Shown here one piece after another: positions 1 through 64,000 of a stretch of DNA of 64,000 bases (position 1 is its first letter; every line of letters starts with the position of its first letter). The notes under the pieces are model-generated. The model made no database searches, was not told where the DNA came from, and saw nothing but the letters and a program-made list of their open reading frames with translations. Position numbers and translations under genes: made by a program. Where the stretch lies: positions 1,675,837-1,739,836 of the forward strand of contig NZ_JH976535.1 of assembly GCF_000183545.2 (NCBI RefSeq). The letters run 5' to 3'. Origin of the DNA: Thermaerobacter subterraneus DSM 13965 (GTDB lineage Bacteria; Bacillota; Sulfobacillia; Thermaerobacterales; Thermaerobacteraceae).

Positions 1-1
1 T

Positions 2-337
2 GCCCTGCGCAGCTACGACCCCATCATCGCGCCGGCCGGGGCGGCCTTTTACCGCGGCCCGATCCGCGCCTGGGACGGGAGCTTGTTTTTCGGAACCCTG
101 GGCTTTCAGCCCGACAGCCCGGGCCGGCACCTGCACCGCCTTCGCCTGGACGCCTCGGGCACCCGGGTGGTGGAAGAAGAAATCCTCTTCAAGGGCCAGT
201 TCGGCCGAATCCGGGCCGTCCAGACGGGGCCGGGCGGCTGCCTCTACTTTGGCACCAGCAACCGGGACGGGCGGGGCGAGCCGGACCCTCTGGACGACCG
301 CATCCTGCGCCTGTGCCCGCAGGCCGGCTCGGATTGA
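2..337 (+). CDS. PQQ-dependent aldose (glucose/sorbosone-type) sugar dehydrogenase, C-terminal part
   Basis: The gene starts before the window; 111 codons and a TGA stop are present. The visible part has the closing blades of the soluble sugar dehydrogenase beta-propeller (GSDH/YliI family): an SYDPIIAPAG stretch, a WDGSLFFGTLGF strand, then GQFGRIRAV...GPGGCLYFGTSN and a final RILRL strand. These proteins oxidise aldose sugars with pyrroloquinoline quinone and are usually secreted or lipoprotein-anchored. No cofactor or calcium ligand can be judged from this fragment. The family assignment rests on this repeat pattern and is fairly secure; the substrate is unknown. Confidence 0.75.
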   Translation, partial: ALRSYDPIIAPAGAAFYRGPIRAWDGSLFFGTLGFQPDSPGRHLHRLRLDASGTRVVEEEILFKGQFGRIRAVQTGPGGCLYFGTSNRDGRGEPDPLDDRILRLCPQAGSD

Positions 338-545
338 GGAAGGGGCCCGGAACGTCACGGTATCCCTTGACATCCTGCGGGCCCGAGCGGGCGGCAGGAT
401 CGAGATCCGCTCGGAAGCGAGCCTTCGCGAGAACCTGAGCGATCCGTTCGAGCATTCCGTAACATGATTGTAACGGGCAGGCCAGCGGCAGAACAGGAAG
501 CCGTGGTAAACTTGCCATGCTACGCCAGATTTAGGGGGCGACGCG

Positions 546-1139
546 ATGAACCGGGTTCGGCGACTCCCTTTCGCACTGACGGGTGTGATCACGGCCGTCG
601 CGGTCTTCCTGGTCGCCGGCTGCGGCCCCCAGGCGCAGGACACAGAGGACGTGCAGATTGTCGAGGACGAAAAGGATCAGGTTTACATCTTCCCGGATGG
701 AACCCAAGTCGTTGGGACGCAGGCCGAGTGGATCAAAGAGGTGGTGCAGTTCTTTGCTTCATCTCCGACCACTTGGGAAGAAGTCGATGTTAAGGAAAAA
801 GAAATAGGGTTTCTGAAGTATGTATCAGTTCCCTCAGGATTCCGCCTTGCAAAGGCCATAACGAACGGCCAGGTGACACGTGCGATCTACGTCAACCCGG
901 AGCAACAGTGGCTGTTCCTATTAAACGCTTGGCAACCAGGATACCCAGGCCGTGGGTGGACACTTACGCCCCATTGCGTGACAGAAACCGAGGCCGGCAC
1001 GCCTCTCCAACCTTTGCTTGACCACCTGTGCCGTGGCGAATATCTCATAGACGGTTGGAAGATCCAATTCGGCGTGACATCGTCTGATATGGAGACCAGT
1101 CGTCACTTGTTGGTTGCCTCCATCCGACCGCCCAAGTAA
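546..1139 (+). CDS. Putative lipoprotein of unknown function (197 aa)
   Basis: ATG start preceded by an AGGGGG ribosome binding site. The N-terminus is a lipoprotein signal: positively charged residues 3-6, a hydrophobic stretch 8-23, then the lipobox LVAGC with Cys26 as the lipidation site. The remaining 170 residues are a soluble domain with several Trp and three further Cys, and I recognise no family. Base composition in about 690-1100 is visibly more AT-rich than the neighbours (AAA, TTT and GTA codons are common), which suggests later acquisition. It is probably anchored on the outer face of the membrane; no function is assigned. Confidence 0.7.
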   Translation: MNRVRRLPFALTGVITAVAVFLVAGCGPQAQDTEDVQIVEDEKDQVYIFPDGTQVVGTQAEWIKEVVQFFASSPTTWEEVDVKEKEIGFLKYVSVPSGFRLAKAITNGQVTRAIYVNPEQQWLFLLNAWQPGYPGRGWTLTPHCVTETEAGTPLQPLLDHLCRGEYLIDGWKIQFGVTSSDMETSRHLLVASIRPPK

Positions 1140-1175
1140 TGGTAACAGTGCTTTGCCCCGGACGCCCCAGAGTCT

Positions 1176-1442
1176 TCATAGCAAACGCCTCCCTTGCTCA
1201 ACGTTGACCTCGTGGATCCAGACCTCGAAGCCCGCCTTACGGGCCTTCTCCTCCAGCGTCTTGGCGTTCTTCGCCTTGAACGCCCCCATCCGAGCCCGGT
1301 AGATCACCCCTTTCGTCGCCGTGCCGGGCTCCTCTCCCGGCTTCTCAAGGGCCGGGGCATCAGGGTCCTTGAATGTCTTGCCAAAGTACCGGCACACACC
1401 CCGGGCGCGGCGCCGTTCCCGAACCGCTTCCTCCGGAGGCGG
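1176..1442 (-). pseudogene. Remnant of a SPOR-domain cell-wall hydrolase (N-acetylmuramoyl-L-alanine amidase-like)
   Basis: The frame is open on the minus strand from 1442 to a TGA at 1176, but it lacks a proper start and any catalytic domain. Translation gives an ARGVCRYFGKTF segment, typical of the end of an amidase domain, then a linker and a SPOR-like motif (IYRARMGAFKAKNAKTLEEK, then GFEVWI). SPOR domains bind septal peptidoglycan. Only a GTG at 1397 could start translation, in mid-domain. It lies just downstream of hemG on the same strand. I read it as the 3' end of a deleted amidase gene; a short stand-alone SPOR protein from the GTG is a less likely alternative. Confidence 0.5.
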
Positions 1443-1466
1443 TCACCCATCCCCTTGTGAGCCGGA

Positions 1467-3290
1467 CTACCGGGCCTGCACCGCCCGCGATGCGCCCGCC
1501 GCACCGCCCAGGGCGGCCCAGACGGCTTCGGCAGCGGCCTCGCCCTGGCGGATGCAATCGGGTACCCCGACGCCGAAGTAGCCTGCCCCCGCCAGGGCCA
1601 GCCGCGGGTGTTCCTGCAGTCCGGCCCGGACCGCCGCCATCCGGTCCAGGTGGCCCACCTCGTACTGGGGCATGGCCCGGGGCCACCGGTACACCCTCAC
1701 CAGCTCCGGCTCCCCATCCACCCCCGCCAGTTCCGCCAGGTCCACCCGGACCCGGGCCACCAGCTCGTCGTCGGGAAGAACCAGCGGATCCTCGCCCGGC
1801 CGCCCGGCAAAGGCGCGCAGCAAGGCCATGCCCGGCGGCGCCGTGCCGGGCCACTTGCTGGAGACCCAGGTGCAGGCGGTGATGAACCGCCGTTCTTCCG
1901 GGGGCACGATGAAGCCGCTGCCCTCCAACAGACCGGCCCGCTCTTCCGGATAGGCCAGGGCCACCACCGCCGTCGGCTTGTAGGGAATGGCCGCCAGCTG
2001 CTCGGCCACGTCCGCCAGAAAAGGCTCGAGCAACGATGCTGCCTGCCAGGCCGGCACCGCCAGCACCACGGCGTCGACCGTTTCGGCGCCGCCGTCCCGC
2101 ACCGTGAGGCGATAGCCGGGCGCCCGGCCTCCCCGGCCCCGGTCGCCCCAGGTGCCCTCCGCCGTGCCGCTTGGCGCGGCGGTCCCGGAGCCGGTCCCCA
2201 GGTCGGGACGGGTGAACACCGGTTCGAGGGCGACCACGGGGGCACCGGTGACGATGCGGCCGCCCAGTTCCTCAATGCGCCGTGCCGCTGCCTGCGGCAG
2301 CCGGCCGAGCCCCCCGCGCAGCGTGACGAAGGGGGATCTTCCCCCCGGTCCCCGACTGGGTCCGGGCGCCCGCCCGCGCCCTGGGTCCGGCGCCTGGCCG
2401 CGCCCCGGTCCCGGTGCGGGGCCGCGCTCCGGCGCCGGTGCATGCCCCCATTCCGGCGCGGGCTCCGGTCCCTGCTGGGAATCGTCCGTCCAGGCCTGGG
2501 CCTGGGCGCCCGCCGAGCCCGGACCGCCCCCGGCCGGGCGGGCCTGCGCCCCCGCCGCCGCGGCCGCTGCGGGCGTCCCGGTGGCCGAACCGGCCTCCGC
2601 AGCCGCGGGTCGCGCCGCCGCCGCCCGCGCCCGGCGCTGGCGCGCCATGCCCCGCACCAGGCTGCCGAACTCCCGTTCAAGCTGCACCAGCTGCGGGAAC
2701 GTGGCCCGAATGCTGAGCCTTTCGGGATCGCCGCTGGCGATCCCCGCCAGTAGCGGCGCCGCCAGGCGTTCCGTCACCTGGCGGCCCAACCGGCGCCGGA
2801 GGAACGCCGCCACCGATTCGTCGGCCCCGTCGCGCCGCGGCGGGATCAGCGGTTCCAGGCTGGCGCGCAACTTGCCCGACAAGCTGAAGAGCGGTGAGGC
2901 CCACAAGGCCCGGGCCCCCACGGGCACGCCCAGGGCAAACCCCTCGGGCATGGGCTGGAGCCGCCCCTCCCGGACGATGAAGGTCCGCCCCGCCGCCGGG
3001 CCGGGGCCCACCAGGTCTTCTCCCAGGCCCAGGCGCCGGGCCAACTGAATGCCGTGGGGCTTGGAGGCTACCAGAGAATCGGGCCCCTGCTCGATCACAA
3101 AGGAACCCGCGCGCTCCGTCTGCACCTTGCCCCCCAGGCGCTCCCCCGCTTCGATCAGGACGACCTCCAGGGCCACACCGTGCCCGCGGGCCAGCTCCAG
3201 CAGGCGAAGGGCGGCCGCCAGACCGGCGATGCCGCCCCCTACCACCGCCACCCGCGGCGCGGCGACACCCGCAGGAACCGGACGCGCCAT
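1467..3290 (-). CDS. hemG: Protoporphyrinogen/coproporphyrinogen III oxidase (HemG/HemY, CgoX type) with a long low-complexity insert
   Basis: A 607-residue FAD-dependent oxidase of heme synthesis. The N-terminal dinucleotide fold VVGGGIAGLAAALRL is followed by LIEAGERLGGKVQTE and EQGPDSLVASKP, and the C-terminus carries the closing flavin motif LALAGAGYFGVGVPDCIRQG. The ATG at 3290 was chosen because it begins 4 bp after the hemH stop. In Bacillota this enzyme converts coproporphyrinogen III to coproporphyrin III for the neighbouring ferrochelatase. Family members are usually about 470 aa; the excess is mainly an Ala/Pro/Gly/Arg-rich insert at about residues 218-318, with a PGPGRG-type repeat, and a smaller Gly-rich insert nearer the C-terminus. 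Confidence 0.93.
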   Translation of the reverse strand: MARPVPAGVAAPRVAVVGGGIAGLAAALRLLELARGHGVALEVVLIEAGERLGGKVQTERAGSFVIEQGPDSLVASKPHGIQLARRLGLGEDLVGPGPAAGRTFIVREGRLQPMPEGFALGVPVGARALWASPLFSLSGKLRASLEPLIPPRRDGADESVAAFLRRRLGRQVTERLAAPLLAGIASGDPERLSIRATFPQLVQLEREFGSLVRGMARQRRARAAAARPAAAEAGSATGTPAAAAAAGAQARPAGGGPGSAGAQAQAWTDDSQQGPEPAPEWGHAPAPERGPAPGPGRGQAPDPGRGRAPGPSRGPGGRSPFVTLRGGLGRLPQAAARRIEELGGRIVTGAPVVALEPVFTRPDLGTGSGTAAPSGTAEGTWGDRGRGGRAPGYRLTVRDGGAETVDAVVLAVPAWQAASLLEPFLADVAEQLAAIPYKPTAVVALAYPEERAGLLEGSGFIVPPEERRFITACTWVSSKWPGTAPPGMALLRAFAGRPGEDPLVLPDDELVARVRVDLAELAGVDGEPELVRVYRWPRAMPQYEVGHLDRMAAVRAGLQEHPRLALAGAGYFGVGVPDCIRQGEAAAEAVWAALGGAAGASRAVQAR

Positions 3291-3294
3291 GGGC

Positions 3295-4347
3295 TCATCC
3301 CACCTGGGGGTCCTCGGGCCGGGCGCCCGAGGCGGCCGCCTCGTGCCGGGTCGCCCCGAGACGGTCAAGCACCAGGTCCGCCAGGACCTCGATGAAGTCG
3401 GCGTCGGCATTGAGGGAGGGCGTGCGGGCAAAGGCCAGCCCCACTTCCTCCGCCACCTGCCGCGCCTCGATGTCCAGGTCATACAAAACCTCCAGGTGGT
3501 CGGCCACGAACCCCGCGGGGCAGACCACCACCGCCCGCGCGCCCTCGCCGGGCAGCCGGCGGATCACCTCGGTCACGTCCGGTCCCAGCCAGGGATCGGC
3601 CGTCCGGCCCGCGCTCTGATACGCCACGCGCCAGCGGGACAGGCCCGCCGCCGCCGCCACCTTGGCCGCCGTCTCCTCCACGTGGCGCGGGTACGGGTCG
3701 CCGCGGTCCACCACCGGCTGGGGGATGCTGTGGGCGGTGAAGATGACCACGGCACCCTCCCGCAAGCCCGCGGGCAGCTCCGCCAGGGCCCGCTCGACCC
3801 GTCGGGCCAGGGCGGCGATGAACCCTGGATGGCTGTGGAAGTGGTCGATGAAATGGACCGCCGGCGCCCCGGGATGCCGGGCCAGGGCCTCCTGGGCGGC
3901 CCGGTGATACAGGGCCACGCTGGCCGCGGAATACTGGGGCGCCAGCACCAGCCCCACGGCCTCCTGGGGCCGGGCCGCCACCAGGCGTTCCACCGCCTCG
4001 GCGATGAAGGGCGCGATGTGCAGGTAGCCGACAAAGGGCTCCACGGGCCGCCCCAGGCGCTCGGCCACCACCGCCGCCACCTGGCGTGCCTGTTCTTCCG
4101 TGATCTCGTGCAGGGGCGACTTGCCGCCGATGGCCTTGTAGCGGTCGATCAGCTCCTGCAGGAGCTCGGGCGTAGGCGGCCGCCCGTGCCGGATGTGGGT
4201 GTAGTAGGGTTCGACCTGGTCCAGGCTCTGGGGTGTGCCGTAGGCCATGACCAGCAAGGCCACCAGGTCCTTCCGTCCAGGGCCGGCCGCCGGCGCGCCC
4301 TGCCCCGGGTCGGAATGGCTGGGCTTCTGGCTGAGGTTTTGGTCCAT
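3295..4347 (-). CDS. hemH: Coproporphyrin/protoporphyrin ferrochelatase (HemH/CpfC)
   Basis: Inserts Fe2+ into the porphyrin ring. The ATG at 4347 has a GGGAGG site about nine bases upstream; the 350-aa product is slightly longer than usual because of a hydrophilic N-terminal tail. Family landmarks are LLVMAYGTP near the start, YYTHIRHGRPP, the catalytic-histidine region VVIFTAHSIPQPV, YQSAGRT...PWLGPDV, and the C-terminal CPAGFVADHLEVLYDLDIEA. The last motif matches soluble Gram-positive ferrochelatases. The pairing with hemG, four bases apart, supports co-translation and the coproporphyrin-dependent route. The operon may extend upstream to opuAC, 270 bp away. Confidence 0.93.
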   Translation of the reverse strand: MDQNLSQKPSHSDPGQGAPAAGPGRKDLVALLVMAYGTPQSLDQVEPYYTHIRHGRPPTPELLQELIDRYKAIGGKSPLHEITEEQARQVAAVVAERLGRPVEPFVGYLHIAPFIAEAVERLVAARPQEAVGLVLAPQYSAASVALYHRAAQEALARHPGAPAVHFIDHFHSHPGFIAALARRVERALAELPAGLREGAVVIFTAHSIPQPVVDRGDPYPRHVEETAAKVAAAAGLSRWRVAYQSAGRTADPWLGPDVTEVIRRLPGEGARAVVVCPAGFVADHLEVLYDLDIEARQVAEEVGLAFARTPSLNADADFIEVLADLVLDRLGATRHEAAASGARPEDPQVG

Positions 4348-4617
4348 GTCTGTTCCCGCCTCCCAGGCCACGTTAGCATAACCGGCAGGGGGCTTGCCTC
4401 GGGTGCGCAACCGGGACCCGCAGCCGGGGCGTCTGGCGTCAGTCCGGCGTCGACGGACGGAAAAGGCGCCAAAGGACGGAACAACGAGCGAGCGGCGGGA
4501 AGACCCCGCCGCCGCCCTGAAGGGGCCAGCATCGTGCTGAAGATCCCGGCGCCACCCGTGGGCACGGCCTCGGCCCACCGGGCGTCACGGTTCTTCTGGC
4601 GCTCCTCCGCCCTAGCC

Positions 4618-5538
4618 TTACTTGAGCCACGCCTCCACGACGTCGCGGTTTTCCTCCAGCCAGGCCTGCACGCCCTTTTCCGGCTGGTCCGCGCCGTGGT
4701 CCTGGATGGCGGCCTCAAGCTCCGCCAGCTGCTCCCCGGTCAGCTTGAAGCGGCCAAGCCACTCCGCCACTTCGGCAAAGTCCTCGCTGAACCCCTGGCG
4801 GGCGATCGTCTGGATCTCCTCGGCCCCCGTGGGGTTCATCAGGCCCTTGGGGTCCTCCAGGTAGCGGATGTCATACTTCGCAAAGGCCCAGTGGGGCCGC
4901 CACAGGGTGACGACGATCCACTCCCGGTTCTGGATCGCCCGGTCCAGCTCGGCCAGCATGGTCGGCGTGCTGCTCTGCACCAGCTCCCAGTCGTCGAGCC
5001 CGTAACCCGGGATGGCGCTCTCCCGGGTCACCCGCATCAGGCCGGCGCCCGCCTCGATGCCGACGATGCGCTTGCCGAAGCGGTCGGCATACTGCTTCAG
5101 GTCTTCGATGCTCCGCGCCTCCACGTAGTCCGGCACGGCCAGCCCCAGGTCCGCCTGGTCGTACCAGGTGCCCAGGACCTCCACCTGGTCCCCGAACCGG
5201 TCCATGTACTGGCCGTGGGTCGACGGCATCCACACGTCCATGAACAGGTCGATGCTGCCGTTGGCCACCGCCGCGAAGAGCGGCGCCACCTCCACCTGCG
5301 TCAGGGTCACCCGGTAACCTTCTTCCTCCAGCAGCTGCTTCCACAGGTAGGAGACGGCGATGTCCTCGTCCCATGGGATGTAGCCGATCTCGATGGACCC
5401 CTTGTCCCCACTGCTGTTGCCGTTCCCTGCGCCCGTCCCTCCGGCGCCGCCGCATGCCGCCAGCACCAGCGCCGACAGGGTGGCGAGCACCGCCACCACC
5501 TTGTGCAGTCCTCGCCCGCGGGCCGCTCCCTTGCCCAT
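4618..5538 (-). CDS. opuAC: Glycine betaine/proline-type ABC transporter substrate-binding lipoprotein (OpuAC)
   Basis: 306 aa; ATG preceded by GGAGGTGAAGGC. The signal peptide ends in a lipobox (LVLAAC), so the protein is anchored outside the membrane. The mature part starts with IEIGYIPWDEDIA and has the DLFMDVWMPSTHGQYM and VVTLWRPHWAFAKYDIRYL segments, whose tryptophans form the aromatic box that holds quaternary ammonium ligands in the OpuAC family. Last gene of the opuAA-AB-AC set on the minus strand. Expected role: capture of betaine-like osmolytes. The exact ligand cannot be read from sequence. Confidence 0.92.
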   Translation of the reverse strand: MGKGAARGRGLHKVVAVLATLSALVLAACGGAGGTGAGNGNSSGDKGSIEIGYIPWDEDIAVSYLWKQLLEEEGYRVTLTQVEVAPLFAAVANGSIDLFMDVWMPSTHGQYMDRFGDQVEVLGTWYDQADLGLAVPDYVEARSIEDLKQYADRFGKRIVGIEAGAGLMRVTRESAIPGYGLDDWELVQSSTPTMLAELDRAIQNREWIVVTLWRPHWAFAKYDIRYLEDPKGLMNPTGAEEIQTIARQGFSEDFAEVAEWLGRFKLTGEQLAELEAAIQDHGADQPEKGVQAWLEENRDVVEAWLK

Positions 5539-5716
5539 GCCTTCACCTCCGTATGGTATTCCTCCGCATGAGATTCCTGGTTCGCTTCATTCCCGATTCA
5601 CTTCCGGTGCGGGGCCGCGCCCACCGGCCCAGGCCCGGTATCCGTCCTGCGGCGACCTGGCTGCGCCCTTGCCTGGTGGGTTCCACCAGGCCCGACCCAT
5701 CACCCCGCCTGGGCCG

Positions 5717-6598
5717 TCACGCCGCCTGGGCCGCGCCGCCCGTCCCTTCCCGGGAGCGGGGGCGCCGCCGGGAGACCCGGCCGGCCAGGCCCTCGGTCAC
5801 CCGGTCCAGGTATACTGCCAGCAACACCACCGCAAGGCCCGACTCAACCCCCAGCGGGATGTCCAGGGCGGTCAGGCCGCGGACCACCTCGGCGCCCAGG
5901 CCGGGCGCGCCGGCCATGCCGGCGATGACCACCATGGACAGCGCCAGCATGATCACCTGGTTGACGCCCGCCATGATGGTGGGCAGGGCCAGCGGCAGCT
6001 GGATCTTGCGCAGGATCTGGTTGGGGGTCGAACCGAAGGCGCGGCCGGCTTCGACCACATCGGCGGGCACCTGGCGGATGCCCAGGTCGGTCAGCCGGAT
6101 GGCCGGCGGCACCGCGAAGACCACCGTGGCCAGCAGCCCCGGCACCACCCCCGCGCCGAAGAACAGCACCGCCGGCAGCAGGTGGACGAAAGCCGGCAGG
6201 GTCTGCATCAGGTCCAGCACCGGCCGCAGCACGGCCCGCAGCATGGCCGACCGGCTGGCGGCGATCCCCAGGGGGATGCCGACGCCCACCGCGATCACCG
6301 TCGCCGCCAGCACCAGGGCCAGGGTCTGCATGGCCGGTTCCCACTCGCCCATGGCCCAGACCAGGACGAACGCGGCCGCCGCGAAGAGCCCGAATCCCCG
6401 GCCCCGCAACCACCAGGCCAGCGCCACCAGGACGGCCATCACGGCCAGCGCCGGGCCCGCCAGCAAGAGCGCCGTAACGGCCTCGACGAGAGCGGACACG
6501 CCGGCCGCCAGGCCGTCCCAGAGGGGGTCGAAGGCCCGGAGCAACCAGTAGATCAGCGCTTCGGCTCCTTCTCCCAGGGGAATGTCGATCTCAACCAT
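5717..6598 (-). CDS. opuAB: Glycine betaine ABC transporter permease (OpuAB)
   Basis: 293 aa. The ATG at 6598 overlaps the opuAA stop by 8 bp (ATGGTTGA), showing translational coupling. Several hydrophobic segments surround the permease signature ([20 protein letters not shown]), the EAA loop that contacts the ATPase. The stretch [20 protein letters not shown] and the ending [20 protein letters not shown] are typical of ProW/OpuAB. The short N-terminal extension before the first transmembrane helix is normal. It forms the membrane channel with the OpuAA ATPase and the OpuAC receptor. Confidence 0.93.
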
Positions 6599-7943
6599 CC
6601 CCGGCAACGGACAGCTCACCTCCTTCCACCGCCGCTTCCGCATCCGGCGGGCCGGTCCGGTTCTGACCGGCCGCAGCCGCGGGGCCGGGGGCCGGGACCG
6701 GGCGGCCCGGATCCTCGGGAGCGCCGCCGGCCGCGGCCCCGTCACCGGTCCCGCGGTCCTCCACCCGTACGTGGCCGGCCATCCCGGCCAGGACCTGGAC
6801 CCGGGCCACCAGCCCCACCAGGCGGCCACGATCGTCCGTCACGGCCACGGGCCAGGGGCTCCGGGCAATGGTGGGGATCAGCTCGTGCAGGGTGGTGTCG
6901 GGCTGGCAGGTGGGCACCTCCGGGCGGACCACCCCCGCCAGGGTCCGGTCGCCCCGCCGCGCCGCCGCCAGGGCGTCGTCGGCGGTCACCAGGCCCCGCA
7001 ACCGGCGCTCGCGGTCGACCACGAACACCGAGGAAAGCTGCAGCTCTTCCATCTTGCGCAGGGCCACCCGGGGGCCGTCGGTTTCCCGCACCGTCTCCGG
7101 GCGCCGCATGACGTTCCGCGCGGTGAAGACCTTGCTGCGGTCCACGTCCTCCGTGAAGGACGCCACGTAGTCGTCGGCCGGCCGGGCCAGGATGCCCTCC
7201 GGCGTGTCCACCTGGACGATCCGGCCGTCGCGCATGATGGCGATGCGGTCGCCCAGCTTCAGCGCCTCGCTCAGGTCATGGGTGATGAAGATGATGGTGC
7301 GGTGAAGCTCGGCCTGCAGCTGCAGCAGCTCATCCTGCATCTCCCGCCGGATCAGGGGATCCAGGGCGCTGAAGGCCTCGTCCATCAGCAGGATGTCCGC
7401 GTCGGTGGCCAGGGCGCGGGCCAGGCCCACGCGCTGCTGCATGCCGCCGGAAAGCTCCCCGGGGTAGCTGGACGCCCACTGGGCAAGGCCCACCGTCTCG
7501 AGGGCCTCCAGGGCGCGCCGGCGCCGCTGGGCCGGATCGACGCCGCGGATCTCCAGACCGTATTCCACGTTGCCCAACACGGTGCGGTGGGGCAGCAGGG
7601 CGAAGTGCTGGAAGACCATGGCGAAGCGCTGGCGGCGTACCTGCAGGAGCTCCCGCGGGCCCAGGCCGGTGATGTCCTGGCCGTCGAGAAGGATGCGGCC
7701 GGCGGTAGGTTCCACCAGGCGGTTGAGACACCGCAGCAGGGTGGACTTGCCGCTGCCCGAGAGGCCCATGATGACGAAGATCTCACCGGCCTCGACCGTC
7801 AGGCTGGCGCCGGCCACGGCCAGGGTGTGGCCGGAGCGCTTCAGGATCTCGTCCTTGGATCGGCCGGCGCGGGCCAGCTCCAGCGCCTCCCGGGGCCGCG
7901 GGCCAAAAATCTTGTAAACGTCGTCGACGACGAGACGAGCCAC
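6591..7943 (-). CDS. opuAA: Glycine betaine ABC transporter ATP-binding protein with CBS domains (OpuAA)
   Basis: 450 aa from the GTG at 7943, preceded by GGGAGGTGAG at seven bases; a GTG 12 bp upstream overlaps that site and is less likely. Walker [11 protein letters not shown]-loop [12 protein letters not shown], signature LSGGMQQRV, Walker [13 protein letters not shown] and switch His in [10 protein letters not shown] are all present. About residues 265-390 form a pair of CBS modules, which in OpuA-type importers sense ionic strength and gate transport. A Gly/Ala/Pro-rich tail of about 50 residues follows. First gene of the operon; the leader contains a possible terminator (see 8019-8047). 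Confidence 0.93.
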
Positions 7944-8018
7944 GCGCGTCCTCACCTCCCTTTCACGCTCAACAGCTTCCCGTCAAGCGGGGACCCGATG
8001 CGGGCTGCGCGAGGGAAA

Positions 8019-8047
8019 CAAAAAACCGGCCTGTCGCGGGAGCCGGT
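8019..8047 (-). terminator. Intrinsic-terminator-like hairpin in the opuA leader
   Basis: On the minus strand ACCGGC (8047-8042) pairs with GCCGGT (8030-8025) and is followed directly by a run of six T. It lies about 75 bp upstream of the opuAA start with no minus-strand gene before it, so it is not the end of a recognisable gene. The flanking AACCGG/CCGGTT (8053-8048 with 8029-8024) could form a mutually exclusive hairpin. This arrangement suits attenuation or a small leader RNA. No known riboswitch consensus was recognised in the leader. Confidence 0.5.
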
Positions 8048-8094
8048 CCGGTTGTTAGCCAGCAGCCGCTAATTTGGGAACTGCATCCTTCTTG

Positions 8095-8123
8095 TTGATA
8101 TCACAATTTTTCGTTCAATTCAA
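8095..8123 (-). promoter_or_regulatory. Candidate promoter for the opuA operon
   Basis: Reading the minus strand, TTGAAT (8123-8118) and TATCAA (8100-8095) are separated by 17 bases in an AT-rich patch that stands out in this GC-rich genome. It is 50 bp before the leader hairpin. The 436-bp gap between the divergent opuAA and ispH also holds a small AGCGG/CCGCT hairpin (8128-8142) and, on the plus strand, a TATACT at 8249-8254 with a poor -35 that might serve ispH. Confidence 0.4.
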
Positions 8124-8379
8124 GGCAAAGCGGTTTTTCCGCTCCATATTATGTCAGCCCGGCGTCGCTAATGGCCCCACGCGGCGTGCTTTCCAGTCTG
8201 GATCGACCATTCACTCCGGATCGCCTATCGGCTGCCGGTTCGTTCCTCTATACTGGGGGCGGAAGCGGATGCCGGGCGGGCCCGCCGATCCCCGGTGAGG
8301 GACGGGTGTCAAAAGGCCGGCGGCACCCTGTCCCCGCCAGGGCGCCGGGCGCCGGCCGGCTCCAGAGGAGGCCAGCACC

Positions 8380-9366
8380 GTGGAAGTCATCAAGATCTCG
8401 CCCCGCGGCTACTGCTACGGCGTGGTGGACGCCATCGCCCTGGCCCGCCGGGCAGCGACCGACCCCACCCTCCCCCGGCCGATCTACATCCTCGGCATGA
8501 TCGTCCACAACCATCACGTGGTCGAAGAGCTGGCGCGGGAAGGCATTCACACCCTGGACGGCGAGGACCGGCTCTCCCTGCTGGAGAAGGTCGATGGCGG
8601 CACGGTGATCTTCACCGCCCACGGCATCTCCCCCCAGGTGCGCCGCCGGGCCATCGAAAAGGGGCTGACCTGGATCGACGCCACCTGCCCGGATGTGACC
8701 CGGACCCACGAGCTGATCAAGGACCGCGTGGCCAAGGGGTTCGAGATCATCTACATCGGCAAGAAGGGCCACCCCGAGCCCGAGGGCGCCATAGGCGAGG
8801 CACCGGGCCACGTCCACCTGATCGAGACGGCCGACGACCTGGACACCCTGCCCCTCGACCCCGCCAGCACGCCCAAGGTGGCCGTGGTGACCCAGACCAC
8901 CCTGAGCAAGTGGGACACCGAGGCCCTGATCCGCGAGGTGCTGAAGCGCTACCCCCACGCCGAGGTGCACAACGAGATCTGCCTGGCCACCCAGCTGCGG
9001 CAGGAAGCGGCGGTACGCCAGGCGCGGGAAGCCGACGTGGTCATCGTGGTGGGCGACCGGCGGAGCAACAACTCCAACCGCCTGGTCCAGGTGGTACGGG
9101 AGATCGCCCGCCGGCCGGCATACCTGGTCGACAGCGTGGAGCAGATCGACCCCGCCTGGCTCAGGGGCGCGCGGCGCGTCGGCGTGACCGCCGGTTCGTC
9201 CACGCCGAGCCAGATCACCCGCAAGGTGATCGAGTGGCTGGAAGCCTACGAGCCGGACGAACCGGCCTCCGGCGAACCGGCCTCTTCGGAGGGACGGGCT
9301 CCGGGCGCCGGCACGGCGCCGCGGGCCGGGGTGCCAGAATCCGCAGTGCCCGGACACGCCGGCTGA
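8380..9366 (+). CDS. ispH: 4-hydroxy-3-methylbut-2-enyl diphosphate reductase (IspH/LytB)
   Basis: Last enzyme of the MEP isoprenoid pathway: reduces HMBPP to IPP and DMAPP using a [4Fe-4S] cluster. The GTG start is preceded by AGAGGAGGCC. The three cluster cysteines are visible in [22 protein letters not shown] and [11 protein letters not shown], and the substrate-binding His/Glu/Ser residues lie in [21 protein letters not shown] and [10 protein letters not shown]. 328 aa; the last 45 residues are a variable Ala/Gly/Pro tail. Divergent from opuAA and transcribed alone. Confidence 0.95.
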
Positions 9367-9633
9367 TTGGCCCCCGCGTGTTGAACCGGTCGCACCGGCG
9401 AAGTCCGACTGCGCTACTGCTGCAGTGGCCGCAGTGGCACCAGCGCCGGCGGCCGCCCCTGCCCCGAGGGGGTGGGCAGGCGGTAGGCTGCCGGCGCGGG
9501 GTTTGAAATTCCCCTCCCTTCTGCTCCTTGGCCGCTCTCTTGGCCACTCTATGGTGGGCCCGCCCGGAGGTGGGTTGCAGGCGCATGGCTGGCGGCCGGG
9601 AGCTGGCCCTGGGAGAAGGGCTGTGGCCGTACT

Positions 9634-10050
9634 CTACACCGTTCCCAGCCCCGCCATGCGCATGATGCGCTCCCAGAGGGGCTCGGGCACCGGCATGGCT
9701 GACAGCCGGGCGTTGCGCACCAGCTCCCAGTCCTTGAAGGCCGGGTCGGCCTTGATCTCCACCAGGGTCACCGGCCGCGGCAGGCGCAGGCGCGCCTTCA
9801 CGTCCACCGCCACCCACCGCCCGGTGGGGTCCGTCGGGTCCGGGTAGGCGCCGCGCACCACCTCGGCCACCCCCACCGCCTGCTTTTCACTGCCCGTGTG
9901 GTAGATCAGGACCAGGTCGCCGGGTTGCATCTGCTTCATGTACTTCTGGGCCAGGTTGTTCCGCACCCCGTCCCAGTAGTCCGTCCCCGCCTGCTCCAGA
10001 TCGGCGTAGCTGTAGACCGAAGGCTCGGTCTTGAGAAGCCAGTAAGCCAT
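9634..10050 (-). CDS. EVE-domain protein (PUA-like, modified-base binding family)
   Basis: 138 aa from the ATG at 10050 with an AAGGAGG site. The whole protein is one EVE domain: the opening MAYWLLKTEPSVYSYADL, then WDGVRNNLAQKYMKQMQPGD and VLIYHTGSEKQAVGVAEVV. EVE domains have a PUA-like fold and are proposed to bind modified bases in RNA or DNA. Stand-alone versions like this are widespread and not necessarily defensive. It ends without recognisable partners and follows the PHP phosphatase gene by 43 bp, so the two may be co-transcribed. Confidence 0.88.
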   Translation of the reverse strand: MAYWLLKTEPSVYSYADLEQAGTDYWDGVRNNLAQKYMKQMQPGDLVLIYHTGSEKQAVGVAEVVRGAYPDPTDPTGRWVAVDVKARLRLPRPVTLVEIKADPAFKDWELVRNARLSAMPVPEPLWERIMRMAGLGTV

Positions 10051-10093
10051 GACCGGCTGGCCCTCCTTGGGTTGAATGCCGTAAGCAGCGCCA

Positions 10094-10963
10094 TCAGAGC
10101 CAGAATCGCCGCCGCCTCCGCGCCGCGGGCCGCGGCAGGCCGGTGCGCTCGCCGGCCCGCAGGGCCGCGGTGGCCTGTTCGACCACCGCCAGGGTTTCGG
10201 CGCCGCCGGGCAGCCGCTCCAGCACCCGGTAGGCCTCGGCCAGGCGGGGCGGCCGCCGGGCACCGTGGGCGTCGGAGCCGATGAGGTGCACCATCCCCCG
10301 GCGCACCAGCCACTCGGCCACCTTGCGGGCAGGATCCCGGCGCGGGCGCAGCAGGCTGGAGGCCGTGATCTGCAGCCACACCCCCCGCTCCACCAGGGGC
10401 ACCAGCCACTCGGGGCGCCGCTGCACCGGCAGGTACCGCTCCGGGTGGGCGATCACCGGCACCGCCCCCGCGGCCTGGAGGTCGAACAGCACCCCCTCGG
10501 CGTAGGGTGGCACCGCCATCAGGTTCCACTCCACCAGCACGTAAGGTCCCTCGCCGCCCAGGGGCACCACCCCGCCCCGGCGCCAGCGCAGGGCGGTGTC
10601 CGGCAGGAGAAAGACCTCGCTTCCCGGCCGCACCCGCAACGGGATGGCCGCGCCGTCCAGCCGGCGCTGGAGTTCCCCGGCCAAGGCGTAGATGGTGTCC
10701 GGCCGGTTGTCGTAGACCTCGGGGTAGATATGGGGCGTCACGATGATCTCCGCAGTGCCGTCGGCCACCGCCTCCCGGGCCAGGGCCAGGGACTCGTCCC
10801 AGTCCGCGGCGCCGTCGTCGAGCCCCGGCAGGAGGTGGCTGTGCACGTCGACCCGGCCCCAGGGCGCCTCGCCGGCACCGGGGGCCGGCGCCACCCGGGG
10901 CTCGAGCCCCGGCACGGCTTGTCCCTGGGACCGGTTCGGCTCGATCCCTTCCGGTTTCACCAT
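10094..10963 (-). CDS. PHP-domain tyrosine-protein phosphatase (CpsB/YwqE family)
   Basis: 289 aa from the ATG at 10963, with a purine-rich GGAGGG rather close upstream. Metal-binding PHP motifs are present: VDVHSHLLPGLDDGAADW, IIVTPHIYPEVY, VIAHPERYLPVQ and LIGSDAHGARRPP. The order and spacing match the Mn-dependent phosphotyrosine phosphatases that regulate capsule and exopolysaccharide synthesis in Gram-positive bacteria. No tyrosine kinase lies next to it here. A short Pro-rich N-terminus precedes the domain. Catalysis is inferred from intact His/Asp ligands. Confidence 0.88.
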   Translation of the reverse strand: MVKPEGIEPNRSQGQAVPGLEPRVAPAPGAGEAPWGRVDVHSHLLPGLDDGAADWDESLALAREAVADGTAEIIVTPHIYPEVYDNRPDTIYALAGELQRRLDGAAIPLRVRPGSEVFLLPDTALRWRRGGVVPLGGEGPYVLVEWNLMAVPPYAEGVLFDLQAAGAVPVIAHPERYLPVQRRPEWLVPLVERGVWLQITASSLLRPRRDPARKVAEWLVRRGMVHLIGSDAHGARRPPRLAEAYRVLERLPGGAETLAVVEQATAALRAGERTGLPRPAARRRRRFWL

Positions 10964-11110
10964 GTCCCTCCGTCCGTCGAACCTGCCGTCGCACGGCCGG
11001 GCCGCCAGGACCCTGTCATCCGCCTCCGGCCCCGCATCCGCCTCCGGCCCCGGGGCGGAGGCCGTGGCCGTGAAGCCTCGGCCGCCCCTTATGCGGCCCC
11101 GTCCGCCGGG

Positions 11111-11154
11111 CTCGCCTGGTGAGGGCGGCCCGGCCGCCCGGCCCGCCAGGCGAG
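11111..11154. terminator. Strong GC hairpin between glyA and the PHP gene
   Basis: CTCGCCTGG (11111-11119) is complementary to CCAGGCGAG (11146-11154), with a second nested palindrome GGGCGGCCCGGCCGCCC between them. It lies 110-150 bp past the glyA stop on the minus strand and could stop or pause its transcription. There is no U-run, so a factor-independent role is uncertain. The rest of this 300-bp gap (10964-11263) shows nothing else I can name. Confidence 0.35.
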
Positions 11155-11263
11155 GGCGGCGCCGGCGCACCGCCTGCGCCCGCCGCGCGCTCTTCGCCCC
11201 CCAGGCCCGCCCGCCAGCCGCCCCACGGACCCGCCGGCCAGCTGCCCCTGGCCCCCCGGCGCG

Positions 11264-12568
<1,305 letters not shown>

Positions 12569-12875
12569 CCTGCACTCCTCCTCTCGGCCGTAGCCGGGCA
12601 GCGCCCGGCCCTGCCTTACCAAGTGTTCGCAGGCCGGCGGCCGTCACCTGCAGGATACGACACCAGAGGAACCGGCGCAGCGGTGCGGGCAGGCCGGGCG
12701 CAGGGGCCGGGGCACTGGAACTGGAGCTGTAGGCCGGCAAGGCGAGCTGCTGGGACGCTGCCGGCCGGTTCGTCCGGGACCTGACGGTGGCTCGGCTTCT
12801 GGCGGGCTGCGTGCCCTGACACCCGGCGGCACCACGGCACCGCTGGACCGCGGCGTGGCGCACGACCCCGCGCTC

Positions 12876-12973
12876 TAAGCAGCCACGGCCCGCCGCAAGC
12901 AGCAGCGGCGGTCTCAAGCAGCGACGCCGCGCCGCAAGCAGCGACGGCGGGTCTCAAGCACCGGCGGCGGGAC
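12876..12973 (+). repeat. 20-bp tandem repeat, about five copies, upstream of a luciferase-like gene
   Basis: Copies begin at 12876, 12896, 12915, 12935 and 12955 and follow the pattern (C/T)AAGCAGC(G/C)ACGGC(G/C)(C/G)G..., each 19-20 bp; the last copy is degenerate. They lie between divergently transcribed glyA (start 12568) and the gene at 13093, in a 524-bp gap whose remaining sequence is GC-rich and featureless apart from a promoter-like element near 13000. The same AAGCAGC word recurs at 40746-40768. The repeats show no dyad symmetry suggesting a protein-binding array. Confidence 0.6.
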
Positions 12974-12999
12974 CTGGCCGCCCCGCCGGCAGGTGAGCG

Positions 13000-13028
13000 T
13001 TGCCTGACTTACGTTTTTAAAGTAACTT
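13000..13028 (+). promoter_or_regulatory. Candidate promoter for the LLM oxidoreductase gene
   Basis: TTGCCT (13000-13005) and TAACTT (13023-13028) are separated by 17 bases in a short AT-rich patch immediately after the tandem repeat and 65 bp before the TTG start at 13093. Confidence 0.4.
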
Positions 13029-13092
13029 GATGTTCCGGAGACCATAGCGCCGGGACACACTGGACCCAGAGCCCCGGCGAGGAGGGCCACCC

Positions 13093-14244
13093 TTGGAGAT
13101 CGGCATCTACAGCTTCGGCGATCGCAACACCGACCCCGAGACCGGGCAGCTGATCAGCCCGGCCGAGCGCATCCGGCGCCTCCTTGAGGAGATCGAGCTG
13201 GCCGACCAGGTAGGCCTCGACGTCTTCGGCGTCGGCGAGCACCACCGCCCGGACTACGTGGTCTCGGCGCCGGCCGTCGTCCTGGCGGCCGCCGCGGCCC
13301 GCACCCGGCGCATCCGCCTCACCAGCGCCGTCAACGTCCTCAGCTCCGACGACCCGGTGCGCGCGTTCCAGCAGTTCGCCACCCTGGACCTGATCTCCGG
13401 GGGGCGGGCGGAGATCATGGTGGGGCGCGGCTCCTTCATCGAGTCCTTCCCGCTCTTCGGCTACGACCTCCGCGACTACGACGCGCTGTTCGAGGAGAAG
13501 CTGGACCTCTTGCTCAAACTGCGGGAGTCGGAGCGGGTGACCTGGTCGGGGAAGTTCCGGCCGCCCATCCGGGACCGGGGCGTCTACCCGCGGCCCATCC
13601 AGAACCCCATCCCGGTGTGGATCGCCGTGGGCGGCACCCCCGAGTCGGCCGTGCGGGCGGGGCGGATGGGTCTCCCCATGGCGCTGGGGATCATCGGGGG
13701 CATCCCGGCGCGGTTCCGGCCGCTGGTGGAGATCTTCCGCCAGGCGGCGCGGGAGGCGGGGCATCCCGTGCCGCGGCTGAGCATCAACTCCCACGGGTTC
13801 ATCGCGGACACCTCCAAGGAGGCGGCGGACACCGCCTTTCCCGCCTTCAAGGAGGTCATGGATCGCCTCGGCCGCGAGCGGGGCTGGGGGCCGCTGACCC
13901 GGGAGCAGTTCGAGTGGTCCCGGTCGCTGCACGGCGCCGACTTCGTCGGCAACCCGGAGGAGGTCATCGAGAAGATCCTCTACCAGCACGAGCTGTTCGG
14001 CCACGACCGGTTCCTGTTACAGCTGACGGTGGGCACCCTGCCGCACAAGAAGGTCCTGCGGGCCATCGAGCTTTTGGGCACCAAGGTCGCGCCGGCGGTG
14101 CGGAAAGCGCTGGGGAAGGATCGGGAGGACCGTAGGGGCAGCGGTGACGGGGGCAACAGCGGTGGCGGCCGGGGCCGCGACGGCCAGAAGGATGCTGCGG
14201 CAACGAGCACGGCGGTGGGGACGCCTCCTGCCACGGGGCGGTGA
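13093..14244 (+). CDS. LLM-class flavin-dependent oxidoreductase (luciferase-like, 2I7G-type)
   Basis: 383 aa; TTG start 13093 preceded by GAGGAGGG. Bacterial-luciferase-like TIM barrel with [10 protein letters not shown] at the start, [56 protein letters not shown] and the C-terminal [10 protein letters not shown]. This pattern fits the 'probable oxidoreductase, LLM family' group of flavin-dependent monooxygenases; the substrate is unknown. The last 50 residues are a hydrophilic Gly/Asp-rich tail. Such enzymes use FMN or F420; nothing here decides between them. It stands alone on the plus strand. Confidence 0.88.
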
Positions 14245-14456
14245 CCGAACGGGCGGGCGCCGGGTGTTCCACCAGGACGCGGGTTGCCGCAGGAGGAAGA
14301 CGGCCCGGATCCGGCGGATCGCAGAGCCGGTCCACCGGAGTGCCGGCCGTCAGGGCCTCCTACTGCTTCTCGGCACGGGCCGTCCGGCCGAAGCGGCGGG
14401 CCACCTCCGTCCAACGGCAGCGGGCGACCGGTCCGGCGGTCGCGCGGGGTGGAAGA

Positions 14457-14501
14457 AAGCCGCAGGACGACGTTGGCGTCGACGGAAACCTTCTCACTCA
14501 T
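14457..14501 (-). pseudogene. Start of a PIN-domain toxin gene, disrupted
   Basis: The ATG at 14501 overlaps the stop of the AbrB-type gene by 8 bp (ATGAGTGA), the usual coupling in VapBC-like modules. The first 15 codons read MSEKVSVDANVVLRL, which contains the PIN N-terminal strand with its first metal-binding Asp. After that no frame resembles a PIN domain, and the reading frame runs on as Pro/Arg-rich nonsense antisense to the LLM gene. I infer that a deletion or rearrangement removed most of the toxin. Only the recognisable part is marked. Confidence 0.45.
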
Positions 14502-14781
14502 GCGGGGCCTCGTCGAGGCCGGTCGCGGAGACGAGCTGTGCCCGAACCTCGCGCCGGATGGCATCCGTCCCCGGATAGGGCCGGGTGGACGGCAGGATGC
14601 CGATCAATTCCAGCGGATTGCGGCGCTTGATCGGGATCATCGTCACCGTCTGACCCACCTGTTCAAACAAAACCGCATCCCCTTCACGGATTCCGAGCCG
14701 CTCACGAATCTCGCCGGGAATGGTAACTTGGCCTTTTTCCGTCATCCTGGCAACGGCCACGATCGGTCCCTCCTTACGCAT
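14494..14781 (-). CDS. AbrB/MazE-type (SpoVT-AbrB domain) DNA-binding protein, probable antitoxin
   Basis: 95 aa; the ATG at 14781 has a GGAGGTG site seven bases upstream, which decides against an in-frame start further up. The swapped-hairpin motif ARMTEKGQVTIPGEIRERLG, then GIREGDAVLF, is diagnostic of the AbrB fold; the rest is a charged C-terminal segment of the kind antitoxins use to cover a toxin. It is coupled to a PIN fragment (14457-14501), so it is probably the surviving half of a toxin-antitoxin module and may still bind its own promoter. Confidence 0.82.
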   Translation of the reverse strand: MRKEGPIVAVARMTEKGQVTIPGEIRERLGIREGDAVLFEQVGQTVTMIPIKRRNPLELIGILPSTRPYPGTDAIRREVRAQLVSATGLDEAPHE

Positions 14782-14871
14782 CAGCGGCACCTCCGCAAGA
14801 TCAAACCCATTCTCTCTCCGCTTCTCTCTCCGCAAGATCAAAGTCATCCTCTCCCTGTTGAACCACTCGGT

Positions 14872-15207
14872 TTAGGTGTCCCGCGGCCCCCAGATCATGA
14901 GCACGGCCCCGGCCACGGCGACGGCAGCCCCGACCAGATCCCAGCGGTCGGGCATCCATCCGTCCACCCAGCGGCCCCAGGCCAGGCTCAGCACGATGAA
15001 GAAGGCGCCGTAGGCGGCGTACACCCGCCCGAAGTGCGGGATCGGCTGCAGGGTGGGGATGACGCCGTACAGAAAGAGGATCGCCGCCCCGACGACCAGC
15101 CACCCGACCCCCTTGCCCTCCCGCAGGGACTGCCACACCAGCCATCCGCCGCCGATCTCGGCCAGGCCCGCCAGGACGAAGAGGGCCAGGCTGACCAGTG
15201 CCGTCAC
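14872..15207 (-). CDS. YnfA/UPF0060 family small membrane protein
   Basis: 111 aa, GTG start with GGGAG upstream. Four hydrophobic helices and the family landmarks AGLAEIGGGWLVWQSLREGK, FGRVYAAYGAFFIVLSLAWG and a final DLVGAAVAVAGAVLMIW. YnfA proteins resemble small drug/metabolite exporters of the EamA/SMR superfamily, but their cargo is not established. Ninety bases upstream of the AbrB-type gene on the same strand; no evident functional link. Confidence 0.9.
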   Translation of the reverse strand: MTALVSLALFVLAGLAEIGGGWLVWQSLREGKGVGWLVVGAAILFLYGVIPTLQPIPHFGRVYAAYGAFFIVLSLAWGRWVDGWMPDRWDLVGAAVAVAGAVLMIWGPRDT

Positions 15208-15667
15208 CCTACGCTCCCTCCCGATAAGGCATTCTCCCGTTGTGGTTCCCGTGAGCTCTCGGTGGTTTCCACGGGTGCTTCACGTCTCCGGGCCACTCCC
15301 GGCTGCGACCACCAGGGCCGCGAGATTCCGGGCCGCGACACATCGGACGGGCTCTACCGCACCCGGCGGGCTGCGTCGTGGCGGTGCAGCCGGTTCGTCC
15401 GATTCGACCCGTTCAGCACCTCGTTCGCGCAACGCCTTGTCCCATTCTGATCATACTTCGGAAGTGAGGGCAGGTCCCGTCTGCTCCCCGCGCCTGGGCC
15501 CGTAAAAAGCCTGGGACAGGCCTGGGACGGGGACTGCTGGGCACCCCACCCGCCCCGCGGCCGCAGCCGCAGTCGCGGGCACCGGACGCAGCGCCGCTAC
15601 GGGACAGGCGCGGAGCCGTACGCGGAGCCGTATTCGTCACCACTCTGTTGGACTGCGGGGTGATCCG
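15208..15667. other. Intergenic gap upstream of nuoB
   Basis: Divergent region of 460 bp between the YnfA-family gene and nuoB. It contains near-duplicate words GCCTGGGACAGG/GCCTGGGACGGG (15509-15532) and CGGAGCCGTACG/CGGAGCCGTATT (15609-15632), and a GGTTCGTCC word (15370). I see no coding potential, RNA gene or convincing promoter pair. Confidence 0.4.
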
Positions 15668-16720
15668 ATGCCCCAAGACGGCGACCGTACTTCGGAGGCT
15701 GCCAGGAATGCGAGAGACGGCGGGGACCGCTACCGTGCAGGCCCCACAGCGACGGGTCCCGGCCCTGGGACCGCAGCGGGCACCGGCGCCAAGGGCGGAT
15801 CCGGGGCGACCACAGCCAGTTCCCCAGCCGGTCGCGGCATCCAGGAACCCACGACTCGTTCCACCGTCGACCACGGCACCCGGGCGCGCGGCAGCGGTTC
15901 TACCCTCGCCGGCGGCGCCGGCTCTGGCACGGGTGCACGGGCCACCGGCCCCAGTGCCAGTTCCCAAGCGAGCGAAGGGGACCGCAGCGCCGGCGACCTC
16001 CGGGCCGCCGTGCGCCGCGCCCAGGCCAAGCCCTACCCCACGCCCGTCAGCGGCCAGGGCGCCCAGCCCGCGGCGACGGAGGAAGCCCGCGAGCGCCAGG
16101 CGCGGGCGCGGGCCATCACCGCCCAGAGCCCCGAGCCCGAGGTGACGGGGGCCCCCGCCGGCGAAGGGCCCCGCTTCTCCCAGGAAGACGAGCTGGAGCC
16201 CGACGTGGTCCGCCGCCTGGACGCCCACCCCTCCATGCGGATCCCGGGGGTGTGGCAGTGGCTGCCCGGCATCGTCACCGCCCGCCTGCAGGAGCTGGTC
16301 AACTGGGGGCGAGCCAACTCCCTGTGGTATCTGCTCTTCGGCCTGGCCTGCTGCGCCATCGAGATGATGGCCGCCGGCGCCACCCGCACCGACCTGGACC
16401 GGATCGGCTCGGTCTTCCGCGCCTCGCCCCGCCAGGCGGACCTGATGATCGTCTCCGGCACCGTGACGGAGAAGATGGCGCCGGTGGTCAAGACCCTCTA
16501 CGACCAGATGGCCGAGCCCAAGTTCGTCATCTCCATGGGCGCCTGCGCGACCAACGGCGGCCCGTACTACCAGGGCTACAACGTGGTGGACGGCGTGGAC
16601 AAGATCATTCCGGTGGACGTCTACGTGGCCGGCTGCCCGCCGCGGCCGGAGGCGCTGGTCCACGCCATCTTGAAGCTCCAGGACAAGGTGCGGAAGGTCC
16701 ATGTCCCGGCCGGACTCTAA
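15668..16720 (+). CDS. nuoB: NADH-quinone oxidoreductase subunit B (NuoB/PSST) with a long disordered N-terminus
   Basis: 350 aa; ATG 15668 preceded by GGGGTGAT. About residues 205-345 are a standard Nuo[21 protein letters not shown] carries the twin cysteines, [12 protein letters not shown] the third and [18 protein letters not shown] the fourth ligand of the N2 [4Fe-4S] cluster. This subunit passes electrons to quinone in complex I. Normal length is about 160-190 aa; here about 185 extra residues rich in Gly/Ser/Ala/Thr precede the domain. No other nuo gene is in the window, so it is an isolated copy. It overlaps the next gene by 20 bp. Confidence 0.9.
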
Positions 16721-17054
16721 TTCCCCGCGGGCATCCCGGACCCGGACCGGCCGGCCCTTCGGGAGTTTTACACCCGAATGGCCGGTGGGCTGGGTTCATC
16801 CCTGGCAGCGGTACGTGGAGCTGTTCCGGCGGCGGCTCCCGCCGGCCCCCGAGGAGGCTGTTCCCGGGCTAGCCGCGGCCGCCGGCCCCTACCGCCCCCT
16901 CTGCCGCACGCGGGCCTGCTACTACAACCGGGAATGGGTCTGCCAGTTCGACCGGGTAGAACCGGCTCCGGTGGGCGTCATGGAGGCTGCCGTCTGCCCC
17001 CACGCGCTGTTCCTGCAGGAGGGCGGGCCTGGACCGAAAGAGCAACTCAAATGA
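16701..17054 (+). CDS. Uncharacterised Cys-containing protein coupled to nuoB
   Basis: 117 aa; its ATG lies inside the nuoB 3' end (20-bp overlap), implying coupled translation. No family recognised. The central part reads [18 protein letters not shown], then a cluster [17 protein letters not shown] and later AVCPHALF, giving four cysteines that could bind a metal or cluster; no transmembrane helix is evident. By position it might serve complex I assembly or a related redox step, but this is inference from overlap alone. Confidence 0.55.
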
Positions 17055-17088
17055 CTCCGGTCGCCCGCAGGGCCCCTGGCGGAGGAAC

Positions 17089-17311
17089 CCAGCCCAGGAT
17101 GGTCGAGTAAGCGAACAGGATCCGGCCCACCACGACGATGATGGCGCCCGGCCTCCCCAGCGCGGCCTCGAAGGCCGCCGTGGTCAACGGTGCCCCTGTC
17201 AAGGTTTCGGCATCCGCCTGCTGCCACGGGGCCGAGGGCACGATCAACCAGCCCGCCCGGCAGGCGCTGGTATCCATGGCCGGTACCTTCATCGACGCCA
17301 TCGTGGCCCGC
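17089..17311. pseudogene. Scrambled relic of an AgcS-type sodium:alanine/glycine symporter gene
   Basis: Two pieces of the symporter intact at 32900-34315 are present in opposite orientation. Minus-strand 17226-17089 encodes WQQADAETLTGAPLTTAAFE followed by a [20 protein letters not shown] stretch. Plus-strand 17255-17311 encodes [19 protein letters not shown]. In the intact gene these blocks are on one strand, the second just N-terminal to the first. Both pieces are close to the intact copy at DNA level but not identical. The best explanation is decay of a paralogue with a local inversion whose breakpoint lies near 17227-17254. Confidence 0.7.
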
Positions 17312-17362
17312 CCCCGTCACCGGCATGTCTCGCTGGACCGCCGCGAGGGCCGCAGGCCTCCA

Positions 17363-19402
17363 TCAGTCCTCGCCCGAGAGGAGCAACCGCGCCTCCGCCA
17401 CGTCGGCGTGGCTGCCGATCACCGTCAACTGGTCACCCAGGCGCAGCCGCGTGTCTCCGTGGGGAATCAGCCGCTCCTCGCCCCGCATCACGTTCAGGAC
17501 CAGGCAGTCGCCGGGTAGGCGCACCCGGCGCAACGGGCGCCCGTGCAGCCGCGGGTTGCGCACCTCCAGTTCCTCCAGCGCGTAGTCGCGGTCCTCCCCC
17601 GCCAGAAGTCGCCAGGTACTGGGATGCTCCAGCAGCATCTCCAGCATGGCCACCTCGGCCAGCGCGGGCGAGACCACCTCCACCCCGAGCTCCCGGGCCC
17701 GCCGCGCCAGCTCGGGCGAGCCCTGGATGAAGGCCACGGCCCGACCGACGCCCCGCTGGCATGCCCGAGCGGCCAAGGCCACGTTGAGCTCCGGCTCGCG
17801 GCTGAGGGCGGCCAGCGTACGGATCCGCTCCGGTCCCAACTCTTCCACCACCCGCTCCACACCGGCGATGACCTCACCGTCCCAGCCCGGTACGGGCGTA
17901 TAACCGTAACCGCGGTCGAGCGCCCGCTGCCGCCACCCCGGCGTGTCCACCAGGTGCACCCGCCGCCCGTAGGACCGCAGCCGGTCCGCCAGCACCAGCG
18001 CCCGCTCCCCGCCGCCGACCAGGACCACGAGGCGCGCAGGCGGCGGTGCCTCCGTACGGCCGGTCAGCCGTTCGAACAGCAGCGGCGAGAACGTGGCCGT
18101 GACGATGGCCACCAGCACGACGGCGTTGCTCACCGCCTCCTCGAGGACGCCCAGCCGCACCCCGATGCTGGCCGCCGCGATGATGAGGCTTAGGCGGGCG
18201 CTGAGCAGCGTCCCTGCCGCCAGGGCCTGGCGCCAGGAATAGCGCCAGCGGAAGGCCAGGGCCGGCACCAACTTGACCAGGTAGGCGCCCGCCAGCAGCA
18301 AGGGCACCAGCCAGAGGGCCCGGTCCGAACCCGTGACGGCCCTCAGGTCGAACTGGGCGCCCACGTTGATGAAGAAAATGGGCACCAAGAACCCGTAGCC
18401 GATGGCGTCCAACTTGGCATGCAAGGCCGAACCCTGCGATCCGGTCAGCAAAGAGATGATGACGCCGGCCAGGAATGCCCCCAGGATGACCTCGACGCCC
18501 AGCGCCTCGGACAGGGCGATGAAGACCAGGATCAGGGCGAAGGCACCGCGGACTCCCATCTGGGCCGTGGCCTGGGGGAGGTCCTCCAACAGGCGCCAGC
18601 GGATCACGGCCGCACCCAGGCGGTAGAACAGGAACACGGCGGCGAACAGGACCAGGAGCAGGAGCAGGTCGGCCGCCGCGCTGCCCGTCATCAGCACCAC
18701 CATGGCTGTGATCAGCAGCATGGTGGCGAAGTCGGCGATCACGGCGCTCACCAGGATGGTCTGGCCGTAGTCCGTGCCCGTCAGCCCGTACTCCTTGAGC
18801 ACCGGGACCACGATGCCGACGGAGGTGGTCGACAGCACCAGCGCCATCAGGTACGGGTTGCGGACGAACCCCAGCCGGAACAGGACAAAGCTGACGCCCA
18901 GCGCCAGGAGCACCGTGAGGGCGAAGGTGACAAGACCCAGCACCAGGGGGGCGCGGCCGACCGCCCGGCCATGGGCGCTACCGCCCTTTCGGGCGTCGCA
19001 CTCGCCCTCGCCGGCCGCCGGCTCACCGGCTGCCGATGGGCGGGGCACCGGCCCGCTTCCGAGACCGGCAGCCCCCGGCGCCACGGCTCCAGGCACACCA
19101 CCGTCCCGCCACCCCCGCCCGCGACGCCCGCCTGTCACCGGCCGGACGCCGCTGAGCTGGCTGAAGTCGATCTCGAGCCCCGAAAGGAACATGAGGTAAG
19201 CAAACCCAAGGGTGCTCAAAAAATCGAGCCACGGCTCGGGCTGCACCCATTGCAGGCCGCTGCGCCCGATGACGATGCCGGCCAGGATCTCCGCCACCAC
19301 CGCGGGCACGCGGACCACCCGGATCCGGCCCGCCACCAGGGGCACGGCGAAAGCCAGCAGCGTGATGATCAGCAGAGATGTGAAATCGTGGGCTTGTTCC
19401 AT
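17363..19402 (-). CDS. CPA2 family cation:proton antiporter with TrkA-N-like and TrkA-C-like domains
   Basis: 679 aa. About residues 8-430 are the Na+/H+ exchanger membrane domain with GFAYLMFLSGLEIDF, LSTTSVGIVVPVLKEYG and VEVILGAFLAGVIISLL; then a Rossmann-like TrkA-N-type domain (RLVVLVGGGERALVLADRLR) and a TrkA-C-like end (GDCLVLNVMRGEERLIPHGD...LRLGDQLTVIG). This is the KefB/GerN-like layout for K+ or Na+/H+ exchange. A Gly/Ala-rich insert of about 64 residues sits at 87-150 between early helices. The ATG at 19402 lacks a clear ribosome binding site; no better start is seen. Confidence 0.9.
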   Translation of the reverse strand: MEQAHDFTSLLIITLLAFAVPLVAGRIRVVRVPAVVAEILAGIVIGRSGLQWVQPEPWLDFLSTLGFAYLMFLSGLEIDFSQLSGVRPVTGGRRGRGWRDGGVPGAVAPGAAGLGSGPVPRPSAAGEPAAGEGECDARKGGSAHGRAVGRAPLVLGLVTFALTVLLALGVSFVLFRLGFVRNPYLMALVLSTTSVGIVVPVLKEYGLTGTDYGQTILVSAVIADFATMLLITAMVVLMTGSAAADLLLLLVLFAAVFLFYRLGAAVIRWRLLEDLPQATAQMGVRGAFALILVFIALSEALGVEVILGAFLAGVIISLLTGSQGSALHAKLDAIGYGFLVPIFFINVGAQFDLRAVTGSDRALWLVPLLLAGAYLVKLVPALAFRWRYSWRQALAAGTLLSARLSLIIAAASIGVRLGVLEEAVSNAVVLVAIVTATFSPLLFERLTGRTEAPPPARLVVLVGGGERALVLADRLRSYGRRVHLVDTPGWRQRALDRGYGYTPVPGWDGEVIAGVERVVEELGPERIRTLAALSREPELNVALAARACQRGVGRAVAFIQGSPELARRARELGVEVVSPALAEVAMLEMLLEHPSTWRLLAGEDRDYALEELEVRNPRLHGRPLRRVRLPGDCLVLNVMRGEERLIPHGDTRLRLGDQLTVIGSHADVAEARLLLSGED

Positions 19403-19624
19403 TCTTTATGTGTTCCACTCGTCCTTACGCGTTCCCTTCACCAGCCCGGATCGCCGGCCCGGGGACCGGCTCGGCTCGTTGGCCCGTCCCACCGCCCCCG
19501 CCCCGTTGACCCGGCCGTGACTGCCTAAAGTTTCAGTAGGTGCTGGTGGGGAAAAAGCGAAGGAGAGACCGCGACGTGACCGGCGCAAGATCACCTGCGG
19601 GGGCTGGCCACGCGGATGGAAACC

Positions 19625-19894
19625 TCACACGCGAAAAAACAGCCCCACGATGGTGCCGAAGAGCGTCACCCACGTGCCCAGGATGGCCAGAAGAACAACG
19701 CGGTTGTCACGGCGGTAGATCTCCAGGCTGCGGGACATCTTATCGAGCTCCTGCCGCGTGTCCTGGCGAAGATCCTTCATGTCCTGCCGGAGGTCTTTGA
19801 CCTGGGCACTCAGGTCCTCGAGCCTCTGCAGGATGAGCCAGGACTCCGACGGCGGCCCGGGATCCCGGGTGGCCGCGACCTCTGTCACCGCCAT
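19625..19894 (-). CDS. Small coiled-coil protein with a C-terminal membrane anchor
   Basis: 89 aa. About residues 20-55 form a charged heptad-like helix (LEDLSAQVKDLRQDMKDLRQ and onward) and the last 25 residues a hydrophobic helix (VVLLAILGTWVTLFGTIVGL) ending FFRV. The overall shape recalls haemolysin XhlA-like or DUF1640-type small membrane proteins, but I make no firm family call. An AGGGGGTGAT motif overlaps the ATG; a GTG two codons further in fits this site better, so the true start may be 19888. Likely oligomeric at the inner membrane. Confidence 0.6.
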   Translation of the reverse strand: MAVTEVAATRDPGPPSESWLILQRLEDLSAQVKDLRQDMKDLRQDTRQELDKMSRSLEIYRRDNRVVLLAILGTWVTLFGTIVGLFFRV

Positions 19895-20159
19895 CACCCC
19901 CTACGGTGAACAGGAAAAGAGAGGAACCGGGCGAAAAGGCCTACGCCTAGGGTAACACATCAGCCAGTTTATGGCAATCGCGACCTGTGACCCCGTGTCC
20001 CCAGCTCGGTACCGCCTCCGGCCCCATGCGATCCCTGTTCAACAGGGAACATGTCCTTCGGTGATCCCGCCGTGGGTCAATGCCGCTTGCGGAGCGGGCA
20101 ATCACGACTCCGTTCCGGCCCGCTGCAGCGCGAGGCTACGGTGCTCCCAGGCCCGCGGG

Positions 20160-21377
20160 CTAGCCGGTAGCCATCCCCCGCTCCAGCTCCTCATCCCCCA
20201 GCAGGTACCGCAGCGTCACCGCCAAGAGCGCCCGGCCCGCCACCAGCATGGCCCGCTCGTCGATGTCAAAGCGCGGGTGATGGTGGGGGTACGACGCCCC
20301 CACCTCCGGGTTGCCTGCCCCGGTGAAGAAGAAGCAGCCCGGCACCTTCTGCAGGTAGTAGGCGAAGTCCTCGCCGCCCATCACCGGCGCCACCCGCTCC
20401 ACCGCCTCCGCGCCGGCGTAGCGCCCGATGGCCTCGGCGGCGAAGGCCGTCATGTCCTCGTGGTTGAACAGGGCCGGGTAGCCCCGCTCGTAGCGGAACC
20501 GGTAACCGGCCCCGTGGGCCTCGCAGGTTCCCCGCACCAGCCGCTCCAGGAGGACCTCCATCCGGTCCCGCACCGCCGGGCTCAGGGTCCGGACGGTGCC
20601 GGTCAGGGTGGCCGTCTCGGGGATCACGTTGAAGGCCGTGCCGGCGTGCAGCGTCCCCACCGACACCACCGCCGGCTCCAGGGGGTCGACCATCCGTCCC
20701 ACCACCTGCTGCAGCTGGGTGACCACCTGGGCCGCCACCAGGATGGGGTCGACCCCCTGGTGGGGGGCGGCGGCGTGGCAGCCCTGCCCCAGGATCTCGA
20801 TCTCGAACCGGTCGGCGGCGGCCATGGCGTAACCCGGGCAGTAGCCGACCCGCCCCACGGGCAGCGGGGTCCAGAGGTGGGTGCCGAAGATCACGTCGAC
20901 CCCGTCCAGGCACCCGTCCTCGATCATGGGCTTGGCGCCGCCCGGCGCCACCTCCTCGGCGAACTGGTGGATCAGCACCACGCGGCCCCGGAGGCGGTGG
21001 CGCTCTTCCATCAAGACCCGTCCCACCGCCAGCAGGGTCGCCGTATGGGCGTCGTGACCGCAGGCATGCATGACCCCAGGAACCTGGGAGCGGTAGGGCA
21101 CGTCCTTCTCGTCCTGGATGGGCAGGGCATCGAAGTCGGCCCGCAAGGCCACCGCCGGGCCCGGCCGGGCGCCCTCGACCACCCCCACCACCCCCCGCCC
21201 GCCGACGCCGGTGCGGGCGGGGATGCCCGCCTCCTTCAGCCGTTCGGCGATGAAGCGCGGCGTCTCCACCTCCTGGAAGGACAGCTCGGGATGCTGATGG
21301 AGATGGCGCCACCAGGCCACCATAGTGCCGAACAGGGCCTTAAGGCGCGGGCCCCACGGGGCGGGCAACTCCGCCAC
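20160..21377 (-). CDS. M20D family amidohydrolase (N-acyl-L-amino acid / hippurate hydrolase-like)
   Basis: 405 aa from a GTG at 21377 with AAGGAGGG upstream; the frame stays open further upstream but has no better start. Starts WWRHLHQHPELSFQEVETP, then metal and catalytic motifs PGVMHACGHDAHTATLL, QFAEEVAPGGAKPMIEDG and GGEDFAYYLQKVPGCFFFTG. This is the IAA-amino-acid/N-acyl-amino-acid hydrolase group, dinuclear metal peptidases that cleave amide conjugates of amino acids. The dimerisation lid domain lies at about residues 180-300. No operon partner. Confidence 0.92.
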   Translation of the reverse strand: MAELPAPWGPRLKALFGTMVAWWRHLHQHPELSFQEVETPRFIAERLKEAGIPARTGVGGRGVVGVVEGARPGPAVALRADFDALPIQDEKDVPYRSQVPGVMHACGHDAHTATLLAVGRVLMEERHRLRGRVVLIHQFAEEVAPGGAKPMIEDGCLDGVDVIFGTHLWTPLPVGRVGYCPGYAMAAADRFEIEILGQGCHAAAPHQGVDPILVAAQVVTQLQQVVGRMVDPLEPAVVSVGTLHAGTAFNVIPETATLTGTVRTLSPAVRDRMEVLLERLVRGTCEAHGAGYRFRYERGYPALFNHEDMTAFAAEAIGRYAGAEAVERVAPVMGGEDFAYYLQKVPGCFFFTGAGNPEVGASYPHHHPRFDIDERAMLVAGRALLAVTLRYLLGDEELERGMATG

Positions 21378-21480
21378 GGTACTCCCTCCTTGGACGGGGT
21401 GAGCGGCACGGCCTGGGGGGCCGCGCCCCGCCGGTGAGGCGTGCCGGCCCGGCCCCGGCGCAGCCCGCAACGAGGCGGCC

Positions 21481-21540
21481 CGGCCCACGGCGTTGCGGCA
21501 CGGCCCACGGCGTGGCGGTACGGCCCACCGCCTGGCGGCA
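21481..21540 (+). repeat. Three 20-bp tandem repeats upstream of the M20 hydrolase
   Basis: Exact 20-bp spacing at 21481, 21501 and 21521, consensus CGGCCCACGGCGTGGCGGTA with a few changes per copy. They lie in a 509-bp divergent gap (21378-21886) between the M20 gene and the YkvI-like gene. The remaining sequence there is GC-rich with several GCGG/CCGC dyads but no clear promoter. Frames through it are open only because of composition. Confidence 0.55.
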
Positions 21541-21886
21541 TCCTCGAGGCATGGCGCCGGCGGCCGTGGCAGGCCGCACTCCCCACCCTCTGAACGGCTG
21601 GCCCCGGTCCAGCCGGGGATATGGCGCAGCTGGCGCCAGGCCGCCGGGGACCATGCGGGCGCCGTGGCGGTACCCGAATGGGCCGCCCCGGGTTGCAGTG
21701 CCGGGCCCGTCAAACGCTTGGCCGTGCTTGGCTCGTGGGCTGCCGGGCCCGGACGGGCACCCTTCCCGTGCGGTGGCCCATGCCGCCTCCGGCCCGTGCG
21801 CCCGTGCCATCACGGTCTCGGAGCTCTGATTTCACCGCCGGCGGGCGATCATCCTGGTGGGACAGTGCAGGTTGGGGGGCGGGTCC

Positions 21887-23788
21887 ATGGTGGGGAAGGT
21901 CCAGCAGCGGGGCGAAGCCGGTTCGGCCGGACGAACGCGGCCGGCTGCGGCCCTGGGCCCCTGGCGGGTGGCGGCGACCTACATCGGCACCGTGGTGGGC
22001 GCCGGGTTTGCCTCGGGCCAGGAGATCCTGCGCTTCTTTACCGCGTTCGATGGCTGGGGCACCCTGGGCCTGCTGGGCGTGACGGCCCTGCTGGCGGCCT
22101 TCGGCGTGGCCGTGATGCGGCTGGGGGCGGCGACGGGCGCCGAATCGCACCGGGAGCTGGTCCGGGCCGTGGGCGGGCGGTGGCTGGGCACCCTGGCCGA
22201 CTGGGTGATCACGGGATTCCTTTTCGCAGGCACGGCCGTGATGATCGCCGGTTCCAGCGCCATCTTCCGGGAGCAGCTGGGCTGGCCGGGCGGGCTGGGC
22301 GGGCTGGTGATGGCCACTGCCGCCACGGTCACCGTGCTCTTCCGGCTGCGCGGGGTGACGGCCGTCACCTCCCTGGTGGCGCCGGTCCTGGTGGTGGGCG
22401 CCCTGGGCGTCAGCGCCGGGGTGCTCTGGCGCGAGGGCTGGCCCGCCACCCCGCCGGGCGGCACCGGCGTGGCCGGCGCGGCGCCCTTCTGGCCCCTGGC
22501 CGCGCTGCTCTACACCAGCTTCAACCTGGTGCTGGCCCTGCCGGTACTGGCACCCCTGGGCGCGGAGGTGCAGCGGCCCGCCACCCTCAATGCCGGCGGG
22601 CTTTTGGGTGGCGCCGGCCTGGGGCTGGCCGCCCTGGCCCTGCACCTGGCCGTGTGGGCCGGCTTGCCCGCCACCGCCCGGTTCGAGGTGCCCATGCTGG
22701 TGCTGGCCCGCGGCTTCGGTCCGGTGCTGGGGTTGGTCTACGCAGCGATCCTGTGGCTCGAGGTGTACACCACCGCCGTGACCTCCCTCTACGGGGTGGC
22801 GGCCCGGCTGCGCTCCCCCCAGAAGGCCGGCTACGGCACGGTGGTGGTGGTGCTCGGGGCAGTGGCTTTTGCCGCCAGCTTCGTGGGGTTCGCCAACCTG
22901 GTGACGCGGGTCTACCCGCTGGTGGGGTATCTGGGGCTTCTGGTCATGGCGGCGGTGGCCTGGCGGGCGGTGCCCCTGCTGCTGACCGGCCGCCGGCCAG
23001 CGGAAGCTCAGGCCGTGCCGCGGCCCGCCCCGGTGCCCGTGCCGGCCCTCGGCCGCGCCCTGGCCCGGGCGGCTGCGGCGGCCGCCGTCCTCTGGGGCGG
23101 CGCCGGCGTGGCCGGCGGCTCCCTGGGCGGGCTGAGCGTTCCCGAACTGGGCCTGTGGCTGGCCGCCGGTACCGGCCTGGCCCTGACGGGCGCACTGGTC
23201 GACAAGCTGGGCTGGGTGGCGATCCTGACCGCCGGCGCCCGCACCACCCTGGCGGCCGGGGTGCTCGCCTTCCTCTTGGAGTTCGGCCTGGGCAGCCTGT
23301 GGCTTGCCACCACGGGCTACGCCGCCGGCACGTGGCTTCCCCGCAGCCGGCCGGCCCCCGAAGCGCCGGCTGCACCGGATCCCGGCCGGCTCCCCGCTCC
23401 GGATGCTGGCCCCCACCCCGTCTCGCCGGGCGTCACGGCTGGCAGCCCGACCCAGGAGGCCGGGCTGCCGCCCGGCACCAGTTTCCCCGGCCACTGGCCG
23501 GGTGCCTGGTGGGTCGAACCTTCGCCGCCCGCCGCCGGCGGGCTCTCCTCGGGCCACGGGAACACCGGCGGTGCTGTAAGGAGCGGCAACGGGTCCAGGA
23601 GCGCAGGTGCCGCCGGCCCTGGGACCGGCATGCCGGATCCTCCCGCCTGGGCAGGCGACCTGCTGGCCCACGCCGGCCTGACCTGGCCCGCGGCGCTGGC
23701 GGCCGTGATGGCCGGCACCGCCGCCCCGGCGGTGCTGGCGGCCCTGACCCGCCGGCGCCGCGGAGGCGGCCCCCCGGCCGCTTCCTGA
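21887..23788 (+). CDS. YkvI family membrane carrier with a C-terminal extension
   Basis: 633 aa; ATG 21887 chosen for its GGGGGGC site. The N-terminal 340 residues form a multi-helix carrier with the family opening RVAATYIGTVVGAGFASGQE and FTAFDGWGTLGLLGVTALLA, like Bacillus YkvI, a relative of the APC/BCCT-type fold whose substrate is unknown. Beyond about residue 350 come further hydrophobic helices (GGLSVPELGLWLAAGTGLAL and onward), a Pro/Gly/Ser-rich stretch of about 120 residues and one last helix near the C-terminus. The family is normally about 350 aa, so the second half is unexplained. Confidence 0.8.
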   Translation: MVGKVQQRGEAGSAGRTRPAAALGPWRVAATYIGTVVGAGFASGQEILRFFTAFDGWGTLGLLGVTALLAAFGVAVMRLGAATGAESHRELVRAVGGRWLGTLADWVITGFLFAGTAVMIAGSSAIFREQLGWPGGLGGLVMATAATVTVLFRLRGVTAVTSLVAPVLVVGALGVSAGVLWREGWPATPPGGTGVAGAAPFWPLAALLYTSFNLVLALPVLAPLGAEVQRPATLNAGGLLGGAGLGLAALALHLAVWAGLPATARFEVPMLVLARGFGPVLGLVYAAILWLEVYTTAVTSLYGVAARLRSPQKAGYGTVVVVLGAVAFAASFVGFANLVTRVYPLVGYLGLLVMAAVAWRAVPLLLTGRRPAEAQAVPRPAPVPVPALGRALARAAAAAAVLWGGAGVAGGSLGGLSVPELGLWLAAGTGLALTGALVDKLGWVAILTAGARTTLAAGVLAFLLEFGLGSLWLATTGYAAGTWLPRSRPAPEAPAAPDPGRLPAPDAGPHPVSPGVTAGSPTQEAGLPPGTSFPGHWPGAWWVEPSPPAAGGLSSGHGNTGGAVRSGNGSRSAGAAGPGTGMPDPPAWAGDLLAHAGLTWPAALAAVMAGTAAPAVLAALTRRRRGGGPPAAS

Positions 23789-23917
23789 GCGGCCCGCCGG
23801 CCGCTTCCTGAGCGGCCTGTCGCCCCCGGCTCCCGAGCACGCGCCGCCGGCCCGTAAGCCGGCCGCCGGCCCGTACGCCGGCTCCGGCCTGTGCTCCGGC
23901 CCCCGGCTCGTGAGCCG
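23776..23917. repeat. Tandem hairpin repeats after the YkvI-like gene
   Basis: Two identical 19-bp copies of GGCCGCTTCCTGAGCGGCC (23776-23794 and 23799-23817) each form a GGCCGCT/AGCGGCC hairpin; the first overlaps the stop codon. Then about four 18-19 bp copies of GCCGCCGGCCCGTACGCCG type follow (from 23843, 23862, 23881, 23899), most able to fold on CCGGC/GCCGG. The pair right at the stop may act as a terminator for the plus-strand gene, although no U-tract is present. Confidence 0.55.
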
Positions 23918-24051
23918 CCAACTGCTCCGCTGGTAAGCAGATCCAGCGAGTCCAGCGTGACCTTGGGCCGGCGCGGAGCGTCCCGGCGCCGGGCGCCCTG
24001 GCGCGGACGGTCCGGCCCCGCCGGCGGTCCTTCCGTCCTGTTTCCGTCCTT

Positions 24052-24945
24052 TCAGTCGTCCTCGACCCGGATGCTGAAGTCGGCCGCGTCCGCCGTCTCC
24101 GGGTCGCGCCCCGCCCGGACGCCCCGGTCCAGGGCGTCGATGGCCGCCACCTCTTCCGGCGCCAGCCGGAAGTCGAAGATGTCGATGTTCTCCCGGATGC
24201 GCTCCGGCCGCACCGACTTCGGGATCGCCGCAATGCCGTGTTCCAGGTGCCAGCGCAGCACCACCTGGGCCGGCGTCTTGCCGTACTTGCGGGCCAGGCC
24301 GGCGACCACGGGATGATCCAGCACGTCGCCCCCGCCGCCCTCACCCCTTCGCCGCAGGACGCCGCCGATGGGCGACCACGCCTGGGTGACGATGCCCAGC
24401 CGGTCGTGAAACCGGCGCAGTTCCACCTGGGTGAAGAAGGGATGCAGCTCCACCTGGTTCACCGCCGGGACCACGCCCGTGCGGGCGATCAGCTCCTCCA
24501 GGTGCCGGGGGCCGAAGTTGCTCACCCCGATGGCCCGCACCCGCCCCTCCTCCAGCAGGCGGATGGCCGCGCGGTAAGCGGCGACCGTGTCATCGAACCG
24601 CATGGGCACCGGCCAGTGCAAGAGGTACAGGTCGACGTGGTCCACTCCCAGCCTGCGCAGGCTGGCTTCAAAGGCCCGCAGGGCCGAGTCGTAGCCGTAG
24701 TCGGCGATCCACAGCTTGGTGGTGAGGAAGATGGCGGACCGGTCGATTCCGCTGCGACGGATCCCCTCGCCGACCTGCCGCTCGTTGTTGTAGGCGGCCG
24801 CGGTATCGATCAGCCGGTAGCCGCAGGCGACGGCCGCCGCGACTGCGGCAGCCGCCTGGTCAGGTGGCGTGAGGTAGACGCCGAGCCCCAAGAGCGGCAT
24901 GGTGACGCCGTTGTTCAGCGTGATGACGGGCGTTGCAGTGGTCAC
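24052..24945 (-). CDS. Aldo/keto reductase
   Basis: 297 aa TIM-barrel NADPH-dependent oxidoreductase. The catalytic tetrad is visible: Asp in YRLIDTAAAYNNE, Tyr in the same block, Lys in IFLTTKLWI and His in LYLLHWPVP. NADP contacts lie in IGVSNFGPRHLEELI and the C-terminal IPKSVRPERIRENIDIFDF. Closest to the AKR5-like 2,5-diketo-D-gluconate reductase/glyoxal-aldehyde group. It begins 21 bp after the C26 hydrolase gene, so it is the last gene of the leftward 32-24 kb operon and probably reduces a carbonyl product of that pathway. Confidence 0.92.
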   Translation of the reverse strand: MTTATPVITLNNGVTMPLLGLGVYLTPPDQAAAAVAAAVACGYRLIDTAAAYNNERQVGEGIRRSGIDRSAIFLTTKLWIADYGYDSALRAFEASLRRLGVDHVDLYLLHWPVPMRFDDTVAAYRAAIRLLEEGRVRAIGVSNFGPRHLEELIARTGVVPAVNQVELHPFFTQVELRRFHDRLGIVTQAWSPIGGVLRRRGEGGGGDVLDHPVVAGLARKYGKTPAQVVLRWHLEHGIAAIPKSVRPERIRENIDIFDFRLAPEEVAAIDALDRGVRAGRDPETADAADFSIRVEDD

Positions 24946-24966
24946 GAATCCGCTCCCTTTCCTTGG

Positions 24967-25938
24967 TCACCGCATCAAAGGATCACAGCCATGGACGGCC
25001 GCGGGCCCCGGCTCGACCTTCACCGCGGCCCCCGCCGGGGCCGCCCCAGGCGGCGCGGAACCGCCCGCGCCCGCATCCGCGCCCGCACCGGCCCCCTCGC
25101 CCGCCGCTGCTGCGGTGACGGCCGCCGGGGTGACCGTCCGGCCGGCGCGGCCTTGCCGGTAGACCCAGGCCGCCTCGACGAGCCCGGTGAAGATCCCCGC
25201 CAGGGCCGGTTCGTCCCGCCACAGCAGCTCGGGGTGGAACTGGACACCCAGGATGAAGGCCTCCCCTTCGCCCTCCACGGCCTCCACCACCCCGTCCTGG
25301 GCCCGGCCGCTGACCCGCAGCCCCCGGCCGGGCTGGCGCACCGCCGCCACGTGGAAGCTGTTGACGTGCACCCGGGTGCGGCCCCCCAGGCAGGCGGCGA
25401 GCCGGGAGCCGGGTTCGACCCAAAGGCCGTGACCTCGCCCGGCGCCCGGTTCCACCTGCAGGTGGGACCCCGGCGGGTGGACCCGGCGCGTCAGGGTCCC
25501 GCCCAGGAGCTCGTTGAGCGTCTGCATGCCGCGGCAGATGGCCAGCACGGGCATGGCCCGCCCCAGGGCACCCCGGAGCCAGACCACATCGGAATCATAG
25601 CGGTAGGGGGCCTGCTCGCGCAGCCCCGGCAGCGCCCGCAGCCCGGCAGGAAGGTACGGATAATTCCCGGGCACCACCAGGGCGTCGATGGACTCCAGCC
25701 AGGGGTCCACCGCCTCGCCCGGCCGCGCCACCGGCAGGATCACCGGGAGGCCGCCCGCGGCGGCCACGGCCTCCACGTACGTCATGGGCAGGACGGCCAC
25801 CAGCCGCGGGGGCGGCTCCCCGGTCCCGCAGGGACCGTGCCCCCCTGCGCCAGGTCCCGAAGGCAGCATGCCCCCGCCGGAACGGGCGGGGGCCATGAAG
25901 TCCACCGAGGCCGCGATGCCGATGACGGGCCTCGCCAT
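24967..25938 (-). CDS. Peptidase C26 / gamma-glutamyl-GABA hydrolase-like class I amidotransferase
   Basis: 323 aa. The nucleophile Cys is in LAICRGMQTLNELLGG, the His in ILGVQFHPELLWRDEPA, and the opening MARPVIGIAASVDF and DALVVPGNYPYLPAGL match PuuD-like hydrolases that split gamma-glutamyl amides. A Gly-rich loop of 25 residues at 17-42 and an Ala/Gly tail of about 55 residues are additions. Located between an ABC permease gene and an aldo/keto reductase on one strand, so it may act on the imported compound. The substrate is not predictable. Confidence 0.88.
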   Translation of the reverse strand: MARPVIGIAASVDFMAPARSGGGMLPSGPGAGGHGPCGTGEPPPRLVAVLPMTYVEAVAAAGGLPVILPVARPGEAVDPWLESIDALVVPGNYPYLPAGLRALPGLREQAPYRYDSDVVWLRGALGRAMPVLAICRGMQTLNELLGGTLTRRVHPPGSHLQVEPGAGRGHGLWVEPGSRLAACLGGRTRVHVNSFHVAAVRQPGRGLRVSGRAQDGVVEAVEGEGEAFILGVQFHPELLWRDEPALAGIFTGLVEAAWVYRQGRAGRTVTPAAVTAAAAGEGAGAGADAGAGGSAPPGAAPAGAAVKVEPGPAAVHGCDPLMR

Positions 25939-26040
25939 GGCTGCATCATCTCCCAGGATGACCGGTCCGCCTCACCCTGCGGACGGGACGGCCGGACGGC
26001 GCCACCCTGCGGATGGGCCGCCCGGCCTCACAGCCCGGCC

Positions 26041-27108
26041 TTACACCCGCAGCCGCGGGTCCAAGAGCTCCCTGAGCCCGTCGCCCAGGGTGTTGATCGC
26101 CAGCACCAGCACCAGCACCGCCAGCCCCGGCAGGGTCGACACCCACCAGGCGGTGCTCAGGTAGTCCCGGCCCTCGGCCACCATGGACCCCCAGGCCGGT
26201 ACGTCGGGCGGCACCCCGATGCCCAGGAAGCTCAGGGACGCCTCCATCAGGATCATGTGCCCGGCCCGCAGGGTGGCCACCACCAGCAGGGCGTGCAGGA
26301 TGTTGGGCAGGATCTCCCGCGCCAGGATGCCGGCGTGGCTGCGGCCGATGGCCCGGGCCGCCTCCACGTAGGGTTTCGCCTTCTCCGCCAGGACCTGGCC
26401 CCGGGCCACGCGGTAGAACTCCACCCAGGCCTTGAAGGTCAGGGCCAGGATCAGGTTGCCGATGCCCGGTCCCAGGATGCCCATCATCAGGATGGTGAAG
26501 AGCAGGTACGGGAAGGCCATCAAGAGGTCGGCCGCCCGGGAGAGCACCTGGTCCACCAGGCCTCCCGCGTAGCCCGCCACGGCCCCCAGCACCGAACCCA
26601 CCACCCCCGCCACGGTCACCGCCGTGGCACCGACCAGCAAGGACACCCGGGCACCGTAGAGCAGCCGGGTGAGAAGGTCGCGCCCCACCCGGTCGGTGCC
26701 CAGGAGGTGCTCGGGGTGGCCTCCCGGCAGGAAGGCCGGCGGGGCCAGGCGGGCGCTCAAGGTGAAGTCGTCGGGGTCGTAGGGCGCCAGCCACGGGGCG
26801 GCCACCGCCACCAGGACGAACAGGGCCACCACCGCCAGGCCCGCGGCCACCTGCGGGTGGCGCAATGCCCGTCGCCAGGGGTCCGCGGTGCCGGGCAGGG
26901 GAGCGGCTGCGGCACCAGCGTCGAGGCCCGGCGCCCCTTCCCCTGCCCCTCGCCCCGTCCCCGGGCCGGCCCCGGGATCGAGCCCGGGCCCGAGGCCCGG
27001 CCGGGCGGGCGACCCGGGCGCAGCGCGACCGGGAACGCCCTCGGGCTCCCGGGCCGCCGCCGGTTCGACCCACCGCAGTGCGGGCCGCCTTTTCCACGCA
27101 CCGTGCAT
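26041..27108 (-). CDS. Oligopeptide/nickel-type ABC transporter permease, DppC-like
   Basis: 355 aa; ATG 27108 with AGGAGGGG upstream. An N-terminal Pro/Gly/Ala-rich stretch of 75 residues is followed by the OppC leader helix, the HLLGTDRVGRDLLTRLLYGA block diagnostic of DppC/OppC/NikC, and the EAA loop YVEAARAIGRSHAGILAREI, ending with NTLGDGLRELLDPRLRV. Forms the channel with the DppB-like protein, whose gene ends 46 bp upstream. No ATPase gene is adjacent. Confidence 0.93.
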   Translation of the reverse strand: MHGAWKRRPALRWVEPAAAREPEGVPGRAAPGSPARPGLGPGLDPGAGPGTGRGAGEGAPGLDAGAAAAPLPGTADPWRRALRHPQVAAGLAVVALFVLVAVAAPWLAPYDPDDFTLSARLAPPAFLPGGHPEHLLGTDRVGRDLLTRLLYGARVSLLVGATAVTVAGVVGSVLGAVAGYAGGLVDQVLSRAADLLMAFPYLLFTILMMGILGPGIGNLILALTFKAWVEFYRVARGQVLAEKAKPYVEAARAIGRSHAGILAREILPNILHALLVVATLRAGHMILMEASLSFLGIGVPPDVPAWGSMVAEGRDYLSTAWWVSTLPGLAVLVLVLAINTLGDGLRELLDPRLRV

Positions 27109-27154
27109 CCGCTCCCCTCCTTTGCACGCAGGCCGCCGGCCCCGCCCGGAGCGC

Positions 27155-28174
27155 CTAGGCCTCCCGGATCCGCGGGTCCAGCCAGGTGTAGGCCAGGTCG
27201 ACCAGGAGGTTCATCACCAGGAAGGTCAGGGCGTAGACCATCACCGCCCCCTGGACCACCGGGTAGTCCCGGGCGAAGATCGCCTCGACCACCAGGCGGC
27301 CCAGACCCGGCCAGCCGAACACCGTCTCCACGATCATGTTGCCGCCCAGCAGCACGCCGGCCTGCAGGCCGACCACGCTGGCGGTGGGGATCAGGGCGTT
27401 GCGCAGGGCGTGGCGCAGGACCACCCGCCCTTCGGGGAGGCCCTTGGCCCGGGCCGTGCGGACGAACTCGGCCCCCATCACCTCCAGCATGCTGGAGCGG
27501 GTGACCCGGGCCACCACCGCCGCCAGCTCGGCCCCCAGGGTGACCGCCGGCAGCACCAGGTGGGCCAGCGCCGAGCGGAAGGCCGCCAGGTTCTTGGCCA
27601 GCAGGGTGTCCACCAGCAGGAAGCCGGTGTGCCAGGGCACCGTGCCGGCATACTGGGAGGCGATGCGGCCCGAGGTGGGCAGCCATCCCGTCCCCACGGC
27701 CAGCAGCAGGATCAGCACGATGCCGAGCCAGAAGGCCGGCATGGAGATCCCCAGGGAGGCGGTGGCCATGACCGCCCGGTCGAGCCAGGAGCCGCGGCGG
27801 GTGGCGGCCAGGACCCCCAGCGCCACCCCCGCCGCCACGGCGAAGGCCAGCGCGGCCAGGGCCAGCTCCACCGTGGCCGGCAAGGTGGCCAGCAGCACCT
27901 GGCCCACGGGCTGGCGGCTGCGGATGGACTCGCCCAGGTCGCCCCGGGCCAGATCGCCCACGAACCGGGCCAGCTGGACGGGCAGGGGCTGGTCCAGGCC
28001 CAGCTGGCGGGCCAGGGCCCGGGCCTCCGCCTCGCTGGAGGTGCCCCCGCCCCGCAGCATGATGTCCACGGGATCGCCGGGCATTATCCGCAGGAGGACG
28101 AAGCTCACCAGCACGATCCCCACCGCCAGCGGCAGGGCCATCAGCACCCTGCGCAACACCCACCCGCCGCGCAT
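27155..28174 (-). CDS. Oligopeptide/nickel-type ABC transporter permease, DppB-like
   Basis: 339 aa; the ATG at 28174 was chosen because GGAGGTGACC precedes it. Begins with a membrane helix and FVLLRIMPGDPVDIML, has LGISMPAFWLGIVLILLLAV, the EAA loop FVRTARAKGLPEGRVVLRHA and the family ending LLVDLAYTWLDPRIREA. Pairs with the DppC-like subunit; together they would move the ligand captured by the lipoprotein encoded 251 bp upstream. Confidence 0.94.
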   Translation of the reverse strand: MRGGWVLRRVLMALPLAVGIVLVSFVLLRIMPGDPVDIMLRGGGTSSEAEARALARQLGLDQPLPVQLARFVGDLARGDLGESIRSRQPVGQVLLATLPATVELALAALAFAVAAGVALGVLAATRRGSWLDRAVMATASLGISMPAFWLGIVLILLLAVGTGWLPTSGRIASQYAGTVPWHTGFLLVDTLLAKNLAAFRSALAHLVLPAVTLGAELAAVVARVTRSSMLEVMGAEFVRTARAKGLPEGRVVLRHALRNALIPTASVVGLQAGVLLGGNMIVETVFGWPGLGRLVVEAIFARDYPVVQGAVMVYALTFLVMNLLVDLAYTWLDPRIREA

Positions 28175-28425
28175 CCGGTCACCTCCCCGTCCCGTCACGG
28201 CCTGCGGCCACCGCGCTCCCGGGCCACCGCGCCCGCCGGCCGCCGCCCGCCAGCCGCCCCCATCCTGGCAACGGCAACCGCCGGCCGAGACCCCGTCCTG
28301 CACCGCCCCTGGGCCCTTCCCGTGCCTGCCCCTGCACCGCCCGGGCTCGCCGGTTCTTCCCCACGCGCCCCGGGCCCGCACACGTGCCGCAGGCCAGGCC
28401 GCGGCCCGGCGCCGGCCCCCGCCCG

Positions 28426-30048
28426 TCAATCGACCTTGTACCCCGCCTCCCGCAGCAGCTGCTTCGCCTTCTCCGGATCGTAGGGGTAGGGCTGGAGGCT
28501 CTCGTCGTAGCCGAAGCCGCTGGGCAGCAGCGCCGTGGCCACCCGGTGGGCGTGGCCCTTGTAGAGCTCCTTGAGGATCGCGTCCCAGTCGATGGCGTAG
28601 TTCAGCGCCTGCCGCACCCGGGGATCGGTGAGCACCTTGTTGTTCAGCTCGATCATGTAAAGCCGCGTGCCCTGGGTCACCTTGACCTGCACGTTGGGGT
28701 CCTTCTCCAGCTGGGCCACCAGGTCCGGCGGCACCTCCTGGATGATATGGACCTCACCGTTCTGCAGGGCGGCGATGCGGGTGGCCGGCTCGGGCATCAT
28801 GCGGAAGACCACCCGCTGGAGCTTGGCCGGCCCCACGGGCGGCAGGTCCGGCGAGCCGCCGTAGTAGTCGTCGAACCGCTCCAGGACGATCTGCCCGTCC
28901 AGGCTGCCCTCGACGAAGCGGAAGGGCCCCGCCCCCACGGGCTTGGCCGACAGGCCGGCACTGCCCACTTCCTCAACGTAGTCCTTGGGCACGATCTGCG
29001 TGTGCACCAGCAGCTGGACGAAGGCGGCCGACGGGTTGGCCAGCTTCATCCGCACCGTGTAGTCGTCGACCTTCTCGATGGACTCCAGCGGCTCCACCAG
29101 CCCCTTGCGCGGCGACGGCTGGCCGTCCAGGCCGTCTTCAGCCAGGATCCGCTGGAAGGTGAAGACCACGTCGTCGGCCGTCAGGTCCTCGCCGTTGTGG
29201 AACTTGATGCCCCGCCGGAGCTTGAACACGTACGTGGTCGGGTCGGGCTGTTCCCACGACTCGGCGATCTCGGGCACCACCCGGCCGTCGGGCGTCCGGG
29301 TGACCAGGCCGTCGTAGATGTTGCGGATCACCGTCTCGGTGTCCCGGTCGCGGTAGGCGGCGGGGTCCAGGGACAGGATCCGGTCGGCCCGCAACCCCAC
29401 CACCAGGGTGTCGCCGCCCTCCAGCTCCACGTCGTGCAGGTTGATCCGGCTGTCCATGGAGGGCTGCCAGTTCTTCACCCGGGCCGAGGCCGCCTCGATG
29501 GCGTCCAGGTAGTAGCCGAAGATCCAGGGGGCGTCTTCGTAAAGGATGGCCTGCGCCTTCTTATAGGCCTCCAGCGCCTTCGCCTCGTCGGTGGCGGCCG
29601 CCGCCTCCTTGAAGAGGGCGTCCACCTCCGGGTTGGAGTAGAAGGAGTAGTTGCCGCGACCGCCCGTCTCCAGCTTGGGCACCGCCAGGTCCACCGGGGT
29701 GAAGGTGGCGCTGCCCCAGTCGGTGGCGTAGGCCTGCCGGGTGCCCTTCTGGGCCTCGGCCACCAGGGTCTGGTACTCCCACACCCGCACCTGGGCGTCG
29801 ATGCCCACCTGCTTGAGGTACTGGGCGACGACCTGCAGCTCCGCCTCGCGGTTCTTCGCCCCGTCCAGGGTGATGCTCAGCACCTGCCCCTGGGACGAAC
29901 CGGCCTCGCCGCCCGCCTGCTCCTGGCCGCCGCCGGTGCAACCCGCGGCGGCCAGGAGCAGGACCAGGGCCACCGCCAGCGGGACCAGCCGGCCCAGGCG
30001 GTGGGGAGCGGCCCGCCGCCTGGGCCCCCGCCGGAACACACCCCTCAT
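28426..30048 (-). CDS. Family 5 ABC substrate-binding lipoprotein, apparently circularly permuted
   Basis: 540 aa; ATG 30048 with GGGAGG upstream. A lipoprotein signal ends at Cys37 (LAAAGC). Residues about 56-211 then match the C-terminal part of DppA/OppA proteins: NREAELQVVAQYLKQVGIDA, NYSFYSNPEVDALFKEAA, KKAQAILYEDAPWIFGYY, closing INLHDVELE. Residues about 213-540 match the normal beginning: TLVVGLRADRILSLDPAAY, IYDGLVTRTPDGRVVPEIAE, RRGIKFHNGEDLTADDVVFT, and end at YPYDPEKAKQLLREAGYKVD, precisely where the C-terminal part would normally follow. The gene is uninterrupted and well initiated, so this looks like a functional permutation. It lies upstream of dppB and dppC. Confidence 0.9.
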   Translation of the reverse strand: MRGVFRRGPRRRAAPHRLGRLVPLAVALVLLLAAAGCTGGGQEQAGGEAGSSQGQVLSITLDGAKNREAELQVVAQYLKQVGIDAQVRVWEYQTLVAEAQKGTRQAYATDWGSATFTPVDLAVPKLETGGRGNYSFYSNPEVDALFKEAAAATDEAKALEAYKKAQAILYEDAPWIFGYYLDAIEAASARVKNWQPSMDSRINLHDVELEGGDTLVVGLRADRILSLDPAAYRDRDTETVIRNIYDGLVTRTPDGRVVPEIAESWEQPDPTTYVFKLRRGIKFHNGEDLTADDVVFTFQRILAEDGLDGQPSPRKGLVEPLESIEKVDDYTVRMKLANPSAAFVQLLVHTQIVPKDYVEEVGSAGLSAKPVGAGPFRFVEGSLDGQIVLERFDDYYGGSPDLPPVGPAKLQRVVFRMMPEPATRIAALQNGEVHIIQEVPPDLVAQLEKDPNVQVKVTQGTRLYMIELNNKVLTDPRVRQALNYAIDWDAILKELYKGHAHRVATALLPSGFGYDESLQPYPYDPEKAKQLLREAGYKVD

Positions 30049-30192
30049 CCCGCCTCCCAGCACCAGTGTCTCCGGCCGCCGGCCCCGCCGGCCCGCCGGC
30101 CTGCACCCGCCGTCCATACGCCTCCCCCTTTCCCCGGGGGCGGGCGCCGCCCGCCCCCGGACCGGTTTCCCTTTGCCTTGCCTCTCCCACCG

Positions 30193-30651
30193 TCACGGCC
30201 CACCGGAAGGGTTGTCACCAGCGGCACTCCCGCCGCGGCCGGCCCGGACTCCGCCGCCCAGGGGCCGCACCGCGGCCGGAGCGGCCCCTTCCACCGGAGC
30301 CGGGGGTGTCACCTCCCGCACCGCCGCGGGCGGCGCCCCGGCCGGTTCGACCTCCAGATCCAGCAGAGGCCCGTACTGCTGGGTGCCGAAGACATCGGTC
30401 TCTCCCGGGCTTCCCGCCGGGCGGCGCCGCCGGACCGTGAACTTGATGGCCCGGGCGGGGTCAAAATGGACGAAACAGTACAGGCGGTCGGGGCCGATGC
30501 CCAGCAACCGGCAGAGGGCCTCCGGGGTCAGCCCGGGGCTCCGGCAGGCCCGCCGGTACGCCTCCTCCGACGGGAAGAGGATGTCGAAGGTGATCAGGTC
30601 GACGCCGGCATTCTTGCTCCGGATGGTGCTGGCCAGCTCACGCAGGCGCAT
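30193..30651 (-). CDS. DUF4387 protein, AtuA partner
   Basis: 152 aa from ATG 30651, with GGAGGG upstream; it overlaps the AtuA stop by 14 bp. Residues 1-100 are a DUF4387 domain: LRELASTIRSKNAGVDLITF, DILFPSEEAYRRA, then FVHFDPARAIKFTVRR and PGETDVFGTQQYGPLLDLEV. DUF4387 is regularly encoded next to AtuA (DUF1446) proteins and probably works with them on a hydroxy- or terpenoid-type acyl substrate, though no reaction is established. The last 45 residues are an Ala/Pro/Gly tail. Confidence 0.88.
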   Translation of the reverse strand: MRLRELASTIRSKNAGVDLITFDILFPSEEAYRRACRSPGLTPEALCRLLGIGPDRLYCFVHFDPARAIKFTVRRRRPAGSPGETDVFGTQQYGPLLDLEVEPAGAPPAAVREVTPPAPVEGAAPAAVRPLGGGVRAGRGGSAAGDNPSGGP

Positions 30652-32206
30652 GGCCGGATCCCTCCCTCCGGCCCGCCGGCCGGTGCCCCGGGCGGGCTCC
30701 CGGGCGCCCGGCCGCGGCCGGGCGGCTTGCCGCTCCCGCCCCCACGGGTTCCCGCCCACCGGCGGGAGTCGCCAGCGGACCGGGGACGGGGTGGGGGTCA
30801 GGGCCGCTGAGCCCCACCTGCTCCAGCACCGTGGGGAACCAGCTCAGGGGATCGTCCACGGGCACCACGTGGTTCAGCGTCCAGCGGTAGGCGGGCCGGG
30901 CCTCCAGGACCTCGTCGGTCATCAGGGCGGCCCGGCCGGCGGTCCCGGTCCGGCCCCCGATGCGGGCGTAGAAGAGCTGGCGGGCCGCCATGGTGCAGAT
31001 CTCGCGGCCCCGGTGCCGGTCGGGACAGACCACCTCGACCACCAGCCCCAGCTCGTGCCCGGGGCGGGGGTGGGGCTCCAGCTCCCCCATTACGCCGTTG
31101 CGGCCGTACACGTGGTAGAACAGTTCGTAACCGGCGGTTCCGTAACGCTCCGCCACCTTGCGCCGCGCCCAGGCGATGGCCTCGTCCACCCGGGCCACCA
31201 GCTCGGGATCGCGCAAGCCGGCCAGGGCGAGGAAGCGGGCGCCGGCCGGACCCGCCCCCTCGATCTTCACGGCATAGGTGCCGGCGGGCCGGAACCGGAA
31301 GCCGGTGACCCGGGTGCGGCGGCCGTCCAGCGCCTGGTAGACGCAGCCGCGCATATCCAGGACGCCTGCGGGCACGTGCTCGAAGAAGGGCGTGGCCCGC
31401 TCGTACAGGGCATGCCCGGCCAGCGAGGCCGGCGTGCACCGCTGATCCGGGTGCATGGGCTCCACCACCACCTCGCCGGGGCGCAGGGTGCCCAGCACGG
31501 ACTCCTTGGCCATGAAGGGCTCGGCGCAGAAAGAGGCGCATTCCAGCACCTTGCCGGCGTAGTAGGCGGTGGCTGGGGGCATGCCGCACCAGAGGGCGGC
31601 CGCCGCGAAGATGGCCGCATCGCTGGACCGGCCGCAAATCACCACGTCGGCCCCCGCGTCCAGGGCCGCGACGATGGGCTCCGCCCCCATGACCGCGACC
31701 GCCCGGGAGGTCCGGTCCAGATCGGCCGGGGCCAGGTCGGGCCGGCCGTCCAGCCCGCGGATGGCGACGCCCTGTTCCAGGAGGCGGCGCAGGCGTTCCA
31801 CGGGAACGTCCGAGTAGATCCGCGCCAGCCGGAAGGGCGGCAGGCCATGCCGGGCGGCGATGTCTTCCACCATCCCGGCGAACTGGTCGACCCCGCGCCG
31901 GGTGCCCGTATCCGACGCCGAGCCGATGATCAGCGGGATCCCTCGCCGGCGGGTTTCCACCAGCAGGATCTCCAGGTCGTGGTACTGCCAGGCCGGCGGG
32001 CTGGCCGGCTCGTCGGCGCCCAGCGGGTAGGGGCCGATGTCGCAGCTCCCGGAATCGGCCACCACGAAGTCCGGGTCCCGCTCGAGCCCCGCCAGGAAGC
32101 TCTCCTTCTCCAGGGGCGTAAACCCCAGATGCCCGGTGGGCGCCAGCAGCCGCACCTCTTCCCGCAGCCGCCCCTCTCTCCGGCGCACACCGGTGCCGGT
32201 CGTCAT
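30638..32206 (-). CDS. Acyclic terpene utilisation AtuA family protein (DUF1446)
   Basis: 522 aa; ATG 32206 with GAGGGGTGA at good spacing. Family features include FVVADSGSCDIGPYPLGAD, PLIIGSASDTGTRRGVDQFA, DVVICGRSSDAAIFAAAALW and FYHVYGRNGVMGELEP. AtuA was named from acyclic terpene catabolism in Pseudomonas; most homologues, like this one with a DUF4387 partner, are of unknown reaction. First gene of the leftward operon that continues with a peptide-type importer, a C26 hydrolase and an aldo/keto reductase. The last 55 residues are low complexity. Confidence 0.88.
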   Translation of the reverse strand: MTTGTGVRRREGRLREEVRLLAPTGHLGFTPLEKESFLAGLERDPDFVVADSGSCDIGPYPLGADEPASPPAWQYHDLEILLVETRRRGIPLIIGSASDTGTRRGVDQFAGMVEDIAARHGLPPFRLARIYSDVPVERLRRLLEQGVAIRGLDGRPDLAPADLDRTSRAVAVMGAEPIVAALDAGADVVICGRSSDAAIFAAAALWCGMPPATAYYAGKVLECASFCAEPFMAKESVLGTLRPGEVVVEPMHPDQRCTPASLAGHALYERATPFFEHVPAGVLDMRGCVYQALDGRRTRVTGFRFRPAGTYAVKIEGAGPAGARFLALAGLRDPELVARVDEAIAWARRKVAERYGTAGYELFYHVYGRNGVMGELEPHPRPGHELGLVVEVVCPDRHRGREICTMAARQLFYARIGGRTGTAGRAALMTDEVLEARPAYRWTLNHVVPVDDPLSWFPTVLEQVGLSGPDPHPVPGPLATPAGGREPVGAGAASRPAAAGRPGARPGHRPAGRREGSGHAPA

Positions 32207-32285
32207 CGCAGGTCACCCCTCAGGTGCGCGTTGGTCCGGCAGCCGCCGCCTTGGGCGATGGCCACCCCGCCCCAGAAACGACAAA

Positions 32286-32311
32286 CCCCGTCCGGAGACG
32301 CCGGGACGGGG
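32286..32311 (-). terminator. GC-rich hairpin 80-105 bp upstream of the AtuA operon
   Basis: CCCCGTCC (minus 32311-32304) pairs with GGACGGGG (32293-32286), followed on the minus strand by TTTGTCGTTTC. It could terminate read-through from the AgcS gene 600 bp upstream or act in the operon leader. The surrounding 693-bp gap (32207-32899) also has a GGCCGGTGACCGGCC dyad near 32390-32405 and a 22-bp duplication at 32776; no coding potential is convincing there. Confidence 0.4.
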
Positions 32312-32775
32312 CAGGATGATTCTGGACGGCCGGGACTGGACAGCTTGCGCAGCCAGGACCGGAACGTGCCTCCAGCTCCCGGCGCCCCCACCGGCCGGTC
32401 ACCGGCCGAAGAACCCTCCACCTCCTTCCTGGCCGGCCGGCAGGACGGAAGGCTGCCCGGCGCGGCCACCGGCGCGGCCGGCGGCTTAGCAAGCAGCCTC
32501 GCCCCCTTGACCGGCCCCTTCCCGCGCCGGCCAGGGGCCCAGGTGCCGGCGAACCCCGTACTTGACGGCTCCGTGGCCGTTGCCGCCGCCATCCGGGCCA
32601 CCCCCTCCAACCACCGTCGGCGTGCGGCCGTACCCGGACCGGCCGGGGCGGCCTGGCTCCCCAAGGCCGCCCCGGCCTCATTCCATCGATACGCCGCCGG
32701 CGGGGAAAGTTGCCCGCCGGAAGGGGGCGATCACCCGCGGTCACGGCCCGAAAGGCGGGGCCGCTCGGTTGCCAA

Positions 32776-32818
32776 GGTACACCGGTGGGTTCCCTGCGGT
32801 ACACCGCCGGACTCCCTT
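32776..32818 (+). repeat. 22-bp direct duplication downstream of agcS
   Basis: GGTACACCGGTGGGTTCCCTGC-type unit at 32776-32797 is followed by an imperfect second copy starting GGTACACCGCCGG at 32798. It is one of several short tandem duplications in the spacers of this window. Confidence 0.45.
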
Positions 32819-32899
32819 CAGGAGCCCCGTCCCCGACCGGGCCGTCCCGGCCCGCAGGCCGTAACGGCCGCGACGGGCCGGAGCCCGAGACGGGCCGGC

Positions 32900-34315
32900 T
32901 CAGCCGGCCGGGGCGCTGCCGGCCGCCGCCCGCCGCGCCGCGGGCGGCTGGAGCTGGCGCCCCTCGGCGAAGAAGCGCCGGGTCTCCCGCACCACCACGC
33001 CGCTGAGGGCCAGCAGGCTGATGAGGTTGGGTACCGCCATCAGCCCGTTCATCACGTCGGCAAAGTCCCAGACGATCCCGAAGGTGGCCACCGACCCGGC
33101 AAAGACGGCCAAGGTCCACAAAGCCCGGTACAGGGTGACGGCCCGGGTACCGAAGAGGTACTCGAAACACTTCTCGCCGTAATACGCCCAGCCCAGGATG
33201 GTCGAGTAGGCGAAGAGAATCAGGCCGATCACCACGATCATGCCGCCCGGCCCGGGGAGCCCCGCTTCGAAGGCCCGGGTCGTCAGCTGCGCCCCCGTCA
33301 GGGTCTCGGGATCCGCCTGCTGCCACATCCCTGTGGCGACGATCACCAGCCCCGTGATGGAGCACACCACCACGGTGTCGATGAAGGTACCGGTCATGGA
33401 GACCAGCGCCTGCCGCGCCGGCAGGTCCGTGCGGGCTGCCGCGGCGGCGATGGGCGCGCTGCCCAGGCCGGCCTCGTTGGAGAACACGCCCCGCGCCACG
33501 CCCCAGCGGATGGCCTCCCGCACGCCCGCGCCGGCGATCCCGCCACCCAGGGCTTCGCCTGTCAGGGCGTGGCTGAGGATCAGGGCGACGGCGCCGGGCA
33601 CCGCCTCGATGTGCCGGCCCAGGATGACGAGCCCCCCGATCACGTAGAACAAGGCCATGAACGGCACCAGGAAGGCGGTCACCCGCCCGATGGACTTGAT
33701 GCCCCCCAGGATCACCAGGCCCGTCAAAGAGGCCAGGACCAGCCCCACGATCCAGCTGGGCACGCCCCAGTACTGCTGGATGTTGTTGGAGACCTCGTAC
33801 GCCTGGACGGTGTTGCCGATGCCAAAACCGGCCGCGGCGCCGAAAACGGCGAACAGAACGGCCAGCCACTTCTGGCCGAGCCCCCGTTCCAGCACGTACA
33901 TCGGGCCGCCGGCCATCTCGCCCCGGGCGTTGCGCACCCGGTAGGTCACCGCCAGGATGGCCTCCGCGTACTTGGTGGCCATCCCGAACAGCGCCGTCAC
34001 CCACATCCAGAAGACCGCGCCGGGGCCGCCCAGGGTCACGGCCGCCGCCACGCCGGCGATATTGCCCGTGCCGACGGTGGCCGCCAGGGCCGTCATGAGA
34101 GCCTGGAAGTGGTTGACGTCGCCTTCGGAAGTCTGATCCTGCCGCCGGCTGAAGGCCAGGCGCAGGGCATATCCCAGCTCGCGGAACTGGAGCCCCCGCA
34201 GCCGGATGGTGAGGAACAGGCCGGTGCCCACGATGAGCACCAGCATGGGAGGACCCCAGACGATGTCGCTGGCGGCACCGAGCAGGGCCGCCAGGCCGTC
34301 AACGAAACCCTGCAA
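32900..34315 (-). CDS. Sodium:alanine/glycine symporter (AgcS family)
   Basis: 471 aa. The TTG start at 34315 directly follows an in-frame TGA and is preceded by GGAGGG. Family motifs: [20 protein letters not shown] (substrate/Na+ site), [59 protein letters not shown] and [18 protein letters not shown]. Eleven or so membrane helices. Imports alanine or glycine with Na+. A decayed second copy lies at 17089-17311. A short Ala/Pro tail ends the protein. Apparently monocistronic. Confidence 0.94.
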
Positions 34316-34728
34316 TCACCATCCCTCCCCAGCAAAGCGGGGCCGGCGCGCGGGGCCCTGGGCCGGGGGCAAGGCAACCCCCGGCCGACCGGCCGCCGCT
34401 GCCGGTCAGCGGTACCGGAAGGCGGCCCGCACACAAGGCGGCCCGCACCCACGAAACTGGAGCTGGACTCCCGGCAGGTTCGGGGCCGGGAACGGGCGTG
34501 CCACGCTTGAACTCCACCGAGACACGCAAGGCGGCGGGCCAGGGACAGGCCTTACCAGAAGGAATCCCGTCGTGCTGGTTGTTTTCTTTCAGAGGGCTCG
34601 CAATTCCTGCACCTTTTCGTTGTAAATTCGGAAGTTTTCCTTGGGCTGCATTTCATGGGGGCGATTGCCTGCCCAATCCAGGAGCCGGGGCGGGCCCGCC
34701 AGCAGGCCCTTCCCCCGCCGTGGCGGGA
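34316..34728. other. Intergenic gap between the ZIP gene and agcS
   Basis: 413 bp. 34419-34450 is a 16-bp direct duplication (AAGGCGGCCCGCACAC / AAGGCGGCCCGCACCC). 34500-34680 is AT-richer; on the minus strand 34651-34589 reads as a 20-codon ORF (MQPKENFRIYNEKVQELRAL) with protein-like composition and in-frame residues before it, perhaps the tail of a lost gene. No strong ribosome binding site or known family supports it. Confidence 0.35.
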
Positions 34729-35544
34729 TCAGACCTCGACGGCCAGGATAAAAGTCAGGATCATCCCCAGGGCGGTGATCAGGCCGACCAGGTTGCCGCC
34801 CTCGCGGTATGCCTCGGGGGTCAGGGTGTCGGCCGCCATGGCCACCACGGCCCCGCCGGCCAGGGCCAGGATGACCGCCTCGGTCACGCCGGCCAGCCGT
34901 TCCGCCAGGAGGAACCCGGCCGCCGCGGCCGGTGCGGCCACCCCAGCCACCGCGGCCCACAGCAGCACGATGAAGGCACGGCGATACCCGGCCCGCTTCA
35001 GGCCCACGGAACCGGAGAGGCCTTCCGGCAGGGTGCTGAGGAAGATCCCGACCACCAGCGCCCAGCTCAGCCCGTGGCCGGCAAAGAGGTCGACCCCCAG
35101 CGCGAAGGCTTCGGGCACGCCGTCCAGGACGGCTCCCGCCAGGATCGCCCAGGCCGCCCCCGGCCGGGGGCCGCGGGAAGCCGGGCGCCGTGGTGCCGCC
35201 GCACCGCTTCCCGGCTCCGGCCCGCGTCCGGCCGGTTCGTCCGGGTCGCCGCTGTGCTTGCGCCCCACGGCACCGCGCCGGTCCAGGAGAAAGTCGATGA
35301 CGGTGAAGATCAGGGCGCCGGCCAGAAAACCCGCCACCGCCGGCCCCGGCCCGCCCCGGTCCCGGGCGGCCGGCAGCACGTCGAAGGCCACGGCGCCCAG
35401 GAGGGCGCCGGCGCCGAAGGCCATCACCGCCGCCAGCACCCTGCGCCCCAGGGGGACGAACAGGCCACCCAGGCAACCGCACAGCCCGCTGCTGGATGCC
35501 ACCAGCGCCCAGAGGGCCGCTTCGGCCCAGCCCGGCCAGGTCAA
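34729..35544 (-). CDS. ZIP family metal transporter (ZupT-like)
   Basis: 271 aa; TTG start preceded by GGGAGGGATGG. Eight hydrophobic helices; helix IV region AWAILAGAVLDGVPEAFALG and helix V FLSTLPEGLSGSVGLKRAG carry the Pro-Glu and Asp/His metal-path residues of ZIP importers of Zn2+ or other divalent cations. A 35-residue Arg/Pro/Gly-rich cytoplasmic loop lies at about 92-127. It stands alone between agcS and an SDR gene. Confidence 0.88.
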   Translation of the reverse strand: MTWPGWAEAALWALVASSSGLCGCLGGLFVPLGRRVLAAVMAFGAGALLGAVAFDVLPAARDRGGPGPAVAGFLAGALIFTVIDFLLDRRGAVGRKHSGDPDEPAGRGPEPGSGAAAPRRPASRGPRPGAAWAILAGAVLDGVPEAFALGVDLFAGHGLSWALVVGIFLSTLPEGLSGSVGLKRAGYRRAFIVLLWAAVAGVAAPAAAAGFLLAERLAGVTEAVILALAGGAVVAMAADTLTPEAYREGGNLVGLITALGMILTFILAVEV

Positions 35545-35658
35545 GCCGCCATCCCTCCCGGCACCCGCCCGATCGGCACCTGCCGGAGGGCCGCCCGCTG
35601 CCGCCGGGCGGCAGCGGGTCCAGGCCCCCTTATCAGGATGGCCTGCCCGCCCGGGACC

Positions 35659-36456
35659 TCACAGGGCCCGCATCATCCCGCCGTCGACGAACACCGCCTG
35701 GCCGGTCAGGTAGCGGGCGGCATCGGACACCAGGAAGGCCACCACCTGTGCGAACTCCTCCGGGTCGCCGTACCGGCCCAGGGGGATCTGGCGGTAGAAG
35801 CTCTCCCGGACCTCCTCCACGCTGCGCCCCGTGTGCCGGGCCAGGTCCTGGTCCAGGCTGCGTACCCGCCCGGTGTCGATGCGCCCCGGCGCCACCGTGT
35901 GGATCCGGATGTTGCGGGCCGCCAGCTCGGGGACCAAGCTCTTCACCAGGGCGTAGACGCCCGCCCGCATGACGTTGGAGAGGATCAGACGCGGCAGCGG
36001 CACCTTGATGGAGGTCGAGGTGATGGTCACGATGGTGCCGCCGCCCGACCGCTCCATCAGCGGCGTGCAGGCGCGCACCAGCCGGACCACGGACATCAGG
36101 TTCTGCTGGAACGCCTTCTCCCAGTCCGCTTCCTCCACGTCGAAGAAATCGCCCGGCGGCGGGCCGCCGGCGTTGCACACCAGCACGTCCAGACGGCCGA
36201 AGGCCTGTTCCACCTGACGGGAAAGGGCCAGCACCTGCTCGGGTACGGCCACGTCGGCCTCCCAGGCCTCCACCCGCACATCGCGGTCGGCGCCGCGGCG
36301 GGCCACCTCCTCGGCGGCCTCCCGGACCCGCTCCGCCGAGCGGCTGCAGAGGGCCACGTGCATCCCCTCTTCGGCCAGCCGCCCGGCGATGGCCCGGCCC
36401 AGTCCCTGGCTGGCCGCCGTCACCAGCGCCACCTTGCCCTGCAAGCCCAGCTCCAA
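35659..36456 (-). CDS. SDR family oxidoreductase (3-oxoacyl-ACP reductase-like)
   Basis: 265 aa from a TTG at 36456 (MELGLQGKVALVTAASQGLG), which matches the usual start of this subfamily and follows GGGGTGGGG; an ATG at 36510 would add 18 Pro/Gly residues. NAD(P) motif TAASQGLG, NAG at LVCNAGGPPPGDF, then TITSTSIKVPLPRLILSNVM, where the canonical Tyr-x3-Lys is not present: the segment reads PRLILSNVMRAGV. The ending ARYLTGQAVFVDGGMMRAL is typical. The altered active site is shared by a group of atypical SDRs, so the reaction is uncertain. Confidence 0.85.
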   Translation of the reverse strand: MELGLQGKVALVTAASQGLGRAIAGRLAEEGMHVALCSRSAERVREAAEEVARRGADRDVRVEAWEADVAVPEQVLALSRQVEQAFGRLDVLVCNAGGPPPGDFFDVEEADWEKAFQQNLMSVVRLVRACTPLMERSGGGTIVTITSTSIKVPLPRLILSNVMRAGVYALVKSLVPELAARNIRIHTVAPGRIDTGRVRSLDQDLARHTGRSVEEVRESFYRQIPLGRYGDPEEFAQVVAFLVSDAARYLTGQAVFVDGGMMRAL

Positions 36457-36688
36457 AGGCCCCACCCCCGCGCCAGGCTTCCGGCCGACCCCGGCCGGGC
36501 CGGCCTGCATCGCCGCAGGACCCGCTCGGGGTCGACTGGAATTTGGAGAGAAGTTCCGCCGGACGGCAGGAATTGGTCCCCGCCCGTCCAATTGCTTTCA
36601 ATAACTGCCCCACCATGCGGGCGGTGCAAAGGCGGCCACGCCCCTCAAGGTGCTCTGCACCGGCCGCTGGCCACCACCGTATGGTTCC

Positions 36689-36725
36689 GATATAAGCCCG
36701 CCTTCGCCCTGAGCGGGCTTATATC
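36689..36725. terminator. Perfect 13-bp inverted repeat between ytxJ and the SDR gene
   Basis: GATATAAGCCCGC (36689-36701) and GCGGGCTTATATC (36713-36725) flank an 11-base loop. It is about 95 bp past the ytxJ stop on the minus strand and upstream of the SDR gene. It works as a hairpin on either strand. The flanking 36733-36765 holds a short direct duplication of GGCCCCGGTGAG. Terminator is the most likely role; an operator for the SDR gene is possible. Confidence 0.6.
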
Positions 36726-36819
36726 CTTTCGAGGCCCCGGTGAGGTCAAGGCCCCGGTGAGAGCCGCGGTGCCCGCGAGGTCAGGCGCCGGCACCGCCGG
36801 AGCCCTCGGGCGTGGCTTG

Positions 36820-37383
36820 TCAGCTCCCCGCCCCGGAAGCGCCCCAGTTCCCCGGGCCACCCGGGGCACCGCGGCCCGCCTCCGGGCGGCCGGTGGCGTC
36901 CGCCGGCGCGCGGCCGCCACCGAGGGCCTCCAGATGGGCGGCCGGGCGGCCGCCCCATCGCGCGGCAGGCCTCGCCGGGGAAGTGGCCCCGGCCGTTGGA
37001 GTTCCCGCCGCGCGGGCCCCCGGCGCCGCGGCAGGCTCCCGGCCTCCCACCCGCAATCCCGCCAGGGCTGCAGCCAGCGACTGTTCCGTGATGGCCCAGT
37101 GGGAGGCATGCCACCGCACTCCGCCCCGGTGCCAGAGCAGCGCCTGGGGGGAGGCGTGAGGCACCCCCAGCCTCCGGGCGATCTCGCCTGAAAGGGCCCG
37201 CTGCTCGATCACCTTCACCAGGTAGTAGCGGGCTCCGGCAGGGTGCGCGGCCACGAACCGCTGAAAGGCCTGGTAGGCAGCGGCGCTGATGGGACAGGCA
37301 GTACTGTGCTTGAAGATCAGCACGGGCGCGGGACCGCGCAGCGCCCGTTCGAGCTCCGCCATCGACTGCAGGGCCACGATCAT
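36820..37383 (-). CDS. ytxJ: Bacillithiol system redox-active protein YtxJ/BrxC
   Basis: 187 aa; ATG preceded by AGGAGGTGGG and overlapping the stop of the diguanylate cyclase gene by 4 bp. About residues 1-110 form a thioredoxin-like domain with the redox Cys in LIFKHSTACPISAAAYQAFQ (a single-Cys CPIS variant) and GVPHASPQALLWHRGGVRWH near the cis-Pro region. YtxJ/BrxC reduces bacillithiol-protein mixed disulfides, so the host probably makes bacillithiol. The last 75 residues are Ala/Gly/Pro/Arg-rich with no recognisable fold. Confidence 0.88.
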   Translation of the reverse strand: MIVALQSMAELERALRGPAPVLIFKHSTACPISAAAYQAFQRFVAAHPAGARYYLVKVIEQRALSGEIARRLGVPHASPQALLWHRGGVRWHASHWAITEQSLAAALAGLRVGGREPAAAPGARAAGTPTAGATSPARPAARWGGRPAAHLEALGGGRAPADATGRPEAGRGAPGGPGNWGASGAGS

Positions 37384-39119
37384 GGGCCCACCTCCTCCTC
37401 ATCGCCGGCCAGGGGATCCCCCGGATCGCCCTCCTCGGCCGTTTCGATGGCCGTTTCGATGCCCCGGTACCGCTCCGCCTCGGAGTCCGGCCGGGGCCCC
37501 TGCCCCGGCCGGACTGTCCCGGCGTCCCCGGCCCCTTGGGATGCGGCGTCTCCCGCCGGCTCCGCACCGGCCCTCCGGCCTGCCGGGCCCCCGCCTCCGC
37601 GGTCCTGGCCGGGTGCGTCACCGGCCGTGCCTCGCCGGGCCTTGGCCCGGCGCTTGGCGCCGTACATCGCCTGGTCGGCCAGGCGCAGCAGGTCGGTCCA
37701 GTCCCGGGCATGGGCAGGATACGCGGCAATGCCGATGCTCGCCCCGACCCCCAGCCTGCCCCAGGCCCAGCCGGGCGGGCCGGGTTCTTCCAGCAGGCGC
37801 TGCTGGATCCGGGCGGCCACGGCCCGGGCCCCCTCCGGCCCCGTTTCCGGCAGGACCACCACGAACTCGTCGCCCCCGTAGCGGGCCGCGTAGTCGACGC
37901 TCCGGCAGGCCTCCTTGAGCACCCGGGCCACCCACACCAGCACCTGGTCCCCCGCTTCGTGGCCGAACCGGTCGTTGACCAGCTTGAGATCGTCCAGGTC
38001 GATGAAGAGCAGGGACAGCGGGCGACCGTAACGCGCGGCCCGCTCGCCCTCCTCCCTCAGGCGCTGGACCAGGCAGCTTCTGTTGTAGAGGCCGGTGAGG
38101 GGATCGGTGATGGCCTGCTGCTCCACCCGCTCCATCAGCCAGGCCCGCTCCAGGGCGACGGCCACCTCGTCGGCGATGGCCTGAAGAAGGCGCAGGTCCC
38201 GGCGCGTGAAGGCGGCCGGCAGGGGCGATTCCACGCTGAGGACACCCACCACCCGGTCCCCGTGCAGGACGGGCACGGCGATCTGCGACCGCGCTTCGTT
38301 GAGGCCGGGGTAATAGCGCGGGTCCCGGGTCACGTCGTCGACGATCACCGGTTCCCCCGTCTCCACGACGGCGCTGCAAATGCCCTTGCCCGCCGGCAGA
38401 ACCACCCCCTGCACCTCGGGCGGATACAGGGGCGCCGAGGCCAGCTGCAGAGACCCGTCGGGCTGCACCAGCAACAGGGCTAGGTACGGATAGCCCAGGC
38501 GGGCCGAGAGCAGGCTGTTAAACTCCCGGATGAGATCGTCCAGGCTGGTGACCTTGTTCAGGGTATGGGTGCAGGCGTACAGCGCCTGCAGCTCGGATTC
38601 GGTCAGGGCGGACTCCGTCGCGGCGGCGCCGGGAGTGGGCGCCGCCGGGTCCGCCCGGTCACCTGGGACCGCTTCCCCCAGGAGCGCCTCCGCGGCCGCC
38701 GCCTCCCTCCAGGCCGCCGGCCTTCCGCAGGACACCGCCGCCACCGCCGGCGCAGGCCGGCCACGGGCCGCCACCAGGCAGGCACCGGCCAGGGCCGCCG
38801 CCTCGGCTGCCAGAAGGCGCCAGCCGGTGGCTCCCGCGGGCCGGGCCAGCAGCGCCACCGCCATCAGCAAAAGGCCCGCCGCCGCCACCGCACCTCCCCG
38901 CCTTATCCCCCAGCGGCGCGCCGCCGCCACACCGGCCACGGGCGCTAGAACCCACACCTCCACCCATCCGGCCGCGGCATACACCGCCAGCACCGCAGCC
39001 AGCCAAACGAGAATCAACGCCGGCCAGACCGGCCCCTGCCAGGGCCGCTGCCGGTCACCCGCCGGGGTGACGACGGGACCATCCCCCCGCGGTCCCATCC
39101 CCCCGCCTTGCAGCCTCAT
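37380..39119 (-). CDS. Diguanylate cyclase with membrane, GAF and GGDEF domains
   Basis: 579 aa from ATG 39119 (GGGGAG upstream). About residues 25-120 have several hydrophobic helices, then a GAF domain from about 165 (FNSLLSARLGYPYLALLLVQ, then VLHGDRVVGVLSVESPLPAA) and a GGDEF domain (ITDPLTGLYNRSCLVQRLRE, LLFIDLDDLKLVNDRFGHEA, RYGGDEFVVVLPE). The active-site GGDEF is intact and an RSVD product-inhibition site lies five residues before it, so it should make c-di-GMP with feedback control. The C-terminal 90 residues are acidic/Gly-rich. Translationally coupled to ytxJ. Confidence 0.9.
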   Translation of the reverse strand: MRLQGGGMGPRGDGPVVTPAGDRQRPWQGPVWPALILVWLAAVLAVYAAAGWVEVWVLAPVAGVAAARRWGIRRGGAVAAAGLLLMAVALLARPAGATGWRLLAAEAAALAGACLVAARGRPAPAVAAVSCGRPAAWREAAAAEALLGEAVPGDRADPAAPTPGAAATESALTESELQALYACTHTLNKVTSLDDLIREFNSLLSARLGYPYLALLLVQPDGSLQLASAPLYPPEVQGVVLPAGKGICSAVVETGEPVIVDDVTRDPRYYPGLNEARSQIAVPVLHGDRVVGVLSVESPLPAAFTRRDLRLLQAIADEVAVALERAWLMERVEQQAITDPLTGLYNRSCLVQRLREEGERAARYGRPLSLLFIDLDDLKLVNDRFGHEAGDQVLVWVARVLKEACRSVDYAARYGGDEFVVVLPETGPEGARAVAARIQQRLLEEPGPPGWAWGRLGVGASIGIAAYPAHARDWTDLLRLADQAMYGAKRRAKARRGTAGDAPGQDRGGGGPAGRRAGAEPAGDAASQGAGDAGTVRPGQGPRPDSEAERYRGIETAIETAEEGDPGDPLAGDEEEVGP

Positions 39120-39599
39120 GCCCCCCAACTCCCCACCGGCCGTCGGGTGGCGCGGCCGGTCCGACCCCTGACCGGCCACCCCACCCCTTGCAGCGACTCC
39201 CCCGACATCCAGAATCCCGCGCAGCACTTGCCGTGCGGCTTCCCCACCCGCCCGCAGGCGGGCCCCGCCCTGCCGGAACCGCCGCGGCGGCAGGCCCCCC
39301 ACCCGCCGGCCGCCGGCACCTCCGGCTGCCTCCGGTCCGCCTTCTCAACCGCTGGACATGCTCACCCGGCGCGTCCTTCCGCCGGCACAAACCCGCACTG
39401 CGGCCTGGATGGGTTACAATCGAAAACGGAGCGCAACGGGACAGGCAGCGGAGCCCGTTGTGATGCCCGCCGGGCGTTTGGAAGGCACAGGAATGCGAAA
39501 GTCCATGGACGTCTGCAACGCCTGCGACGGGAAAAGTGTCCGGAATAGATTCGTGACGCCGGTTCCGGCTTCCTGCAGGGCCGGCAGCGAGGGATGGTT
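39120..39599. other. Divergent intergenic region between the diguanylate cyclase and LCP genes
   Basis: 480 bp. The first 300 bp are GC-rich with no feature. A TACAAT at 39415-39420, in the more AT-rich part 39400-39560, is the best -10 candidate for the LCP gene but has no good -35. Frames here are open by composition only. Confidence 0.3.
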
Positions 39600-40661
39600 A
39601 TGGTTCGTCCTGGAAGAACCCGGCGGCGCCGGGGATGGCGCCGGCTGGCCTGGGTGGCCGGCGCCGGCTTGCTGGCCGTCGCCCTGGCCGCCGCTTACCT
39701 GGCCGGCTACGAATTGACCGCTCCCGCCGAACCGGCGGCTCCGGCACCGGCCTCGCCGGCCGGCGAGCCGGCCCCGAGCCGGCCGGCCCGTTCGGAGCGG
39801 ATCAACATCCTGCTCCTGGGCATCGACGCCCGCGAACAGGGCGCCCAGACCCGCTCCGACACGATGATCCTGGTCTCCATCGACCCGGACACCCGGGAGG
39901 TGGCCATGCTCTCCATCCCCCGCGACAGCCGGGTGGAAATCCCGGGCCGGGGCCTGGACAAGATCACCCACGCCCATGCCTTCGGCGGGGTGGAGCTGGC
40001 CACCCGCACCGTGGCGGAGAACTTCGGCATCCCCGTCCATCACTGGGCGCGGATCGACATGCCGGGCTTCCTGCAGCTCATCGACGTGCTGGGCCCCGTG
40101 GAGGTCGACGTCCCTTACGATCTCCGCCTGCAAGACGGGACGTTCCTCGAGAAGGGGCGCCACACCATGGACAGCCGGCTGGCCCTGGCCTACCTGCGGG
40201 AACGGTACAACGACCCCGACGGGGACTTCGGCCGGGCCGACCGCCAGCAGCAGTTCCTGATCGACGTGGCCAGGCAGCTGAAAGCGCGCATGACCCTGCT
40301 GGACGTGCCCCGCACCCTGGCCATCGTCAACCGGTATGTGGAGACGGACATGGGCCTGCGCGACGCCGTCGCCCTGGCACGCCTGGCCTGGAACACCGAC
40401 CTGGACGGCATCCGCCGGGGAATGGTCAAAGGGCACGGCATCATGCTGAAGGGGATCTATTACTACGAGGTGGACTGGCCCGCCACGAACCAGGTCCTGT
40501 ACGAGCTGGGCATCAAAGAGCCCGCGGCGACCACGGCCCGCGCCACCGCCCCAGGCTCCCTGCCCGGCGGGACGAACCCGGCCCCGAACCCGGGTTCGGG
40601 CCCGTCCCGGGAGGCCCGGGACGCCGCCGGCACCGCCCCCGGCGCGCCGGCCGGGCCGTAG
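39600..40661 (+). CDS. LytR-CpsA-Psr (LCP) family cell-wall polymer ligase
   Basis: 353 aa. The second ATG (39600) is taken because GAGGG lies six bases before it; an ATG two codons earlier is possible. A single N-terminal membrane helix (LAWVAGAGLLAVALAAAYLA) is followed by an extracellular LCP domain: INILLLGIDAREQGAQTRSD, SIPRDSRVEIPG, LDKITHAHAFGG, RYNDPDGDFGRADRQQQFL. LCP enzymes attach teichoic acid-like or capsular polymers from undecaprenyl carriers to peptidoglycan. The last 50 residues are Pro/Gly-rich. Confidence 0.92.
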   Translation: MVRPGRTRRRRGWRRLAWVAGAGLLAVALAAAYLAGYELTAPAEPAAPAPASPAGEPAPSRPARSERINILLLGIDAREQGAQTRSDTMILVSIDPDTREVAMLSIPRDSRVEIPGRGLDKITHAHAFGGVELATRTVAENFGIPVHHWARIDMPGFLQLIDVLGPVEVDVPYDLRLQDGTFLEKGRHTMDSRLALAYLRERYNDPDGDFGRADRQQQFLIDVARQLKARMTLLDVPRTLAIVNRYVETDMGLRDAVALARLAWNTDLDGIRRGMVKGHGIMLKGIYYYEVDWPATNQVLYELGIKEPAATTARATAPGSLPGGTNPAPNPGSGPSREARDAAGTAPGAPAGP

Positions 40662-40796
40662 CCACCGGCCCCAGGCCGCCCCGGAGCGGCCGAGCGGGGG
40701 CCGCCCGCATCGTACGGGGCCAGCGGCCAGGCGCCGTTCCACCGGCAAGCAGCGGGGCCCTAAGCAGCAGGGCTCCGCGCGTCCCGCCCCCTGCGC

Positions 40797-41990
40797 TCAG
40801 GTTCCCCGCGCGCCGTCAGGCCCCCCGTCCTGCCCAAGGGGCCTGGGGCCAGCCGGGCCCGCCGGACGGTCCCTGCCGCCGTCATCCCCCTCGACGGGGC
40901 CGGCGGTGGCTTGCCCGGCCGCGGGGCTCCCCGCCGCGCTGCCCGCCCCCGGCCGGGCCGGGTTCGGCCGCGGGTCCAAGGCCCCCGGCGGCTCGCCCGC
41001 CTGCGGGTTCTCCCCCTTGAAGACGGCAAACAGGAGCCACAGGGACGGGATCAGGATGAGGAGGCCGGCGGGCGTGGCCCACAGGGCGAAGCGCAGGATG
41101 GGGTCGGGCGCCGCCGCGTTGAACACCGTCACATCGGGATAGATCAGATACGGCCACTGGCCCAGGGCCCAGCCCCAGAGCAGCACCACCACCTCCGCCA
41201 CCGCGGTCACCCGCGCCAGCAGGAAGTAGCGCCGCCACACGAGCCAGCCCGAGAGTAACGCCAGGGCCGCACCCGTCGCCACCAGCACCCGGCCCCGCTC
41301 GGAGACCAGCTCCCAGAGGTGGGGGGCCGTCCGGGGCGCCAGGGGCAGCAGGGCGCCGGCCAGGGCGGCCACGGCGATGCCGGCCCCGAGGGCGCGCCGG
41401 CGGAAATCTTCCTGGAGCGCACCCCGGGTCTCCACCGCCAGGTAGACCGCGGCCAGATAGGCGAACAGGGCCACCGCCAGCGCCCCCACCAGCAGCGAGA
41501 AAGGGCTGAACCAGGCGTGGAGGGCATTGGTCGACACGCTGCCGTCGGGCCCCACCCGAATGCCGCCCGAGGAGACGGCCGCCAGGGTGGCGCCCAGGAG
41601 AAAGGGCGTGATGGTGCTGGCTGCACCGAAGACGCTGGCCCAGGCCCGTTGGGGGCCGGCCGCCGTGGCCGCGGGCGCCCGGAAGACGAAGGCGGCGCCC
41701 CGCAGCACGATGCCCGCCAGCACCAGGTGGAAGGGGACGAAGAGAGCCACCCCCAGGCTGCTGTACGCCCGGGGGAAGGCGGTGAACAGCAGCACCAGGG
41801 CAAAAATCAGCCACACGTGGTTCGCTTCCCACACCGGCCCCATGGCCCGGGCGATGGCCTGGCGCTGGGCCTCCGCCCGCGGTCCCCGGGCCAAAAGGTC
41901 CCAGACGCCGCCGCCGAAGTCGGCCCCGCCCAGGACCGCGTAGGCCGTCAGCGCCAGCATCAGGACCACCGCCACCACCGTCTCGGGCAA
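40797..41990 (-). CDS. cydB: Cytochrome bd-type quinol oxidase subunit II
   Basis: 397 aa. A TTG at 41990 begins four bases after the cydA stop, with GGCAGGTGA as ribosome binding site, giving MPETVVAVVLMLALTAYAVL; a GTG upstream lies inside cydA. Characteristic blocks are LGGADFGGGVWDLLARGPRA, MGPVWEANHVWLIFALVLLF and FFxAFP-like LLFTAFPRAYSSLGVALFVP. Eight or so membrane helices. It partners CydA in a proton-motive quinol oxidase. The C-terminal 55 residues are Pro/Gly-rich cytoplasmic tail. Confidence 0.95.
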   Translation of the reverse strand: MPETVVAVVLMLALTAYAVLGGADFGGGVWDLLARGPRAEAQRQAIARAMGPVWEANHVWLIFALVLLFTAFPRAYSSLGVALFVPFHLVLAGIVLRGAAFVFRAPAATAAGPQRAWASVFGAASTITPFLLGATLAAVSSGGIRVGPDGSVSTNALHAWFSPFSLLVGALAVALFAYLAAVYLAVETRGALQEDFRRRALGAGIAVAALAGALLPLAPRTAPHLWELVSERGRVLVATGAALALLSGWLVWRRYFLLARVTAVAEVVVLLWGWALGQWPYLIYPDVTVFNAAAPDPILRFALWATPAGLLILIPSLWLLFAVFKGENPQAGEPPGALDPRPNPARPGAGSAAGSPAAGQATAGPVEGDDGGRDRPAGPAGPRPLGQDGGPDGARGT

Positions 41991-41994
41991 GGGA

Positions 41995-43500
41995 TCACCT
42001 GCCGCCGCCGGCACCCGCACCACCTGCCTCCGCAGTGGCCGGCCGGCCGCCGCCCGGACCGCCCGGGCCGGCGGGATGGGCCGGATCGCCGGCGCCGGCC
42101 GGGTGGGTCCCGGCCGTCTCCCCGGGGACGTCCTTGTGGCCGATCCGGCGCAGCAGCCAGACCAGGGTAACGCTCAACAGCACATAGAGCAGCGTGAAGG
42201 CCACCAGGGTGGTCACCACCCCCGGGGCCGGCGTCACCGCGTCCGCCGTGAGCATCACGTCCCGGATGATCCAGGGCTGCCGGCCCACCTCGGTGACGAT
42301 CCACCCGGCCTCCAGGGCCACGATGCCCAGCGGCCCGGCCGCCACCAGGCCTCGCATGAGGCGCCGGTCGGCCAGCACCCCCGCCGCTGCTCCGGAGCCG
42401 GTTGCCGTCGCGCCGCCGCGCGCCGCACCGGCCCGGGCGGCGGCCCCGGCCCGGGCTCCGCCTTCGTGGCGCCAGGCGGCCCACCAGTACCAGGCCGAAA
42501 CCAGCACCATCAGGATCCCCGCCACCACCATGACCTGAAAGGCGATGTGCGTCAGGGGCACGTTGGGCCAGCGGTCGCGGGGCACCCGGTCGAGCCCCTG
42601 CACCACGGCCCCCGTGTCGCCGTAGGCTAGCCAGCTCAGCATGCCGGGAATCTCCACGGCATACGCCACCCGGCCCGTCTCCGGGTCGGGCAGGCCGCCG
42701 ATGCGCAGAGGCGCCCCGGCCTCCGTCTCGAACTGGGCCTCCATGGCCGCCAGCTTGACGGGCTGGTTCTGGGCGACGAACTTGGCGCTGACGTCGCCGG
42801 TAACGGGCATCAACAGCGCGGCCACGGTGCCCATGGCCATGGCCATGCGCAGGGCGCTGCGCCGCATGGGGTCCCGGTAGCCTTTCAGGGCCGCCCAGGC
42901 ATACACGGCGGCCACCATGAAGGCCGTCGCCGCATAGCAGGCCAGGGTGGAATGCAGCGCCATCACCGGCCAGGCGGGGTTGCCGAAGAGGGCCGCCACC
43001 GGATCGAAGCGGTGGGGTTCTTCCAGCAGGGTTTGGACACCCACCGGGTTCTGCATCCAGGCGTTGGACGCCACCACCATCACGCTGGAGGCGGCGCTGC
43101 TCAGCGCCACGGGGATGCCCGCCAGCCAGTGGGCCCGGGGCGAGAGCCGGTTCCACCCGTAGAGGTACAGGCCCAGGAAGATCGCCTCGGTGAAGAAGGC
43201 GAAGCCTTCCAGGGTGAAGGCCGGGCCCGTGGCCGGTCCGGCCAGTTCCATGAAGCGCGGCCAGAGCAGGCCCAGCTCGAAGGACAGGGCGGTGCCGCTC
43301 ACGGCCCCGATGGCAAAGGTGATGGCCGTCACCTTGGCCCAGGTGCGCGCCAGCTCCAGGTAGCGCGGGTCGCCCCGCCGCAGGTACAACCCCTCGGCCA
43401 TGAGCATGAGCACCGGCATGCCCAGGGCCAGGGACGCGAAGATCATGTGGAACCCCAGGGAGATGGCCATCTGCAGGCGGGCAGCCAGCAGGGAATCCAC
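41995..43500 (-). CDS. cydA: Cytochrome bd-type quinol oxidase subunit I
   Basis: 501 aa; GTG start with AAAGGGGGCC upstream. LQMAISLGFHMIFASLALGM contains the high-spin haem ligand His; AGPATGPAFTLEGFAFFTEA and IFLGLYLYGWNRLSPRAHWL carry the conserved Glu residues of the proton path; ALHSTLACYAATAF holds a conserved His. The Q-loop between helices VI and VII is short, so it belongs to the cyanide-insensitive-like class. The tail after helix IX is Gly/Pro-rich. Forms an operon with cydB; ends a high-affinity aerobic respiratory chain. Confidence 0.95.
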   Translation of the reverse strand: MDSLLAARLQMAISLGFHMIFASLALGMPVLMLMAEGLYLRRGDPRYLELARTWAKVTAITFAIGAVSGTALSFELGLLWPRFMELAGPATGPAFTLEGFAFFTEAIFLGLYLYGWNRLSPRAHWLAGIPVALSSAASSVMVVASNAWMQNPVGVQTLLEEPHRFDPVAALFGNPAWPVMALHSTLACYAATAFMVAAVYAWAALKGYRDPMRRSALRMAMAMGTVAALLMPVTGDVSAKFVAQNQPVKLAAMEAQFETEAGAPLRIGGLPDPETGRVAYAVEIPGMLSWLAYGDTGAVVQGLDRVPRDRWPNVPLTHIAFQVMVVAGILMVLVSAWYWWAAWRHEGGARAGAAARAGAARGGATATGSGAAAGVLADRRLMRGLVAAGPLGIVALEAGWIVTEVGRQPWIIRDVMLTADAVTPAPGVVTTLVAFTLLYVLLSVTLVWLLRRIGHKDVPGETAGTHPAGAGDPAHPAGPGGPGGGRPATAEAGGAGAGGGR

Positions 43501-43769
43501 CGTCCGGCCCCCTTTCGATCCCGGGTCACGGCATGTTCCCGGGCCCCCCGGACCGGGCTCGCCGGAGCCCGGGTCCCCTCCCCTCCACCGTATCCAGGGA
43601 GCCCCATCCCCGCCATCGGGTGGCGAGCCAGGGGGCAGGGAGAGAGGCCCGGCCGTGCGCCCGGAACAGCCCGGGTGGGCGCCGGCCCGCCCGAGCCGGT
43701 GTCCGGTGCCGCGATCCGGTGCTGGTCCTAGGATTCTCCCCGGGCGGGAAAAAACGACGCGAGAAGAGA

Positions 43770-43797
43770 AAAGCCCCGCGGGATCCCGCGGGGCTTT
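43770..43797. terminator. Perfect bidirectional terminator
   Basis: A 28-bp perfect palindrome, AAAGCCCC.GCGGGATCCCGC.GGGGCTTT, with A/T tails suited to termination on both strands. It lies in the 493-bp gap (43501-43993) between cydA, which reads away from it, and the stop of the HAD gene transcribed toward it, so it most likely ends the HAD transcript (minus). Confidence 0.75.
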
Positions 43798-43825
43798 CGT
43801 ACCAGGTGCCGACGGTCACTCGCGG

Positions 43826-43893
43826 CGCCGCACACCGGTGGGTTCCGGGGAGGGCGGGTGTGCGGCGGGCCGGGTGGGTTCCCGGGGAGGGCA
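43826..43893. repeat. Nested repeat and hairpin after the HAD gene
   Basis: CGCCGCACACC (43826-43836) is complementary to GGTGTGCGGCG (43857-43867), a possible 11-bp stem. Within and after it a 21-23 bp unit CCGGTGGGTTCCGGGGAGGGC is repeated (from about 43835 and about 43870). A second barrier to read-through or a slippage product are both possible. Confidence 0.45.
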
Positions 43894-43993
43894 GCGGATG
43901 GGCAGTTCCGCTCATGTCCGGCCCGCGCGCCGCGCGGCGGGGGTTCCGACCGCCGCACCGTGGCGTTCACCTGGTCAGGATCGAGGCCAATTC

Positions 43994-45061
43994 CTACTCT
44001 AGTGCGGCGTTGTTGCCGTGCAAGGTCTCGGGCTTTGCAAAAATGTTACCGTTTGCTCCGTTTTTGACAAACAATTGCAGCAGCTGGGCCAGGGTGCCCC
44101 GGGGCGCGCCCGCGGCCCCCGGCTCGCCCTCGTGAAGGACAAGCCCTTCCACCACGTACACGGCCATGCCCGCCACCCGCGCGGGCGCGATGTCGTCCCG
44201 CAGGTCGTTGCCCACCATCAGGCAGCGGCCGGGTTCGACCCCGATGCGGCGCGCCACCTCCAGATAGTAGTCCGGCTGGGGCTTGCAGCTGTGCATGTTC
44301 TCCAGCACCGTCACCAGGTCGAACCGGTCCGCGCTGAGCCCTGCCCAGCGCAGGCGCTCGGCGATGGCCACCATGGGGAAGATGGGGCTGGTGGCCAGGA
44401 CCACCTTCCACCCGCGGGCGCGGGCCGCTTCGACCACCGCAGCCGCCTCCGGCCGCCTCCGCGCCATGAACTGCAGCTGGGGAAACTGCTCCCGGTAGAA
44501 CTGCTCGAAACGCGCCAGGGCCTCGTCCCGCCGTTCCGGCCGCGCCCCCGGATGGCGCGCCGGGTCGAGCCCGGCCCACAGCACCTCCCAGAGCAGGTCC
44601 TGGTTGCGCTGCGAGCGGTCCCGGTTCTGCATCACCGCGGCGGTGGCGCGCACCAGCTGGCGCAGGAAGTCTTCCGGGTCGAACAGGTCCGCCACCCAGG
44701 CCGCCAGCCGCTGCAGGTAGACCGGGAGGAAGCGGTCCATGTCCAGTTCCAGGAGCGTGCCGTCCAGGTCGAACAGCACCGCCTCGATGGGACCGCCCGG
44801 GCCCTCGAGGACCTGAGCGGCCGGAGCACCCTCCGGGGCCGCACCCGCGGAATCCCGGGCCGTGCCCGCCACCGGCGGAGCCTCCCCCGGGGTCGGGAGC
44901 GCGCCGGCCGCCGCCCGGGGCCTGCCCGCCTCCCGCCGGGCCGGGTCCTCCGGATCCGGGGCCGGGTCCGCCGGGGTCAGGGGCGCGCCCGCCGCCCGGA
45001 CGGCGCCCGCCCGGGCCCGGACCGGCCCTGCCGGCTGCACCACGGGGTCGACGTCGGCCAA
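43994..45061 (-). CDS. HAD superfamily hydrolase (phosphoglycolate phosphatase-like)
   Basis: 355 aa from a TTG at 45061 preceded by AAAGGAGG. The first 90 residues are Pro/Ala-rich and carry no motif; the HAD core starts with VLFDLDGTLLELDMDRFLPV (nucleophile DxDGT), followed by KVVLATSPIFP (motif II), HSCKPQPDYYLEVARRIGVE (Lys motif III) and CLMVGNDLRDDIAPARVAGM (motif IV). Predicted phosphatase of a small metabolite, substrate unknown. The end of the gene is AT-richer than the rest. Confidence 0.88.
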   Translation of the reverse strand: MADVDPVVQPAGPVRARAGAVRAAGAPLTPADPAPDPEDPARREAGRPRAAAGALPTPGEAPPVAGTARDSAGAAPEGAPAAQVLEGPGGPIEAVLFDLDGTLLELDMDRFLPVYLQRLAAWVADLFDPEDFLRQLVRATAAVMQNRDRSQRNQDLLWEVLWAGLDPARHPGARPERRDEALARFEQFYREQFPQLQFMARRRPEAAAVVEAARARGWKVVLATSPIFPMVAIAERLRWAGLSADRFDLVTVLENMHSCKPQPDYYLEVARRIGVEPGRCLMVGNDLRDDIAPARVAGMAVYVVEGLVLHEGEPGAAGAPRGTLAQLLQLFVKNGANGNIFAKPETLHGNNAALE

Positions 45062-45539
45062 GAGCCTGTCCTCCTTTCGTTCCAAGGTCCGGTTCCCAAG
45101 GTCCGGTTCGGACCGGTAACCCCTTCCTGCCAGTATAGCCCATGCCTCCGTCCGGGAGGGCCCCCACCCTGCCGGCCGGCAGCTCGGGCCCTCCACCCCG
45201 CGCCCCGTGTGCCCTGTGCCCTCCCTGGGCCCTGCGGGAGTTGTGCCTCACCCTGCACGGCTCGTGCCTCCCGGCATCCTCGGGCTCCCGCCTCCGGTCC
45301 CCCAAGCCCGCCGCGCCCCACCCGGCCCCGGCCGGCGGCCGAATGCCCGCCGGCAACGCTGCCCAGACTACTGCCAGGAAAACACGGCCCAGGCCAACGA
45401 CCGGGAAACGGAGCGCCCAAAGGACGCGACGGGCGCCGCGGGTATGAAGAGCGCCACGGGGTCCCGGGAGGGCGCGACGGGCGCCCCCTCGCGCCCCCGG
45501 CAGGAGGTCTTCGCCACCGGCGGGGGGAGGTCAACGAGC
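45062..45539. other. Divergent gap between the HAD and CofE-like genes
   Basis: 478 bp, extremely GC-rich in 45140-45350. A duplicated AAGGTCCGGTTC word occurs at 45086-45109. No promoter pair, RNA or convincing reading frame was found. Confidence 0.3.
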
Positions 45540-46667
45540 TTGCGCAGCGAACCCACGGGTAGCACGGCCCGTACAATGGATGAACCCGGCAGGCGTCCGG
45601 CTGCCGGCGGTCCCGGCGCCCCCATCGCGGCCAGGGGCACCGCGACCGTCCCCCAGAGCCGCCTCCCCGGTGAACCCTTCACCTTCCCGGGGCACGAGCC
45701 CGCCACCCTGCCGCGGCCCGACGTGGAACCCGACCGCTGGCCGCGGGAGGAGCCCGACACCATCGTGGCACCCACCGAAGTGGTCGAACCGGCGGTGTAC
45801 CCGCGCCCGGAGCCGGAAACGCCGGCCCAGCCCGTGCGGGATCCCGGCCGCGAGCCCGAAACCGCCGGTACCGGCGGCCCTGCAGGCGCCCGGGAGCAAC
45901 CGGCGCCCGTGGGTTACGCCGGAGCCGACCCTGCGGGCACCGGGCCCCTGGCCGCCGCCCCGGGCGAAGTGTTCATCACCCGGGTGCGGATCGGTCCCCA
46001 CGCCTTCGAGCGGGTGGTGATCCGGACCCACTGGTTCGAGCGCGGGGAAGACCTGGCCGCCACCCTGCGCCGCTACCTGGCACCGCACCTGCGGCCGGGC
46101 GATCACGCCATCATCAGCGAGACGGCCGTTATTGCCGTGCGCGGCCGAATGGTCCCGGCCCACCAGGTCCAGCCCGGCAGGCTGGCCACCCTGCTGGCCC
46201 GGTACGTCCGCCCCACCGGGTGGGGCCAGGGCCTCTCCATCCCCCACAAGATGCAGGTGGCCATCGAGGAGACGGGCCGGCTCCGCATCCTGGCGGCGGC
46301 CGCGGCGGCGGCCCTCACCCGCCCCCTGGGCATCCGGGGCGTGTTCTACCACGTGGCGGGCACCGGGGCCCGTTCCCTGGACGGCATGCGGGCGGGAAGC
46401 CCCTACGAGGGCTACGTGCTGCCCCCCCTGCGCCGGGCCGAGGCCCTGGCCATCGCCCGCGAGCTGGCCGCAGCCCTGGGCGCGCCGGTGCACATCGTGG
46501 ACATCAACGACAACGGCGGCACCATCCGGGCCAGCTCCCACCCCTTCCCCTGGCGGCTCCTGCTGGCCATCCTGCGGGACAACCCCCTGGGCCAGGGCGA
46601 CCGCCGCTGCCCCATCGGCCTGATCCGGCGCTGGGAAGGCAGCTTCGGGCTCCTGGGGGACGAGTGA
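45540..46667 (+). CDS. CofE-like (F420-0:gamma-glutamyl ligase family) domain protein
   Basis: 375 aa. The TTG at 45540 is chosen because GGGGAGGTCA lies seven bases upstream; an ATG at 45576 lacks a site. Residues 1-150 are Pro/Glu/Ala-rich; the domain then reads VIRTHWFERGEDLAATLRRY, HAIISETAVIAVRGRMV and HIVDINDNGGTIRASS, resembling the coenzyme F420:L-glutamate ligase fold. In organisms without F420 such proteins have other, mostly unknown, amide-ligase roles; no F420 biosynthesis genes are nearby. Stands alone, convergent with the acyl-CoA dehydrogenase gene. Confidence 0.7.
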   Translation: MRSEPTGSTARTMDEPGRRPAAGGPGAPIAARGTATVPQSRLPGEPFTFPGHEPATLPRPDVEPDRWPREEPDTIVAPTEVVEPAVYPRPEPETPAQPVRDPGREPETAGTGGPAGAREQPAPVGYAGADPAGTGPLAAAPGEVFITRVRIGPHAFERVVIRTHWFERGEDLAATLRRYLAPHLRPGDHAIISETAVIAVRGRMVPAHQVQPGRLATLLARYVRPTGWGQGLSIPHKMQVAIEETGRLRILAAAAAAALTRPLGIRGVFYHVAGTGARSLDGMRAGSPYEGYVLPPLRRAEALAIARELAAALGAPVHIVDINDNGGTIRASSHPFPWRLLLAILRDNPLGQGDRRCPIGLIRRWEGSFGLLGDE

Positions 46668-46691
46668 CCGCCGCCGGCGCGTTGCCCAGCC

Positions 46692-47852
<1,161 letters not shown>

Positions 47853-47880
47853 GGGAAATACCTCCTCATGGGCCGGGCCG

Positions 47881-47925
47881 GGGGACAGGGTTCCGGGGGA
47901 CAGGGTTCCGGCGACACCGGGGTCC
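47881..47925 (+). repeat. 15-bp tandem duplication upstream of the acyl-CoA dehydrogenase gene
   Basis: GGGGACAGGGTTCCG occurs exactly at 47881-47895 and 47896-47910, and a diverged third copy (GCGACACCGGGGTCC) follows. It sits 30 bp before the minus-strand start at 47852. Confidence 0.6.
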
Positions 47926-48060
47926 CCGGGGGAACAGGATCCCCCGCCGCCCGCTGCACTGGTCGAACGTCGCGGCCTGGGTTACGATTCGTTGCCGCCG
48001 CCAGGGGCACCTGCCCGGGTACCGCCTGGCCATGACGTCCTCCCCCCGCCGCCACGTGGC

Positions 48061-48651
48061 TCAGGGGTTGCCGGCCGGGTCCTCCAGGAAGGCCTTGAGC
48101 TCCCGGCGCACCGCGTCGGGCAGCGGCTCCTGCAGAAGCCGGCGCACCCGGTCCGGGGCGAACCCGTGGTGGCGAAGGTAGCCGGCCAGAAGGTCCGCCC
48201 GGTCGTGGCGGTTCATCAGCCGGTAGGCGACCAGCCACACTTCGGGGCTGGCGATGGGGACGTCCTGCCAGGTCCCGCCCTGCAGCGCCGGCAGATGGCA
48301 GATCCCGCCGGCGGTGCGGATGGCGAACCCGCCGATCAGATCCACAGAGCGGCGGGGTTCAGAGCCCGGGACCGGCGTCCATCGAATGAAGAACCGGCTG
48401 GCGAAGGGCGGGTGCCTCCGGACCTGCAACGAGCCGCTCCATCCCTGGATAACGGGCACGGCAGCCAGGACGCGTTCCAGCGGCGCGTCGGTGACCAGGT
48501 CCCAGTCACGGACCCGATCGACCAACCCCAAGCTTGCCAGTAGCCCGCTGCCTCCGAGCACCACCGGGCAGCCGGCCTGGGTCAGGGTGCGGATCAAGGG
48601 CCGAAGCTCCGCCGGATCCGGGCAATCGGCGGATCCATCGGGACGGTTCAT
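48061..48651 (-). CDS. Nucleotidyltransferase-like protein of unknown substrate
   Basis: 196 aa from ATG 48651. An N-terminal helix is followed by VVLGGSGLLASLGLVDRVRD and WDLVTDAPLERVLAAVPVIQ, resembling the opening GGxA...D-x-D region of small nucleotidyltransferase or DUF-type 'nucleotidyl transferase' proteins, then RRSVDLIGGFAIRTAGG and a helical C-terminal part. The key GG and W-D motif are present, but the second acidic pair is unclear. No operon partner; the sequence just upstream is relic DNA. Function not assigned beyond fold resemblance. Confidence 0.6.
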   Translation of the reverse strand: MNRPDGSADCPDPAELRPLIRTLTQAGCPVVLGGSGLLASLGLVDRVRDWDLVTDAPLERVLAAVPVIQGWSGSLQVRRHPPFASRFFIRWTPVPGSEPRRSVDLIGGFAIRTAGGICHLPALQGGTWQDVPIASPEVWLVAYRLMNRHDRADLLAGYLRHHGFAPDRVRRLLQEPLPDAVRRELKAFLEDPAGNP

Positions 48652-48942
48652 GTTCCGCTTCCGCTCCGTGTCGGCTTCGGGTCTAGATGCAGGTGCAGGT
48701 GCAAGCCCACGGAACCTGTACGCTCCGGGCAGCGTCCCCTCCGCGGCCACGTCCCGCACCAAATGCAGCGTCGCCGGGTCGTTCTTCTTCGCCTCCGCCT
48801 ACCCCTCGACCTCCGGCACACCCAGCCGATCGACCGGGAAAATCGTCTTCTTCGGTCCGACCATCGCACCGATGCGCCCGACGTCGACGCCCTCGACGTA
48901 GCCCCCGCCGATCTGCCGGAACCGCCCAACCTCGTGCCCGAC

Positions 48943-49567
48943 GTGGAGATCCTCTACAATCCCGACCTCAAGAGTGCCCCGGTGATGATCCCCGGCCTCC
49001 TGGGCATGGTAACGATGCTCGCCACCACCTTGCTGGTGGCGCTGGGCATCGTTCGCGAACGCGAATACGGGACCCTCGAACAGTTGGCGGTCACACCGCT
49101 TCGCCTGTTCGAGGTCGGCAAACTGCTGCCCTACATCGTCCTGGCGGGCGTCGACTTCGTGCTGGTCCTCGTGGCAGGCCTCACCGTGTTCGGCCTCGAG
49201 CCGGCGGGCAGCCTGGCGCTGTTCACCGGGCTGACCCTGCTGTTCCTGCTGAGCACCGTCGGCCTCGGCGTGCTCGGCTCAGCGGTCTCGGAGAACCAGC
49301 AGCAGGCGATGCAGCTGGCCTTCTTCGTGATGTTCCCGCAGATCCTGATGTCCGGCCTGATCTTCCCCATCAGCTCCATGCCGCGGGTCATCCAGTGGAT
49401 CTCGACGGTCCTGCCCTTCACCTACTTCGTGCCCATCGCCCGCGGGATCTCCTTGAAGGGGCAGGGCCTGGACGTGCTCTGGCCCCAGGCGGCGGTGCTG
49501 GCGGGGTACGGCGTGCTGCTGACTCGCCGTCGCCACCGTGCGCCTGCGGCGGCGGCTGGCCGGGTGA
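48943..49567 (+). pseudogene. ABC-2 type exporter permease, truncated and frameshifted
   Basis: The C-terminal half of a YhhJ-like permease: VEILYNPDLKSAPVMIPGLL, LGIVREREYGTLEQLAVTPL, ENQQQAMQLAFFVMFPQILM and MPRVIQWISTVLPFTYFVPI. The N-terminal helix and most of the extracellular domain are missing; upstream DNA does not encode them. Near the end an extra A at about 49522 shifts the frame; removing it restores LAVATVRLRRRLAG and a TGA at 49567. Two intact ATPase genes of the same system follow. Annotated as a non-functional remnant. Confidence 0.75.
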
Positions 49568-49594
49568 CCTGACCTTTGAGGGAGGCGGTCCGCC

Positions 49595-50500
49595 ATGGAC
49601 ATGGTCCTGCGCCTGGCCGGGGTGAGCCACCGCTTCGGGGCGGTGGAGGTCCTGCGCGACGTCGACCTGGACCTGCCCGCGGGCACGGTGACGGCCCTGG
49701 TGGGTCCCGACGGGGCGGGCAAGACCACGCTGCTCCGCGTGGCGGCGGGGGTGCTCACGCCGGCGGCCGGCCGCGTGGAGCGCCCCGGGGACGCCGGCAT
49801 CGGCTACCTGGCCGGCGCCAGCAGCGTCTACCCCGACCTCACCGTATGGGAGAACCTCACCTTCTTCGGCCGCCTCTACGGGATGAACGGGCGGGCCCTG
49901 GCCGCCGAGGCCGGCCGCCTGCTGGCGTGGGCGGGGCTGGAGGCCTTCCGCCACCGCCCGGCGCGCCACCTGTCCGGCGGCATGCGCCAGAAGCTGGCCC
50001 TGGCCTGCGCCCTGATCCACCGGCCCGCCGTCGCCCTGCTGGACGAGCCCACCACGGGCGTCGACCCGGTGGCCCGGCGCGAGCTCTGGGCGCTCCTCGA
50101 TCAGCTGGCGGCCGGCGGCATGGCCGTGCTGGTGGCCACGCCCTACATGGACGAAGCGGGCCGGTGCCGGCGGGTGGCGCTCCTCCACCGGGGCCGGCTG
50201 CTGGCGGCGGGCAGCCCGGAGGAACTGCGGGCGCGGGTCCCCTGCCGCGTGCTGCTCCTGCAGGCCGAGGGCCGGCGCCAGGAACTGCTCCGCCTCGCCC
50301 GGGAGCTGCCCGGCGTGCAGGATGCCCGGCCGGCCGGCGAGGGCGTGCGCGTGGCGCTGCCTGTGGGCGCCCCGGATCCCACGCTCCCGCCCGGCGTGCG
50401 GGCCGTCCCCGCTGAGGTCGAACTGGAAGACGTCTACGTCTGGCTCGCCGGCGAGCTGGCCGGCAAGGAGCCCGCCGGCAAGGAGGAGGCGCGGGCATGA
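49595..50500 (+). CDS. ABC-2 type exporter ATP-binding protein (first ATPase)
   Basis: 301 aa; ATG with GGGAGGCGG upstream. Walker A GPDGAGKTTL, Q-loop SSVYPDLTVWENLTFFGRLY, signature HLSGGMRQKLALACALIHRP, Walker B ALLDEPTTGVDP, and a switch residue in VATPYMDEAGRC, where the usual His is Pro-Tyr, as in YhiH-type first domains. In that system two ATPase units and ABC-2 permeases export drugs or other compounds. The next gene overlaps it by 4 bp; the adjacent permease is broken. Confidence 0.9.
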   Translation: MDMVLRLAGVSHRFGAVEVLRDVDLDLPAGTVTALVGPDGAGKTTLLRVAAGVLTPAAGRVERPGDAGIGYLAGASSVYPDLTVWENLTFFGRLYGMNGRALAAEAGRLLAWAGLEAFRHRPARHLSGGMRQKLALACALIHRPAVALLDEPTTGVDPVARRELWALLDQLAAGGMAVLVATPYMDEAGRCRRVALLHRGRLLAAGSPEELRARVPCRVLLLQAEGRRQELLRLARELPGVQDARPAGEGVRVALPVGAPDPTLPPGVRAVPAEVELEDVYVWLAGELAGKEPAGKEEARA

Positions 50501-51288
50501 ACGGCACGCGCATGATCGGCACGGGCACGAACGGGACCGGAAACGGCAGCGAGCTCGCCATCGAGACGGAAGGCCTCACCTGCCGCTTCGGCGACTTCGT
50601 GGCGGTGGACGGCGTGAGCCTGCGGGTGCCGGCGGGCGCCGTCTACGGCCTGCTGGGCCCCAACGGCGCCGGCAAGACCACCCTGATCCGCGCCCTCCTC
50701 GGCCTCATACCCGCCACGGGGCGGGCACGGGTGCTGGGCCTGGACCCCGCCCGGCAGGCCGCCGCCATCCGCGCCCGGGTGGGCTACATGTCCCAGCGCT
50801 TCAGCCTCTACCCGGACCTGACGGTGGAAGAAAACCTGCGCTTCTACGGCCAGGTGTACGGGCTGGACGGCGACCGGCTGGCCCGGCGCATCGCGGAGCT
50901 GCTGGAGCGGACCGGCCTCCCGGGCCAGCGGCGGGCCCGGGCCGGCAGCCTGGGCGGCGGGCTGCGCCAGCGCCTGGCCTTCGCCTGCGCAATCCTCCAC
51001 GAGCCGTCGCTGCTCCTCCTGGACGAGCCCACCTCCGGCGTGGACCCCCGGGCCCGCCGCCAGTTCTGGGAGATGATCTACGCCATGGCCGACGCGGGCA
51101 CGACGGTCCTGGTCACCAACCACCACATGGACGAAGCCGAGCAGTGCGACCGCCTGGGCATGATGCTCCGCGGCCGCCTGGTGGCCGAGGCACCGCCGGG
51201 GGAGATCCGCCGCCGGTACGCGGGCGGCGGCAGCCTCGGGGAGGCGTTCGCCCGCCTGGCGGCCGGGCCCGGTGGCTTCTCCGCCTGA
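50497..51288 (+). CDS. ABC-2 type exporter ATP-binding protein (second ATPase)
   Basis: 263 aa; starts inside the previous gene (ATGA overlap). Walker A GPNGAGKTTLIRAL, SQRFSLYPDLTVEENLRFYG, signature SLGGGLRQRLAFACAILHEP (Ser replaced by Gly in LSGG), Walker B LLLLDEPTSGVDP and switch His in VTNHHMDEAEQC. Together with the preceding ATPase it corresponds to the two halves of the fused YhiH protein. No permease follows before the terminator at 51350, so the transporter has lost its membrane part here. Confidence 0.9.
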   Translation: MNGTRMIGTGTNGTGNGSELAIETEGLTCRFGDFVAVDGVSLRVPAGAVYGLLGPNGAGKTTLIRALLGLIPATGRARVLGLDPARQAAAIRARVGYMSQRFSLYPDLTVEENLRFYGQVYGLDGDRLARRIAELLERTGLPGQRRARAGSLGGGLRQRLAFACAILHEPSLLLLDEPTSGVDPRARRQFWEMIYAMADAGTTVLVTNHHMDEAEQCDRLGMMLRGRLVAEAPPGEIRRRYAGGGSLGEAFARLAAGPGGFSA

Positions 51289-51349
51289 GGGGCAGCACTT
51301 GTGATTGAAGTCAAGCGCAACCTTCTCGATACTGTGTACGCCAAAACAT

Positions 51350-51378
51350 AACGGGCAGAGAAAGTTCTGCCCGTTTTG
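51350..51378 (+). terminator. Rho-independent terminator after the ABC ATPase genes
   Basis: AACGGGCAGA (51350-51359) pairs with TCTGCCCGTT (51366-51375), followed by TTTGTC. On the opposite strand the tail TTATGTTTTGG is also U-rich, so it may serve the convergent endonuclease gene as well. Confidence 0.75.
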
Positions 51379-51411
51379 TCACTCGATCGTACGACGAACC
51401 GTTACATCCCG

Positions 51412-52425
51412 TTATTTCGTCGAGTTAACGTAATCCGATACTAACGTGTAGGCCAAGTCACTCCCCAACAGCACTTCGACCGGCTTTTTGCATCTCTCCC
51501 GAAGCTCGTTGAGGGCCTGCTCGAATTGTTGTGTATATTCACTCGCAGTGGTTACGATGAGCCCACAGTCATAGCGCGAATCAGACGTAAGCGCCTTTTC
51601 AATATCCCTAATGGCTCTCGTATAGTCCATGGTCCCGGTGTACGCTTTGACTTGCACGGCACAGCATAATGTTAACGACACTGGGCCGATAGGCACTTCA
51701 ATATCCACCTCTAAATCTGCTCCGTTTCGGTCCGGTCCCTTACGCACTTCTCTAATATTCGGCTGACTCTTCAAAAGCTGAGCAACAAATTCCTCAAGAT
51801 TTTTTCGCGGGAAGTGGCGATAGATCTCTTCCGAAATGGCGTGAAGGGAACGTCCGACAATGTTGCGAATTGCATCGTTGGGGTTCGTTCCTTTCTCTCC
51901 AGCTGCAAGCCGTCTTAATAGCTCCTCAAACTCGCGATGCAAGCCGATGCGGTATCTTGCACCCTGAAGCTTCAGCCTCTGCGATAATATCGGAGGGACA
52001 ATCTCGTCATTGCGACCGAATTGGGCCACAAAGTGGCACGGTAGCCGGTGGCGAAAGTCATCTTCACGATCTGGATCCCAGGGTTCGTCATCGTAATCAT
52101 ATTCCCCGTCAATCTGCACGACCGTGCACTGGCCCCACTCCGGCATATTGATGTAAACGAAATAGTCGCCAGGCCTCACGTCTAGTAGGAATCCTGCGCG
52201 AGACCAAACACCTCGTTCATCCGAAGTCAGGTTATCGAATCCATTGTCTTGAATCTTTTTCTTAATAACCCGGATATCAGACGTAGGCCCGTAACCCCAA
52301 CCGAAACGTGCTCTACCCTCTTGTAACTCGCTGTATAACAGCGGGAGCCAGTATGAAGCACCGTCTTCCCACGGTTGCTTTGGCTTGACTGCATAGATCG
52401 TATATTGGCTTTGGTATTCGTTCAT
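51412..52425 (-). CDS. Mrr-like restriction endonuclease-fold protein, probably horizontally acquired
   Basis: 337 aa; ATG 52425 with GAGGTGG upstream. The C-terminal domain (about 195-337) has a PD-(D/E)xK-like core: NLEEFVAQLLKSQPNIREVR, GADLEVDIEVPIG with the Asp, then CCAVQVKAYTG with the Q-x-K pair, and DYTRAIRDIEKAL, as in Mrr-family type IV restriction enzymes. The N-terminal 190 residues (YAVKPKQPWEDGASYWLPLL, then VRPGDYFVYINMPEWGQC) are of PUA/EVE-like or unknown type and may recognise modified DNA. The gene is clearly AT-richer than all neighbours. Isolated, with no methylase. Confidence 0.72.
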   Translation of the reverse strand: MNEYQSQYTIYAVKPKQPWEDGASYWLPLLYSELQEGRARFGWGYGPTSDIRVIKKKIQDNGFDNLTSDERGVWSRAGFLLDVRPGDYFVYINMPEWGQCTVVQIDGEYDYDDEPWDPDREDDFRHRLPCHFVAQFGRNDEIVPPILSQRLKLQGARYRIGLHREFEELLRRLAAGEKGTNPNDAIRNIVGRSLHAISEEIYRHFPRKNLEEFVAQLLKSQPNIREVRKGPDRNGADLEVDIEVPIGPVSLTLCCAVQVKAYTGTMDYTRAIRDIEKALTSDSRYDCGLIVTTASEYTQQFEQALNELRERCKKPVEVLLGSDLAYTLVSDYVNSTK

Positions 52426-52843
52426 GCGCACCACCTCATAGCCGAAGTATGAGGCAAGCCACGTGGCCCGAACGATGCGGAACATCCCATCGCCATGGGC
52501 CGAGGGGCTTCCTGCTCCACTCATCCCCGCTCGCGATCATGTGTGCTGTAACACCCCACACCTCGCAACAGGCTCACCTGCCACCTGCTGAAGCGGACAC
52601 CCATCCTCAGTTCGTACACCGACTTGGGCCTCCGGGAGCGGCCGGCCGCTTGCACGTTAGGATGTACAATAATTCTCATCCAGTGTGATGAATCCTGTTC
52701 TGGAAACGTCGATCACCGTTGACAAGCTGGCCCGGCGAGCACATCCTAATTTCAAGGCGCCGTCGTACCACCAATGTTCCCCGAGGTTGCGCCAACGATG
52801 GGCAAGGTTCGAGCGACATATCCCCCGGGAGGGTGATCGACCG
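52426..52843. other. Gap between the endonuclease and aminotransferase genes
   Basis: 418 bp of mixed composition, divergent. 52650-52700 is AT-richer (GGATGTACAATAATTCTC): TACAAT at 52664 is a possible -10 for the aminotransferase gene, without a clear -35. The reading frame of the aminotransferase is open back to 52685 but the extra part looks non-coding. Confidence 0.3.
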
Positions 52844-54112
52844 GTGACCCAGCCCTTCGCGGAACCCGGTGCCCGCCGGACGACCCGCCATCCCCTCGAT
52901 TTCGCGCGGCAACTGGAAGAACGGCTGGTCTTCACCCCGGGCCCGACAGAGGTCTCCCCGCGCGTCCGCGAGGCCATGGCCCTGCCCGTGGCCAACTCGG
53001 ACCTCGACCCGGACTTCGCCGAGCTGTACCGGGCCACCTGCGCCGGGCTGCAGGAGCTGCTCCACACCCGGAGCGACGTGCTGATCCTGGCCGGCGAGGG
53101 CCTGCTGGGCCTCGAGGCCGCCATCGCCTCGCTGGTCGAACCCGGCGACCGCGTCCTCGCCCTGGCCAACGGCCTCTACGGCCACGGCTTCGCCGACTTC
53201 GCCCGGGACTACGGCGCCGAGGTCACCGTCTTCGAGGCTCCCGACCGCCGGCCCCTGGATCCGGACGCCCTGCGCCGGTTCCTCCGAGACCAGAAGCCCT
53301 TCAAGCTGGCGACCCTGGTGCACTGCGAGACGCCCACCGGCCTGACCAACCCCGTGGACCAGATCCTGCCCGTCCTCCACGAGCACGGCATCCTGACGGT
53401 AATGGACAGCGTCTCCGCCATCGCCGCCGAGCCCCTGGAGGCCGACGCCTGGCACGCCGACGTGGTCCTGGGCGGCTCGCAGAAGGCCCTCTCCGCGCCG
53501 CCCGGCCTGGCCTTCCTGAGCGTAAGTCCCGCCGCCTGGGAGGCCATGGCCCGCCGCCGGACGCCCATCCGCGGCGTCTACCTGAACCTGCGGCTGTGGA
53601 AGGACCTCTGGCTGGACAAGGGCGAGTTCCCCTACACCCCCTCGACCTCCGATGTCTACGCCCTCTACGCGGCCGTCGCCGCCGCCCTGGAAGAAGGCGA
53701 GGCCGCGCGCCTGGCCCGGCACCAGCGCCTGGCCCGCGCCATCCGGGCCGCCGGGGAGGCGGCCGGCCTTGAGCTGTACCCCGCGCCGCAGGCGGCCGCC
53801 CGCTCGGTCACCGCCTGGCTCATCCCCGACGCCCTGCGCCCGCGGGAACAGGCGATCCGCCGTTTCATGTGGGAAGAACACGGCGTCCTCATGGCCGGCA
53901 GCTGGGGCGACGCCGCCGGCCGCATCTGGCGCGCCGGCCACATGGGCGAAAACGCCCGGCCCGAGAAGGGCGAGCGCTTCGTCCGGGCCCTGGCGGCCAC
54001 CCTGCACCACTTTGGGTGGAACCTGCCCGGCGATCCGGTGGAAGCGTACCGGGCCGCCCTTGCCGGCGAGGGGCCCGCCCTTACCGGCGAGGGCGGCGGG
54101 AGAAGCAGTTGA
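52844..54112 (+). CDS. Class V PLP aminotransferase (alanine/serine-glyoxylate or phosphonate type)
   Basis: 422 aa from a GTG at 52844, seven bases after GGGAGGGTGA. Starts RLVFTPGPTEVSPRVREAMA, then LILAGEGLLGLEAAIASLVE, HCETPTGLTNPVDQILPVLH, MDSVSAIAAEPLEADAW and the PLP Lys in VVLGGSQKALSAPPGLAFLS. This is the serine:pyruvate/alanine:glyoxylate aminotransferase family, which includes PucG and phosphonate transaminases. No neighbours suggest a pathway, so the exact donor and acceptor are open. A 20-residue Gly/Ala tail ends the protein. Confidence 0.9.
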   Translation: MTQPFAEPGARRTTRHPLDFARQLEERLVFTPGPTEVSPRVREAMALPVANSDLDPDFAELYRATCAGLQELLHTRSDVLILAGEGLLGLEAAIASLVEPGDRVLALANGLYGHGFADFARDYGAEVTVFEAPDRRPLDPDALRRFLRDQKPFKLATLVHCETPTGLTNPVDQILPVLHEHGILTVMDSVSAIAAEPLEADAWHADVVLGGSQKALSAPPGLAFLSVSPAAWEAMARRRTPIRGVYLNLRLWKDLWLDKGEFPYTPSTSDVYALYAAVAAALEEGEAARLARHQRLARAIRAAGEAAGLELYPAPQAAARSVTAWLIPDALRPREQAIRRFMWEEHGVLMAGSWGDAAGRIWRAGHMGENARPEKGERFVRALAATLHHFGWNLPGDPVEAYRAALAGEGPALTGEGGGRSS

Positions 54113-54131
54113 GGCGCAGGCTCGAAGGCGG

Positions 54132-54356
54132 ATGAATCCCCTAGGCGCGTGGCGGCCGGCGATGGTTGAACGCCGCAGGCCCGAGCAGCAGGGTGGCAGC
54201 TGCCGGTGGGACCGCCTGCGGCGTACCGTCGTTGCACGAGTGTTCCTGCCGGCAGAACCTGCTCGGGCCATTGGCGAGTGGTTGCAGCAAAGCGCTGAGA
54301 GAGCCCGGCAGGCCTTGCAAGAAACAGACGGCACCCAATTCGAGGGACGGGCCTGA
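54132..54356 (+). CDS. Possible small protein (74 aa), unproven
   Basis: ATG at 54132 with GAAGG just upstream; the last 45 residues (RTVVARVFLPAEPARAIGEW, then LQQSAERARQALQETDGTQF) look protein-like, with an amphipathic helix, and codon use is less GC-biased than its neighbours. The stop lies inside the terminator at 54342. No family recognised. It could equally be non-coding leader sequence. The rest of the 540-bp gap to 54652 is GC-mixed with no feature beyond the terminator. Confidence 0.3.
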   Translation: MNPLGAWRPAMVERRRPEQQGGSCRWDRLRRTVVARVFLPAEPARAIGEWLQQSAERARQALQETDGTQFEGRA

Positions 54357-54376
54357 AGGGGCGCCGTCCCTCTTTT
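54342..54376 (+). terminator. Rho-independent terminator
   Basis: GAGGGACGG (54342-54350) pairs with CCGTCCCTC (54364-54372) and is followed by TTTTG. It ends the aminotransferase transcript or that of the small ORF at 54132. Confidence 0.75.
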
Positions 54377-54652
54377 GTGGGCCTGCGAGCCCAGACCCCG
54401 TTGCCACGGTTTGCCACTGTCCTCACCATGGCGCTGTCCTCACCATGCGGCCAGCCTCGCCGCTGGCCGCCAGAGCCCGCCTCATCCAGCCTGCGGAATC
54501 TTCCAACGGGCCGGGGCTTTGTAGCCGCTACGGCTACAGGGATCCACTTCTGGACACCGAAGTGTCTTCCATCGACGGGGTTCGACAAAAGATGACAGCA
54601 CGGGTCCGGCCGCGGGTCGAATCCTGGAGCCCCCATGGTGAGGAGAGCGAGC

Positions 54653-54847
54653 ATGAAGAAGGTCTGGCGAGTGATCGTGGAGTCCCTTACGAAGGTTTTC
54701 CTGGTGGGTGAGCCGCCCGATTCCCCCGGGGAGGCGGCCATCAACCCCGAGAACCGGCAACTGATGCGCGAAACCCTGATCCTGTTCCTCGGCCTGGCGC
54801 TCACCGTGCTCGGCTTCGTCGTGGCCTGGTACACCGGTCGCATTTGA
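54653..54847 (+). CDS. Small single-helix membrane protein (64 aa)
   Basis: ATG 54653 with GAGGAGAGCG upstream. The N-terminal half is soluble (MKKVWRVIVESLTKVFLVGE), then one hydrophobic helix ETLILFLGLALTVLGFVVAW and a short YTGRI tail. No family recognised. It lies 90 bp from the convergent epimerase gene stop. The good ribosome binding site and amphipathic pattern support it as real. Confidence 0.6.
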   Translation: MKKVWRVIVESLTKVFLVGEPPDSPGEAAINPENRQLMRETLILFLGLALTVLGFVVAWYTGRI

Positions 54848-54939
54848 AGGTGGCGGTCAACGGTTTGTAGGGTGCTGTGAACAGCGAAGGCCGAAACCCT
54901 CAGTCCGGAGCCGTGAGGCCCGTGAGGCCGGCATACACC

Positions 54940-56145
54940 CTACCCCGCCACCGGTTCCACGGCCTTCGCCACCTGCCGCCGGTACCACTGGTACGTGGCG
55001 GCCAGGCCCTCCTCCAGACCGACCCGCGGCGTCCAGCCCAGCAGCCGGCGGGCCCGGTCGCTGGACAGGACGCTGTGGCGAATGTCCCCAGGCCGCGGCG
55101 GGCCGTAACGGGGCGCCGGCGAGCCCGCCACCAGCCGGCCGATGCGCTGGGCCAGCTCGCCGATGGCCGTGGCCCGGCCGCCGGCGATGTTCGCCACCAC
55201 GCCGGCAGGCCCCGCCAGAGCCAGGACAAAGGCCCGGGCCACATCGCCCACGTACACGAAATCCCGGGTCTGCTGGCCGTCGCCGTGGATCACCGGCCCC
55301 CGGCCGCTCAAGGCATCCAGGAAGAACCGCGCCACCACGGGCCCCGTCTCGGGCCGCTGGCCCGGGCCGTACACGTTCCCCAGGCGGAGGATCACGGCCT
55401 CCAGCCCCGTTCCCTGGGCGTACTGCTGGATCAGCCACTCGGCCGCCAGCTTGGAGCGGCCGTAGACGGACAGGGGCTTGAGCGGGTGGTCTTCGTCAAC
55501 GGGCAGTCGCTGCGGATCCCCGTACACCGCCGCCGACGAGGCGAACACCACCCGGCGCGTCCCGGCGGCCACCGCCTCCCGCACCAGGTTCAAGGTGCCG
55601 TATACATTGACGTCCACGTCCTGGTCCGGCCGCTCCAGGGAGCGCTCGACGCTGACCTGGGCGGCCAGGTGGATCACCGCCTCCGGCCGGAAGTCACGAA
55701 AGACCGCCGCCACCTCGCCGGCCTGGGTGATGTCCAGCCGTTCCACCGTCACGCCGGCAATCCGCCGGACCCGGCCTGCGGAGAAGTCGTCGACGGCCAG
55801 CACTTCGACGGGTTCGACTTCGCCGCCCAGTCTCACTCCATCGCCGCCAGCCGCTGCCGCCCTCGCCTCGCCGGCGGAGGCCACTTCCATGCCGGCTCGG
55901 GGAGCGCCGGCACCCGGGGATTCATCTCCTCCGCCGGCCGGTGCCGCGCCAACTGCTGCTCCGGCCACCGGGCCAGATCCACCCCCCGGCTCCGCCGGGC
56001 CAGCCTCACCGCCAGCTGCTGAGGCGCCGGGCCCACCCGTGGCCGCTGCGCCCCCGGCCGCACCCCCACACTCCGCCCCCGTTACTAGCTGCTGCACCAC
56101 ATGGGAGCCGATGAATCCTGCCGCACCCGTCACCAGAACCCGCAC
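54940..56145 (-). CDS. NAD-dependent sugar-nucleotide epimerase (UDP-glucose 4-epimerase-like) with an 88-residue insert
   Basis: 401 aa extended SDR. The NAD motif MRVLVTGAAGFIGSHVVQQL is at the very start; residues 24-111 are an Ala/Gly/Pro-rich insert with no counterpart in the family; then VLAVDDFSAGR (second strand), IHLAAQVSVERSLE, the catalytic VYGRSKLAAE Tyr/Lys, YAQGTGLEAVILRLGNVYGP and RPGDIRHSVLSSDRARRLLG. Together with the adjacent UDP-glucose dehydrogenase, 33 bp upstream, it should supply UDP-sugars for cell-surface polysaccharide. The insert separates the first and second strands of the Rossmann fold and must loop out. Confidence 0.92.
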   Translation of the reverse strand: MRVLVTGAAGFIGSHVVQQLVTGAECGGAAGGAAATGGPGASAAGGEAGPAEPGGGSGPVAGAAVGAAPAGGGDESPGAGAPRAGMEVASAGEARAAAAGGDGVRLGGEVEPVEVLAVDDFSAGRVRRIAGVTVERLDITQAGEVAAVFRDFRPEAVIHLAAQVSVERSLERPDQDVDVNVYGTLNLVREAVAAGTRRVVFASSAAVYGDPQRLPVDEDHPLKPLSVYGRSKLAAEWLIQQYAQGTGLEAVILRLGNVYGPGQRPETGPVVARFFLDALSGRGPVIHGDGQQTRDFVYVGDVARAFVLALAGPAGVVANIAGGRATAIGELAQRIGRLVAGSPAPRYGPPRPGDIRHSVLSSDRARRLLGWTPRVGLEEGLAATYQWYRRQVAKAVEPVAG

Positions 56146-56178
56146 GAGCCGGATCGCCCTCCCCCTGCGTTCCCTAAC

Positions 56179-57816
56179 TCAATCCCGGTCGCGGGCCGCC
56201 GCCACACCGGGCACCGCCTCAGGGGTCGCCAGCACACCCTGTGCCGCACCGCCCGGGCCCGCCCCATCGGCTGATGCAGCGCCGTGCACCGGCACATCGC
56301 CGACCGCAGCCTTGGACGCCGATCGGCCCGCCACGGCGCCGGGCACCACCGCTCCCGGCGCCCCGGCCCTAGCCGCCGCTTTACCGTCCCGGCCGAACCC
56401 ATCTACCGCAGGCTGCCCGGCCGGCACCGCAGCCGCCCACGGCGCGGTGAACCGCCCGCGGCCCACGCCCCGGTAGCGGAAGCCCAGGGCCATCATCCGC
56501 TCGGGATCCAGGGCGTTGCGCCCGTCGAACACCAGCCGCGGCTCCGCCATCCGCCGGGCCGCCTCTTCCCAATCCAGCCGCACGAACTCGTCCCATTCCG
56601 TTGCCAGCACCACGGCCTGGGCGCCCTCCAAGGCTTCCAGAGCCGACGGGGTGAGATGCACCGAGGCGGGCAGCAGGGGCCGGGCCCGTTCCACCGCCTG
56701 GGGATCGGCCGCCCGCACCTCCGCGCCTTCCTCCACCAGCAAGGGGATCAGGTCCAGCGCCGGAGCCTCCCGGACGTCGTCGGTCTTGGGCTTGAAGGCC
56801 AGGCCCAGCACGGCCACCCGCACGCCCGCCAGCGACCCGAGGGCCTCCCGCAAGGCATAGAGCGGCAGCAGCCGCTGCCGGGCGTTCACCGCGATCACCG
56901 CCCGCAGCAGTTCGAAGGGGTAGTCGTACACCCGGGCCAGATGATCCAGGGCGGCCACGTCCTTGGGGAAGCAGGAGCCGCCGTAGCCAAGGCCGGCGCG
57001 GAGGAACTGGCTCCCGATGCGCGGGTCGAGGCCGATGCCCCGGGCCACCTCTTCCACGTCGGCGCCCACCCGATCGCACATGTTGGCTAGTTCATTAATG
57101 AAAGAAATCTTGGTCGCCAGGAAGGCGTTGGCGCCGTACTTGATCATCTCGGCCGTGGCGGTGTCCGTGACCACCACCGGGGCACCGTAGTGCTGGAACA
57201 GGCGGGCCACCTGCTGGGCAGCAGATGGTGAGTCACTGCCCACCACCACCCGGTCGGGGTGGAACCAGTCGTGGACGGCGCTACCCTCCCGCAAGAACTC
57301 GGGGTTCGAAACGTAGGCGATCCCCGCGGTTTCCAGGTAGCGGTGGCGCAGGCGGCGGCCCGTCCCCGGCGGCACCGTGCTCTTCATCACCACCACGGGC
57401 CCGCCCTCGGGCAGGCCATCGGAGCCGGCCGGATCGCGGCCGGCGCTTGCGGACGGGCCGGCCGCCACCGCCTTGACCTTCCGGTGTTGTTCGGCCACCC
57501 AGGCGACGGCCGCCTCCACCTGGCTGAGGTCCGCGGCCCCGCTGGCGCGCGACGGCGTCCCCACGGCCACGAAGACCAGGTCGCCCAGCCGGCCGGGTTC
57601 GACCTCCGCGGGAAGGGCGAACTGCAGGCGGCCGGACGCGACCCCCTCCCGGACCAGCTCGTCCAGGCCGGGCTCGTAGAATGGGACCTCCGCCCGCCGG
57701 TACCGTTCCACCTTGGCCGGATCCACGTCGATGCCCAGCACCTGGTGGCCGTCGCGGGCCAGCCCTGCGGCCGCCACCGCGCCCACATACCCCATGCCCA
57801 GCACCGTGATGCGCAC
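56179..57816 (-). CDS. UDP-glucose 6-dehydrogenase
   Basis: 545 aa from a GTG at 57816 (GGGGGTTC upstream); the frame is open to 57876 but without a better site. NAD motif RITVLGMGYVGAVAAAGLAR, IDVDPAKVERYRRAEVPFYE, LVFVAVGTPSR, VVVMKSTVPPGTGRRLRHRY, SNPEFLREGSAVHDW, KYGANAFLATKISFINELAN and the catalytic Cys in LGYGGSCFPKDVAALDHLA. Oxidises UDP-glucose to UDP-glucuronate. The C-terminal 95 residues are an Ala/Gly/Pro tail. Likely operon with the epimerase gene downstream. Confidence 0.94.
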   Translation of the reverse strand: MRITVLGMGYVGAVAAAGLARDGHQVLGIDVDPAKVERYRRAEVPFYEPGLDELVREGVASGRLQFALPAEVEPGRLGDLVFVAVGTPSRASGAADLSQVEAAVAWVAEQHRKVKAVAAGPSASAGRDPAGSDGLPEGGPVVVMKSTVPPGTGRRLRHRYLETAGIAYVSNPEFLREGSAVHDWFHPDRVVVGSDSPSAAQQVARLFQHYGAPVVVTDTATAEMIKYGANAFLATKISFINELANMCDRVGADVEEVARGIGLDPRIGSQFLRAGLGYGGSCFPKDVAALDHLARVYDYPFELLRAVIAVNARQRLLPLYALREALGSLAGVRVAVLGLAFKPKTDDVREAPALDLIPLLVEEGAEVRAADPQAVERARPLLPASVHLTPSALEALEGAQAVVLATEWDEFVRLDWEEAARRMAEPRLVFDGRNALDPERMMALGFRYRGVGRGRFTAPWAAAVPAGQPAVDGFGRDGKAAARAGAPGAVVPGAVAGRSASKAAVGDVPVHGAASADGAGPGGAAQGVLATPEAVPGVAAARDRD

Positions 57817-58027
57817 CGAACCGAACCCCCTGTTGGCGCTGCGTGCCGCTGCCTGCCACGGCGGGGATGACAGCAAGAAAAAGCGATACCCCGCCTTGCG
57901 CTACCGCCTGACGGCAGTGGACAGGCTGGAGCAGTGTTTAACACACTCTTCGTTTCCTTAGCGCCAGGTTGGACAAGCACCGCAATACGGGGAAACCTGA
58001 CTCCCATACCGGGGCACATGCATCCTG

Positions 58028-58300
58028 TCAAAAGGGCAAGCCCACTGGGCAGGCAAGGAGCCATTCAGCCTCGTCACGAACCCATCCAGCAACGATCGTA
58101 ACATCCGGAACCCGCCACTCGATGACGAAGTCGGTTCCCCGGGTCGCACTGGCTACGTTCCCCAACGGTCCATCGCAATCCGGACCAGCTGGTCCGGAGA
58201 AATAAACACCAGCAACAAACAGGGCGCTGGTATCGACCAGGGCACGAATGGAGGGCAACGGGATCCCCTCTCGAATGTGTCCGGCTGCCGCTCCTTTCAC
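58028..58300 (-). CDS. PIN-like toxin, short and possibly truncated
   Basis: 90 aa; the ATG overlaps the HTH gene stop as ATGA (58300-58297). IRALVDTSALFVAGVYFSGP near the N-terminus resembles the first strand of a PIN_3-type ribonuclease, with its acidic metal ligand. PIN domains usually span 120-150 residues; the rest here (GTDFVIEWRVPDVTIVAGWV and onward) shows no clear further acidic motif. So it is either a shortened or frameshifted toxin or an atypical family. With its HTH partner it looks like a toxin-antitoxin pair. Confidence 0.5.
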   Translation of the reverse strand: MKGAAAGHIREGIPLPSIRALVDTSALFVAGVYFSGPAGPDCDGPLGNVASATRGTDFVIEWRVPDVTIVAGWVRDEAEWLLACPVGLPF

Positions 58301-58581
58301 CCTGGCTTCGTCATGAGCCGGTCCACCGACCTGCGGTACACCAGGTAACGCCCGTTCCGAATGGTGCCCGCAAGCCGCCCGTCACGAACCCACCGTTTCA
58401 CGGTATTGATCGAACCAATCCCAAGAAGAGCTGCGGCCACTAGAGGGGTAATGAGCTCAGCCTCGGAATCGTCCCCGGACGAATCGTCCCCGGACCGCGT
58501 CGCAGCAACCTCAAGGGCGCCGGAGTACAACTCTGCGCCCCCGAGCGGCCTTGCCCGGCCGGGACCCGGATACACGGACAC
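58297..58581 (-). CDS. Excisionase/HTH_17-like DNA-binding protein, probable antitoxin
   Basis: 94 aa; GTG 58581 with GAGGAGGT seven bases upstream. The C-terminal half is a winged-helix of the excisionase/MerR-like type: LITPLVAAALLGIGSINTVK, then RWVRDGRLAGTIRNGRYLVY and RRSVDRLM, where 'TVKRWVRDG' is the recognition helix. The N-terminal 40 residues are a flexible Asp/Ser-rich region. Such HTH proteins often precede PIN toxins and repress the pair. It starts 53 bp from the lyase stop on the same strand, so it could be transcribed as the tail of the operon above or from its own promoter. Confidence 0.72.
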   Translation of the reverse strand: MSVYPGPGRARPLGGAELYSGALEVAATRSGDDSSGDDSEAELITPLVAAALLGIGSINTVKRWVRDGRLAGTIRNGRYLVYRRSVDRLMTKPG

Positions 58582-58634
58582 GGGCGCACCTCCTCCCCTG
58601 TAGCTACCACGTTATCCCAGCCAAAAGACACCCG

Positions 58635-60194
58635 TCAATCTCGAAAAGTCGGGGCCCCCCTCTCCCCGCGAACCGCCCGGCACGCCTCCTCCAGCCGCTG
58701 CCGGGCGGCCGCCAGCGACCGCTCCCGGGCCTCCAGCCAGCCGGCCAGCCGGTCCGCCGTGGCCTCCCGTTCCGCCAGCATCCGCCGCACCTCGTCCGGC
58801 GCCGGGCCGCCGGTGACCCGGCGCACCGCCACGAACACCGCCGGATCCAGCGCCCGCCGCACCAGGTCGTCGTCCACCGCCAGCTCGCGCCCCAGGACCT
58901 CCCGGGCCGCGGCGGCCACATCCGCGGCGGTGATGCCCGCCGCCTGGCGGCCGTGTTCTTCCGCCCGGCGCACCGCCCGGCTGACCACCCCGTGGGCCGA
59001 CCGGAAATCCAGCCCCTTCTCCCGCACCAGGGCATCGGCCAGCTCCGTCACCGTGGCGAAGCTGGCGCGGGCCCGCTGCTCCAGCAGCGGCCGGTTCACC
59101 TCCACCGTCCCGGTGATGTTGGCCAGCAGCCGGAACACGCGGGCACCCACCTCGGCCGCCTGCCAGAGGTGGGGCTGCAGGTCGTCCTCGGAGTCGACGA
59201 TGTCCCCGAAGGGCGTGTTGTGCAGCATGGCGATGACCGCCGCGGCGCTGGCCGCCCCGCTGCTCAGGAGCGCCCGGGCGTGCTCGAGACCCACGGGGTT
59301 CCGCTTCTGGGGCATGATGCTGCTGCACTGGACGTAGGCGTCGGCCAGCTTCAGGGCCCCGAATTCGTGGGTGCACCAGACCAGGAGGTCCTGGACGAAC
59401 CGGCCCGTGTGCACGAAGGCCAGCTGCAGGGCCGCCGCGGTCTCCGTCAGGTAGTCGACGGAAGCGATGGCGTCGTAGGAGTTTTCCACCAGCCCGTCGA
59501 AGCCCAGGAGCTCCGCCACCCGGCGGCGGTCGACCGGAAAGCCCGACGTGGTCAGGGCCGCCGCGCCCAGGGGCGAGCGGTTCACCAGGTCGTAAGCCCG
59601 CTGCAGGCGGGCCAGGTCGCGGCCCAGCACGTCGGCCGCCGCCACCAGGTAGTGGGCCAGGGTGGTGGGCTGGGCCGGCTGGGTGTGGGTGTAGGCCAGG
59701 GTCAGGGTGTCCACGTGCTCGGCGGCCAGCTCGGCCAGGGTGCGGTAGAGGGCCAGCATCGCCTCCGCCACCTGGAGGATCTGCCGCCGCAGGACCATGC
59801 GGTACATCGCCACGCCCATGTCGTTGCGGCTGCGGGCGATGTGCAGGTTCCCCGCCACCTCCCCCGCCCGCTCGATCAGCAACTGTTCAATGTAAAAGAA
59901 AAGATCCTCGAAGCGCCCGTCGTACGACCGGGCGGCCACCTCGGCGGGGTCGATGCCATCCAGGGCGGCCAGGATGCGCCGTCCCGCGTCCGCCTCCAGC
60001 AGCCCCTGCTCCACCAGCATCACCAGGTGCGCCCGGTGGATGGCCAGCATGGGCTGCAGCAGATACCGCTTGGCCTGCTCGAAGATGGGCACCAGCACGG
60101 CATCGGCGTAGCTCTTTCCTGGGAACCGGCGCCCATCCTGGGCCAGAATCGCTTCCCGCAAGCAGGGCCGCCGTTCTTCCCTTTCCATGGACAT
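58635..60194 (-). CDS. Argininosuccinate lyase-like enzyme (fumarase/aspartase superfamily)
   Basis: 519 aa if the ATG at 60194 is used; ATG/GTG codons within 20 bases give alternatives. Superfamily marks are GNLHIARSRNDMGVAMYRMV, TLAYTHTQPAQPTTLAHYLV and the catalytic serine loop CSSIMPQKRNPVGLEHARAL. These match ArgH, but the usual KLHTGRSRNDQ is altered to NLHIARSRNDM. It is not with arginine genes: it follows an ABC importer and a creatininase-family gene. It may cleave an N-substituted aspartate (as does EDDS lyase) or be a second ArgH. The C-terminal 80 residues are Arg/Ala-rich. Confidence 0.85.
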   Translation of the reverse strand: MSMEREERRPCLREAILAQDGRRFPGKSYADAVLVPIFEQAKRYLLQPMLAIHRAHLVMLVEQGLLEADAGRRILAALDGIDPAEVAARSYDGRFEDLFFYIEQLLIERAGEVAGNLHIARSRNDMGVAMYRMVLRRQILQVAEAMLALYRTLAELAAEHVDTLTLAYTHTQPAQPTTLAHYLVAAADVLGRDLARLQRAYDLVNRSPLGAAALTTSGFPVDRRRVAELLGFDGLVENSYDAIASVDYLTETAAALQLAFVHTGRFVQDLLVWCTHEFGALKLADAYVQCSSIMPQKRNPVGLEHARALLSSGAASAAAVIAMLHNTPFGDIVDSEDDLQPHLWQAAEVGARVFRLLANITGTVEVNRPLLEQRARASFATVTELADALVREKGLDFRSAHGVVSRAVRRAEEHGRQAAGITAADVAAAAREVLGRELAVDDDLVRRALDPAVFVAVRRVTGGPAPDEVRRMLAEREATADRLAGWLEARERSLAAARQRLEEACRAVRGERGAPTFRD

Positions 60195-60408
60195 CCCCAT
60201 GCCCTTCCCCACTTCCCTTGCCCTCTTTCACCGGTCGAACCGGCCGGCGTGCACCGGCCCGGCTCGCCTCGTCCTGTCCTCTCGCCGCCGCACCGGAGCG
60301 ACCCGCCGCCGCGCCCGCCCCTCGGCGCTTGCGCACCGGGCCGGGCCGCCCCGACCCCGGCTCGCTTGCCTCGGCCGCACGCCCGCGCCCGCCATGCCCA
60401 GGGCTACG

Positions 60409-60558
60409 CCTGCCACACCCGGGGCTACCAGGACCGCAGTCGCCAGGGCCGCGGTTACCCAGACCGCGGCTTCCAGGCCCGCGGCTGCCTAGACCGCGGC
60501 CGCCCCGCCCGTGGCTTCCTAGGCCCCGTACAGCGGGCGCGCGGCTTCCGTGCGCGGG
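60409..60558 (+). repeat. 15-bp tandem repeat array, about ten units
   Basis: Units at 60409, 60424, 60439, 60454, 60469, 60484, 60499, 60514, 60529 and 60544 are all exactly 15 bp with consensus GGCTNCCNRGNCCGC, identity strongest in 60424-60498. It fills much of the 390-bp gap (60195-60584) between the creatininase and lyase genes. The period of five codons would keep a reading frame on both strands, but no start or conserved protein runs through it. The rest of the gap is GC-rich and featureless apart from a GGTCGAACC word at 60232. Confidence 0.75.
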
Positions 60559-60584
60559 ACGGCCCTGCCCCGCTTTGCCAGGCG

Positions 60585-61463
60585 CTACCCGCCGGCCCCC
60601 GCCGGCCCCCCGCGCCGGGGCCCGGGCTCGTCCGGCAGCGGCGCCCGCAGCCAGGCGGCCACCAGGTCTTCCAGGTGGCGGGTCGCCCGCTCCACGATGA
60701 CCCGGCCCTTGGCCTCCGTGGCATCCCGCACGAACCCCGCGTACCCCGCCCAGGGGGACGGGTGGCTCTCCACCAGCACGAAGGGCCGCTCCGCCGCCGG
60801 CGGGCGCCGGGGCGGGAGCTCGGCCGCCAGGGCCGGGTCGACCGAGCCCGGGTCCAGCGCCGCCGTGGCCGCCGCCTCAAAGGGCCCGCCGTGGCCGCGC
60901 CCGGGCCGCCCATCCCCCGCCTCTGCCCGGAACATGCCCGCCGTCTCCTCGGTGGTGACCATCTGCCACCAGTTGACCAGGAGGATGCTGGCCCGGAACT
61001 CGCCCGACACGGCCTCCGCCGCCGCCCGGCCGATGGCCATGTTGGCGTCGTGGGCGTTGAGCATCATCACCCGCACGAATCCGGCCCCCAGGATCCCCCG
61101 CAGCACGTCGCACAAGGCCGCCAGGGCCACCTCCGCCCGCAGGGCCACCGTGCCCGGGTAGTGGCGGGTCTTGCCGGGGCAGGCGGTGTAGGTGAAGGGC
61201 GGGTAGAGCAGCGCCGTGAAGTCGCCCCGCAGCCGCCGGGCCAGCCCCTCGGCCAGGATCAGGTCGGTGCCCAGGGGCATGTGGGGCCCGTGCCACTCCA
61301 GGCTGGCCAGGGGCAGCAGGGCAAAGTCCGCCCTGGCGATCCAGGCCTCCAGGTGGCCGCCCGGGATCCGGTGGATGGGCACCACGCACGCCGGTCCCTC
61401 CGGCGGTGCCCAGGACGGCGCAGCCGCCGACTCCGGTCCCATCTCGCGTTGCCTGTTGCGCAT
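60585..61463 (-). CDS. Creatininase family metal-dependent amidohydrolase
   Basis: 292 aa; ATG 61463 with GGGAGGAGG seven bases upstream. Family motifs: FALLPLASLEWHGPHMPLGT (metal-binding E-W-H-G-P-H...D), PPFTYTACPGKTRHYPGTVA, VMMLNAHDANMAIGRAAAEA and VESHPSPWAGYAGFVRDATE. Members open cyclic amides (creatinine) or act in riboflavin/F420 formamide steps and mycofactocin maturation; none is implied here. Between the ABC permease and the lyase gene, so likely part of a catabolic pathway for the imported compound. A short Gly-rich tail ends it. Confidence 0.88.
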   Translation of the reverse strand: MRNRQREMGPESAAAPSWAPPEGPACVVPIHRIPGGHLEAWIARADFALLPLASLEWHGPHMPLGTDLILAEGLARRLRGDFTALLYPPFTYTACPGKTRHYPGTVALRAEVALAALCDVLRGILGAGFVRVMMLNAHDANMAIGRAAAEAVSGEFRASILLVNWWQMVTTEETAGMFRAEAGDGRPGRGHGGPFEAAATAALDPGSVDPALAAELPPRRPPAAERPFVLVESHPSPWAGYAGFVRDATEAKGRVIVERATRHLEDLVAAWLRAPLPDEPGPRRGGPAGAGG

Positions 61464-61587
61464 CGCCGTGCCTCCTCCCGCAGCCCGCGGCGCGGTCTCC
61501 CCGGCATCTCCGGGCCCCTCCGGGCTCCATGCCTGCCGGCGCCGGGAGCCGGCCTTCCCCTTGGCCGGCACGCTAACGAGCCCGGCC

Positions 61588-61669
61588 GGCCGCCGCGCCT
61601 CCCATCGGGCCGCCGCGCCTCCCACCCGGGCCGACGGGGCTCCCACCCGGCCCCCGGGCCTCCGGCCTG
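61588..61669 (+). repeat. 20-21 bp tandem repeat between the ABC permease and creatininase genes
   Basis: Copies at 61588, 61608, 61629 and a degenerate one at 61650, consensus GGCCGCCGCGCCTCCCACCCG. It lies just after the permease stop (61687) on the minus strand. Same class as the arrays at 12876, 21481 and 60409. Confidence 0.6.
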
Positions 61670-61686
61670 GCCGCCGCACCACCAGC

Positions 61687-63534
61687 CTAGATCACCGCCG
61701 GCGCCCGCCCGCCGCCGTGGAGCCGGTTGCTGATGCCCAGCACGATCAGGATCAGCACGATCTGCAGCACCCCGTAGGCCGTGGCGGTACCGAACTCGAA
61801 GGAGTACATCCGCCGGAAGATCTCCACCGAGATGGGCACGTTGTCCGGCGTGTAGAGCAGGATCGACGCCACGAACTCGCCGATCCCCTCCACGAAGGCC
61901 AGCAGCGCGCCGCCCAGCACCCCCGGCATCATCAGCGGCAGCACCACCCGGCGGAAGCTGTAGAGCCAGGTGGCCCCCAGGCTGCGGGCCACTTCTTCCA
62001 GTGACGGGTCCTGCTGGGCCAGGGCCGCCGCGGTCGACCGGAACACCAGGGGCATCAGGCGCACGAAGTAGGCCAGGGGCAGGATCCAGAAGGTCCCCAC
62101 CAGGACCCGGCCCAGGGTGAGGGGCCCCGGCTGGTTGAAGGCCGCGATCAGGTTGATGGCCACCACCGTGCCCGGTAGGGCCCACGGCAGCATGATGGCC
62201 GCGTCCAGCAGCCCGCGCCCGCGGATGGGCAGGCGCAGGACCACGTAAGCCGCCGCCACGCTGAACAGGGCCGCCGCCACCGTCGCCAGAAAGCTGGTCT
62301 CCAGGCTCGTCCGCACCGGTTCCCAGAAACGCGGGTCGCTGAATATGGCCGCGTAATTCTCCAGCGTGTACTCCGGCGGCAGCACCTGCACCGTCCACCG
62401 GGCATTGACCGAAAAGGAGACCAGCACCAGGACGAACACCGGCAACAGCACCAGCACCGTGCCCAGCACCGACAGCACCATGGCCGCCCACCGCAGCAGC
62501 GGGCTGCGCACTTCGGCCCGGTGGTAGGCGACCCCCTTGGAGAGGCTCCGGTACACCCGCCGGTCCTGGTACCAGCGCATGAAAAACAGGAAGGCGATGG
62601 ACACCATGGACAGCACCGACGAGAAGGCCGACGCCATGGCCAGGTCGCCGTTGGTCCGTGCCACGTAGATCTGCATGGTCAGGGTGCGGTCGACGCCAAA
62701 GAGCAGCGGCGCGGTGTACGACGCCATGGACTGCATGAACACCAGCAGCGACCCCGCCACCAGGGCCGGCGTCAGCATGGGCATGGTGACCCGCCGCCAC
62801 ACCTGCCAGCCCGTGGCCCCCAGGCTGCGCGCCGCCTCCTCCAGGGACGGGTCCAGCCCCTGCAGCGCCGTGGCGGTGGTCATGTAGAAAAAGGGATACA
62901 TCGTAAAGGTGTGCACGGCCAGCACGCCCGCGATCCCCCGCAGGGCGAAGGGCACCTGCTCCAGGCCCAGAAGATGCTGCAGCGCCCGCGGCACGATCCC
63001 GCTTTCGCCGTAGAGGAACATGAAGGAGAGGACGCCCACCAGCGGCGGCAGGGAGATGGGAACCAGCACCAGGGTCTGCAGCAGCCGCCGCCCCGGAAAC
63101 TCAAGGCGGTTGAGCAGGAAAGCCAGGCTGACCCCGACGAACCCGGCCAGCAGCACGCTGAGCAGGGAGATCCCCAGGCTGGTGACCAGGGCCTCCATGG
63201 GTGCCGTGTACTGGCGGTCGAAGAAGGCCCGGTAGTGGTCCAGGCTGAACCGGCCGCCGGCCTGGAGGCTGGTGACGAAGGTCGCCCACAAAGGATAGAT
63301 CACGTAACCGCCCAGGATGAGCGCCAGCGGCAGCACCGCCAGGTACGGCACCAGCCGCCGCAAGCGGCGGTGTGGGACCGCCGCACCGGCCGTGGCCGGC
63401 CCCGGCGATCCTGCCCAGGCCCCTGCGCTCCCTGCACGGTGCCCGCCGCCCGGGGCGGCCTTGGCCTCCTGCCTTGACCTGATAGCCGGCGCTCCATGAG
63501 CGCCCGGCCCCCCGCTGCGCCCTCCGTTGCCCAC
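61687..63534 (-). CDS. Fused ABC transporter permease (FbpB/ThiP/PhnU-type, two permease modules)
   Basis: 615 aa; GTG start with AAAGGGGGGA upstream. Two BPD_transp_1 modules in tandem, each with about six helices and an EAA loop: DPSLEEAARSLGATGWQVWR in the first and DPSLEEVARSLGATWLYSFR in the second. This fused layout is typical of Fe3+, thiamine, 2-aminoethylphosphonate and polyamine-type importers. Overlaps no gene but is 27 bp from the ATPase gene. A 50-residue low-complexity N-terminus precedes the first helix. The substrate-binding protein is presumably just beyond the window. Confidence 0.93.
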   Translation of the reverse strand: MGNGGRSGGPGAHGAPAIRSRQEAKAAPGGGHRAGSAGAWAGSPGPATAGAAVPHRRLRRLVPYLAVLPLALILGGYVIYPLWATFVTSLQAGGRFSLDHYRAFFDRQYTAPMEALVTSLGISLLSVLLAGFVGVSLAFLLNRLEFPGRRLLQTLVLVPISLPPLVGVLSFMFLYGESGIVPRALQHLLGLEQVPFALRGIAGVLAVHTFTMYPFFYMTTATALQGLDPSLEEAARSLGATGWQVWRRVTMPMLTPALVAGSLLVFMQSMASYTAPLLFGVDRTLTMQIYVARTNGDLAMASAFSSVLSMVSIAFLFFMRWYQDRRVYRSLSKGVAYHRAEVRSPLLRWAAMVLSVLGTVLVLLPVFVLVLVSFSVNARWTVQVLPPEYTLENYAAIFSDPRFWEPVRTSLETSFLATVAAALFSVAAAYVVLRLPIRGRGLLDAAIMLPWALPGTVVAINLIAAFNQPGPLTLGRVLVGTFWILPLAYFVRLMPLVFRSTAAALAQQDPSLEEVARSLGATWLYSFRRVVLPLMMPGVLGGALLAFVEGIGEFVASILLYTPDNVPISVEIFRRMYSFEFGTATAYGVLQIVLILIVLGISNRLHGGGRAPAVI

Positions 63535-63561
63535 CGGTCTCCCCCCTTTCCCCGGGCCTGC

Positions 63562-63999
63562 TCAAGCGGCCGGCGCACCGCCCGCCTGGGCGCCAGCCGC
63601 TTCGACGATGAAAATCTGCGCCGGCGCCACGGCCACCTCCAGTTCCCCGCCCGGCCGCACCGCGGCACCGCTTCCCGCCGGGAGGTCGACCAGCCATTCT
63701 AGACCCCCGGCCTCCAGGCGGTAACGGGTGTGCGACCCTGCATACTCCGCCACCAGGACCCGGCCGCGCAGCACGTTCGCCGCCCCGGCCGCCGCCGGCT
63801 GGAAAGCCTCCGGGCGGATGCAGAGGGTGACGATTCGTCCCTCATCGACGGGCACGCCCGGATTGCTGCGCCCCGCCTCGCACCAGAGCAGCACGTCCCC
63901 GGCTCGCACTTGGACCGCACCGTCCGCCCGCCGCTGCACCACCGTGGCGTCCACCAGGTTGCTCTTGCCGATGAACCCGGCCACAAAGCGGCTGGCCGG
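63562..63999 (-). CDS. ABC transporter ATP-binding protein, C-terminal part (TOBE domain)
   Basis: The gene enters from the right edge of the window; 145 codons and a TGA at 63562 are present. It begins in the RFVAGFIGKSNLVDATVVQR segment that links the nucleotide-binding domain to a TOBE_2 domain in FbpC/PotA/MalK-type ATPases, followed by CIRPEAFQPA and a beta-rich region ending QIFIVEA. No Walker motifs are in the window. First of the operon with the fused permease, creatininase and lyase genes. Confidence 0.85.
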   Translation of the reverse strand, partial: PASRFVAGFIGKSNLVDATVVQRRADGAVQVRAGDVLLWCEAGRSNPGVPVDEGRIVTLCIRPEAFQPAAAGAANVLRGRVLVAEYAGSHTRYRLEAGGLEWLVDLPAGSGAAVRPGGELEVAVAPAQIFIVEAAGAQAGGAPAA

Positions 64000-64000
64000 G

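Follow-up and report, generated by a model that had tools for sequence, protein, structure and literature searches.

A circularly permuted family 5 solute-binding protein in Thermaerobacter subterraneus and its permuted relatives in Bacillota

In the present work, we describe a gene of Thermaerobacter subterraneus DSM 13965 whose product, here called P0002, is a solute-binding protein (SBP) of family 5 in which the two segments of the chain stand in swapped order. Every test agrees with the reading of the first-pass annotation, namely that this is a natural circular permutation. We consider it very probable that P0002 is a permuted cluster C SBP, cut at the loop that follows the KAKxLLxEAGY helix in the C-terminal lobe, that works as a flytrap receptor. 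A second permuted group, which the first-pass annotation had missed, is found in a different subfamily.

The gene and the order of its segments

The window, by which we mean the whole stretch of 64,000 nucleotides that was analysed, carries the gene as a minus-strand open reading frame, with its ATG at 30048 and its stop at 28426. These coordinates had been given correctly before, without the strand. The features of the gene and its surroundings are as follows.

24967..25938, minus strand: peptidase C26 / gamma-glutamyl-type hydrolase (PF07722), downstream
26041..27108, minus strand: DppC-type permease (PF00528 and OppC_N domains)
27155..28429, minus strand: DppB-type permease (PF00528 and BPD_transp_1_N domains)
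28426..30048, minus strand: circularly permuted family 5 SBP lipoprotein (P0002), 540 aa
28435..29415, minus strand: former N-terminal segment, residues 212-538, now trailing (from the PF00496, structure and L047 matches)
29419..29883, minus strand: former C-terminal segment, residues 56-210, now leading (from the structure and L047 matches)
29938..30048, minus strand: signal peptide and lipobox (LLLAAAG-C37), read directly from the sequence
30193..30759, minus strand: DUF4387 protein (PF14330), upstream
30638..32206, minus strand: AtuA-family protein (PF07287), upstream

The search of P0002 against PF00496 (SBP_bac_5) that had been proposed as a check gave a significant match of 305.8 bits (cut-off 32.4) in two stretches, the better of which places residues 257-538 on positions 2-279 of the 368 of the model. 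A single colinear alignment, named beforehand as the sign of an ordinary chain, was not obtained. In the best solved-structure match, 5u4o, chain positions 53-359 correspond to residues 222-537 of P0002 (1.8e-38) and positions 367-520 to residues 59-209 (5.7e-15). The same is seen in BLAST with L047, the closest colinear relative, residues 51-381 of which align with 210-538 (58% identity, 1e-144) and residues 383-536 with 57-210 (55% identity, 2e-55). These swapped matches are far beyond chance. Since its segments depart from the colinear N-to-C order of the family, P0002 is filed as a permuted variant of SBP_bac_5.

The chain is cut between the KAKxLLxEAGY helix and the strand that follows it. 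Colinear relatives read ...QLLQEAGV-KDLKVVIDT... at this site, while the permuted chains end with ...LLREAGYKVD and start, past the signal peptide and a short linker, with ...VLSITLDG...; P0002 itself stops two residues past 538, just behind the LLREAGY helix. The old termini are joined with almost no linker (...SRINLHDVELE-GG-DTLVVGL...). Residue 537 corresponds to mature DppA 340 (1dpe), which, with the lobe boundaries that we take to apply, puts the cut in the C-terminal lobe.

The gene had been credited with a good start and lipobox. The lipobox is as described (LLLAAAGC, residues 30-37), and the orthologues have signal peptides as well. The start, on the other hand, is ambiguous from the sequence, as a second ATG at 30117, preceded by a good Shine-Dalgarno-like AAAGGGGGAGG, competes with that at 30048; it would give a protein of 563 aa with a 59-residue leader ahead of the lipobox cysteine.

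Whether a locus is permuted or colinear, DppB- and DppC-type permease genes come after the SBP gene, usually with two ATPase genes behind them; in the window, too, the two permease genes come after the SBP gene. Because both kinds of locus share the order SBP-DppB-DppC(-DppD-DppF), the permuted gene holds the ancestral operon position. Read from its first start codon, the DppB-type frame overlaps the SBP stop, and its true start is probably further inside. Adjacent DppD/DppF ATPase genes are lacking in the genus of the window (here at positions 26041-30048) and in some relatives (L034, L035, L199 and L200), in which these loci differ from most. Genes for AtuA, DUF4387 and C26-type hydrolase proteins recur near the Dpp-type operon, both at permuted loci (positions 24967-32206 of the window, L037, L040, L190) and at colinear ones (L049, L052), and these neighbours may point to the ligand of the SBP.

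Each match was classified either by one alignment crossing the junction or by half-domains in C-then-N order. In this way 63 permuted frames were collected, 48 of them distinct and near complete. The proposed search for orthologues found the same order in the genus, the family and the class: it is present in each of the three congeners that the genome set contains (89-96% identity) and is kept in the next genus (83%). A permuted SBP is encoded by 30 of the 154 genomes of the class sample, a P0002-like gene in 24 and a second type in 6 others. The first permuted type is found in 24 of 398 genomes of an even sample of the phylum. Outside Bacillota the contig scan gave no permuted form, the matches assigned to other phyla being colinear. 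In the order of Moorella just one of 22 genomes has the first permuted type, which suggests that the gene was transferred horizontally there.

Three divergent permuted family 5 SBPs (L119, L120 and L121; 35-45% identity to P0002) form long branches whose position in the tree is uncertain, and no DppB/DppC gene turned up in the stretches examined around L120 and L121. L050, which at first impression spanned the junction, is colinear.

Predicted fold, ligand and lipid tether

The AlphaFold2 model of P0002 has a mean pLDDT of 83 and a pTM of 0.79, with runs under 50 confined to residues 1-52. Foldseek aligns it over ca 345-365 columns with family 5 structures, a span to be expected when a sequential program meets a permuted chain, and one that does not establish the fold as a whole. 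The colinear control, L047, reached a pLDDT of 54 from too shallow an alignment and was left out. Homology and the confident model make a two-lobed flytrap fold probable. In the mechanism that we propose, the permuted chain would fold into the normal two-lobed flytrap, dock on the neighbouring DppB/DppC permease and hand over its ligand like its colinear relatives, while the signal peptide and lipid tether would emerge from the lobe in which the middle of the chain normally lies. A transport role is predicted from homology and operon context, and since the operon position is kept, the permuted proteins are most likely ordinary flytrap receptors.

To discuss the ligand, the two groups of permuted proteins have to be considered separately. 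Group A is the main one, to which P0002 belongs, and group B (L031, L028, L147, L149, L150 and L151) belongs to a DppA-like subfamily; L146 and L148 were also counted with this second set. The charges of the dipeptide are bound in E. coli DppA by R383 and D436 (precursor numbering; PMC12136057), and both positions fall in the segment that has moved to the front. As in DppA, both residues are present in all five group B permuted proteins aligned, on the basis of which group B is predicted to bind dipeptides. They are absent from P0002 and from the aligned group A proteins, permuted or colinear, for which a ligand other than dipeptides is predicted. Because the site region WG[SN]xxxDP...RGNYSxYSNP is common to group A and its colinear sisters, the permutation probably left the ligand class unchanged.

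We now consider why the termini moved. One explanation is that the permutation was selected because it attaches the lipid anchor to a different lobe. The recurrent use of one loop is consistent with this, as is the finding that about 30 of the 48 permuted proteins resemble lipoproteins, and an anchoring advantage has been proposed for Tp0684 (PMC4990184). However, about 18 of the 48 have a signal peptide without a lipobox, so relocation of the anchor cannot explain everything, and it may just be at this loop that the chain best tolerates a cut. We therefore regard selection for a new tether position as rather unlikely, although it keeps some weight.

Number of permutations and ancestry of the gene

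Groups A and B have the identical order and the identical cut, after ...LLxEAGY. Group B branches within a set of colinear relatives of its own, the nearest of which are L152-L154, and L031 is 69% and 62% identical to colinear L152 in its two halves. A tree constrained to keep every permuted protein in one clade is worse by 754 log-likelihood units (p-AU 1e-8). With the single clade thus rejected, the sequences support at least two independent permutations at the same loop.

The shared breakpoint could also reflect one ancient permutation, with the pattern of the tree arising from later reversions to colinear order. Reversions are possible in principle, and scattered branches inside A or B can be read in this way. 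Against this stand the AU result and the fact that A and B belong to different subfamilies separated by many colinear lineages, such that many reversions would be required. This scenario is accordingly quite improbable.

Independent permutation may have occurred more often than the two groups indicate. The joining of L026 to group A has a p-AU of 0.006, and the scatter of group B, which bears on whether that group has more than one origin, a p-AU of 0.015; both tests were picked with the tree already known, and the branches concerned are short. These results hint at further origins. We give about even chances to the proposal that in related Bacillota family 5 SBPs have been permuted at this same loop on at least three occasions (in A, in L026 and in B, possibly repeatedly). 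If so, the loop would be an evolutionary hot spot for chain termini and tether, both of which could move to the other lobe without loss of ligand or permease partners.

It is also relevant whether the two segments come from one gene. In the careful combined tree, the colinear Bacillota proteins L047, L141 and L142 are the sister of group A; a quicker tree left this fork open. Trees built from each half alone, N-half or C-half, place group A beside these three proteins. As both half-trees give the same neighbours, the two halves derive from one ancestral gene, which was permuted and not assembled from two. The nearest colinear relatives of P0002 are 55-58% identical across both halves. The alternative, in which the C-half of one SBP paralogue was fused ahead of the N-half of another, has possible donors in the several colinear family 5 SBPs of the same genome; it is contradicted by the concordant half-trees and by the 58% and 55% identity of the halves to a single protein, which leaves it very improbable.

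For the permutation of one gene, we consider a route in two steps plausible and the simplest. The SBP gene would first undergo tandem duplication with in-frame fusion, after which two pieces would be lost, namely the last C-half and, behind the signal peptide, the first N-half. Duplication with a new internal start would by itself not permute a secreted protein, because the signal peptide must stay. A fused duplication intermediate was not found, only a tandem colinear pair in a relative. A candidate fused frame of 1083 aa in G495 did not recur in the stretch itself, where two distinct colinear genes of 514-515 aa stand in tandem. This pair (L205:3593-6841, minus strand) consists of DppA-like SBP genes of the group B family that lie head to tail, an arrangement from which a permutation could start.

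Finally, the view that the order is an assembly, annotation or frameshift artefact, or that the gene is decaying, finds a foothold in the permuted orthologue at L023/L039, which is interrupted by a TAG codon in frame (through local decay or a sequencing error), and is refuted by intact permuted frames in dozens of independent assemblies and by purifying selection on both halves (dN/dS ca 0.15 in each), so that we attach practically no weight to it. Measured against close relatives, dN/dS is 0.14-0.17, and the halves do not differ. The sources of the permuted frames include single-contig genomes, the complete genome of Candidatus Fermentithermobacillus carboniphilus and the isolate Moorella mulderi DSM 14980. 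The earlier judgement that an assembly artefact is unlikely is thus borne out by the same order in congeners and in many independent assemblies; the sign named beforehand of an assembly fault, a rearranged sequence with colinear homologues in the species, did not appear, the orthologues of the genus, the family and the class sharing the permuted order.

Comparison with known systems

The canonical family 5 or cluster C SBPs (DppA, OppA, AppA, GsiB and NikA; PF00496) are homologous to the permuted proteins over both halves and have the secretion signal and the DppB/DppC partners in common with them. They differ in the order of the segments and in the location of the termini, which lie in the N-terminal lobe of canonical SBPs and, in the permuted ones, at a loop within the C-terminal lobe. 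L047, L141 and L142 are the closest point of reference, with the same operon order as the permuted loci (SBP-DppB-DppC-ATPase-ATPase) but normal segment order and a continuous EAGV-KDLKVVIDT at the site of the cut in the permuted proteins.

The solved-structure matches listed for P0002, by sequence and by fold, are family 5 type proteins, and no PDB chain of permuted order is among them. The first-pass annotation knew of no permuted binding protein of this family. As far as family 5 or cluster C is concerned this holds in the freely accessible literature, where we found none, and among the cases that CIRPIN (PMC12667903) mentions none is periplasmic or from an ABC transporter. What had been overlooked is a precedent with a different fold, the circularly permuted cluster B glucose-binding protein Tp0684 (MglB-2) of Treponema pallidum, for which the class 'Type Ic / Cluster Bc' was proposed (PMC4990184).

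The usual basis for proposing a natural circular permutation is a single pair of distantly related folds. Here, permuted and colinear proteins that are 55-69% identical occupy the same operon position, and nature thereby offers an experiment on the importance of chain order, hinge connectivity and tether position for the receptors of ABC importers. The recurrent loop makes both the route of permutation and its selective cause testable. It is worth pointing out that annotation by partial domains conceals such proteins.

Cluster Bc SBPs are found mainly in treponemes and Gram-positives and are mostly tethered (PMC4990184). Tp0684 and the present proteins are thus alike in being naturally permuted, mostly tethered SBPs of ABC importers. 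Tp0684 has, however, the Type I / cluster B sugar-binding fold, another cut site, an extra hinge crossing and an unrelated sequence, whereas P0002 matches only PF00496, and the permuted family 5 proteins belong to the cluster C fold class, with at least two independent origins supported by the tree. By analogy, they would be the cluster C counterpart of Tp0684, and the cluster B case would then be repeated in a second SBP fold class.
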